Source: Anaerolineaceae bacterium
Lineage (GTDB): Bacteria; Chloroflexota; Anaerolineae; Aggregatilineales; Phototrophicaceae
Length of the DNA stretch: 37,839 nucleotides
Direction: 5' to 3'
Assembly: GCA_007693385.1 (NCBI GenBank)
Contig: REDR01000030.1
Coordinates: 1 to 37,839 of the forward strand
Part shown: in pieces, positions 1 through 37,839 of the stretch
Layout: every line of letters begins with the position of its first letter
Position numbering within the stretch: the stretch's first letter is position 1
Notes under the pieces: model-generated
What the model was told of the DNA's origin: nothing
Database searches by the model: none
What the model saw: the letters and a program-made list of their open reading frames with translations, nothing else
Translations under genes and position numbers: made by a program

Positions 1-1505
1 AGCGTCCGGTACTGCTGGTCGAAGATACCGCCGAACTCGCCAAGACCGACCCGCAAACCGCCGCCAGCATCGAAGGACTCGGCTACAAGAGCTATCTCTC
101 CGTCGTGCTAGCGCTCGGTGATCGCGTACTCGGTACGCTCAACTTCTTCTACGATGCGCCGCGCACCTTCACCGACGCCGACGTGCGACTAGCTGAAAGC
201 ATCGCCGACTTGATGGCGATCAGTATGGAGCGCTACAAGCTACAAGCGACCACCGAGCGCCGCGCCGCCGAACTCGCCACAGTGACCGAAGTCGGCACGG
301 CGACGACAACCATACTTGAACTTGAGCGGTTGCTAAGCTCCGTGTCCGATCTGACGAAAGAGCGCTTTGAACTGTACCACGCCCACATCTATCTGATGAA
401 TGAAGACCAAACAGCACTGGTTCTGGCTGGTGGTGCGGGCGAAGCCGGTGAACAAATGGTGGCAACCGGCCACCGCATCCCGTTAAGCCGTGAGCATTCG
501 CTGGTGGTGCAGGCCGCGCTACGCCGTAGCAGTGTTATCGCCAACAATGTTGAGGAAGACGAGAACTTCTTCCCCAACCCGCTACTGCCCGACACCCGCT
601 CGGAGATGGCCGTGCCGATGGTCGTCGGTGATGAAGTGGTCGGCGTGCTGGACGTGCAATCCGCAGAGGTCAATCACTTTGACGCGCAACTCGCGTCAGT
701 ACAGACCGTTCTCGCCACGCAGATCGCCATCGCGGTGCAAAACGCCCGTTCGTTCGAGGCGCTAGAACGACAGGCCGAGAGCCTGCGCGAGGTTGACCGC
801 CTCAAGTCGCAGTTCCTCGCCAACATGAGCCACGAACTCCGCACGCCGTTGAATTCCATCATCGGCTATTCAGAGGTGCTACTCGACGGCGTAGACGGCG
901 AATTGACCGAAGACGCCGAAGAGGACGTGACCGCCATCTACGAAAGCGGCAAGCACTTGCTGGCGCTGATTAACGAAATCCTCGACCTCGCCAAGATCGA
1001 AGCCGGACAGATGCAACTAGACATCCGCGCAATAGATATGGTCGAGTTCACGCAGGAGATCGTCAAGAGCGCTCAAATTCTTGTCAAAGATAAGCCCGTC
1101 GAACTGGCAGTCGTCGAAGAAACCGACATGCCGCCGGTACTCGCCGACTCCGTGCGCCTGCGTCAAATCCTGTGGAATCTGGTCAGCAACGCGATCAAAT
1201 TCACCGAAGAGGGTAGCGTCAACGTGCATGTCGATTGTCAGGATCAACAGGCGCTCATCACCCTGCGCGATACCGGCATCGGCATGAGCGAGGAACAGCT
1301 AGACCTGATCTTCGAGCGTTTCAGTCAGGTGGATGGCAGTTCCACACGCCGCGCCGGTGGCACCGGTCTCGGCCTGACCATCACCAAGCAGTTGATCGAA
1401 CTGCACGGCGGCCAGATCGAAGTCACCAGTGAGGTCGGCGTCGGCTCGACATTCCGCTTCACTCTGCCCATTCACATCGAAGAGGGCGCAGAAGAAGCGA
1501 CATAG
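1..1505 (+). CDS. GAF-domain sensor histidine kinase (5' end cut by window edge)
   Basis: The reading frame is open from base 3, so the gene begins outside the window and the first in-frame GTG (105) is not a supported start. The visible part starts inside a GAF domain. It continues through a second complete GAF domain (about bases 330-760), a short coiled coil, a HisKA domain and a HATPase domain. The H-box NMSHELRTPLN carries the phospho-accepting His at 831-833. The N-box (NLVSNAIKF), G1 (RDTGIGMSEE), F-box (IFERFSQVD) and G2 (GGTGLGLTITKQ) are all intact, so the kinase should autophosphorylate. No membrane segment is visible, which fits a soluble sensor. The lone receivers at 1680 and 2087 are possible phosphotransfer partners by proximity, but a terminator separates them. 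Confidence 0.93.
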   Translation, partial: RPVLLVEDTAELAKTDPQTAASIEGLGYKSYLSVVLALGDRVLGTLNFFYDAPRTFTDADVRLAESIADLMAISMERYKLQATTERRAAELATVTEVGTATTTILELERLLSSVSDLTKERFELYHAHIYLMNEDQTALVLAGGAGEAGEQMVATGHRIPLSREHSLVVQAALRRSSVIANNVEEDENFFPNPLLPDTRSEMAVPMVVGDEVVGVLDVQSAEVNHFDAQLASVQTVLATQIAIAVQNARSFEALERQAESLREVDRLKSQFLANMSHELRTPLNSIIGYSEVLLDGVDGELTEDAEEDVTAIYESGKHLLALINEILDLAKIEAGQMQLDIRAIDMVEFTQEIVKSAQILVKDKPVELAVVEETDMPPVLADSVRLRQILWNLVSNAIKFTEEGSVNVHVDCQDQQALITLRDTGIGMSEEQLDLIFERFSQVDGSSTRRAGGTGLGLTITKQLIELHGGQIEVTSEVGVGSTFRFTLPIHIEEGAEEAT

Positions 1506-1530
1506 GCGCGAGCCTACAAGACTGCAATCC

Positions 1531-1561
1531 AAAGCCCCCCGCCATCAAAACGGGGGGTTTT
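1531..1561 (+). terminator. Rho-independent terminator after the histidine kinase
   Basis: A GC stem (CCCCCCG at 1535-1541 with CGGGGGG at 1551-1557, loop of nine) is extended by AAAG/TTTT pairing and ends in a T run. It lies 26 bases after the stop at 1505. Confidence 0.85.
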
Positions 1562-1616
1562 GAAATTACAGACGAAGCATTGTGATTCTTTAATCTAAGC
1601 GACGGGAGTTTTAAGG

Positions 1617-1622
1617 TATAAT
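1617..1622 (+). promoter_or_regulatory. Possible -10 element for the receiver operon
   Basis: An exact TATAAT lies 58 bases before the ATG at 1680, downstream of the terminator. I see no good -35 hexamer at 16-18 bases, so the promoter is only suggested. Confidence 0.4.
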
Positions 1623-1679
1623 TGAGGCTGAATTAAGATAAAAACCTTAGTCCAACCATTCCATGGGGGAGCAACACCA

Positions 1680-2108
1680 ATGACAGCTCGTATCCTATAC
1701 ATTGAGGATAACCCACAGAATATGCGTCTGGTGCGAAAGATGCTAACGCTGGGTGGTTATGATATGCTAGAAGCGACGGACGGACACACCGGCGTACAGA
1801 TGGCGATTGAGCAAAAGCCGGATTTGATCTTGATGGACATTAACCTGCCCGACATCGACGGTATTCAGGCGACGCGCACCATCAAGGACACCGAGCAAAC
1901 CGCGCATATTCCCGTCATCGCGCTGACCGCTAACGCCATGCACGGTGACCGCGAGATGTTTCTGGAAGCCGGTTGCGACGGCTATCTCGCCAAACCCGTC
2001 ACGCGCAACGAGCTATTGAACACGGTGTCTTATTTTTTAGACCACCGCCGCCCTGATCTTTTATCAAGCAAAGAAGAGGATATCGCATGGCGCTCATCGT
2101 CATCGTAG
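1680..2108 (+). CDS. Single-domain response regulator (CheY-like receiver)
   Basis: This 142-residue protein is one receiver domain with no output domain. The acidic pair E9-D10, phospho-acceptor D53 (in LILMDINLPD), T83 and K105 (in LAKPV) are all present. A GGGGGAG ribosome-binding site precedes the ATG. The last 22 bases overlap the start of the next receiver, which implies translational coupling. The tail after residue 125 is polar and ends in serines read from the overlap. With no DNA-binding domain it probably acts by phosphotransfer or protein contact, in a relay with an unidentified kinase. The truncated kinase at 1-1505 is a candidate. The function is assigned only to family level. 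Confidence 0.92.
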   Translation: MTARILYIEDNPQNMRLVRKMLTLGGYDMLEATDGHTGVQMAIEQKPDLILMDINLPDIDGIQATRTIKDTEQTAHIPVIALTANAMHGDREMFLEAGCDGYLAKPVTRNELLNTVSYFLDHRRPDLLSSKEEDIAWRSSSS

Positions 2109-2461
2109 AAGATAATGTACAAAGCGCCCGGATGGTTTCCAAGTTGCTTCGCAACGCGGATCATCAGGTCGTTCTGGCTGAAGACGGCGAAACCGGCTTG
2201 ACCGCTGTTTTTGAACACATGCCCGATCTCGTGCTGATTGATCTCGGCCTGCCCGACATCGACGGCCAGACGGTCATCTCGCTACTGAAGCAACACAGCG
2301 AGCTATCAGCGCCGATCATCGCTTTCACCGCATGGCCGGAGGAAACAGCGCACGAGATGGCGATGGCTTACGGATGTGATGGCGTCATCACCAAGCCCAT
2401 CGATACCCGTGCTTTCGTCGATCAAATCGAAAACTATTTGAGGTCAGTGCAAAAATCGTGA
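2087..2461 (+). CDS. Single-domain response regulator (second receiver)
   Basis: A 124-residue receiver with acidic residues E8-D9, phospho-acceptor D52 (LVLIDLGLPD), a Thr in AFTAW and Lys in ITKPI. It starts 22 bases inside the preceding receiver gene in another frame. An AGAGG sequence lies 8-12 bases before its ATG. Its own stop overlaps the GTG of the next gene as GTGA. Two lone receivers produced in coupled fashion suggest a branched or sequential phosphorelay, or one acting as a phosphate sink. It is similar to but clearly diverged from its neighbour, with different residues around the signalling Thr, so it is not a recent duplicate. Confidence 0.92.
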   Translation: MALIVIVEDNVQSARMVSKLLRNADHQVVLAEDGETGLTAVFEHMPDLVLIDLGLPDIDGQTVISLLKQHSELSAPIIAFTAWPEETAHEMAMAYGCDGVITKPIDTRAFVDQIENYLRSVQKS

Positions 2462-3327
2462 GCAGGCAGAAGCTAGGGCAGTCGGCATCCGACCAGCAGG
2501 CGGTACCGGCCAGCCGTTACAACTATCAAGAACTTGCAGAAATTTACAACGAAGCGCGGACCGATTACATCGTCCCGATGCCGATGAACGCCAAGCGGAT
2601 GCAGGAATACGTCGAGCATTACGACATTGATCTGGACGGCTCATTCGTCGTACTGGGCACGGATAATCTGCCGTGCGGCGTCGGTATGCTGGGGATGCGC
2701 GGGCATCGCGCCTGGGTGACGCGGCTCGGCGTCATACCGCATCGCCGTTTACGCGGCATGGGGCAGTTCATCATGGAGAGCATGTTGAACTACGCGCAAG
2801 ACAACGGCGCGACACTCGCCCAGCTTGAAGTCATCGTCGGCAACGATCCGGCGCGGGCGCTATTCCTCAAGCTCGGCTTCCGCGACACGCGCACGCTACT
2901 CATCGTGCGCCGTCCACCCGGCGAACCGGCCATCGACGAACAGCACGAAGCCGCCCACGTCGAGAACATCCCCGACGACGCCATCCGCGATTATCTGGCC
3001 GAACGTGCGGCGGGCGCATCGTGGATAGAGGAGACGCCATCGCTACTCAACGCCGGCAACCTGCGCGGCATCGTCGCCACCTTGCCCGACGGCGAACGGG
3101 CGTGGGTCATCTTCCAGCGCACCCCCTTTCAGTTGACACACTTCGTACTCGGCCCGGATGCCAGCCACAACGCCATTCACGCCGCGCTCTACCATGTGCA
3201 TAAAGCCTTCCCGATGCAGGATACCAAAATCGAAAACGTCCCCCTGAAAGATGAGGAATGGCAAATTTACAAGCGCATGGGCTATATCGAAGTGTTCCGC
3301 CGTCATGAGATGTTCCTCTACTTCTAG
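2458..3327 (+). CDS. GNAT-family N-acetyltransferase
   Basis: This 289-residue protein starts at a GTG that overlaps the stop of the receiver gene by four bases (GTGA), so it is the third gene of the operon. Residues about 20-155 form a GNAT fold. Motif A is LGVIPHRRLRGMGQFIM, with the RxLRGMG acetyl-CoA pyrophosphate loop, followed by NDPARALFLKLGF, the usual last helix and strand. The C-terminal half (about 160-289) has no motif I recognise and could be a degenerate second GNAT lobe, as in double-GNAT enzymes. The substrate cannot be told from sequence. Coupling to two receivers suggests that it acetylates a component of, or a target downstream of, this signalling unit (inference). Confidence 0.85.
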   Translation: MSRQKLGQSASDQQAVPASRYNYQELAEIYNEARTDYIVPMPMNAKRMQEYVEHYDIDLDGSFVVLGTDNLPCGVGMLGMRGHRAWVTRLGVIPHRRLRGMGQFIMESMLNYAQDNGATLAQLEVIVGNDPARALFLKLGFRDTRTLLIVRRPPGEPAIDEQHEAAHVENIPDDAIRDYLAERAAGASWIEETPSLLNAGNLRGIVATLPDGERAWVIFQRTPFQLTHFVLGPDASHNAIHAALYHVHKAFPMQDTKIENVPLKDEEWQIYKRMGYIEVFRRHEMFLYF

Positions 3328-3367
3328 CGGTTCTCTACTTCGTAGCGGTTTTCTACTTCTAGCCGCT
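3317..3367. repeat. Triplicated ~16-bp tandem repeat at a convergent gene junction
   Basis: The motif TCTACTTC(G)TAGCSGYT occurs three times in a row (starts near 3317, 3333 and 3352). The first copy contains the stop codon of the acetyltransferase and the third leads into the stop of the opposite-strand kinase. Confidence 0.75.
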
Positions 3368-5018
3368 AGGACATGATCGGTAGGCAGATATGCGCCGCCG
3401 TACCGCCGGATGGCGAATCCTCAATCCATACCGCGCCGCGATGCAAATCGACAATCTGCTTGGCGATTGTCAGACCTAAGCCGACACCGTGCGATGTATG
3501 CGCCTCATCCGCCCGGTAGAACGCCTCAAATACGCGCTCACGCAATTCGGGCGGGATGCCGTCGCCTTCATCATGTACCGTAATCCGCATACGCTCCGCC
3601 ACCGCATAGACTTCTATCTGCACGCGCTTGCCATCGCCGCTATGCCGCACCGCGTTATAAATCACTTCATACAGCGCATCAAACAGCAAATCCTCATCGC
3701 CATGCACCGGCGGCAAATCCGGCGGCACGCTCAGGCTGATCTGGCGGCGATACGCCTCGATCTCGTCGCGCAGGGCACGCTGGACATCTTCCAGCAACGC
3801 CGCGATCTGCACCGCGTCATCGCGTATCGTGTGCATCATGGATAGCTTGCTGGTCAATAGCATCGTATCCAGAATACGCCCGACGCGCTCGATCTGCCGG
3901 ATCATCAACGGGTGGCGCTGATGAAAGAAGTTGATGTCACTGCGGCGGTGCGCCAGCTCGATTGACGATTGCAGGATGGTCAACGGCGTGCGGAACTCGT
4001 GCGACGCATCGCGGATGAAGCGCGTCAGCACCTCCATGCGTGCCCGTTCTACCTCCGCCCGGAGCGCTTCTTCTTGCGCCTGTCGCAGTTCGGTCACATC
4101 CTGCATGATCCCGCGTAGCACATGCGGCAATGTCGCTTCGTCCTCATGATGAAACGAGCGTATATGCAAGATGCGCGGCTCATCAGCGTAGGGGACATTA
4201 AAGCGCGTCTCAAAATTAATCGGTATCCCCTCATAGATCGCATCGCGCACCGCCTGACGCAACGGCTCTACGTCGTCAGGATGCACCCGCGCCATGAAGA
4301 ACTCATGATTAGATGGCACGCTGTACGGCTCATAACCCAGCAGACGGTATAATTCCGCCGACCATTCGCCTTCGCCGCTGTCGAAATCACGCCGCCAATA
4401 ACCGAGCTTGGCCTGTTTTTGCGCGTCCTCCAGCCGGTTCTGCTTATCGCGCAACTGCATCTCTAGCTGATGGCGTTTGGTGATGTCGGTGAGGACAACC
4501 ACCGCACCACGCCGCCCGTCGCTCAGGTCGTGCGGCTTGCTCTCCAGACGGACGAAAAGCGGTTCTTCCGCCGTGCTGAGCGCCAGCTCAACCGCTTCAA
4601 GTTGCTGTTGCTGGCCGGATAGCACATCCATCAAATGCGCGTAGAACTTCGGGCGCTCCGTCTCCATCAAATGCAAACTGAACGGCTTGCCGGTCACGTG
4701 GCGGCCATCGTTACGCAACAGATTGCGGGCGGTCAGGTTAGCGTCCAGCACGAACCCTTTGTCATCCAGCGTCAGATAGCCCACCGGCGCTAATTCGTAA
4801 TAGTCGAAGTATTTACGGTGCGCCGTCTCTAGTTCCGCCTGACTGTTACGTAATTCTTCGTTCTGTAGCTGTAGCTCGACCTGTGCGATCCGTAATTCCT
4901 GTAATAACTGTGGTAAATCAGCATTGGTGAGCGCGTCATCGACGCTGTAATCACCCTTCAGTAAGTCCATCGCACGCTGGCGCAGTTGGGATGTCGTATT
5001 CAGGTCATTCTTTGTCAA
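3366..5018 (-). CDS. PAS-PAS sensor histidine kinase
   Basis: A 550-residue soluble kinase. Residues 1-70 are helical and coiled-coil (LRIAQVELQLQNEELRNSQ). A PAS domain spans about 70-180 (YYELAPVGYLTLDDKG). A second, PAS_3-type domain spans about 205-320 (LGYWRRDFDSGEGEWS, VHPDDVEPLRQAV). HisKA has H340 in RDASHEFRTPLTIL. HATPase spans about 430-548 with N in EVIYNAVRHS, G1 HDEGDGIPP, F-box FEAFYRAD and G2 GVGLGLTIAKQ. No membrane segment is seen. It is convergent with the acetyltransferase and divergent from the CheB-CheR gene, with palindromic repeats in the shared upstream region. No receiver gene is adjacent on its strand, so its partner is unknown. Confidence 0.93.
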   Translation of the reverse strand: MTKNDLNTTSQLRQRAMDLLKGDYSVDDALTNADLPQLLQELRIAQVELQLQNEELRNSQAELETAHRKYFDYYELAPVGYLTLDDKGFVLDANLTARNLLRNDGRHVTGKPFSLHLMETERPKFYAHLMDVLSGQQQQLEAVELALSTAEEPLFVRLESKPHDLSDGRRGAVVVLTDITKRHQLEMQLRDKQNRLEDAQKQAKLGYWRRDFDSGEGEWSAELYRLLGYEPYSVPSNHEFFMARVHPDDVEPLRQAVRDAIYEGIPINFETRFNVPYADEPRILHIRSFHHEDEATLPHVLRGIMQDVTELRQAQEEALRAEVERARMEVLTRFIRDASHEFRTPLTILQSSIELAHRRSDINFFHQRHPLMIRQIERVGRILDTMLLTSKLSMMHTIRDDAVQIAALLEDVQRALRDEIEAYRRQISLSVPPDLPPVHGDEDLLFDALYEVIYNAVRHSGDGKRVQIEVYAVAERMRITVHDEGDGIPPELRERVFEAFYRADEAHTSHGVGLGLTIAKQIVDLHRGAVWIEDSPSGGTAAHICLPIMS

Positions 5019-5041
5019 GCTGTCGTCTCTTTCACCACAAG

Positions 5042-5135
5042 CGGGCGTAGCACGTTACGTCCTACAATCTTCTTCTGTGGCGGGCATAGCGTGCTACGCC
5101 CCTACAATTTTATCCTATGGCGGGGGCAATGGATT
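5042..5135. repeat. Three tandem REP-like palindromes
   Basis: Three copies are spaced about 40 bases centre to centre. They are GGGCGTAGCACGTTACGTCC (about 5043-5062), GGGCATAGCGTGCTACGCCC (about 5082-5101, followed by CTACAA) and GGGGGCAATGGATTGCGTCC (about 5122-5141). Each has inverted-repeat arms, and related copies occur at 9076, 11158, 18031 and 27631. They fill the region between two divergent genes. Confidence 0.8.
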
Positions 5136-5233
5136 GCGTCCACAAACCATAAACTGTCACCCCGCGCTAGGGGATGATGGGGACATGATATACAATAATT
5201 ATACGTGTAAGTTGTGAAAGATTAAACAAAGAA

Positions 5234-8200
5234 ATGACTGACGAAACCTTTGATACTGACAACGAAAACGACGACGAACTCTATATCGTCGGTCTCGGCA
5301 CCTCTGCCGGTGGGTTAGAAGCACTAGAGCGCTTTTTCAAGCAGATGCCGGTCAATCCACGCATCGCTTTTTGTGTGGTTCAACACCTCTCGCCGGATTA
5401 TAAAAGCCACATGGTCGAGCTACTCAGCAAATACACGCCGATCACGGTGCAACAGGCTACCGATGGCGTCGAAGTCAAAGGCGGCAACATCTACCTTCTG
5501 CCGCCCAAAAAGAACATGACCATCTTCAAAAACAAGCTGTATCTGGTCGATTATGATCGCAGTCACGGCTTGAACCTGCCCATCGACATCCTGTTCGAGT
5601 CGCTGGCGAAGAACAGCCAATCACGCGCCATCGCCTGCATCTTGTCCGGCACCGGAAGCGACGGCACACGCGGAATCCGCGCCATCAAAGAATACGGCGG
5701 CATCGTGCTGACACAGGACGACAGCGCCAAATTCGACGGGATGCCGCGTAGCGCCATCGCCACCCATCTGGTCGATTACACCACCGCGCCCGAAGGCATG
5801 ACCGAGATCATCCTGCGCTACATCGCCCACCCGCACCCGATGAATACCATCCAGCAACCACCCGCCAGCGAACACGAAGACCGCATCGACAAAGTGCTGG
5901 CGATACTACACGACCAGAACAACATGGACTTCACCGGCTACAAACTCAATACGCTGATCCGCCGCATCGAGCGCCGCATGAGCCTATTCGAGATCAGCGA
6001 CCTGCGCGATTACATCACCTATCTGGAGCGCTCCGCCAACGAACGGCGCATTCTGGTCAAAGAGTTCTTGATCGGCGTGACGCGCTTCCTACGCGATACC
6101 GAAGCGTTCGACTACATGCGAACGGAGATCATCCCCGCGCTACTCAAAGACCGCGCCCGGCGCGATCAAGTGCGCGTGTGGGTGCCCGCCTGTTCCACCG
6201 GCGAAGAAGCGTACTCGCTGGCGATCCTGTTTCAAGATTACATGGAGCATACCGGCCATTTCGTTGACGTGAAAATCTTCGCCACCGACATTGACCGCGA
6301 CGCGCTGAACACCGCCGGAATCGGCATCTTCCCCGAAAGCGTGCTGGCCGACATCCCCGAGCATTATCTGGAACGCTACTTCGTGCGCGAAGGCGACAAC
6401 TACCAGATTCTACGCGCCATACGCGGCATGGTGGTCTTCGCCTACCAGAACCTCATCAGCGACCCGCCTTTCTCGCGCATTGATCTGGTATCGTGCCGCA
6501 ACGTGTTGATTTACCTCACGCCCAAAGTGCAGAATCGCATCCTGTCCACGTTTCAGTTCTCGCTCAAGCGCGACGGCTATCTGTTTCTCGGCAGTAGCGA
6601 AAGTCTGGGGGATCGTGGCGCGGATTTCACCATCAAGAGCGCCAAGTGGAAAATCTACCAGTATATCGGCAACTATCGCCCGACCATCCCGCAGACCGAC
6701 ACGCCACAGCGTCGCCCCATAATCCCGCGTGAGCCGCTACCCGAAAAACCGGCGACGACTGCCGCCACCGGCAGAGGCCAGAGCGATCCGGTACTGCAAA
6801 GCATCGTCGAGCAAGTCCTGCCGCCCGCCATCGTCATCAATCCCGATATGCAACTGATCCACGCTTTCGGCGATGTCGCGCAATACCTGCGCCCGCCGCA
6901 CGGCTATCAGGTCAACCTCAACGTGCTGAACATGCTACCGGAAGAACTGGTCACGCCACTCAGCACCGCCATCCACCGCACCCTCAGCGAAGAGATCGAC
7001 GTGACCTACCGGCAGATCAGCGTCGGCGAGCAAGACCGCGCCCACTTCGTCACGCTGAAAACGCGCGTCTTCTGGCAACGCGGCACGCAGGGCAAGCTGG
7101 TCTTAATCACATTCGAGCGCGAGCCGCTACCCGAAGATCACAAGCCAGAAGACGACGAGCGCACCACCTATCACCCGAGTGATAGTGTCTATCACCCGAG
7201 TGATAGTGTCAACCAGCGCATCTTTAATCTGGAACAGGAACTTCAGTTCACCCGCGAGAATCTACAGGCCACCATTGAAGAATTAGAGACATCCAACGAA
7301 GAATTGCAGGCCACCAACGAAGAACTGATGGCCGCCAACGAAGAACTGCAAAGCACCAACGAAGAACTTGAATCCGTCAACGAAGAGCTATTGACCGTCA
7401 ACAACGAACATCAGATCAAAATACGCGAACTGAGCGCCCTCAATGATGATGTCAACAACCTGCTACGCAGTATCGACATCGGCACAGTATTCTTAGACGC
7501 CGATCTGCGCGTCCGCAAGTTCACGCCCGCCGCGCAGGAGAGCATTAACCTGCTCGATCAAGACATCGGACGCCCCATGAGCCACTTCGCGCATCAATTC
7601 GTCACATTCGACCTCAACGAGCGCGTACTTCAAGTTATGGAGACGCTCGCCTCCACCGAATGCGAAGTCGAACACCGTGACGGGCGCTGGCTACTCATCC
7701 GCATCATGCCGTATCGCACCCACGCCAACCAGATCACCGGCGTCGTGATGACGATGGTAGACATCACCGAGTTGAAGCAAACCGCACAGCAGGCCGAAAG
7801 CAGTAGCCACTACGCACAGACCATCCTCAACTCGCTGGCCGGACAGATCGCCGTGCTAGATGAAACCGGCGTCATCCGTCAGGTCAACGAATCATGGCGG
7901 CAATTCGCCATCGACAACGGAATGCCCGCCCATCATAGCGACATCGGCACCAACTATCTGGAAGTGTGTAAGAATGCACGCGGGCCTGAAGCCGGTGGCG
8001 CACCCGAAACCTACGACGGCCTGCTATCGGTCATGCGCGGCGAAACGAACTGCTTCGATGTGGTTTATCCGTGCCACGCGCCGCATGAAGAACGCTGGTT
8101 CTTGCTCCGCGCCGTCCCTCTACGCGGCAGTGAGGGCAGTGTGGTCGTGTCGCACATCAACATCACCGAGCAAAAGCAGAGCGAACGCGCCCTTGCCCGC

Positions 8201-8545
8201 AGTGAGCAACGCCTCGCCCTCGCCAACGATCCCAGCCCGCTTTGCCTGTTCGAGCATGATAATCTGCTCAACTATCTGTGGATCGACAACCAGAACGCGC
8301 CCTACGTGCCGCAGTCCGGCGTCGGCAAAAATGACCGCGACTTTTTATCGCGTGCGGACGCCGGTTATCTGACCGCGCTCAAGCAAGATTGCCTGCTCAA
8401 TAAGCAATCCGCCGAAGAACGCCTCACGCTGACTTATGACGGCGTGACCCACACTTGCCATATCAAGCTGGATGTCGTCATCGGCGATAGCGGGCAGGCT
8501 ATCGGACTCATCGGCATCTACCGTGATTTTCAGAAGGCTGATTGA
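5234..8545 (+). CDS. CheB-CheR-PAS fusion sensor protein without a kinase domain
   Basis: This 1103-residue protein starts with a CheB methylesterase domain (about 15-195), with the catalytic triad S24 (LGTSAGG), H51 (VVQHLSP) and D143 (TGSDGT). A CheR methyltransferase domain follows (about 215-485; [17 protein letters not shown] binds S-adenosylmethionine, then [11 protein letters not shown]). Next come a PAS-like segment, a long heptad coiled coil (about 660-750) rich in EELQ/NEEL repeats, a PAS_10 domain and two more PAS domains ending at the C-terminus. Many relatives carry a histidine kinase at the end; none is present here. The CheB receiver is also absent, so phosphorylation cannot switch it directly. 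It may modify Glu residues of sensory coiled coils or act as a scaffold (inference). The ribosome-binding site is weak. Confidence 0.93.
7169..7210 (+). repeat. In-frame 21-bp tandem duplication that is also palindromic
   Basis: Two identical 21-base units (7169-7189 and 7190-7210) encode YHPSDSV twice, just before the coiled coil. Each unit contains the inverted repeat CTATCAC/GTGATAG with a four-base loop. Confidence 0.95.
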
Positions 8546-8660
8546 TGATAGATATTCAGTACCGCCAAAACACCGGGATGCACCGCTAACCCGATTTTCT
8601 ATGCGCTATTACGGTGATATTCGTGATATGCTTGGCATATATGAACAGCAACAACTCACA

Positions 8661-8665
8661 GGAGG
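8661..8665 (+). promoter_or_regulatory. Ribosome-binding site fixing the RidA start
   Basis: GGAGG lies seven bases before the ATG at 8673. It makes this the start rather than in-frame upstream codons that lie within the preceding gene. Confidence 0.85.
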
Positions 8666-8672
8666 ATCACAC

Positions 8673-9065
8673 ATGGCTGAAAAACAAATTGAAATCGTCA
8701 GCACCAAAAAAGCACCGGTCGCCATCGGCCCATACTCACAGGCGGTCATCGCTAACGGCCTGATTTTCGTCGCCGGACAAATCGGCATGATCCCCGGCAA
8801 TCGCAAGATGATAACCGGCGATGTCCCCGCCCAGACCCGACAGGCACTCGAGAACCTCAAGGCGATCCTCGAAGCGGCGGGTAGCGGCATGGCGCACGTC
8901 GTCAAAGTCACCATCTTCATGAAAGACCTCGACCACTTCCAGCAAGTGAACGAAGTCTACGCCGAATACTTCAGCGACTATCAACCGGCACGCTCGACGG
9001 TGCAGGTGTCGCGCCTACCGGCCACCGCCGACGTAGAAATCGAAGCTATCGCCGTCCAACCGTAA
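8673..9065 (+). CDS. ridA: RidA family reactive intermediate (enamine/imine) deaminase
   Basis: A 130-residue protein of normal length for the YjgF/YER057c/UK114 family. It hydrolyses reactive 2-aminoacrylate and similar enamine/imine intermediates released by PLP enzymes, in the cytoplasm as a trimer. Seen here are the N-terminal APVAIGPYSQAV signature, the GQIGM strand, TRQALENLKAILEAAG, and ARSTVQVSRLP with the conserved Arg that binds the substrate carboxylate. The end EIEAIAVQP is typical. The start at 8673 is chosen for its GGAGG site. The gene stands alone after the CheB-CheR gene (127 bases) and is followed by a hairpin terminator. The catalytic Arg context suggests a true RidA rather than a catalytically inactive Rid subgroup. 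Confidence 0.93.
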   Translation: MAEKQIEIVSTKKAPVAIGPYSQAVIANGLIFVAGQIGMIPGNRKMITGDVPAQTRQALENLKAILEAAGSGMAHVVKVTIFMKDLDHFQQVNEVYAEYFSDYQPARSTVQVSRLPATADVEIEAIAVQP

Positions 9066-9075
9066 TTCCACAGTA

Positions 9076-9102
9076 GGGGCGTAGTCGTGCTACGCCCTTT
9101 TT
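9076..9102 (+). terminator. Terminator built from a REP-like palindrome
   Basis: GGGCGTAG (9077-9084) and CTACGCCC (9090-9097) form a perfect 8-bp stem with a five-base loop, followed by TTTTT. It lies 11 bases after the RidA stop. The sequence is one copy of the dispersed palindrome family. Confidence 0.8.
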
Positions 9103-9118
9103 CCACAGAACCGCACCC

Positions 9119-9931
9119 TCATTCATCGTCATCGGTCAACGGCGTGCGACACGACGGCGGGAACACAAAACGCGACACATCCGGCGGCGTTGTGATGACA
9201 TCGAAGCGGGGCACACCCGCCGCGAAGCCTTCGGCGGATAGGTTCGATAGCATATTGCCCACCACAATCGCCGCCTGCTCGTTAGCTTCGCGCAGGATGC
9301 CCGCCTCCAGCGCGGTATCGCGGAAATGCGCCAGCGCATACAGCCGCGCCCGCCGTTCGTTCTCCGGCGATGGCCGCATGAATACGCCGGTTCGACGCTC
9401 CACCACGCCGGACTCGCGCTCGTTGATGAAGCATCGCAACAGGGTAGGCGGCGGCAACCGCACGATCACCGTATTACCCTCCATGATGACATCCGACTGC
9501 CGCATAGCCGACAGGTCAATACCGGCTTCAACCTGTCCCACCGCACGATACAGCAGTTCGTCACGGTACATCCCGCCCAGCACCGCCGGAATATCCAGCC
9601 GCACCGTGATGAGTTCGCTGTAGTTGCGCTGTATCGTGGTCAACTCTGATAGTTCCACGATGCTCTCTAATACCAGCCGATCACCTTCGACTTCATACGT
9701 CGCATCGCCCGGCGAGAAAATATTGGCGAACGTGCTGAAGATGCCGCCCACCGTGTTCAATCCGGCCACCACGATCACCAGCGCCACCGCTACCGGAATC
9801 GCCATACAGCCGACCATGCCGGCCAGCGTCCAGCCGCAACCTTCAAGCGGACGGCGTTCGTCATCATCCATGTAATCCGCGCCACGCCGCCGCCCGGATC
9901 GCCGCCGCCCGAATAATCTGAGTAAGATCAT
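9119..9931 (-). CDS. DUF4230 single-pass membrane protein
   Basis: This 270-residue protein has a basic, cytoplasmic N-terminus (RRRSGRRRG) and one hydrophobic segment at about 33-58. The external domain shows the DUF4230 pattern: an ELSELTTIQRNYS strand, VGQVEAGIDLSAM, VIVRLPPPTLL, then INERESGVVER. A helical C-terminal part (about 190-240) and an acidic end follow. The molecular function of DUF4230 is unknown; members are usually membrane-anchored. It is convergent with RidA and divergent from the DCC gene at 10170. Nothing in the neighbourhood points to a pathway. The start ATG has a GGGACGAG sequence upstream as a modest ribosome-binding site. Confidence 0.82.
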   Translation of the reverse strand: MILLRLFGRRRSGRRRGADYMDDDERRPLEGCGWTLAGMVGCMAIPVAVALVIVVAGLNTVGGIFSTFANIFSPGDATYEVEGDRLVLESIVELSELTTIQRNYSELITVRLDIPAVLGGMYRDELLYRAVGQVEAGIDLSAMRQSDVIMEGNTVIVRLPPPTLLRCFINERESGVVERRTGVFMRPSPENERRARLYALAHFRDTALEAGILREANEQAAIVVGNMLSNLSAEGFAAGVPRFDVITTPPDVSRFVFPPSCRTPLTDDDE

Positions 9932-10116
9932 ATCTCGTCCCTTCGCGATTCGTCCGTATCCTATATACGCGCCGTCTCATTCTATCACGGGAACGGCTAA
10001 TTGCTTTCTATCCCGATATTAACTTTTTTATAATACGATACACACGCTAAATAGGCTATATACATAGCTACATACATAGCAAGTGCCGACATAACATAAC
10101 TGTAAATAACGCATAG

Positions 10117-10145
10117 TTGGAATACGCTAGAAAAAACTTTATAAT
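10117..10145 (+). promoter_or_regulatory. Sigma-70-type promoter for the DCC operon
   Basis: TTGGAA (10117-10122), a 17-base spacer and TATAAT (10140-10145). Transcription would start near 10152, just before the GGGAGG site, so an upstream in-frame GTG at 10146 cannot be the translation start. Confidence 0.8.
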
Positions 10146-10169
10146 GTGCAGGGAGGTGAAGAAATAGCG

Positions 10170-10607
10170 ATGTTAAACGCGATTTATGATGGGCAATGTG
10201 TCATCTGCAACACGACGAAACGACTGGTCAAAGCGCTCGATTGGTTCAATCGTGTGACTTTCGTTGACCTGCACCAGCACGCCGTCGTCGCACAACGCTT
10301 CCCGTTCATCGATCAGCAGGCGGCTATGGGCGAGATTCACGTCGTCGATGATGCCAACCGCGTATTCGCCGGTTTCGCCGGAACACGGCGGCTACTGCGA
10401 GCGTTGCCGTTGGGTTGGCCGCTCTATCTCCTGCTCCGCTTGCCGATCATCGGTGGCTGGATCGGCCCGGCAGTCTATCGTTTCATCGCCCGAAATCGCT
10501 ATGCCATCAACCGTTTACTAGGTGTTGACTTAAGTCAACAGGCAGACACAGAAACCGCTTGCAAAGCCGATATTTGTCAGCGACCTATGAGGGATGAGTT
10601 CAAATGA
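10170..10607 (+). CDS. DCC family thiol-disulfide oxidoreductase-like protein (DUF393)
   Basis: A 145-residue protein with the DUF393 signature. The N-terminal YDGQCVICNTT holds a C10-x-x-C13 pair after the first strand. FVDLHQ and a central GEIHVVDD follow, then the GFAGTRRLLRALPLGWPLYLLLRLP helix region and RFIARNRYAINRLLG. Family members have a thioredoxin-like fold and are predicted thiol-disulfide exchange proteins; substrates are not established. The ATG at 10170 is chosen because GGAGGTGA lies 10 bases upstream and the promoter excludes earlier codons. Its final ATGA overlaps the start of the next small gene, so the two form an operon. Confidence 0.87.
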   Translation: MLNAIYDGQCVICNTTKRLVKALDWFNRVTFVDLHQHAVVAQRFPFIDQQAAMGEIHVVDDANRVFAGFAGTRRLLRALPLGWPLYLLLRLPIIGGWIGPAVYRFIARNRYAINRLLGVDLSQQADTETACKADICQRPMRDEFK

Positions 10608-10834
10608 CCAAACAAACCAAACGGGCGGGCAGACCGCCACAGGGCACCAGACGCGGCAGGCCAATCACCATCTACCTCAGCGAGCCACGCGAACGTCTCT
10701 TCGCGGAGGTCTTCGAGATGATGCAAGATAACGGCATCCTGCCCAGCACCGCCGACATCAACCGTTCGCGGGCGCTGATTATCGACCACGCACTCGACGC
10801 GCTCAAAGCCAATCTGCACGAGCGCGAAACATAG
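10604..10834 (+). CDS. Small basic protein, possible ribbon-helix-helix DNA-binding protein
   Basis: This 76-residue protein is translationally coupled to the DCC gene by a four-base ATGA overlap. The first 20 residues are strongly basic with two GRP motifs (RAGRPPQGTRRGRP), resembling AT-hook cores. The rest (ITIYLSEPRERLFAEVF...SRALIIDHALDAL) looks like a short beta strand followed by two helices, as in ribbon-helix-helix regulators or antitoxins. No toxin-like partner is evident, since the neighbour is a DUF393 protein. The function is inferred from composition and predicted structure only. It could autoregulate the promoter at 10117. Confidence 0.7.
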   Translation: MTKQTKRAGRPPQGTRRGRPITIYLSEPRERLFAEVFEMMQDNGILPSTADINRSRALIIDHALDALKANLHERET

Positions 10835-10844
10835 TAATACGTGA

Positions 10845-10873
10845 TTGACGGCAGATCATGCGACAGGTATATT
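10845..10873 (+). promoter_or_regulatory. Promoter of tRNA-Arg
   Basis: TTGACG (10845-10850), a 17-base spacer and TATATT (10868-10873), ending 18 bases before the mature tRNA 5' end. Confidence 0.85.
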
Positions 10874-10891
10874 TGAGCGTATCACGATCAC

Positions 10892-10964
10892 GCCCCCGTA
10901 GCTCAGAGGACAGAGCAGAGGTTTCCTAAACCTTGTGCCGCAGGTTCGAGTCCTGCCGGGGGCA
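10892..10964 (+). tRNA. tRNA-Arg (anticodon CCU)
   Basis: The full cloverleaf can be folded by hand. The acceptor stem is GCCCCCG/CGGGGGC, the D-arm is GCTC/GAGC and the anticodon stem is GAGGT/ACCTT. The loop TTCCTAA has CCT at 10925-10927, and the T-arm is GCAGG-TTCGAGT-CCTGC. The discriminator base is A. The CCA end is not encoded (the next bases are TGG), so it must be added by tRNA nucleotidyltransferase. Confidence 0.96.
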
Positions 10965-11157
10965 TGGTTAACATGCGTCAATCATACCTCTGTGAAAATG
11001 CGCCCCGAACTGTATTACAATTGAGATAGACAGATAATCATGAATCGTCGCATTGCAGTTTTGTCCATCACGACGCATCGCATATACAAACACGCCTGCA
11101 ATCACGCACGGACGCAACCGGCCAACACCCGACACAACACACATCATCAACGATGCA

Positions 11158-11180
11158 GGGGCGGTAGCGTGCTACGCCCG
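11158..11180. repeat. REP-like palindrome copy
   Basis: GGGGCGGTAGCGTGCTACGCCC belongs to the same family as 5042-5135 and 9076-9102, with one inserted G in the left arm. It lies between tRNA-Arg and the small membrane protein gene. Confidence 0.75.
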
Positions 11181-11209
11181 ACACAATAGCAAACGGAAGA
11201 ATCAAACGT

Positions 11210-11422
11210 ATGTTTTTTTTAGCGCATGGAGCACTCGGCTATTGGGATGAAGTCATCTTCATCGGTATCGTCGTCATCTTCATCGGATTCATGGCGAGTA
11301 GCTGGATCAAAAGCCGCAACGAAGCGCTTTACACCGACGACGACACGCCACAAACGCACACCCGCGATGACGCACCCACGCCGAATCCACCAGATAGCGA
11401 AGATCGCTTCGAGTTAGAATAA
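11210..11422 (+). CDS. Small single-pass membrane protein of unknown function
   Basis: A 70-residue protein with a hydrophobic helix at about 13-31 (EVIFIGIVVIFIGFMASS). A short basic patch (WIKSRNE) follows, which would place the tail inside by the positive-inside rule, and then a polar, acidic, Pro/Thr-rich C-terminus. A GGAAGA ribosome-binding site precedes the ATG. It lies 39 bases upstream of the WD40 gene, so co-transcription is likely. No family is recognised. It could be a membrane anchor or partner for the WD40 protein, but that is only inference from position. Confidence 0.6.
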   Translation: MFFLAHGALGYWDEVIFIGIVVIFIGFMASSWIKSRNEALYTDDDTPQTHTRDDAPTPNPPDSEDRFELE

Positions 11423-11461
11423 TCCATGAAACCGTACACCGTACACCAGAAGAGGAAAACC

Positions 11462-12412
11462 ATGCGAACGAGTATCAACACACAGAATGCCGCCGGACTG
11501 CGGCAAATCGCACAGGTCAAGTGCGGCTGGATCACCTGCGTTACATGGTCGCCGGATGGCGCGACACTAGCCATCGCCAGCGCTAACGGCGTGCGTATCT
11601 ACGTCGGACAATTCGGCGGCCAACCGACACACACCATCGACGGCCACAACGGGCACGTCAAAGCGATCGCTTTTTCGCCCGATGGGGCGCGGCTCGCGTC
11701 GGTCAGCGCCGACACCTACGCCAAACTGTGGGACATATCCAGCAAAGGCGGCGTTCACGAATTGGCAAAGCTGGTCGGCCACACCGATTCCGTCGATGCG
11801 GTGGCCTTCACGCCGGACGGCCAGACGCTCATCACCGGCGGGGCAGACCAGCGCGTTAGGCTGTGGAACATCGAGCGCGGTCAATCTTACGCGACGCTAT
11901 CCGGCCACGAGCGCGAAGTCAGCGCGGTGACCGCCGCCATGCGCGGCAACCTGATCTTCTCCGGCGCGTGGGATCACACCATCCGCGTATGGGATACCGC
12001 CGCAGAAACCGGCGGCGCGGTATTCGCCCGTCATGAAAGCTGGGTGCGCGACCTGACCGTGAATCCGGCGGGCACGATGCTCGCCAGCGCCAGCAAAGAC
12101 GGCACAGTTTGCCTGTGGGATGTGTACGAGACGAACACCCCCTACGCCATCATCAACGCGCATCCCGGCGGCGCGGATTGCGTCGCGTTCAACCATGACG
12201 GCTCACTGCTGGCAACCGGCGGGCGCGACCTCAGCGTGCGGCTGTGGGATGTTCACGATCTGCTGACCGACGCCCGCGCCGGAATCCACGATGCACTCGC
12301 CGCGCTGGAAGGCCACCAGAAGCCGGTGCTGACTGTCGCCTTCAACGCGGCGGGCACGCTTCTAGCCTCCGGCTCCGGCGATAACACCGTGCGGCTGTGG
12401 GGCACAAACTGA
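11462..12412 (+). CDS. Seven-bladed WD40 repeat protein
   Basis: This 316-residue protein consists almost entirely of seven WD40 repeats, enough for one complete beta-propeller. The repeats end in IYVGQ, KLWDI, RLWNI, RVWDT, CLWDV, RLWDV and RLWGT. Most have the GH dipeptide and the SPDG or similar turn. There is no signal peptide, enzyme domain or fused kinase, so it is a cytoplasmic protein-interaction scaffold; the partner is unknown. The ATG at 11462 is preferred over the in-frame ATG at 11426 because an AGAGG site lies six bases before it. The first blade lacks the Trp-Asp and may be closed with the last. Confidence 0.9.
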   Translation: MRTSINTQNAAGLRQIAQVKCGWITCVTWSPDGATLAIASANGVRIYVGQFGGQPTHTIDGHNGHVKAIAFSPDGARLASVSADTYAKLWDISSKGGVHELAKLVGHTDSVDAVAFTPDGQTLITGGADQRVRLWNIERGQSYATLSGHEREVSAVTAAMRGNLIFSGAWDHTIRVWDTAAETGGAVFARHESWVRDLTVNPAGTMLASASKDGTVCLWDVYETNTPYAIINAHPGGADCVAFNHDGSLLATGGRDLSVRLWDVHDLLTDARAGIHDALAALEGHQKPVLTVAFNAAGTLLASGSGDNTVRLWGTN

Positions 12413-12422
12413 TCGCGGGCGG

Positions 12423-13172
12423 TTAATCCGTTTCCGCCTCCGCGTCACCGTCCAGATCGAGCGCGGTGAAGCGCATGAAGGCGCGTTCTTGCGGCGTCAT
12501 GTCGTTGGGGTATTCGGTATTGTCGTAAGATTCCAGAATCCGGTACCCCTCTTTGATGTAACTGCGGACGGTGTGCAAGCTAATGCCCATCTCGTCAGCC
12601 GCCAGATGCGCGGGCATCCCTTCGATGACGCATAGCGTGATCGCCTGCCGGATGCGCTCCGTCAGTTCCGGATAGCGGCGGCCATCCGGCAGGATATGCG
12701 GCTCGATGTGGTGACGATGAAACATCGTGCGGCAATGCTTCTCGATGTTCGGCGTGACCACGAATGCCTGTTCCGTCGCGTACACAATCGCCCACGCGAC
12801 CTGATAGCGCAAATCGCGCTTCAGGAAGTACGCCCGCGCCCCCGCCCGCGCCGCCGCCTCCACCAGCGCCTCATCCACAAACTGCGCCAGACAAACCACC
12901 TTAACGCCCTCAATCCGCGTTTGCAGACGCTTGACCAGCATCCGCAACTTATCCGCGCCGCCCGCGTGGTCAGCATCCAGCACGATCACGTCCGGCTGTT
13001 CAGCCAGCGCCACCCCCTCCAGATGCTCCCACATTTGATCCAGCGACTCCGCCATGAACGTCACCCGCGTGCGCCTATCCCACGCCAGATAGCTATTGAC
13101 CGCCTGCAACGAGTAAAAATCGCTGTCCTGCAACAACACTTTCAGGTTATACACACCTATTCCCGACATCAT
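12423..13172 (-). CDS. Response regulator-like protein with C-terminal HTH
   Basis: A 249-residue protein. Residues 8-130 resemble a receiver, with D16/D18 near the first strand, D66 (VIVLDADHAGG) at the phospho-acceptor position and K118 (YFLKRD). The usual Ser/Thr strand is replaced by VVCLAQF, so it is an atypical receiver. Residues about 165-220 form a helix-turn-helix (HLAADEMGISLHTVRSYIKEGYRIL) like the sigma-4/LuxR class, and an acidic tail ends the protein. Two ATGs in tandem begin the ORF; the second has the better spacing to GTGAGG. It is 26 bases downstream of the exported protein gene on the same strand and probably in its operon. Confidence 0.82.
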   Translation of the reverse strand: MMSGIGVYNLKVLLQDSDFYSLQAVNSYLAWDRRTRVTFMAESLDQMWEHLEGVALAEQPDVIVLDADHAGGADKLRMLVKRLQTRIEGVKVVCLAQFVDEALVEAAARAGARAYFLKRDLRYQVAWAIVYATEQAFVVTPNIEKHCRTMFHRHHIEPHILPDGRRYPELTERIRQAITLCVIEGMPAHLAADEMGISLHTVRSYIKEGYRILESYDNTEYPNDMTPQERAFMRFTALDLDGDAEAETD

Positions 13173-13198
13173 GCCCTCACTTTTCCGTCAGTCTGCGC

Positions 13199-14734
13199 TC
13201 ATATCGCGTCGTCCGTGCTATCATCACGACGGATCATCGGCTGTGTTTCAGTACCGGCGGGCGGCGTCGGTTGATCGACCCGCGCGATCTCTTGCGTATC
13301 GACGGCGGGCGGCGTTCTGGACTCGACGGGCGCGGCGCTACCGGTATCCTCCGCGATACCATCCGCCACCGCATCACGCGGCGGATCAGCACGCAGGAAG
13401 TCACTCAGGGCGCGTTCCACATCCGCCGCCAGCCGCTTACGGAAATCGCGGTAACGCTCGCCCCCGTGCTGGCCGAATACGGTGAATGTGTAACTATCAT
13501 AGATCGCCTTGCCCAGCACCGTCATCTCCGGCTCCCATGTGTCCAGATGTTGCGGCTTTCCGGTCTGGCAATCGTGCAGGCTGAATACAATGCGGACTTC
13601 GCCGTGCCGCCCCTGCAAGCGAATATCCAGCGCGATAGCCAGCATCGCGCTCCGGCGCGTCACCTTGCGCCGGAATTGCCGCGCCAACTGCCGCGCAATC
13701 GGACGCACCCGCCGCCGTATCGCCTTCTCTGACAATCTATGCAGGCGACCAGCCGCTTTATCCAGCCGCCGCACATGCCGCCGACTCGCCAATACCTGAC
13801 TGCGCGACACCCGCCCGTACATATCGTACTGCGTCATGCGGATCGCCTTCACCGACCAGCCGGATAGATACGCGCCATCCATCCCATTCAACAGCTTGCG
13901 GGCGATGATCGTGCCCGGACGACACGACGCCGGCAACAGGTTATTGTGCGCGTGTGCCTGCCATTGTTGCCGCCGCCCGTATACGCTATTCGGATCAAGC
14001 GCTGGCATGTTGGCATACGGCGGTTGCCAGTTGCCGAACTGCGGCGGCCCCCGAAATAGCGCATTGAAGATCATCAGGAACAGCACGCCCACCGCCCCCG
14101 CGATCAGCCCGATTCCGGTATAGCGCAGAATTTGTTCACGATCCCCCAGATCAACGAAGTAATCGGTGTACGGGATTTCCACGATCAGGTTATCGCCCGC
14201 AGAATCCGGCGCGGCTGTCGTGTCTGCGGTGGGGGGTGGCTCGCCACTATGCGCCGGTACTAGCACGCTGATGACGCTGGTATTGCTCGACATCGGCGGG
14301 AATAATCCGGCTTCGATCTCCGGATCAGCGACCACGATCTCGATTTGCTGTGTACTGCCGGACGGATAGCGCGTCGCGGAAAAACGCACCTCCACGCCAT
14401 GCACACTGCCCGTCGCCAACGGCGGGATAACCTCCCGTGCGACGTGGATCGTCTCATCGGTCACGCGGTCACGGATTTCCACGCTGGCCGGACTCTCCGC
14501 CGCGTCACCGCGATTGTAGACCGAAAATGCCAGTATCAGTATTCCGTCGGCGGAATCATCCGGACGATAGCCCGGCAGATAAATCAGATAATCCGGCGCG
14601 TTTTGCGCCGCTAACTGCGTGACCGGCGGCAACGCGACCAGACAGACGGCGACGGCCAGCACCAGCAGACGCGGGATCAGCTTTAATTGATGATATAACG
14701 TATGGCGTGAAGTATGGCGCAACATAGCGGACAC
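13199..14734 (-). CDS. Exported single-anchor membrane protein of unknown function
   Basis: This 511-residue protein has a signal sequence at about 19-45 (LLVLAVAVCLVALPPVTQLAAQ). An external beta-rich domain (about 48-160) resembles CARDB-like domains in pattern (FSVYNRGDAAESPASVEIRD). A spacer, then a membrane helix at about 210-232 (GIGLIAGAVGVLFLMIFNAL) and a cytoplasmic part of about 270 residues follow. The cytoplasmic part has a very basic helical stretch (LHRLSEKAIRRRVRPIARQL) and a Pro/Thr/acidic tail. No catalytic motif is seen. Co-transcription with a receiver-HTH protein suggests that the pair could sense an external or envelope state, with the inner domain as the transmitting part. 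That is inference; no family name is certain. Confidence 0.75.
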   Translation of the reverse strand: MSAMLRHTSRHTLYHQLKLIPRLLVLAVAVCLVALPPVTQLAAQNAPDYLIYLPGYRPDDSADGILILAFSVYNRGDAAESPASVEIRDRVTDETIHVAREVIPPLATGSVHGVEVRFSATRYPSGSTQQIEIVVADPEIEAGLFPPMSSNTSVISVLVPAHSGEPPPTADTTAAPDSAGDNLIVEIPYTDYFVDLGDREQILRYTGIGLIAGAVGVLFLMIFNALFRGPPQFGNWQPPYANMPALDPNSVYGRRQQWQAHAHNNLLPASCRPGTIIARKLLNGMDGAYLSGWSVKAIRMTQYDMYGRVSRSQVLASRRHVRRLDKAAGRLHRLSEKAIRRRVRPIARQLARQFRRKVTRRSAMLAIALDIRLQGRHGEVRIVFSLHDCQTGKPQHLDTWEPEMTVLGKAIYDSYTFTVFGQHGGERYRDFRKRLAADVERALSDFLRADPPRDAVADGIAEDTGSAAPVESRTPPAVDTQEIARVDQPTPPAGTETQPMIRRDDSTDDAI

Positions 14735-14969
14735 ATAACCTTAATCGAATCCATCCCGATGAACGTCGTCGCCCATCACACCCGCAGGCGGGCGAGCGTG
14801 AAACGCGGCTCTTCTGCAACAACTATAAGGCGAAAGCGCCTTCTTTCCAAGTGATTCGCCCGCGCCGTCTGTCATCCGGCGACGTACCGCCCGATTCGCG
14901 TTATACTCGTGGATGATTTAGACGATTGCCGATATGTGGTGCAACACGCCAAAACGGGGAAAACACAAC

Positions 14970-15575
14970 ATGAACGACGAACAGCGTAACCAACTGACAT
15001 CAAATTGGCGCATCCCGAAATACGCCCGCGATCAGCTATGGGTAGAGGGCGATTCAGGGGCGGGACGGGCTAGCGGCGAATTCGGCGAATTCGAGTTACC
15101 GGCGGGCGGCACTTCCCCCGTCACCATCTACTGGCGCGACGTGCATAAAGGCGCGGCGCTGGTTCGCCTGCCATGGCGGGCGGATTCGCTGGACTGGGAC
15201 GGCGGCGTGCGGATCGGCGGCTATGTGGACGCCATGCACATCACCAACATCGCCGACGGCGAATTGACCGTCGCCATCATCTATCTCGGCGGGCAACCGC
15301 TACGCAATAGCCTGCGCCCGTATGACACCGCCGCAGACCGCGAAACGCCGGAATTCATGCCGTCTTTTCACGCCGCGCTCGCCTCCGACGTGACCGAAAC
15401 CATCAGCACATGGATCGCCCCCTTTGACAGCCCGCTAACCAGCATCGCACAGGACGCCATGCAGAACAACATGCGCCTGCATTGTTTCGGGCGGTTAGCC
15501 GACGAATCAAGCGGATGGGATCGTTTCTTCGCCTTGCCCATCATCCTAGAATCTATGACCGTTTTCGGCAGTTAG
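14970..15575 (+). CDS. Hypothetical soluble protein
   Basis: A 201-residue protein with no signal peptide, membrane segment or motif I recognise. It is beta-strand-rich with many Gly/Asp/Trp turns (VTIYWRDVHKGAALVRLPW, LTVAIIYLGGQPLRN). The ATG at 14970 is preferred: a GGGGA site lies nine bases upstream, whereas the in-frame ATG at 14934 has none. The gene is divergent from the exported protein gene and convergent with the ABC transporter ATPase. The name is left open; a carbohydrate-binding-like or jelly-roll fold is possible, but I cannot show it. Confidence 0.7.
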   Translation: MNDEQRNQLTSNWRIPKYARDQLWVEGDSGAGRASGEFGEFELPAGGTSPVTIYWRDVHKGAALVRLPWRADSLDWDGGVRIGGYVDAMHITNIADGELTVAIIYLGGQPLRNSLRPYDTAADRETPEFMPSFHAALASDVTETISTWIAPFDSPLTSIAQDAMQNNMRLHCFGRLADESSGWDRFFALPIILESMTVFGS

Positions 15576-15654
15576 GGCGGGCGGCCAGAATCAAAACGGG
15601 ACGCCCGTAACGGAACGCCCCGCAAAATGTCCTCTAATGCACGAACCACCGCAC

Positions 15655-16689
15655 CTACGTGACGCGATGGCAAGCCGCGAAGTGCCCCGGCTCAATCTCG
15701 ATCAACGGCGGGCTGGGTTCATCGCTACACAGATCAAAAGCGACTGGACAGCGCGTGCGGAAGTTACAACCGCTCGGCGGATTCGCCGGACTGGGCACGT
15801 CACCGCTCAAGATGATGCGGCGGCGGTTCTCTTCGACTTCCGGATCAGGCACCGGCACCGCCGACAGTAGCGACTGTGTATACGGGTGTAGCGGGTTATC
15901 GTACACCCGATCCGTCGGGCCAATCTCCACGATCTTACCCAGATACATCACCGCCACGCGGTCACAAATGTGGCGCACCATGCTCAAGTCATGCGCGATG
16001 AACAGATACGTCAGGCCGAGTTCTTCCTGCAAATCTTCCAGCAGATTGACCACCTGCGCCTGAATCGACACGTCCAGCGCCGAGATCGGCTCGTCAGCCA
16101 CGATGAACGACGGATTCAGCGCCAGCGCCCGCGCAATGCCGACGCGCTGACGTTGCCCGCCGGAAAACTCATGCGGGTAACGGTTGATGTAATACGGATT
16201 CAACCCGACGCGCTCCAACAATTGCGCGACGTATTCCTTGCGCTGTTTCTTGTTCATGATGTTATGCACAACTAGCGGCTCATTGACGATATTGCCTACC
16301 GTCATGCGCGGGTTGAGCGAGGCGAACGGGTCTTGAAAAATAATCTGCATCCGTCGCCGCGCCGCCCGTAGTCCGGCGTTGTTCATCGTGGTCAATTCGT
16401 TGCCTTCAAACACCACCGAACCCGCCGTCGGGCGGTATAATTGCAACACAGCGCGGCCAGTCGTGCTTTTGCCGCAACCACTCTCACCAACCAGACCGAG
16501 CGTTTCACCCTTGTACACATCAAAATCAACGCCGTCAACCGCTTTAACCGCGCCCACCTGACGCTGAAAAACGATACCCGACGTGATCGGGAAGTGTTTC
16601 TTCAGGCCACGCACGCTGACCAGCATTTCGCGTCCCGCGCTATCCGTCGGGAGCGCTATCGTTTGTGGCGTCGCTGTCACGTTTCCCAT
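15655..16689 (-). CDS. Oligopeptide/dipeptide ABC transporter ATP-binding protein (OppF/DppF type)
   Basis: A 344-residue ATPase of normal length that powers peptide (or nickel/sugar) import through an Opp/Dpp-type permease at the cytoplasmic membrane. Walker A is GESGCGKST, the Q-loop is QDPFASLNP, the signature is [12 protein letters not shown], Walker B is [12 protein letters not shown] and the H-loop is FIAHDL. The C-terminal oligo_HPY extension retains the four-cysteine pattern ([15 protein letters not shown] and a late AACH), which in this family can hold an iron-sulfur cluster. It starts five bases after the OppD stop, with its AGGAGAGG site inside the end of oppD, so the two are coupled. 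No permease or binding-protein gene lies in this operon. Confidence 0.93.
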
Positions 16690-16694
16690 TGGCT

Positions 16695-17714
16695 CTAGCC
16701 CTCTCCTTGTAACTGTTGGCTTTCGCGGTCTTTCTTCAGGTCATACCATGCGGCGGACATATGACCCGGCACGCTATCGGCAACCTGTTCCAGTTCCGGC
16801 GTTTCCTGTTTGCATTTTTCGGTATGGTAGGGGTTACGCGGCCAGAACGGGTCGCCCACCGGCTTAACGCGCATATCGGGCGGCGATCCGACGATCTGAT
16901 GCAGACGCTCGCCGCGTCCTTTTTCGTCCATGCGCGGCAGAGAGTTCAGCAGGCCGAGCGTGTAGGCGTTACGCGGGTCTTTCATCACCGCGTTAATCGG
17001 CCCGCGCTCCACGACGCGCCCCGCGTACATCACCTGAATCGTATCCGCTACACCAGCCACCACGCCCAGATCATGCGTAATCCAGATCATCGCCATGCCC
17101 AGCTCGTCGCGCAACTGGCGCACCAGCTCCAAAATCTGCGCCTGAATGGTCACGTCCAGCGCCGTTGTCGGCTCATCAGCGATCAACAGCTTGGGGTTAC
17201 ACGATAACCCGATGGCGATCATCACGCGCTGGCGCATCCCGCCGGAAAATTGATGCGGATAATCACGCAGACGGCGGCTAGCGTCGGAGATGCCGACCAT
17301 TTCCAGCAACTCAATCGCACGGCGGTTAGCCTGCGTTTGCGTCATGCCCATGTGCAACTTCAACCCTTCGGTCAACTGTGTACCGATGGTCAGCACCGGA
17401 TTCAAGGAAGTCATCGGATCCTGAAAGATCATCGCCACTTCCGCGCCGCGTACCAGCCGCATTTGCTCCCGCGATAACTTGAGCAAGTCGCGGCCTTGAA
17501 AGATCACCTCGCCACTTTCAATCTTGCCCGGTGGCTGGGGGATCAATCCCATCATCGACAGCGCATGAACACTCTTGCCACTGCCACTTTCACCAACGAC
17601 GCCCAGTGTCTCGCCTTCTTGCAATTCATAGGACACGCCATTTACAGCATAAACAGTCCCTTCTTGCGTGTAAAAGCGCGTCACAAGGTTTTTAACCTCT
17701 AAGAGTACACCCAA
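16695..17714 (-). CDS. Oligopeptide/dipeptide ABC transporter ATP-binding protein (OppD/DppD type)
   Basis: A 339-residue ATPase, the partner of the OppF-like subunit. It has Walker [10 protein letters not shown]-loop QDPMTSLNP, signature [12 protein letters not shown], Walker [13 protein letters not shown] and H-loop WITHDLG. The start is a TTG (complement of 17712-17714) with a perfect AAGGAGG eight bases upstream. Unlike its partner it has lost the cysteine-rich C-terminal motif: only one Cys remains ([10 protein letters not shown]). The gene is first in its operon, behind the promoter at 17784-17812. Permease and solute-binding genes are missing here, so this pair must serve a permease encoded elsewhere. 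Confidence 0.93.
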
Positions 17715-17783
17715 GGCGATAACCTCCTTAAAACCATCTCACTAATTTTGTCAGCCGTGTCTGGAAAGCGGCTCTAGCCGACA

Positions 17784-17812
17784 ATTGTATACGCTAAGCC
17801 TGAAGTGTGCAA
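17784..17812 (-). promoter_or_regulatory. Promoter of the oppDF operon
   Basis: On the minus strand, TTGCAC (17812-17807), a 17-base spacer and TACAAT (17789-17784). Transcription would begin about 60 bases before the TTG start of oppD. Confidence 0.7.
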
Positions 17813-18030
17813 AAATCCACCGCATCTGTCAAGACGACAAGCTGACATGGAATCGCGGCGAAAAACTGTGACATATATACAAAAGCCCGCCATCAAGCGG
17901 ACATTTGCCTCATATCTCACAGCGAGAAATGACACAACCTCCCCGAACAGCACGGAGATTATAGCACGCGGCGGGGAGATTGCCTATTTTCAAAAATCAT
18001 ATCGCAACATAATGCGACGTAACACGCAAC

Positions 18031-18069
18031 GCCCCTACAATTTTCCAACGGATGTCTGTCTGTAGGGGC
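18031..18069. repeat. Inverted outer arms of the REP-like family
   Basis: GCCCCTACA (18031-18039) and TGTAGGGGC (18061-18069) are perfect inverted copies. The second continues as GCAATT, matching the GGGCGCAAT subtype at 27631. Confidence 0.7.
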
Positions 18070-18079
18070 GCAATTCAGG

Positions 18080-18583
18080 TTATTGGTCGTGGCGTGTCGG
18101 CAAACTCACCGGCTTAACCATGCCCTTCAGCAGATGCTCCATCGCCATCGTATTACTGCACACGCCATGCGTGCGGAAGTACGGGTTATCGCAGTCCCAT
18201 TGACCGTTTTCGTAGGTGATGGTATGCGTGTTATGGCCGCTTTCAAACGTCAAATTGAACGACAAAAACGTGATGCGGTCAGTCTCTTCCGCATACTGGT
18301 TGGATTTCTCAACATCGCTGACAACATTCTGGCCGTTGGCATACGGCAGGCGCTCACGCTTCAGCATCGGCGCGAATAGTTTTTCCAGCGTCATGATGTG
18401 CGGGCAAATCGCGTATTTTTGATAACCCGGGCAGGTGCATTCCCACCCATCAGGGCTTAACGTCATAGTGTACGTGTTGTTGTTCCCACGAAATTCCACC
18501 TGAAAGCTATTGAACGTCACGCGCTCCGGCTCTTGCGCGTACTGCTTCGCCTTCTGGATTTTGCCGATGATGCTGTAGTCCAT
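18080..18583 (-). CDS. SWIM zinc-finger-like protein with internal duplication
   Basis: A 167-residue protein made of two copies of one unit of about 70 residues. Copy one (KAKQYAQEPERVTFNSFQ...) ends in a canonical SWIM motif, WECTCPGYQKYAICPHIM, that is CxC-x8-CxH, which binds one zinc. Copy two (KSNQYAEETDRITFLSFN...) aligns closely, but its motif is WDCDNPYFRTHGVCSNTM: the second Cys and the final His are both replaced by Asn, so zinc binding is probably lost. SWIM domains bind DNA or protein partners. The start ATG (complement of 18581-18583) is chosen for a GAGGAG site; in-frame codons upstream lack one. It stands alone, and its targets are unknown. Confidence 0.85.
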   Translation of the reverse strand: MDYSIIGKIQKAKQYAQEPERVTFNSFQVEFRGNNNTYTMTLSPDGWECTCPGYQKYAICPHIMTLEKLFAPMLKRERLPYANGQNVVSDVEKSNQYAEETDRITFLSFNLTFESGHNTHTITYENGQWDCDNPYFRTHGVCSNTMAMEHLLKGMVKPVSLPTRHDQ

Positions 18584-18865
18584 GTCAAATATACTCCTCG
18601 ATACTATAGATGAAATTATTTGAATGTCGTTTTTAATATCAGTGTATAAAATAAAAACACGCGGCAAGGTATATCGCCACGTGCGTTAGCATCGTCTGAA
18701 CTGGATAACTGAAGATATTTTCATGGGCGTGTACCCCCATCAATGACCAGTATTATACCGCTAGTTTAAGCCGTCTTTAAGCGGTTGTCAAATGAAGGCG
18801 GCACATCGTCACGCGGAATCATGACGATGTTCACATCGCCCTGCGTCCATCGCGGGCGCGAACCA

Positions 18866-20098
18866 TCAGCCCTGCAATTCTAACAGGATGTCTTTCTTAA
18901 ACGGCGTCAACGACTCCAGCGTGCCATCCGCGTTGATGCAGAACGTATCCTCCACGCGCACGCCGTAACCATCCGCCGGATAATACAGCCCCGGCTCAAT
19001 CGTGATGACGTTGCCCGCCTCGAACACATCGTCCTTGCTCAGATGGCTGATGCCCGGCTTCTCGTGTACCTGCAAGCCCAGCCCATGCCCCAGACTATGC
19101 ACATAACCCTTATCCGTGCCCGGATGCGTGCGGGCGGTGGGGTGGCCTTGCGCCTCGAAGTAATCCTGAACCGCCTCTTGCATGTGGCGCGTCGGCAATC
19201 CCGGCTTGTACACCTCTACGGAGATGTCAAACGCGGTCATCACCTGATCGTAAGCGGCCTGCACCGCCTCCGGCACGGTGCCGATGCACCACGTCCGCGT
19301 CACATCATGATGATAGCCGCCGCCACGCTCACGCGGGAACAGATCAAACACGATGCTCTGCCCCAGCTTCAACGGCATCTCATCGCGCCCGCGACTGTGC
19401 GGCATTCCGGCATCGCGCCCCTGCGCGAAGATCATGCCGGTATCTTCCAATCCCTGCGCCAGCAACGCGCCCAGAATGAAGCGGCGCACATCGCCGATCA
19501 ACAGCGGCTGACCGTCCGCGTCGATCACCGTCTCATCGTCTCCGGCACGGTGCGACGCGATGAAGTCCCATGTCTGCGCCAGCACCGCATTCGTCGCCGC
19601 CGCCACCACCCGAATCCGGCTGATCTCGTCCGCGTCCTTGGTGATCGCCGCCTCATCGAACAGCGTGCGCCCGCTTTCCCCGACGAACGTATAATCCGGG
19701 AAATCAGCCCGTAGCGCGTCCATCTGCGCGATGATCTTATGCAGATGTCCCACGCCATACACGCCGACTTTGCCGCCGGTCACGCCCAGCCGCGCCAGAC
19801 AATGCGGGATGAACGCCACTTCCGCCCGCCCGCTATCATTGTCGGCGGCCTTCAGCACATCGTAAAAGCCCATCTCCGCCATCGAATGCACCTGATGTCC
19901 GGTGGCGGCGGCCTCGTCGGTTTCCATGCCGTGCGCGATGATGACCGGATCACGGTCACGGATTTTCACCGCCATCCCGTGCGTGATGCGTACGCTCCCC
20001 ACCAGATAATCCAGAAACGGGCTGTATACTTCATGCACCGGCACGATCAACGCGCCCATGTCGCGCTCGGCCATTAAACGATCAATGTCTGTCTTCAT
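18866..20098 (-). CDS. M24 family metallopeptidase (Xaa-Pro aminopeptidase/dipeptidase-like)
   Basis: This 410-residue protein has the two-domain layout of creatinase/prolidase-type enzymes: an N-terminal domain (about 1-150) and a pita-bread catalytic domain (about 160-410). The five metal ligands are visible in order: Asp in VFDLFPRE, Asp in HHDVTRTW, His in HSLGHGLGLQVHE, Glu in TIEPGLYYP and Glu in RVEDTF. It should cleave N-terminal residues or dipeptides next to proline in the cytoplasm with a two-metal centre; exact specificity cannot be read from sequence. It is divergent from the kinase-receiver fusion across 109 bases. The AGGAG/AGAAGAG stretch before the ATG serves as a ribosome-binding site. 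Confidence 0.9.
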   Translation of the reverse strand: MKTDIDRLMAERDMGALIVPVHEVYSPFLDYLVGSVRITHGMAVKIRDRDPVIIAHGMETDEAAATGHQVHSMAEMGFYDVLKAADNDSGRAEVAFIPHCLARLGVTGGKVGVYGVGHLHKIIAQMDALRADFPDYTFVGESGRTLFDEAAITKDADEISRIRVVAAATNAVLAQTWDFIASHRAGDDETVIDADGQPLLIGDVRRFILGALLAQGLEDTGMIFAQGRDAGMPHSRGRDEMPLKLGQSIVFDLFPRERGGGYHHDVTRTWCIGTVPEAVQAAYDQVMTAFDISVEVYKPGLPTRHMQEAVQDYFEAQGHPTARTHPGTDKGYVHSLGHGLGLQVHEKPGISHLSKDDVFEAGNVITIEPGLYYPADGYGVRVEDTFCINADGTLESLTPFKKDILLELQG

Positions 20099-20207
20099 GG
20101 TCTCTTCTTTCTCCTGTAAAAGGGCAAACGCGCTATCTACAAGGTGCGCGATTGCCGATGATGTGTTATCCTATCCGTCATATTGTCCGATTGTCAAACA
20201 GTGTGCC

Positions 20208-21767
20208 ATGATTGGTCGAAAACTACTCAACCGTTACAAACTAACCGAACATCTTGGCGACGGCTCCACCGCTACCGTCTATCGCGCCACCGACGAAACA
20301 CTCGGGCGCGATGTCGCGCTCAAAGTGCTTTTGCCACACGTCAAGGATACCACCCGCGAGCGCTTTTTTCAGGAGGCGAAGTCCGCCGGGGCGCTCAACC
20401 ATCCCAATATCATGTCCATCCACGACATCGGGCAGGACGGGACGCATTCTTTTCTCGTCACCGAATACGTTGATGGCGTCGCGCTGTCGGATTACGTGCC
20501 GTCTTCGGCGGATGTCGTGGTCGATCTCGGCCACCAGATCGCTATGGCGTTGCACTACGCGCACGAGCGCCACATCATCCACCGCGACATCAAACCGGCC
20601 AACATCAAAGTGACGCCGGAAGGCAAGGTCAAGATCATGGATTTAGGGCTGGCGCTGACACAGGACGCCAAGCGCGTCACCGCGCACGGCATGGTCATCG
20701 GCACGCCCGCCTATCTATCGCCGGAACAAGCGCAGGGCATCAAGCTCGATCCGCGCACCGATATTTACTCGCTCGGCATCGTGCTGTACGAGATGGCAAC
20801 CGGCCAACTGCCTTTTAACTCCGACGACATCGGCGCGTTACTGCTCCAACAGGTCAAGCAACCGCCCACGCCGCCCCGCCTCATCATCGCTGATCTGCCG
20901 ATGGCGCTAGAGAGCGTCATCCTGCGCTGTCTGGAAAAAAGTCCGGCGCGGCGCTATCAATCCAGCATGGCGCTCGCCAACGCGCTCGCCGCCGTGTTGC
21001 CACAGACGCCCGCCACTACCAGCGCAACGGACGCCACCACCAGCGCCACGCGCCAATCGCCAGCCGTCGCGCCGCGCCGCCCGTCCAACCCGACACAACG
21101 GCGCACTCTGCGCGTCCTGCTGGCCGACGATCACACCATCCTGCGCCGTTCGCTGGCTGGCTTGCTAGAGACTCACGACGATTTCATCGTGGTCGGTGAG
21201 GCCGGCGACGGTCAAAACGCGCTACAGCAAGCCATCGCCATTCAGCCCGATGTGCTGGTTCTCGACATCAACATGCCGATTCGCAACGGGCTAGACATCC
21301 TGCCCGACATCCGTCAGCAAGCGCCCAACGTCAAAGTGTTGATCCTTACCGGACGCGAAGAAGACGCCTACATCATTCGCGCCCTACGTGCGGGCGCACA
21401 CGGCTACATGCTCAAGTCCTCAGAGGAAGACGAACTGATCGCCGCCATCCGCAACGTCACCACCGGCCAGCTTGTGCTGGGTAAAGGCGTCGCCGAGAAG
21501 ATGGTCACCGGCATGTTATCGTCCAACGCGCCCGACGGGGTGACGCTGAGCGAAACCGAGCAGAAAATCCTGCTCTATATCGCGGGCGGCTACGAAAACG
21601 ACGAGATCGCCGCCACGCTCAAGATCGATTCGATTGATCTGATCGAGATGATCGCCGTCATCATGGACAAGCTGAACGGGAAAGACCGCTACGACACCGC
21701 GCTCAAAGCGTTGCGTAATGGCTATATCTTGCTGGATGATCTGCACGATCTATCGCGTGAGCGTTAA
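20208..21767 (+). CDS. Ser/Thr protein kinase fused to receiver and LuxR-like HTH
   Basis: This 519-residue protein combines a Hanks-type kinase (about 10-270), a Pro/Thr/Ala linker, a receiver (about 313-430) and a GerE/LuxR-like HTH (about 445-505). The kinase has glycine loop LGDGSTATVY, K39 (VALKVL), H125-R126-D127 and DLG (D145) in place of DFG, and SPEQ for APE, so it should be active. The receiver has a DD pair (LLADDH), D353 (VLDINMP) and K403 (YMLKSS). In the HTH, the usual recognition helix is replaced by IDSIDLIEMIAVIMDKL, acidic and hydrophobic, so DNA binding is doubtful. The ATG at 20208 is used because upstream codons lie inside the opposite-strand peptidase gene. No transmembrane segment is seen. 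Confidence 0.9.
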   Translation: MIGRKLLNRYKLTEHLGDGSTATVYRATDETLGRDVALKVLLPHVKDTTRERFFQEAKSAGALNHPNIMSIHDIGQDGTHSFLVTEYVDGVALSDYVPSSADVVVDLGHQIAMALHYAHERHIIHRDIKPANIKVTPEGKVKIMDLGLALTQDAKRVTAHGMVIGTPAYLSPEQAQGIKLDPRTDIYSLGIVLYEMATGQLPFNSDDIGALLLQQVKQPPTPPRLIIADLPMALESVILRCLEKSPARRYQSSMALANALAAVLPQTPATTSATDATTSATRQSPAVAPRRPSNPTQRRTLRVLLADDHTILRRSLAGLLETHDDFIVVGEAGDGQNALQQAIAIQPDVLVLDINMPIRNGLDILPDIRQQAPNVKVLILTGREEDAYIIRALRAGAHGYMLKSSEEDELIAAIRNVTTGQLVLGKGVAEKMVTGMLSSNAPDGVTLSETEQKILLYIAGGYENDEIAATLKIDSIDLIEMIAVIMDKLNGKDRYDTALKALRNGYILLDDLHDLSRER

Positions 21768-21851
21768 CGCGCTATCTGCCCATTCCCAAGCAAGAACTTT
21801 TGTGCTACTCTAATCATCTTCAAATCTTTTGTGTGATAAGATGGGAGTGCG

Positions 21852-21865
21852 GAGTCGCACGACTC
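21852..21865. promoter_or_regulatory. Palindrome upstream of ftsK (possible operator)
   Basis: GAGTCG-CA-CGACTC is a perfect inverted repeat 33-46 bases before the ftsK ATG. The two-base gap is too small for an RNA hairpin loop, which fits a protein-binding site better. No regulator is identified. Confidence 0.35.
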
Positions 21866-21897
21866 TGCGGTGTTCATTCCCGAACAGAGGTGAAAAC

Positions 21898-24800
21898 ATG
21901 CGTCCCGACGACGATATGTATGAAGATGAAGAATACGACGAGGACGACGATTACGATTCAGCCGAAGACGAAGCCGACTCGCCACTAGGCGCGAGGCGTT
22001 CGCCTTTTTATAGTAGCGGCTCCGGCAATCTGCCCGCGCGTGATCGCGCCTCCGGCAGTGGCTCGTATGGCCGTAGCGATGATCCGCTACGCAGTGGTGC
22101 GCGTTACGGTGGCGGCCAGCCACCATCTGACCGCAGTCGAGATTTCGGCGTACGGAAGTTCGGCGAAAGCGGCGGATCATCGGCATCATACGGCGGCGGT
22201 AGTGGCAAACCAGCATTCACCGAGAAGCCCTCCGGCGATAGGTCGAGCGGCTACGGTGGGGTGCGCCCCGGTACCGCCAAACCACCCGCCGACGACAAAG
22301 CAGACGACAAGAAGAAAGACGATAAATCCGGCGGCGGTGGCTTCGGCGCGAAGATGGGCGGCATGTTCAAGCGTGGCGGCGACGACAAAAAAGACGCGGG
22401 CAAACCACCCGCCAGCAAGCCACCCGCAGGCGACAAGTCCGGCGGCGGACTCGGCGCGAAGGTGGGCGGCATGTTCAAACGTGGCGGCGGCGACAAAAAA
22501 GACGCGAGCAAACCACCCGCCGCCAAACAAAGCCAATCGCAATCTAGCGGCGGCGGATTCGGGCGTCCATTCGGCGGTGGCGGTAGCGGCGCAAAATCCG
22601 CGCCGTCGGCGGCGCCTCCGTCGGCGGGCAAGTCTGACGGCAAGCCCAAACAAGAGGGCGGTCCCGGCCTGTTCACGCGGATGCGCGAGCGCTTGCCGTT
22701 CGGCCACCGTGCCAAAGCCGAGCGCAAGAGCAAGACCGCCAAAGCCCGCGAAAGCAAGGGCGTGAAGGTCACCAGTGAAGGCTTATCGCTAGACGATAAA
22801 CTCGATATCGCCGGTGTCGCGCTGATGTTCGCCTCGCTGGTGATTTTCTTCAGCAGTCTATCCAGCCAGCAAGGGGCGATCACCGGCTGGATCAACACCC
22901 AGCTATCGCAGACACTCGGTTGGGGGGCGATCTTCGTCCCGTTCGGGCTGGCCGCAGGCGGCCTCTGGCTGATTATACGGCACTTCGGCGAAGAAGCGCC
23001 GGAATTAGATACCACGCGCCTCGCCGGTCTGGGTATGGCCTACATCGGCCTGCTGGTGGTCTTGATGATCGCTGAGACGTTCGTCAATCCGCGCTATGCC
23101 GTCGCCGATGTTTCCGAGCCGGTCTTGTTCCAGCTTGTCATCGACGCCACCGTGCAAGCCGGAGATGGCGGCGGGCGCGTCGGCGCGTGGCTGTACGTCA
23201 TCCTCGTGCGTAACGTCGGTGAGGTCGGCGCGGTTGTCGCCGCCATCGGCTGGATGATGGTCAGCCTGATGTTGATGACCCGCACCAGCGCCGCAGAATT
23301 GGCCGTCGTGGTCATCAGCCTGTGGCGTAGCTGGCGCTTGAATTTGCAACACCGCGCACAGGCACGCCGCGCCGAACGTCTGCGCCAACTCGAAGCGCGA
23401 CAGATCGAAGAACGCGCCCGTGACGACGAATTGACCATCTCGCGCCCACCGCCGCAAGCCCTCCCCGAAGGCCGTCCGGCGGCGCTCCCCGAAGGCGCAG
23501 ACTCCGACATCGCCCAGCGCGACATCGCGATTCGTGTCGGCGGCCAGCAACTACCGCAAACCACCGATCACGCGGCAGAAGCCGCCGCCCACTCTGCGGA
23601 AGCGCACGACGCGCCACCCATGCCACAACCGGCAACCGGGCAGGATGGCGGCGGATTATTCGGGCGCATGTCGCGGGCGCTACCGTTCAATGGGGATAAG
23701 AAGCGCGACGAGTCCATCGCATCGCCGCCGCAAGAGAGCCGATCAAGCGGGCTATTCGGACGCATGTCGCGGGCGCTACCGTTCGGCGGTGACGGTGATG
23801 AATCTCCCGATGACCAGCGCGACCAGCGCAAAGGCGGTGGCATCGGCGGTACGGCGGCGGCCTTGACCGTCGGCGCGGCGGCGGCGGTGGGTGGCGCGTT
23901 GCGCTCCGGCGATCAATCCACGCCGGAAGATGACGGTTCGCCCGACCAATACGACGAATCGCGCCTACAGGCTGATATGCCGCGCCGTTCGCCATTCGAT
24001 GACGCGCCGCCGGATAGCATGGCGCAAGGCTACCAGCCGCCCGACGATTCGCGCTTCGCGCCGCCGCACAAGCGCACCAGCCCAACCAGCGAAGACGCGC
24101 CGTTCTCCAAGCCGGACGCCGATCAACCGGCGTTCAAGCCGCGCCCGTTCAGCGAAGCCGGCCAACCGTCAGAAGATTCCGCGCCACCGGCCAAGCCAGA
24201 AGCGGCGGAGGACATCATCGACACCACCACCCGCGACATCAACGCGCAACGCATGAAGAATCGCGCCGCCCGCCTCAACGATATTCGGCGCTTCGGCACA
24301 ACTGCTCGCCAGTCCGCGACGCCCGCAAAGGCTGAGGATCAATCAACTGCCGCGCAAAAAACTTCTGCGCCGCCGCCGCAACAGCAACAACCCGCGCCGC
24401 AGTCAGCGCCGCAGTCAGCGCCGCCACAGGCCGGACGCGCCTTCACCATGCCGGGCGCGGAGTCCGGCAAGCCTGCCGAGCCGGTCAAGCCAGCCGAACG
24501 CGCCGAATCCTCCGCGCCAAAATCGGCGGAGAAGCCGCAATCCGCACAGCAACGCACCAGCCCGCCAGCCCGCCCCAAACAGCGCAAAGCGTGGCGCTTG
24601 CCGGATTATCGCACGCTTTTAGCTTCCGGCAGTGAGGGCGAATTTGACCGCGATGTGCTGGTGCAACGCGCCCGCACCATCGAGGAGACGCTGAAGAGCT
24701 TCGGCGCACCCGGCCACGTCGTCGAGATCAACACCGGCCCGGTCATCACGCAATTCGGCGTCGAGCCGCAGTATCTCGAAGCACGCGGCGGCAAGAAGAA

Positions 24801-26154
24801 CCGCGTCAAAGTGAGCGCCATCGCCCAGCTTGACAAAGACCTGCAATTAGCGCTCGGCGCGAAGTCCATCCGTATTGAAGCGCCGGTGCCCGGCAAGGGC
24901 TTCGTCGGCATCGAAGTGCCCAACGAAGAGGCCAGTCTGGTCAGCCTGCGCGATGTGATGGAGAGCCGCCAGTTCAAGAAGATCGCCGACAAGTCGCCGC
25001 TAGCCATCGCGCTCGGCCAGAGCGTGGACGGTGCGCCGGTTTCCGCTAATCTGGCCTCCATGCCGCATCTGCTCATCGCCGGTACGACAGGCTCCGGTAA
25101 GTCGGTGTGCGTCAACGCGGTGATCGCCAGCCTGCTCATCCGCAACACGCCGGAAACGCTCAAGTTCATCATGGTCGATCCCAAGCGCGTCGAGTTGACC
25201 GGCTATAACGGCATCCCGCATCTGGTCGCGCCCGTCGTCGTGGAGCTAGAGCGCATCGTCGGCGTGCTGAAGTGGGTGACACGCGAGATGGACGAGCGCT
25301 ATAAGAAATTCAGCAATGTCGGCGCTCGCAACATCGAAGATTACAACACCCACCGCGAACAGGGCACGGAACAGATGCCGTATATCGTCGTCATCATCGA
25401 CGAGTTAGCCGACCTGATGATGCTCGCGCCGGACGAAACCGAGCGCGTCATCACGCGCATCGCCGCACTTGCCCGCGCCACCGGTATTCATCTGGTCATC
25501 GCCACCCAGCGCCCATCGGTGGATGTCGTCACCGGCTTGATTAAAGCGAACTTTCCGGCGCGTATCGCGTTCGCGGTGGCCGGTGGCGTCGATAGTCGCG
25601 TCATCCTCGACCAGCCCGGCGCGGAACGCCTGCTCGGTAAAGGCGATATGCTGTACATGAGCGGCGACTCGCCCGCGCCGTTGCGTTTGCAGGGCGTCTA
25701 TCTATCCGATATGGAAATCCGCAACATCAATAACTTCTGGAAATCGCAGGGGTTAGACGATGTGGAACAACGCCCGATCACCGCGCTCGTCCGCGACGAC
25801 GAACGCGCCGAACAGGACGAGCGTCCCGCCGTGCGTTTCACCAGCCCACCGGCGACGGAGCAGACGACAGCCCCGCGCACCTTCTGGGATGAAGTCGCGC
25901 CGTCCAATCCGGATAATCACAGCGCCGGATTCGGCACGACCAGCGCCGACGAAAACGCGCACGAAGATGAGCTGTACGAAGAAGCCGTCGAGCTGGTGCG
26001 CCGCCTGAACAAAGCGTCCGTCTCGCTATTACAGCGCCGTCTACGCATCGGCTACACCCGCGCCGCCCGCCTCATCGACGTGATGGAGGCCGAAGGCGTC
26101 GTCGGCCCGCCGACGGAGGGCAGTAAACCGCGTGAAGTGCTTCCGCATGGCTAG
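21898..26154 (+). CDS. ftsK: FtsK/SpoIIIE DNA translocase with very long disordered linkers
   Basis: A 1418-residue membrane-anchored DNA pump that clears chromosomes from the division septum. The start at 21898 has GAGGTGA seven bases upstream. Residues 1-300 are acidic, then Gly/Lys/Pro-rich and repetitive. Four membrane helices lie at about 300-470 (LDIAGVALMFASLVIFFSS... and GWMMVSLMLMTR). A Pro/Ala/charged linker spans about 470-900. The motor (about 905-1310) has Walker A GTTGSGKS (K1068) and Walker B YIVVIIDELADLMM. The C-terminal gamma winged helix (about 1355-1418; EEAVELVRRLNKASVSLLQRRLRIGYTRAARLID, quoted in part) normally reads orienting sequences and contacts XerD. Linkers total well over half the protein. 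Confidence 0.95.
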   Translation: MRPDDDMYEDEEYDEDDDYDSAEDEADSPLGARRSPFYSSGSGNLPARDRASGSGSYGRSDDPLRSGARYGGGQPPSDRSRDFGVRKFGESGGSSASYGGGSGKPAFTEKPSGDRSSGYGGVRPGTAKPPADDKADDKKKDDKSGGGGFGAKMGGMFKRGGDDKKDAGKPPASKPPAGDKSGGGLGAKVGGMFKRGGGDKKDASKPPAAKQSQSQSSGGGFGRPFGGGGSGAKSAPSAAPPSAGKSDGKPKQEGGPGLFTRMRERLPFGHRAKAERKSKTAKARESKGVKVTSEGLSLDDKLDIAGVALMFASLVIFFSSLSSQQGAITGWINTQLSQTLGWGAIFVPFGLAAGGLWLIIRHFGEEAPELDTTRLAGLGMAYIGLLVVLMIAETFVNPRYAVADVSEPVLFQLVIDATVQAGDGGGRVGAWLYVILVRNVGEVGAVVAAIGWMMVSLMLMTRTSAAELAVVVISLWRSWRLNLQHRAQARRAERLRQLEARQIEERARDDELTISRPPPQALPEGRPAALPEGADSDIAQRDIAIRVGGQQLPQTTDHAAEAAAHSAEAHDAPPMPQPATGQDGGGLFGRMSRALPFNGDKKRDESIASPPQESRSSGLFGRMSRALPFGGDGDESPDDQRDQRKGGGIGGTAAALTVGAAAAVGGALRSGDQSTPEDDGSPDQYDESRLQADMPRRSPFDDAPPDSMAQGYQPPDDSRFAPPHKRTSPTSEDAPFSKPDADQPAFKPRPFSEAGQPSEDSAPPAKPEAAEDIIDTTTRDINAQRMKNRAARLNDIRRFGTTARQSATPAKAEDQSTAAQKTSAPPPQQQQPAPQSAPQSAPPQAGRAFTMPGAESGKPAEPVKPAERAESSAPKSAEKPQSAQQRTSPPARPKQRKAWRLPDYRTLLASGSEGEFDRDVLVQRARTIEETLKSFGAPGHVVEINTGPVITQFGVEPQYLEARGGKKNRVKVSAIAQLDKDLQLALGAKSIRIEAPVPGKGFVGIEVPNEEASLVSLRDVMESRQFKKIADKSPLAIALGQSVDGAPVSANLASMPHLLIAGTTGSGKSVCVNAVIASLLIRNTPETLKFIMVDPKRVELTGYNGIPHLVAPVVVELERIVGVLKWVTREMDERYKKFSNVGARNIEDYNTHREQGTEQMPYIVVIIDELADLMMLAPDETERVITRIAALARATGIHLVIATQRPSVDVVTGLIKANFPARIAFAVAGGVDSRVILDQPGAERLLGKGDMLYMSGDSPAPLRLQGVYLSDMEIRNINNFWKSQGLDDVEQRPITALVRDDERAEQDERPAVRFTSPPATEQTTAPRTFWDEVAPSNPDNHSAGFGTTSADENAHEDELYEEAVELVRRLNKASVSLLQRRLRIGYTRAARLIDVMEAEGVVGPPTEGSKPREVLPHG
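22345..22510 (+). repeat. 108-bp tandem repeat inside ftsK
   Basis: Two successive units begin at 22345 and 22453 (GGCGCGAAG, period 108 bases, 36 codons). Each encodes GAK(M/V)GGMFKRGG then KKDA(G/S)KPPA. They lie in the disordered N-terminal part. Confidence 0.85.
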
Positions 26155-26167
26155 ATTTTTGACATTT

Positions 26168-26268
26168 TTCACCGCAGGCTAGAAGCCTACGGCGAAATAC
26201 TGCTGGAAGGACGCTAAAGCGCTCCGAAAAGCCCCCTCAAGGGGGCTTATAAAAGGCTTTTTGTAGCC
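26168..26268. repeat. Cluster of three inverted repeats downstream of ftsK
   Basis: In order: an imperfect 13-bp hairpin around AGGCT-AGA-AGCCT (26168-26196), a short imperfect one (GGACGCT/AGCGCTCC, about 26209-26224), and a perfect 8-bp stem AAGCCCCC-TCAA-GGGGGCTT (26229-26248). Then CTTTTTGTAGCC (26257-26268). The last part recurs at the right edge of the window in the opposite orientation. It may end ftsK transcription, but no T run directly follows the stem. Confidence 0.65.
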
Positions 26269-26271
26269 AGA

Positions 26272-27186
26272 ATGTCAACAACGGACAAACGAAAGACGAA
26301 CCAAACCATGACACAAGCAGAAACCCTGCGCTTCGGCACTGTCGGCTCGCCACAGACCGCCACCAAAAGCGGCACGCCCGCCGCCATCGAACACAGCGCC
26401 GAACTCGGCCTGCATCATCTGGAGATCGCATGGACGCGGAGCGTCCGCGTCGGCGATGACACCTGCGCCGAGATCAAATCAGCGTCGCAGGCCAACGGCA
26501 TCAGCCTCAGCGTCCACGCGCCGTACTTCATCAACCTCAACAGCCAGACCGAAGAGAAGATGCAAGCCAGCGATGACCGCCTGCTGACCGCCTGCCGGAA
26601 GGGATTTTTAGCCGGTGCAACCGACATCGTTTTCCATCCCGGCAGTTATCACAAGCAACCGGCTGAGTTAGTGTACGAGCGCATCTGCGAGAAACTGACG
26701 GAGATCAGCGCCCGTCTGGAAGCCGAAGGCGTGGCCGTCACCTTGCGTCCGGAGACGATGGGGCGTGAATCCGTTTTCGGCTCGCTGGAAGAAGTCGTCG
26801 GCCTCAGTCGGGATGTGCCCAACGTCCTGCCGTGTGTGGATTGGGCGCATCTGCACGCCCGCGCCGGTGATGGTTCGTTCAACAGCTATGACGAATTCGC
26901 ACGGGCGCTAACGCTGATCCGCGATACGCTCGGCGAAGACGCGCTCGAACGGACGCACAATCACATCAGTGGCATCGCCTACACCGCCAAAGGTGAAAAA
27001 TCACATATCCCGCTCAATGAATCCGATTTACAATACCGTGAGCTATTGCAGGCGTTCCTTGATTTCGGCATGGGCGGCACCGTCGGCATCGAAGCGCCGC
27101 ATCCGTTCCACACGGCGGATTGTCTGGTCTTTCAGGCCACCTATCGCCGGTTATTAGACGAACAGGCGGAAAGAGAGAAAAACTAA
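26272..27186 (+). CDS. Endonuclease IV-like TIM-barrel protein (AP endonuclease family 2)
   Basis: A 304-residue protein with the TIM-barrel layout of Nfo/xylose isomerase-like enzymes. Likely zinc ligands are His in SVHAPYFINL, His in FHPGSYH, Glu in RPETMG, Asp and His in CVDWAHLHAR, His in HNHISG, His in EKSHIPL and Glu in GIEAPHP. The combination VHAPY...FHPGSYH with HISGI...KGEKSH is typical of endonuclease IV relatives. It would nick DNA 5' of abasic sites in base excision repair; a divergent sugar-isomerase-like role cannot be excluded. The start is uncertain: ATG at 26272 abuts the repeat cluster, while ATG at 26308 leads straight into the first strand (LRFGTVGSP). Neither has a clear ribosome-binding site. 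Confidence 0.82.
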   Translation: MSTTDKRKTNQTMTQAETLRFGTVGSPQTATKSGTPAAIEHSAELGLHHLEIAWTRSVRVGDDTCAEIKSASQANGISLSVHAPYFINLNSQTEEKMQASDDRLLTACRKGFLAGATDIVFHPGSYHKQPAELVYERICEKLTEISARLEAEGVAVTLRPETMGRESVFGSLEEVVGLSRDVPNVLPCVDWAHLHARAGDGSFNSYDEFARALTLIRDTLGEDALERTHNHISGIAYTAKGEKSHIPLNESDLQYRELLQAFLDFGMGGTVGIEAPHPFHTADCLVFQATYRRLLDEQAEREKN

Positions 27187-27188
27187 GC

Positions 27189-27587
27189 ATGGATCATAGC
27201 CCACCCGGATGCACGTCACGGCCACTTGTCGGCTGTTTCATCATCTTTCTCGTGATGATCTGCTCCGTGAGTAGCTTTGTGCTGGTCGGCGATCAGATGT
27301 GTCGTAACGAATTAAACAGCTATCTGCCACCATATCCTGACGCGGAACTGATCTACACCGACTATAATTTCATCCGGCCATTCGGCATCGGCCAGACGGT
27401 CAAGCAATACTACAGCGAAGACGACCCCATCACCATCCGCGCATGGTACGGCCCGTTCATCGCGGAGCGTTCGCGCACCAGACGATTAACGCGCGGTGAG
27501 TATCACGCGGTACGCGCCGACGACGGCGAAGGTTCGTATATCTTCCTCGTCGGGCGCTGTTTTCATGGCGGCACATTCCAGCCGTAA
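27189..27587 (+). CDS. Small membrane-anchored protein of unknown function
   Basis: A 132-residue protein with an N-terminal hydrophobic segment at about 12-34 (LVGCFIIFLVMICSVSSFVL) and an external domain of about 95 residues. Three Cys lie in or after the anchor (CRNEL early in the domain, GRCFHGG near the end), which could form a disulfide. The pattern YPDAELIYTDY...GQTVKQYYSEDDP...I(R)AWYGP is seen in small anchored proteins of unknown role. The ATG at 27189 lies two bases after the previous stop, so the gene is probably co-transcribed with the endonuclease-like gene. No function is assigned. Confidence 0.7.
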   Translation: MDHSPPGCTSRPLVGCFIIFLVMICSVSSFVLVGDQMCRNELNSYLPPYPDAELIYTDYNFIRPFGIGQTVKQYYSEDDPITIRAWYGPFIAERSRTRRLTRGEYHAVRADDGEGSYIFLVGRCFHGGTFQP

Positions 27588-27630
27588 CCACCGGATGAAC
27601 CCGGCACGATGAATCAGACGCAATAAATCG

Positions 27631-27656
27631 GGGGCGCAATGGATTGCGCCCCTACA
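27631..27656. repeat. REP-like palindrome, GCGCAAT subtype
   Basis: GGGGCGCAAT (27631-27640) and ATTGCGCCCC (27643-27652) are perfect 10-base arms around GG, followed by TACA. It matches the partial copies at about 5122-5141 and 18061. Confidence 0.85.
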
Positions 27657-27803
27657 CCCCCACCACACCAACAGAGAAAACCGTCGGGGCATCGCGCCCA
27701 CCGCCCAACCACACCAACAACACATTTGACTTTTCGAGTACAATAGTGTTTAACGCGATATTTTATAGGCGAAAAATTCGGTAACTAAGAGAAGTGATCG
27801 TTT

Positions 27804-29081
27804 ATGCCACCGACATTAAGACCTCAAATTATGGAGAAATTGCTCGACATCAGCCGCCAGATGGCGGAAACACGCGAATTAGACCCGTTGCTGAATTATG
27901 CAATGCTGGTCTCGCTGGAACTGGTAGAAGCGGAACAGGGCTATTTGATCCTCGTTGATGACCAGAACCAGCTTGACTTTCGCGTGCGGCTAGATCGCAA
28001 TGGCCGCCCCATCGAACAGCCCATCCAGCAGATCAGCCAGTCGATATTGAGTCGCGTCGTGTTTGAAGAAGCCGACGTGATTATCGCCGACGCGCTGAAG
28101 GACTCCGGCTATCAGGATGCGGAGAGCGTGGCCGCTTTGCGCCTGCGCTCGGTGATGGCCGTGCCGTTGATCTCACGCGGGCGCGTGTTGGGCGCGTTGT
28201 ACGTGGAAAATCGCTCCGAGTCTGGCGTTTTCATCTCCGAAGATTTGAAGATACTCAAGTTCTTCGCGGGGCAGGCCGCCGTCTCTATCGAGAACGCGAT
28301 GCTCAATGATGAGTTAGAAGCGCGTGTCGCCGCCCGCACCGCCGAGCTACAGGCCGCCAATGAGCAACTACAACATAACTGGCACGACGCCGTAGAGCAT
28401 AACCGCATCCGCACCAGCTTTTTAAGCACCATCGTCCACGACATACGCTCGCCACTCGCCACCGCGATGAACGCCCAGCAATTGATGTTAGAAGGCGCGT
28501 TCGGCGACCTCAACGACGATCAAGCGCATTGGGTGGGGACATCGCTCCGCACGCTGGAACACATCATCAAGCTGACCGACGACATCTTCGACCTGACCAA
28601 GCTGGAGATGCAAAAGTTGACGCTTCATCCGGAGCCGGTAGACTTCCGGACATTCCTTGAGCAGATGTACGAAATCGGGCGCGTGTTGCCATGGCAGGCG
28701 GCGGTCGATTTCCAGCTAAAGATTTACGACAACCTACCGCCGACGGTCAACATCGACAAGACGCGCATCCAGCAAGTTTTGATGAACCTCATCAGTAACG
28801 CGCACAAATTCACCGCAGAGGGCGCAGTGGTGTTATATGCCGGTGGTGTGGATGATGGCGTGGTGTTCGGCGTGCGCGACACGGGGGCGGGCGTCCACAA
28901 GAGGGATTTGCCGCACATCTTCGAGCGCTACAAACAAAGCGGCACCCGCCAGATGCGCCAGCAGGGGACGGGACTCGGCCTTGCCATCGTGCAGGAAATC
29001 GTCAACCTGCACAACGGCAAAATCACCGTGCAGAGCCAACCAGATGTCGGCTCTGATTTTCATGTCTGGTTGCCGATCTAG
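27804..29081 (+). CDS. GAF-domain sensor histidine kinase
   Basis: A 425-residue soluble kinase. A GAF domain spans about 20-170 (EAEQGYLILVDDQNQLDFRV, LRSVMAVPLISRGRVLGALY). A coiled coil (ARVAARTAELQAANEQLQ) follows. HisKA has H212 in IVHDIRSPLATAMNA, with Asp-Ile instead of the usual Glu-Leu after His. HATPase has NLISNAHKF, RDTGAGV, FERYKQSG and GTGLGLAIVQE. An AAGAGAAGTG stretch precedes the ATG. Its TAG stop shares CTAG with the stop of the convergent TPR gene, leaving no room for a separate terminator. No receiver is adjacent. The GAF ligand is unknown. Confidence 0.93.
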   Translation: MPPTLRPQIMEKLLDISRQMAETRELDPLLNYAMLVSLELVEAEQGYLILVDDQNQLDFRVRLDRNGRPIEQPIQQISQSILSRVVFEEADVIIADALKDSGYQDAESVAALRLRSVMAVPLISRGRVLGALYVENRSESGVFISEDLKILKFFAGQAAVSIENAMLNDELEARVAARTAELQAANEQLQHNWHDAVEHNRIRTSFLSTIVHDIRSPLATAMNAQQLMLEGAFGDLNDDQAHWVGTSLRTLEHIIKLTDDIFDLTKLEMQKLTLHPEPVDFRTFLEQMYEIGRVLPWQAAVDFQLKIYDNLPPTVNIDKTRIQQVLMNLISNAHKFTAEGAVVLYAGGVDDGVVFGVRDTGAGVHKRDLPHIFERYKQSGTRQMRQQGTGLGLAIVQEIVNLHNGKITVQSQPDVGSDFHVWLPI

Positions 29082-30445
29082 GCGCTATCGTCGAACGATT
29101 CTTCGTCGTCGCCTTCTTCGTCGTCATCCGGCGCGGCAGATGGCGGACGCGATCCGCCACAGCGCGGGATGGCGAAATTCTCGTAATCCGACGTAAGGCC
29201 GGTGTCGTTGGTCTGGCGGGCGATTGCCAGCCCCTGACTCATGTACGATAGCGCGGTGGTGCAGTCGCCATCCTGCCGGTAGGCATCCGCCAGCCAGTAC
29301 AACACATACCCATCAGACGGGCTTAACTCGTGGGCGCGGGTCAGATACTCGATGGCGGCACGCGGGTCAGCGAAGGCGGTTTCGGCTAGCAATGTGCGCC
29401 CCAGCCGGTACAAACACCGGAAGTTATCGGGGTCATTCTGCACACAGCGATCATAATAATTGAACGACTCCGCCGGATTGCCCTGATAGCGCGTGTAATA
29501 CATGCCCAACTCGAACAGCGCCAGCGTGTTAGACGGGTTCTGCTCCAGAATGCGCTGGAACGTACTCACCGCCCCCTCTTGATCGTCCATCAGATAAAGC
29601 TGGGCGCGGCCTACCCATATCCCCAGATAGGTCATGTACGGCGCGATCTCGAAAGCCTCCATGTAGCTCTCCATCGCGGTGGCGAAATCCAGATCGACTT
29701 CCTGCGCGATGCGCCCGCGAATATTCCACGCCTCGAAACTATCCGGATCAAGCTCTAGCGCTTGATTGACGTAAGTCCGCGCTAGATCAGTCTGGCGGAG
29801 CGCCAGATACGCCTCACCCATGAAGGCCAGCGCCCGCGCCCGCGATTTCGCCAGATCGGGCTGGGATTCCGCCGCGCTTTGCGGGGCGAGTTCCAGCGCA
29901 CGGGTGGCGGCCGCTATCGCCTCACGCGGGCTTTCCGTGCGGTTGAGCGTCATCGCCAGCACCGCCCACGCATCCGGCGAAAACGGACTCGCGGTGATGG
30001 CGACTTCGGCCTGCTCGACGGCTTCCAGATAGCGCCCTTGATTAACCAGCGCCATCGTCAGCCGGTAATGCGCCGAGAGGTCATTGGGCAGATACGGCAA
30101 GGCGCTGGTGTAATAGATGATGGCGTCCTCCATCGCGCCGCGTTCCCATGCGCGGACGGCCAGCGCGACATCATCGCCGGGGTCTGGCGTCGGCGGTAGC
30201 GGGGTAGCGCGTGCCTGTCGCACGGTATCGTCCGCCGTATCCAGCACATCGCCAACCACGCGCTGAATCTCCGGACGCACATCGTCCATATTCTGGTAGA
30301 CGTAAATCCCGCCGATCACCGCGCCGACGATGAACAACAACATCACCAGCCGGAAAACCGTCGAGAAACAGCCCCCGCCGCGCTTCTGATAACGATAGCC
30401 GCCGCGATAGCCGCCGCCCTTACGTCCACCACTATTCAAATACAT
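29078..30445 (-). CDS. Membrane-anchored TPR protein (paralogue 1 of 3)
   Basis: A 455-residue protein with a Gly/Arg/Tyr-rich N-terminus (GGRKGGGYRGGYRYQKRGGG), one membrane helix at about 30-50 (FRLVMLLFIVGAVIGGIYVY) and a Pro/Thr linker. About eight to nine tetratricopeptide repeats follow (for example AWERGAMEDAIIYYTSALPYLPND, LAVNQG..., NPAESFNYYDRCVQNDPDN), and a very acidic tail (DDDEEGDDEE). The TPR part should lie outside the membrane. It is the last of three related genes on the minus strand, three bases after the second, and ends on the stop of the opposite kinase. It probably scaffolds envelope protein complexes; partners are unknown. Confidence 0.88.
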   Translation of the reverse strand: MYLNSGGRKGGGYRGGYRYQKRGGGCFSTVFRLVMLLFIVGAVIGGIYVYQNMDDVRPEIQRVVGDVLDTADDTVRQARATPLPPTPDPGDDVALAVRAWERGAMEDAIIYYTSALPYLPNDLSAHYRLTMALVNQGRYLEAVEQAEVAITASPFSPDAWAVLAMTLNRTESPREAIAAATRALELAPQSAAESQPDLAKSRARALAFMGEAYLALRQTDLARTYVNQALELDPDSFEAWNIRGRIAQEVDLDFATAMESYMEAFEIAPYMTYLGIWVGRAQLYLMDDQEGAVSTFQRILEQNPSNTLALFELGMYYTRYQGNPAESFNYYDRCVQNDPDNFRCLYRLGRTLLAETAFADPRAAIEYLTRAHELSPSDGYVLYWLADAYRQDGDCTTALSYMSQGLAIARQTNDTGLTSDYENFAIPRCGGSRPPSAAPDDDEEGDDEESFDDSA

Positions 30446-30448
30446 CGG

Positions 30449-31774
30449 TTATACGCCTTCCGTCTGGTCATCTTCTTCTTGAAACGATTCGCCGTCCGGC
30501 GCTTCGTCATCCAATTCATCAAGTAGCGCGTCGAGTTCTTCCGGCTCGATCTCCTCTACCGATGGCATCAAGCCGCGATATTCGGGACAATCCCGCGTCA
30601 CGGCCTGCAAGCCGACCTGTATATTGTCCAGCACGCCGCTAACATCTTCGCCCTGACCGCGTGCGATCTGCGCTAGCAAAAGCGAATCCTGCAAGGTGTC
30701 CCATGCAAGCGTGCATTCTTCCAGATAATAGTAGGCCAGCCCCAACCGATGTTTACACGCATAACTCGATGGGTCAAGCTCCACACAGGCGGCGAAGCTA
30801 TCCCGTGCGGATTCCATACGGTAAGCGTTGTATTGCAACAAGCCCAGCTCGTACCATGCGCCCTGCGCGGTGGGGTCGGCCTCCACCGCATCCTCACAGA
30901 AGCCTATCGCCCGTTCAAACTGGCCGATCTTGCGGTACGTGCCGCACAGACGGCGCATAGCGCGGGCATTGCGCGGCTGAATCGCCAGCACGCGGTCATA
31001 AATGTTGATCGCCTCTTGATCGCGGTTCTGTGCCAGATAATGCAGGGCAAGCTCCATATAGGCGCTGATGTTGTTCGGGTCAAGCAGGATGGCGGCCTCT
31101 AGTTGCTCGATGGCGGCTTCGTTCTGGCGCACCCAGCTCAGCGCGTAGGCATAGGCGCGGCGGGCGTTGGCGTCCGTCGGGTCGCTGATGATCGCCATCT
31201 CTCCCGCCTCCACGCCGCGTACATACTGGCCGGAGTTGGTATACGCCCGCGCCAGCGCGGTGTATAGATGCGACTCGTAACCGGCGTTCAGTTCCAGCCC
31301 ATTGAGCGCGAAGGGAATCGCGCTGTTGGGATTGCCGGATGACACTTCAGCCATCGCCCGCAACGCATAGCCACGCGGGTCATCGGCGTTCAGGCTGATG
31401 ATGGCTTCGCCCTGTTCGCGGGTGATAGTCGGCTGGTTCATCTCGATCATCAGCCGCCCGTACTCATAGCGATAGGCGATGTTATTCGGGCGTTGCTCGA
31501 TGGCACGCTCGAACAGGTCGCGGGCTTGTGTCAGATCGCCGGTGACGGCCAACTGTGAGCCGAGCATCGCCAGATCAGCCGGAAGCGGCGTGGCGGTGGG
31601 CGCGGTGCCCATGAACTCCTGCGCCTGTAGTTCAAGCTGGCTGAAATTGGCGGAGATGTACAGCGCCACCCCGCCGACCAGTAACCCCAGCAGGAAAAGC
31701 CAGCGCCCATAATGGCGGCGCGGGCGGGCGGCCTTATTGAAAAAAGAGCGCTGATAATCGCGTTTCACGTACAT
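30449..31774 (-). CDS. Membrane-anchored TPR protein (paralogue 2 of 3)
   Basis: A 441-residue protein. Its N-terminus (MYVKRDYQRSFFNKAARPRR) closely resembles that of the third paralogue (MNIKRDPSRSFFAQKRR). A membrane helix at about 25-45 (LFLLGLLVGGVALYISANFS) and a Pro/Thr-containing linker follow, then about ten TPR units with the usual small-residue and Pro positions (DLFERAIEQRPNNIAYRYE, NIYDRVLAIQPRNARAMRR), and an acidic C-terminal tail. It lies 30 bases after paralogue 3 and three before paralogue 1, so a single transcript is likely. The role is inferred as an external scaffold in a complex with its paralogues. Confidence 0.88.
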   Translation of the reverse strand: MYVKRDYQRSFFNKAARPRRHYGRWLFLLGLLVGGVALYISANFSQLELQAQEFMGTAPTATPLPADLAMLGSQLAVTGDLTQARDLFERAIEQRPNNIAYRYEYGRLMIEMNQPTITREQGEAIISLNADDPRGYALRAMAEVSSGNPNSAIPFALNGLELNAGYESHLYTALARAYTNSGQYVRGVEAGEMAIISDPTDANARRAYAYALSWVRQNEAAIEQLEAAILLDPNNISAYMELALHYLAQNRDQEAINIYDRVLAIQPRNARAMRRLCGTYRKIGQFERAIGFCEDAVEADPTAQGAWYELGLLQYNAYRMESARDSFAACVELDPSSYACKHRLGLAYYYLEECTLAWDTLQDSLLLAQIARGQGEDVSGVLDNIQVGLQAVTRDCPEYRGLMPSVEEIEPEELDALLDELDDEAPDGESFQEEDDQTEGV

Positions 31775-31804
31775 ATAGGGGGTTCGCCTCGTAACAGGAT
31801 ACGG

Positions 31805-33064
31805 TCAGCCGCCAAAGCCACCGATGGGTGTCGGCGGGAGAGGTGTGGGCGGGACGGTTGTCGGGATCGGCTGGTCGCTGAAGTCGGGACTGCGCCGCGT
31901 GATCGCGTCCAGAATGTTGTCGATGTTCTCTACAATGATGCCCATACCACTCATATTAGAGGCAATCGCCCGCGCTTCGTTCGAGATTTCCCACGCTTCG
32001 GCGTAGTTAGCCAGCCGATAATGCGAAAAGCCCATCAGATAGCGGCATTCGATCAACTGCGAGCCATTCTCGATGCAGGCTTCAAAGGACTCAATCGCGC
32101 CTTCGTAGTTGCGGCGGACATATTGCATCTGGCCGCGCTGGGCGTAGGCATCGCCGTATTCAGGATTGATGGCGATGGCGCGGTCACAATATGGCTGGGC
32201 GATGTCGAACCGCGCTTGATCGACGGCGGCGTATGTCTGGCATAGCCGCAGGTAGGCGCGTTCGTTATCCGGACTCAATTCCAGAATGCGGTAATAGGTG
32301 GCAATCGCCATCGTTTGCTCGCCGACCTGCGCCAGACTATACAGCCGCGCCAGATAGAAATACGGCGTCACCAGATTAGGGTTCAGGCCGATAGCGGTCT
32401 CTAGCGCCTCAATCGCGCCGCGAAAGTCGCCGCGATAGGTGGCAGGCCATTGATACGACATCTGCACGAAGATGTCGTTCGGGTCTAGCTCACGGGCGCG
32501 GGTCGCCATGCGTAACCCTTCCTGCCAGCGTGCGAGATTGGTGTATGCCACGCCCTGAATCGCGTAGAGTGGCGCGAATTCCGGATCGCGGTCTATGCCC
32601 TGAATCGCCACCTGAATCGCTTGCGGCGGGTCGCTCCACATCAGCGAACGCGCCCGCAATGTATAGCCGCGTGGATCATCCGGCGCGACTTCTAGCGCTT
32701 GCGCGGCGATCTCCCGCGCTCTGTCGAAGCGGTCAGCCTCCATCAACATCATGCCCAACTCGTACAGATAGTCGATGTTGTTGGGGCGCATGGCGACAGC
32801 CTGCTCGAATTCGGCGATGGCCTCATCGAGTTCGCCGTCATAAAACAAGGTCTGGCCGCGTGTGGCGTGCTGGCTGGGGAGCATGGTCGGCTCCCCACTG
32901 ATATTCAAGGCGCGGAAGGCTTCGGCCTGTACCGCATCCATGTTGGCGAGATAAAGCGCGGTGAGTGCGGCGGCGAGCATGGTGAAGAAGAACAGAAACC
33001 GCGTGCTAGCACCGCGCCGCTTTTGTGCGAAGAACGAGCGCGACGGGTCGCGTTTGATATTCAT
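31805..33064 (-). CDS. Membrane-anchored TPR protein (paralogue 3 of 3)
   Basis: A 419-residue protein starting at the ATG whose product begins MNIKRDPSRSFF. An in-frame TTG 39 bases upstream is rejected because the paralogue aligns only from this ATG. It has a basic N-terminus, a membrane helix at about 23-42 (FLFFFTMLAAALTALYLANM), and about nine TPR units (GELDEAIAEFEQAVAMRPNN, YEGAIESFEACIENG). Its Pro/Thr/Gly tail (PTTVPPTPLPPTPIGGFGG) replaces the acidic tails of the other two. It is the first of the three paralogues, 87 bases downstream of the PspC gene on the same strand. The different tail suggests a different partner or location within a shared complex. Confidence 0.87.
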   Translation of the reverse strand: MNIKRDPSRSFFAQKRRGASTRFLFFFTMLAAALTALYLANMDAVQAEAFRALNISGEPTMLPSQHATRGQTLFYDGELDEAIAEFEQAVAMRPNNIDYLYELGMMLMEADRFDRAREIAAQALEVAPDDPRGYTLRARSLMWSDPPQAIQVAIQGIDRDPEFAPLYAIQGVAYTNLARWQEGLRMATRARELDPNDIFVQMSYQWPATYRGDFRGAIEALETAIGLNPNLVTPYFYLARLYSLAQVGEQTMAIATYYRILELSPDNERAYLRLCQTYAAVDQARFDIAQPYCDRAIAINPEYGDAYAQRGQMQYVRRNYEGAIESFEACIENGSQLIECRYLMGFSHYRLANYAEAWEISNEARAIASNMSGMGIIVENIDNILDAITRRSPDFSDQPIPTTVPPTPLPPTPIGGFGG

Positions 33065-33151
33065 AGTAACGTTAAAGTCCTCACGAAATACCCGTAAGAT
33101 CAACTCAATTATATAACGGGACGGGGTGAATCCTATGGTTGATCGGCGGGT

Positions 33152-33517
33152 TTAATGGCGCTTACGCTTGTTCTTCTCGCGCATTGCTTCAATTTCGCTG
33201 AGTGGACGGGCGTAGTGCAAGATGTCGTCGTCGTTCTTGCGCTTGCGCTTTGCATGATCGTCATCACGGACGGGCACATCTACCGTGCGCCGTTGACGAC
33301 GCGGCGCCGGAGCTGGCGCATCACGCAGGCCTTTCGGCATGACGAACATCATCAATAGGTAGCCCAGCAATACCATACCGCCGGACATGAAAAAGCCGAT
33401 GACGAACGCGACGCGAATCAACACCGGATCAATGCCGGTATATTCACCGATGCCGCCACATACGCCGGAGACAACGCGATTTTGTCTGGATTTACGTAGA
33501 TGTTTGTTTTGTCTCAT
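33152..33517 (-). CDS. PspC domain protein
   Basis: A 121-residue protein. Residues 8-65 are a PspC domain: basic start, NRVVSGVCGGIGEYTGIDPVLIRVAFV, a hydrophobic helix and GYLLMMFVMPK. A basic and acidic, probably disordered cytoplasmic tail follows. PspC proteins sit in the membrane and, in enterobacteria, take part in the phage-shock envelope-stress response; in many other bacteria the domain stands alone with unknown role. An AGGAGTGA site precedes the ATG. It is upstream of the three TPR genes and may head their transcript. Its promoter would lie at the edge of the origin-like region. Confidence 0.9.
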   Translation of the reverse strand: MRQNKHLRKSRQNRVVSGVCGGIGEYTGIDPVLIRVAFVIGFFMSGGMVLLGYLLMMFVMPKGLRDAPAPAPRRQRRTVDVPVRDDDHAKRKRKNDDDILHYARPLSEIEAMREKNKRKRH

Positions 33518-33611
33518 TGTCTGTCACTCCTGATGATCGTATCCATTATACATTACGCAAGGCCACATCGGACGGTTGCAAACCTTGCATTAAGGCGTTG
33601 CATTAAATCTG

Positions 33612-33674
33612 ATTTGGGATATTCAACGATTCATCAACGGAATATATCCCAAATATCGCAAATTTATCCCAAAT
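33612..33674. repeat. Left cluster of 11-bp motif WTATCCCAMRT
   Basis: Three copies: 33612-33622 (minus orientation), 33644-33654 (plus) and 33664-33674 (plus). Start distances are 32 and 20 bases, close to three and two helical turns. Confidence 0.85.
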
Positions 33675-33719
33675 GAATCCGGCGGAAATGCGCCATTTTA
33701 GCGCAGTGACGAATCCGCC

Positions 33720-33815
33720 TGTGCAAAACCTGTGCAAAACTGCGGTTTTTCGGTGCAAAACTTGTGCAAAAACCTGTGCATAAGTCGGGGTTAGTTGTGC
33801 ATAACCTGTGCAAAA
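33720..33815 (-). repeat. Phased DnaA-box array
   Basis: On the minus strand, TTTTGCACA or TTATGCACA, matching TTWTNCACA exactly, at 33720, 33731, 33763, 33775, 33796 and 33807. A one-mismatch copy lies at 33752. Successive starts are 11, 21, 11, 12, 21 and 11 bases apart. Further copies outside this core are 33913-33921 (exact), 33857-33865 and 33865-33873 (plus strand, one mismatch each) and 34026-34034 (plus strand, one mismatch). Confidence 0.85.
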
Positions 33816-33924
33816 ATAACGCGGTTTTGAACAGGCGATCCGCACTACTTCGTGGTTTTTGCACTTTTGCACCGTTGAAGTCTCAGACCTGTTCATAGTT
33901 GTGTACAGGCACTGTGCAAAACTT

Positions 33925-34007
33925 TTATCCCACATATCCCACATGATACATCGCACTTGGGATATAGACATGCTATATTTGGGATATAGCGCGAAGTTAT
34001 CCCACAT
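33925..34007. repeat. Right cluster of 11-bp motif WTATCCCAMRT
   Basis: Five copies: 33925-33935 and 33934-33944 (plus, overlapping), 33955-33965 and 33977-33987 (minus), and 33997-34007 (plus). Start distances are 9, 21, 22 and 20 bases. The fourth copy sits in a perfect inverted repeat, GCTATAT-TTGGG-ATATAGC (33972-33990). Confidence 0.85.
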
Positions 34008-34142
34008 CAAAGCGGCTGGTCAAAAGTTTTGTACAGATATGAACAGGCTACTACTACTATTCTTATAAAAAGACCATGACACAGAGAGATTCTTTTTTAT
34101 CTGCCGAAGACGAGCAAAATCTAACACAGACTCAAAAACGAT

Positions 34143-34159
34143 GTTACAATCTCTGTAAC
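34143..34159. promoter_or_regulatory. Inverted repeat upstream of the histidine kinase (possible operator)
   Basis: GTTACA-N5-TGTAAC is a perfect inverted repeat 41 bases before the GTG start at 34200. No regulator is known for it. Confidence 0.4.
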
Positions 34160-34199
34160 GCATAATAGCCGATGATATAAAGTGGGCGGAGCTGGCAAA

Positions 34200-35471
34200 G
34201 TGGCGAAAATTACACAGGCACACATCGACGCGCTGAAGCGCAAAGTCGAAAATTACAGGCAGATACTGGAAATCAACAATGTGCTGAACTCGGTTTTAAT
34301 CCGGCATGATGTCGGCATTGATGCCCTGCTACACTATTTGATGCAATCGGCAGTTAAGCTGACGGCCAGTGAGGGCGCGTCGGTCTTGCTGTGGGATGAA
34401 GAGCAGAACAAGCTCAAGTTCGCGGCCACGTCCACCGCCAACCGATCATCACGTAACATCATCGGCCAATCCGTGCCGCTTAACAGTCTGGCCGGGACGA
34501 TCTTCAAAGAGCGCCGCTTGATCGAAGTGGACAACATCACCGGCGATCCGCGTCACTATAGTCAGGTCGATCAAAACATCCAGTTTGAGACGCGCTCATT
34601 GCTCGGCGTGCCACTGGTATCCAACAACCGCGCTATCGGCGTGCTAGAAGTGGTCAATAAGCACACACTGCCATGGACGGAAGAAGACCGCGTAAACCTC
34701 AGCGTATTAGCCAGCGAAGCCGCCACCGCTATCGAAGTCGCGCAACTGATGCAGGCGCTACAACGCGCCAACGATGAACTGAACGAGCTGGATAAGCTGA
34801 AAAGCGATTTCATCGCCATCGCCAGCCACGAATTGCGGACGCCGTTGGGTATCATATTGGGCTATGCTAGCTTTCTACAGGAAGACGACGATAGCGCGGT
34901 CAGTATGCAGGCGACGAAAATCATGGAGGGGGCGCTTCAGTTGCGCCGCATCATCGAATCCATGATTAACCTGCGCTACATCAAACAGAAATCATCGGAG
35001 CTACATCTTCAGCCGGTACCGCTGACTAACCTCTTACAGGATATTAAGCATGATAGTCTGGCGATTCCGGGCGCGGCGTCGGTTGAGATACAGGTCGCAG
35101 GGGAGACTCCGGCGGTGGATGTGCTGATTGACCGCAGTCGAATCGCGATGGCGTTTCAGAGCATCATCAGCAATGCGGTCACTTTCAGCGAGGAAGGCGG
35201 GGCGATCACGCTGTCTGCTCATGTGGAAGGCGGACTGGGCTGTGTCAGCGTCCGCGACGACGGGCAAGGGATCGAGCCAGCCCAGTTAGAGCGCATCTTC
35301 GAGGAATTCTATCAGGTAGAAGATCACATGATCCGGCATCATGGCGGGCTGGGCATCGGCCTCAGCATCACCCGCGCTATCGTGCAGGCGCATAACGGCA
35401 AGGTGTGGGCGAAAAGTGACGGCATTGGTCATGGCGCGACATTCACAGTCGCCTTGCCTCTGGTAAAATAA
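34200..35471 (+). CDS. GAF-domain sensor histidine kinase beside the origin-like region
   Basis: A 423-residue soluble kinase. The GTG at 34200 is preferred to the in-frame GTG at 34182 because GGAG lies eight bases upstream. A GAF domain spans about 20-175 (ASEGASVLLWDEEQNKLKFA, ETRSLLGVPLVSNNRAIGVL), then a coiled coil. HisKA has H210 in IASHELRTPLGIILGYA. HATPase has an N-box SIISNAVTF, RDDGQGI, FEEFYQVED and GLGIGLSITRA. All catalytic motifs are present. It is transcribed away from the origin-like region, and the CopCD gene follows 73 bases later on the same strand. The partner regulator is unknown. Confidence 0.92.
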   Translation: MAKITQAHIDALKRKVENYRQILEINNVLNSVLIRHDVGIDALLHYLMQSAVKLTASEGASVLLWDEEQNKLKFAATSTANRSSRNIIGQSVPLNSLAGTIFKERRLIEVDNITGDPRHYSQVDQNIQFETRSLLGVPLVSNNRAIGVLEVVNKHTLPWTEEDRVNLSVLASEAATAIEVAQLMQALQRANDELNELDKLKSDFIAIASHELRTPLGIILGYASFLQEDDDSAVSMQATKIMEGALQLRRIIESMINLRYIKQKSSELHLQPVPLTNLLQDIKHDSLAIPGAASVEIQVAGETPAVDVLIDRSRIAMAFQSIISNAVTFSEEGGAITLSAHVEGGLGCVSVRDDGQGIEPAQLERIFEEFYQVEDHMIRHHGGLGIGLSITRAIVQAHNGKVWAKSDGIGHGATFTVALPLVK

Positions 35472-35544
35472 GGGTTGGCGGCGTGGCGTGGATTGTCCAC
35501 GACGCGCCACAGTCTACAACCTATCAGAGAGTGTGCGATCACCG

Positions 35545-37758
35545 ATGATCTACCGCGTTTTATTGCTCCTTTTCGTGACTTCTTTCATCACATTAGCCCC
35601 CGCACAACCGGCGGAGGCGCACGGCTATCTCGTCCGCGCTATACCGGAAAACCGCGCCGTATTAGAGCGCCCACCCACCCGACTACAATACTGGTTCAGC
35701 GAAGCGTTAGAGCCGGAATTCAGCATCGTCAATCTGCGCGACCAGCGCGGCGAGATTCTCGCCAGTGGTGGCCTGAATGAAAACGACAACCGCCTTTTGA
35801 CTTTGCGCGTGCCCGACGGATTGCCGGATGGCGCGTACATCGTGGAATTGCGTCCGGCGTTCGCCAGCGATGGGCATGTCGTGGCGGAGAGCCGCGTCTT
35901 TTTCGTCGGGGAGGAGATCGGCGGGGTGGCCGGTGCCGGTGTGACGACATCGGCCATCCCGCTAGAAGTGGCGTGGCGTTCGGTGGCGGTCACGTCGGCC
36001 ATGATCTTATTCGGCACGTCGATCTTGTACGTGCTGGTACTGGTTCCGGCGTGGGGGAGCGCGAAGCATCCCGCCGGATTGTTGCCGCCGCGTGTCATGC
36101 GTCGACTGAATGTGATCTTCGGCTATGCGCTGGTCGGCGCGTTCGCCGCGAACATGGTCGGCTTGATCCAGCAGACGATGGCCTTTTTCAACGTGGATTT
36201 TGCGCGGGCGCTTGGCCCGGAATTCTGGGGACTGGTGCGCGTTGGTTCACGCTTTGGCGACATCTGGAACTGGCGTATGATGTTTCTCGGCGTGGTTGGC
36301 GGCCTGTTCCTGCTGAGTTTATTCCAGCGCGAGAGTCAGCCGGGCGCGGTTCGCGCTTACTGGGTGGCGAATACGTGGATGCTGGCGCTGGTTATCGGCA
36401 GTCATAGCGTGCTGAGTCACGCGGCGGGGTCGTTGCTGTGGCCGTGGGTGGCGGTGACATTCGATTGGTTCCACGCGCTGGCCGTCGGCTTCTGGGCGGG
36501 CGGGTTGGTGGCGCTGGCGCTGGTGTTGCCGGTCGCGCTCAGTCCGTATAGCGGCGATGCCCGCCGTCAGGCATTGCTGGCGGCTCTGCGGCGCTTCAGC
36601 CCGATAGCGTTCGGCGCGGTGCTGGTGGTGGTGACAACCGGCATTTACGGCGCGACTAACTGGATTTTCAGCGCGGCGGATGTTCGCACCGAATTCGGCG
36701 GTACGCTGGCCTTCAAGATCGTGCTGGCGGCGGCGTTGTTGTCGTTCGGCGCGTGGCATCACATCGCGCTGAATCCGGCGCGGTTCGCCCGTCTGGAGCG
36801 ACTGGTCGCGGGCGCTCGTCGCCTTCTGCCGACTGTTCGCATCGAAGCGGTTTTCGCGGTGCTGGTCTTATTCTCCGCGTCGGCATTGAGCGCCACGCCG
36901 ATTCCTCAGCCGGATTTCATCGTCGGCGATGTCGCCACGCCCAACCAGACGCGACAAATCGGCGATTTAACCGTCGAGATGAGCGTCGTTCCGGGCGGGC
37001 CGGGCGTCAACACGCACGACACGCGCATCACCCGCGACGGGCAAAACGTGAACGGCGTCGAGCTGGTGCTGGTCAATGCGCGTCCGGATACCGCGTTTCG
37101 CAGTCCGGCGCATATCTTGGAGACGGTAGAAGATGGCCTATACGTGACCGCCACCGACGACATCAGCGCGGCGGGGCGCTGGTGGAGCGTGGTTGATCTG
37201 ACTACGCCGGAAGGCGAAGCGCACCGGCTGGCCTTCGAGTGGGACATCGACTCCGCCGCGTCGGTGGTGCAGTCCATCGACCCGCGCCCGCAACACGTCC
37301 TCGCGCTGGGGTTGGTGCTGGCCGCGTTGATGTGGGTGGCGTATCCGTTCGTGCGGCGCGGCCTGCTGGCGTTGAACTTCGATATTGCCAGCGTGACCGT
37401 CGCATTCGTCGCGGTGGTCGTCACCGCGCTGGTGATGGTCGGCGGGTATATCATCATCCAACAAACCCGCGACGATTACGCGCAATCCATCCGGCCACCG
37501 GCGCAGGTGGTGAACGCCGTCCTGCCGACGCAGGCCAGCCTTGAGCGTGGCGCGGCGCTGTACGCCGACTATTGCATCGAATGGCAACGGCAATCACGCG
37601 ATTTCAACGCGCTCCGCGCCCGTCTGGATACCATCCGCGATGATGACCTGTATTTTGTGGTGGCGGAGGGCTGGCGCGGGTTGGCGGCCTGTGGCGCGGT
37701 GATGGAAGAAGATCAGCGCTGGGATGTGGTGAATTATCTGCGGACGCTGGTGCGGTAG
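35545..37758 (+). CDS. CopC-CopD fusion, predicted copper uptake protein with degenerate cytochrome-like tail
   Basis: A 737-residue protein. A signal peptide (1-25) ends AEA, so the mature protein would begin at H26 (HGYLVRA). CopC domains bind Cu(II) through an N-terminal His, and a second typical ligand pair lies in SDGH (D109, H111). The CopC domain spans about 26-130. CopD follows with about eight membrane helices (about 145-455), an external domain (about 465-575) and two further helices (about 590-660). The tail (about 668-737) looks like cytochrome c (GAALYADYC..., RWDVVNYLRTL), but CxxCH is replaced by C677-I-E-W-Q681, so haem attachment is lost. The ATG at 35545 is chosen because it begins the signal peptide. 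The predicted role is copper import or handling at the membrane, as in YcnJ. Confidence 0.87.
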   Translation: MIYRVLLLLFVTSFITLAPAQPAEAHGYLVRAIPENRAVLERPPTRLQYWFSEALEPEFSIVNLRDQRGEILASGGLNENDNRLLTLRVPDGLPDGAYIVELRPAFASDGHVVAESRVFFVGEEIGGVAGAGVTTSAIPLEVAWRSVAVTSAMILFGTSILYVLVLVPAWGSAKHPAGLLPPRVMRRLNVIFGYALVGAFAANMVGLIQQTMAFFNVDFARALGPEFWGLVRVGSRFGDIWNWRMMFLGVVGGLFLLSLFQRESQPGAVRAYWVANTWMLALVIGSHSVLSHAAGSLLWPWVAVTFDWFHALAVGFWAGGLVALALVLPVALSPYSGDARRQALLAALRRFSPIAFGAVLVVVTTGIYGATNWIFSAADVRTEFGGTLAFKIVLAAALLSFGAWHHIALNPARFARLERLVAGARRLLPTVRIEAVFAVLVLFSASALSATPIPQPDFIVGDVATPNQTRQIGDLTVEMSVVPGGPGVNTHDTRITRDGQNVNGVELVLVNARPDTAFRSPAHILETVEDGLYVTATDDISAAGRWWSVVDLTTPEGEAHRLAFEWDIDSAASVVQSIDPRPQHVLALGLVLAALMWVAYPFVRRGLLALNFDIASVTVAFVAVVVTALVMVGGYIIIQQTRDDYAQSIRPPAQVVNAVLPTQASLERGAALYADYCIEWQRQSRDFNALRARLDTIRDDDLYFVVAEGWRGLAACGAVMEEDQRWDVVNYLRTLVR

Positions 37759-37812
37759 CGCTAATGCCGATGGGTGTAAAGGTCGCTTCAGCGCCGGAGA
37801 CTAAAGCCATCC

Positions 37813-37839
37813 GGCTACAAAAAGACAAGCCCCCTCAAG
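37813..37839. repeat. Right-edge copy of the ftsK-downstream repeat (truncated)
   Basis: GGCTACAAAAAG (37813-37824) equals the reverse complement of 26257-26268. The following AAGCCCCCTCAAG (37827-37839) is the first part of the hairpin at 26229-26248. The window ends inside it, 55 bases after the CopCD stop. Confidence 0.75.

Follow-up and report, generated by a model that had tools for sequence, protein, structure and literature searches.

A phased DnaA-box array apart from dnaA as a candidate chromosomal origin in an Anaerolineaceae bacterium, with box drift and absence of dnaA among its relatives

The box array and the putative unwinding module

Does a dense, helically phased cluster of DnaA boxes that lies on a different contig from dnaA mark an origin of chromosomal replication? 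The question is raised by contig C137 (37,839 nucleotides, referred to throughout in its full length as the window), one of 137 contigs in a 3.59 Mb draft genome of an Anaerolineaceae bacterium, placed by GTDB in the family Phototrophicaceae. An original prediction had proposed an oriC here, away from dnaA, and the dnaA gene of this genome is indeed located on another contig, C3; its product is confirmed as DnaA by TIGR00362 with a score of 444 bits against a cut-off of 343.9.

The seven exact copies of TTWTNCACA that had been claimed are present at 33720–33921, all on the minus strand, and the window as a whole contains 12, compared with 1.19 expected from shuffled sequences. Six of the seven belong to the phased core, which is completed by a mismatched box at 33752, and the seventh is the outlying box at 33913 (Table 1). 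The core boxes start where predicted, at 33720, 33731, 33752, 33763, 33775, 33796, and 33807, with 11, 21, 11, 12, 21, and 11 bp between successive starts. One-mismatch copies were correctly said to cluster here, but five rather than four are found at 33720–34035 (33752, 33825, 33857, 33865, and 34027), and the single orientation described for the core holds there only, the boxes at 33825, 33857, 33865, and 34027 being on the plus strand. Scored by the consensus of the family, TTWTNNACA, the array has nine sites in 315 bp and the densest other 315 bp of the window has one; no second pair of TTWTNCACA sites within 30 bp is found elsewhere in the 3.59 Mb draft genome. Clustering of DnaA boxes far above chance, which is a criterion for an oriC, is met at the array. 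The region between the two neighboring genes is non-coding, and the statements that these genes point outward and that AT-rich segments lie on both sides are likewise borne out (AT fraction 0.66 at 33600–33649 and 0.72 at 34050–34099).

Table 1. Features of the array region, in window coordinates, with strand where one applies.
Feature	Position	Strand	Remark
PspC-domain gene	33152–33517	−	Left neighbor
Left TATCCCA cluster	33613–33673		Binder unknown
Phased core of seven DnaA boxes	33720–33815	−	Mostly TTWTGCACA
Box TTTTGAACA	33825–33833	+	Type GA, the commonest dinucleotide in the family
Two one-mismatch boxes, TTTTGCACT and TTTTGCACC	33857–33873	+	
Outlying box TTTTGCACA	33913–33921	−	
Right TATCCCA cluster	33926–34006		Between array and unwinding module; binder unknown
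Tandem boxes of the unwinding module, TTTTGTACA (34027–34035) and ATATGAACA (34037–34045)	34027–34045	+	
DnaA-trios CTACTACTACTA	34048–34059	+	3'-GAT-5' on the other strand; as defined in the part of PMC8287927 available
AT-rich stretch beside the trios	34060–34110		Probable start of unwinding; unwinding inferred
GAF/HisKA/HATPase sensor kinase gene	34182–35471	+	After the unwinding end of oriC

Two tandem boxes are followed by DnaA-trios that begin 12 bp past the first of them. The basal unwinding system (BUS) of bacterial oriC, as described in the portion of PMC8287927 accessible to us, consists of a DnaA box, a spacer whose length peaks at 10–13 bp, and 3'-GAT-5' trios. When the criterion is taken as a box, a spacer of about 10–13 bp, and at least three trinucleotides with a middle A, it is met at 34027–34059 with a spacer of 12 bp, and as judged from sequence alone this segment fits the published BUS; that DnaA would open the strands there is inferred. 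The segment resembles the BUS of Bacillus subtilis and others, so far as that source was available, in its tandem boxes, its spacer of 12–13 bp, its repeated 3'-GAT-5' trios, and the AT-rich DNA beyond, and differs from it in that the boxes of the family are TTWTNNACA, not TTATCCACA, and in that oriC lies far from dnaA. Distance from dnaA is also a property of Escherichia coli oriC (same partial source), which differs from the present locus in its neighbor gene, here a GAF histidine kinase, and in its BUS score, called relatively weak there, whereas the trios in the window are clear.

The sites, their phasing, and the trios are observed directly. In the mechanism that we propose, DnaA would assemble on the helically phased array along one face of the DNA, although binding is inferred; a DnaA filament would then extend from the tandem boxes at 34027–34045 over the trios at 34048–34059, and it would open the AT-rich DNA past them, where the helicase would be loaded, unwinding being likewise inferred. 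We regard it as very probable that the array is a chromosomal oriC detached from dnaA, with the reservation that binding, unwinding, and initiation are all inferences.

Conservation of the element and GC skew in relatives

Conservation in relatives had been suggested as a check on the predicted origin, and it is observed: the element composed of two boxes, spacer, and trios occurs in 50 of 98 family genomes (the union of two patterns, counted by hand), and its boxes are phased at each of the 43 loci that were measured. A first pattern matches in 43 of the 98 genomes and its reversed control in 2, and a relaxed pattern matches in 42 with its reversed control in 1. The 12 or 13 bp length of the spacer and the CTACTA, found in 43/43, follow from the search pattern and are not independent evidence, and one box per array in the count that follows is fixed in the same way. 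The 43 family arrays contain 7–12 copies of TTWTNNACA per 560 bp (mean 9.2, expected 0.47), and same-strand neighbors are separated by 10–12, 20–23, or 30–34 bp in 161 of 210 cases (79, 63, and 19, respectively); an extra pattern match in G013 (C1:234688) was left out of the array counts. It speaks against the oriC reading that 20 of the 66 family genomes that bear dnaA lack the element by either pattern. In G027, which is one of these, a variant element is visible on reading, beside ten boxes. The element is also present without a DnaA match in G088, G026, G017, and G020, assemblies of 20, 1180, 850, and 1260 contigs, respectively, which counts against a strict pairing of the element with dnaA.

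A cumulative GC-skew minimum at the array was another check suggested, and when it is run on relatives it too is passed, with minima observed at the element in G027 and G007. According to twenty samples along the single 5.63 Mb contig of G027, the principal change of skew from negative to positive falls between 0.66 and 0.94 Mb; a single sample, at 4.30 Mb, does not fit. In a continuous scan of 672–924 kb, cumulative skew is lowest at 843,285, and boxes are densest at 844,463–844,823; the array is thus 1.2 kb from the skew minimum of the 252 kb scanned and 0.84 Mb away from dnaA, which is located at ∼1 kb. The minimum of 655–695 kb in G007 falls at 675,682, close to the element at 674,863–675,161 on a contig of 863 kb, where the sampled skew changes sign three more times farther off; in G027, too, sign changes are seen at other sampled places. 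The skew passes from −0.032 to +0.031 across the element in G066, and from −0.072 on the left of the array to +0.073 on its right in the window, where the cumulative minimum at 30,920, 2.8 kb left of the array, refers to the window only and not to the whole replicon.

These observations bear on two readings in which the array is not a chromosomal origin. The phased direct repeats are iteron-like and the contig is short and unplaced, as would suit a plasmid origin or that of another secondary replicon; such an origin is nevertheless extremely improbable, given that no replication-initiator family is detected in the eight window proteins scanned (26,272–37,758) and that the element lies at the skew minimum found on the 5.63 Mb contig in G027 and on the 863 kb contig in G007. 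A gene similar to the kinase gene is moreover found at 36 of the 45 other oriC loci of the family (no distance came from the script for G007, G008, and G027, and the first two were inspected by eye). That same count, together with the position of the array between divergent genes, is what could be expected if the array instead controlled transcription of the kinase gene or of the PspC-domain gene, with DnaA or some other regulator as its binder and without being an origin; for the PspC-domain gene itself, the 45 other loci, most of which are ∼3 kb long, yield no match at E 1e-8. Trios after two boxes and skew minima in relatives would be unexpected of a promoter, as would the absence of the element where dnaA is absent in the genus g17 described below, and we hold a control region without origin function to be highly unlikely. 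Both readings were set aside on these grounds. The interpretation of the locus as oriC is upheld by the sites, their conservation, and the skew of relatives; the original prediction had missed the DnaA-trios, the TATCCCA motif, the wider family form of the box, TTWTNNACA, and the fact that a related genus has lost dnaA.

Box positions 5 and 6 and DnaA residue 433

The exact sites in the window have C at position 6 (TTWTNCACA), and most family boxes do not, the consensus for the family being TTWTNNACA. The dinucleotide at positions 5 and 6 in 397 family boxes is GA in 200, CG in 68, GC in 48, CT in 30, CA in 22, AG in 16, and another in 13; CC is absent from these 397 boxes. The two positions appear to change together within a genome: box pairs from one genome share the dinucleotide in 61% of cases, compared with 31% (maximum 35%) after a permutation that ignores the relatedness of genomes. 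In a sister family, f3, the dnaA locus of G056 (L178) contains seven TTWTCTACA sites, which suggests that boxes have drifted beyond this one family.

Taxon-specific boxes with the core TTCAC, accompanied by an altered DNA-binding motif of DnaA, are described for Epsilonproteobacteria in the part of PMC5043019 that was available, and the likeness to the present family is that a whole group has its own box together with a changed DnaA domain IV. That source, to the same extent, proposes a common core for the class, whereas here positions 5 and 6 vary within one family, and the variation takes in position 6, the C of TTWTNCACA. Among the literature matches listed for DnaA specificity and box divergence, as far as their titles and the beginnings of their abstracts indicate, none concerns box drift within one family, and among those for Aggregatilineales with dnaA none is on the present subject by title.

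Residue D433 is described as conserved among all classes and as interacting with box position 7 in the section of PMC8235120 at our disposal. None of 65 family DnaAs (the fragment from G086 being left out) has Asp where E. coli has D433; this residue of the recognition helix is instead Ser, Thr, Ala, Lys, Arg, Asn, or Gln. The criterion of a canonical domain IV, Asp at D433, is not met by the DnaA of the source genome, which has Arg at this position and also at that of L438. From the same order, 22 of 23 DnaA loci are readable and have Asp in 9, Asn in 11, His in 1, and Ser in 1; in G041 and G047, which have Asp433, TTATCCACA sites are found beside dnaA. In the family, where DnaA is without the usual Asp433, the box has, in our interpretation, relaxed or drifted from TTATCCACA to TTWTNNACA, any causal link between residue 433 and the box being inferred.

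Which residue replaces Asp433 does not fix the box, and there is no simple code. Arg433 is paired with GC boxes in the source genome and with GA boxes in G082 and G084; in three of the genomes with Ser433 (G064, G065, and G068), too, A is infrequent at position 6 of the boxes. On a tree of DnaA without domain IV, which contains several long branches and from which G028 was left out as a DnaA fragment, the Ala label needs three changes. Independent pairs that set residue 433 against position 6 agree in 1.8 of 2 cases on average, with none opposite. Since independent pairs are too few, the association between Ala433 and position 6 cannot reach significance.

It is quite possible, at something short of even chances, that the locus is an oriC but that its box differences carry no information about DnaA, which would read only TTWT and ACA while positions 5 and 6 drift neutrally; the likeness of boxes within a genome would then come from duplication of an 11 bp unit, gene conversion, or shared descent. 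Such neutral drift is compatible with the mixed genomes, several of which carry three or more dinucleotides, with the occurrence of Ser433 alongside GA, GC, CG, and AG arrays, and with the phylogenetically independent test, which comprises only 2–3 pairs and has a median p of 0.5. It is less easily reconciled with the eight genomes that have Ala433, among whose 73 boxes A stands at position 6 just once, in a GA, as against GA in 62 of 93 boxes with Thr433 (10 genomes) and in 37 of 45 with Lys433 (5 genomes). The 10 nt on either side of the boxes have similarities of 0.389 and 0.338 within genomes and 0.365 and 0.317 between genomes, and because flanks are barely more alike within than between genomes, the copying of units explains the coherence of arrays poorly.

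The TATCCCA motif and genomes without dnaA

A second motif, TATCCCA, occurs in two clusters in the window (Table 1). Its frequency is 3.65 per 700 bp of oriC, compared with 0.09 expected, with two or more copies in 36 of 43. At 29 of 43 dnaA loci at least one copy is found in a segment made up of the 300 bp upstream of dnaA and 60 bp of its frame, and 43 kb of dnaA coding sequence contain one. The source genome has further pairs ahead of dnaN, rplJ, and a cinA-like gene, and also within a ligA frame; the clusters upstream of dnaA and dnaN are at L006 2645–2860 and L196 1501–1527, and four copies lie inside the ligA reading frame at L194 1501–1589. As regards the possibility that TATCCCA serves as a second DnaA site, all six dnaA-less genomes of the genus g17 that were searched have TATCCCA pairs, and the reversed control has pairs in 3 of 14 genomes, none of them among these six. 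However, the sole pair in each of G107, G106, and G090, and one of those in each of G102, G116, and the dnaA-bearing G103, fall in a single conserved coding sequence (the coding frame is shown for G107 and G103, and similar sequence is seen in the other four).

Bac_DnaA_C is present in 66 of the 98 family genomes, and 28 of the 32 without it belong to g17, a genus represented by 34 genomes. A search of these 28 with Bac_DnaA gives only two weak neighboring matches each; two or more such matches occur in 37 of 38 family genomes searched, and the protein of the source genome that has such a pair is placed by NCBIfam among DnaC/DnaI/IstB-like ATPases. A DnaC/DnaI-like protein of tandem-AAA+ type is encoded at L007 1171–2589; its N-terminus is cysteine-rich, and it may be a double helicase loader.

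The gene order tkt, spoVS, dnaA, vWA gene is whole in G103, G111, and G114 and partial in G113 and G096, and spoVS adjoins dnaA also in G091 and in the source genome, in which the SpoVS gene (L006 3092–3406) is divergent from dnaA. The vWA gene is present in 34 of 34 g17 genomes, and its locus was read in 30, those of G104, G100, and G099 being excluded. It is beside dnaA in 5 of 5 loci from dnaA-bearing genomes; G091 carries dnaA on one contig and the vWA gene on another. In 24 of the 25 dnaA-less loci spoVS and tkt lie beside the vWA gene with no dnaA, and the 25th, in G109, is cut by the contig end. The gap between spoVS and the vWA gene in the 24, 249–643 bp on one contig, is too small for a dnaA gene, and drop-out of dnaA from the assembly was therefore rejected for these loci; nor is any DnaA match better than E 0.7 found there. 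The box-trio element is found in 4 of the 6 g17 genomes with dnaA and in 0 of the 28 without. When the dnaA label is mapped on a tree of the vWA protein, it requires no fewer than two changes; if only losses were allowed, about six would be required in our reading of the tree, and thus a return of dnaA by recombination is possible.

The sampled skew changes sign 10 times in 19 steps in the dnaA-less G107 (irregular), 2 times in 9 in the dnaA-less G116 (regular), and once in 9 in the dnaA-bearing G103, where it is regular; along 700 kb of G107:C5 (L347–L366) the skew is irregular, unlike that of G116. Homologs of the two TPR genes of the window are found in G116 (L387 4193–6664), where they lie close to a switch in GC skew and are not accompanied by a box array. 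Free-living cyanobacteria without dnaA are reported in the part of PMC7198777 that was accessible, and g17 is similar in having mostly lost dnaA, but it belongs to another phylum and dnaA is gone from between conserved neighbors; among the matches listed for dnaA loss, which were available only in part, none is on Chloroflexota.

A fuller scenario would connect these observations, and we offer it as a conjecture that is unlikely to be correct in its entirety. Loss of Asp433 would have let box position 6 drift with the recognition residue, and an unknown protein that binds TATCCCA at oriC and the dnaA promoter would have taken over part of the control of initiation; dnaA would thus have become dispensable, and g17 would have lost dnaA and the box-trio element together, possibly several times.

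The kind of oriC described here is already known; what is new is that the box drifts, that Asp433 is missing, and that one genus is mostly without dnaA. By inference, origin finders that look for TTATCCACA close to dnaA may overlook origins of this sort. With residue 433 never Asp in 65 proteins, with boxes that are coherent in each array yet variable among species, and with the loss of dnaA in g17, the family constitutes a natural series for how DnaA reads DNA and for how bacteria do without DnaA.
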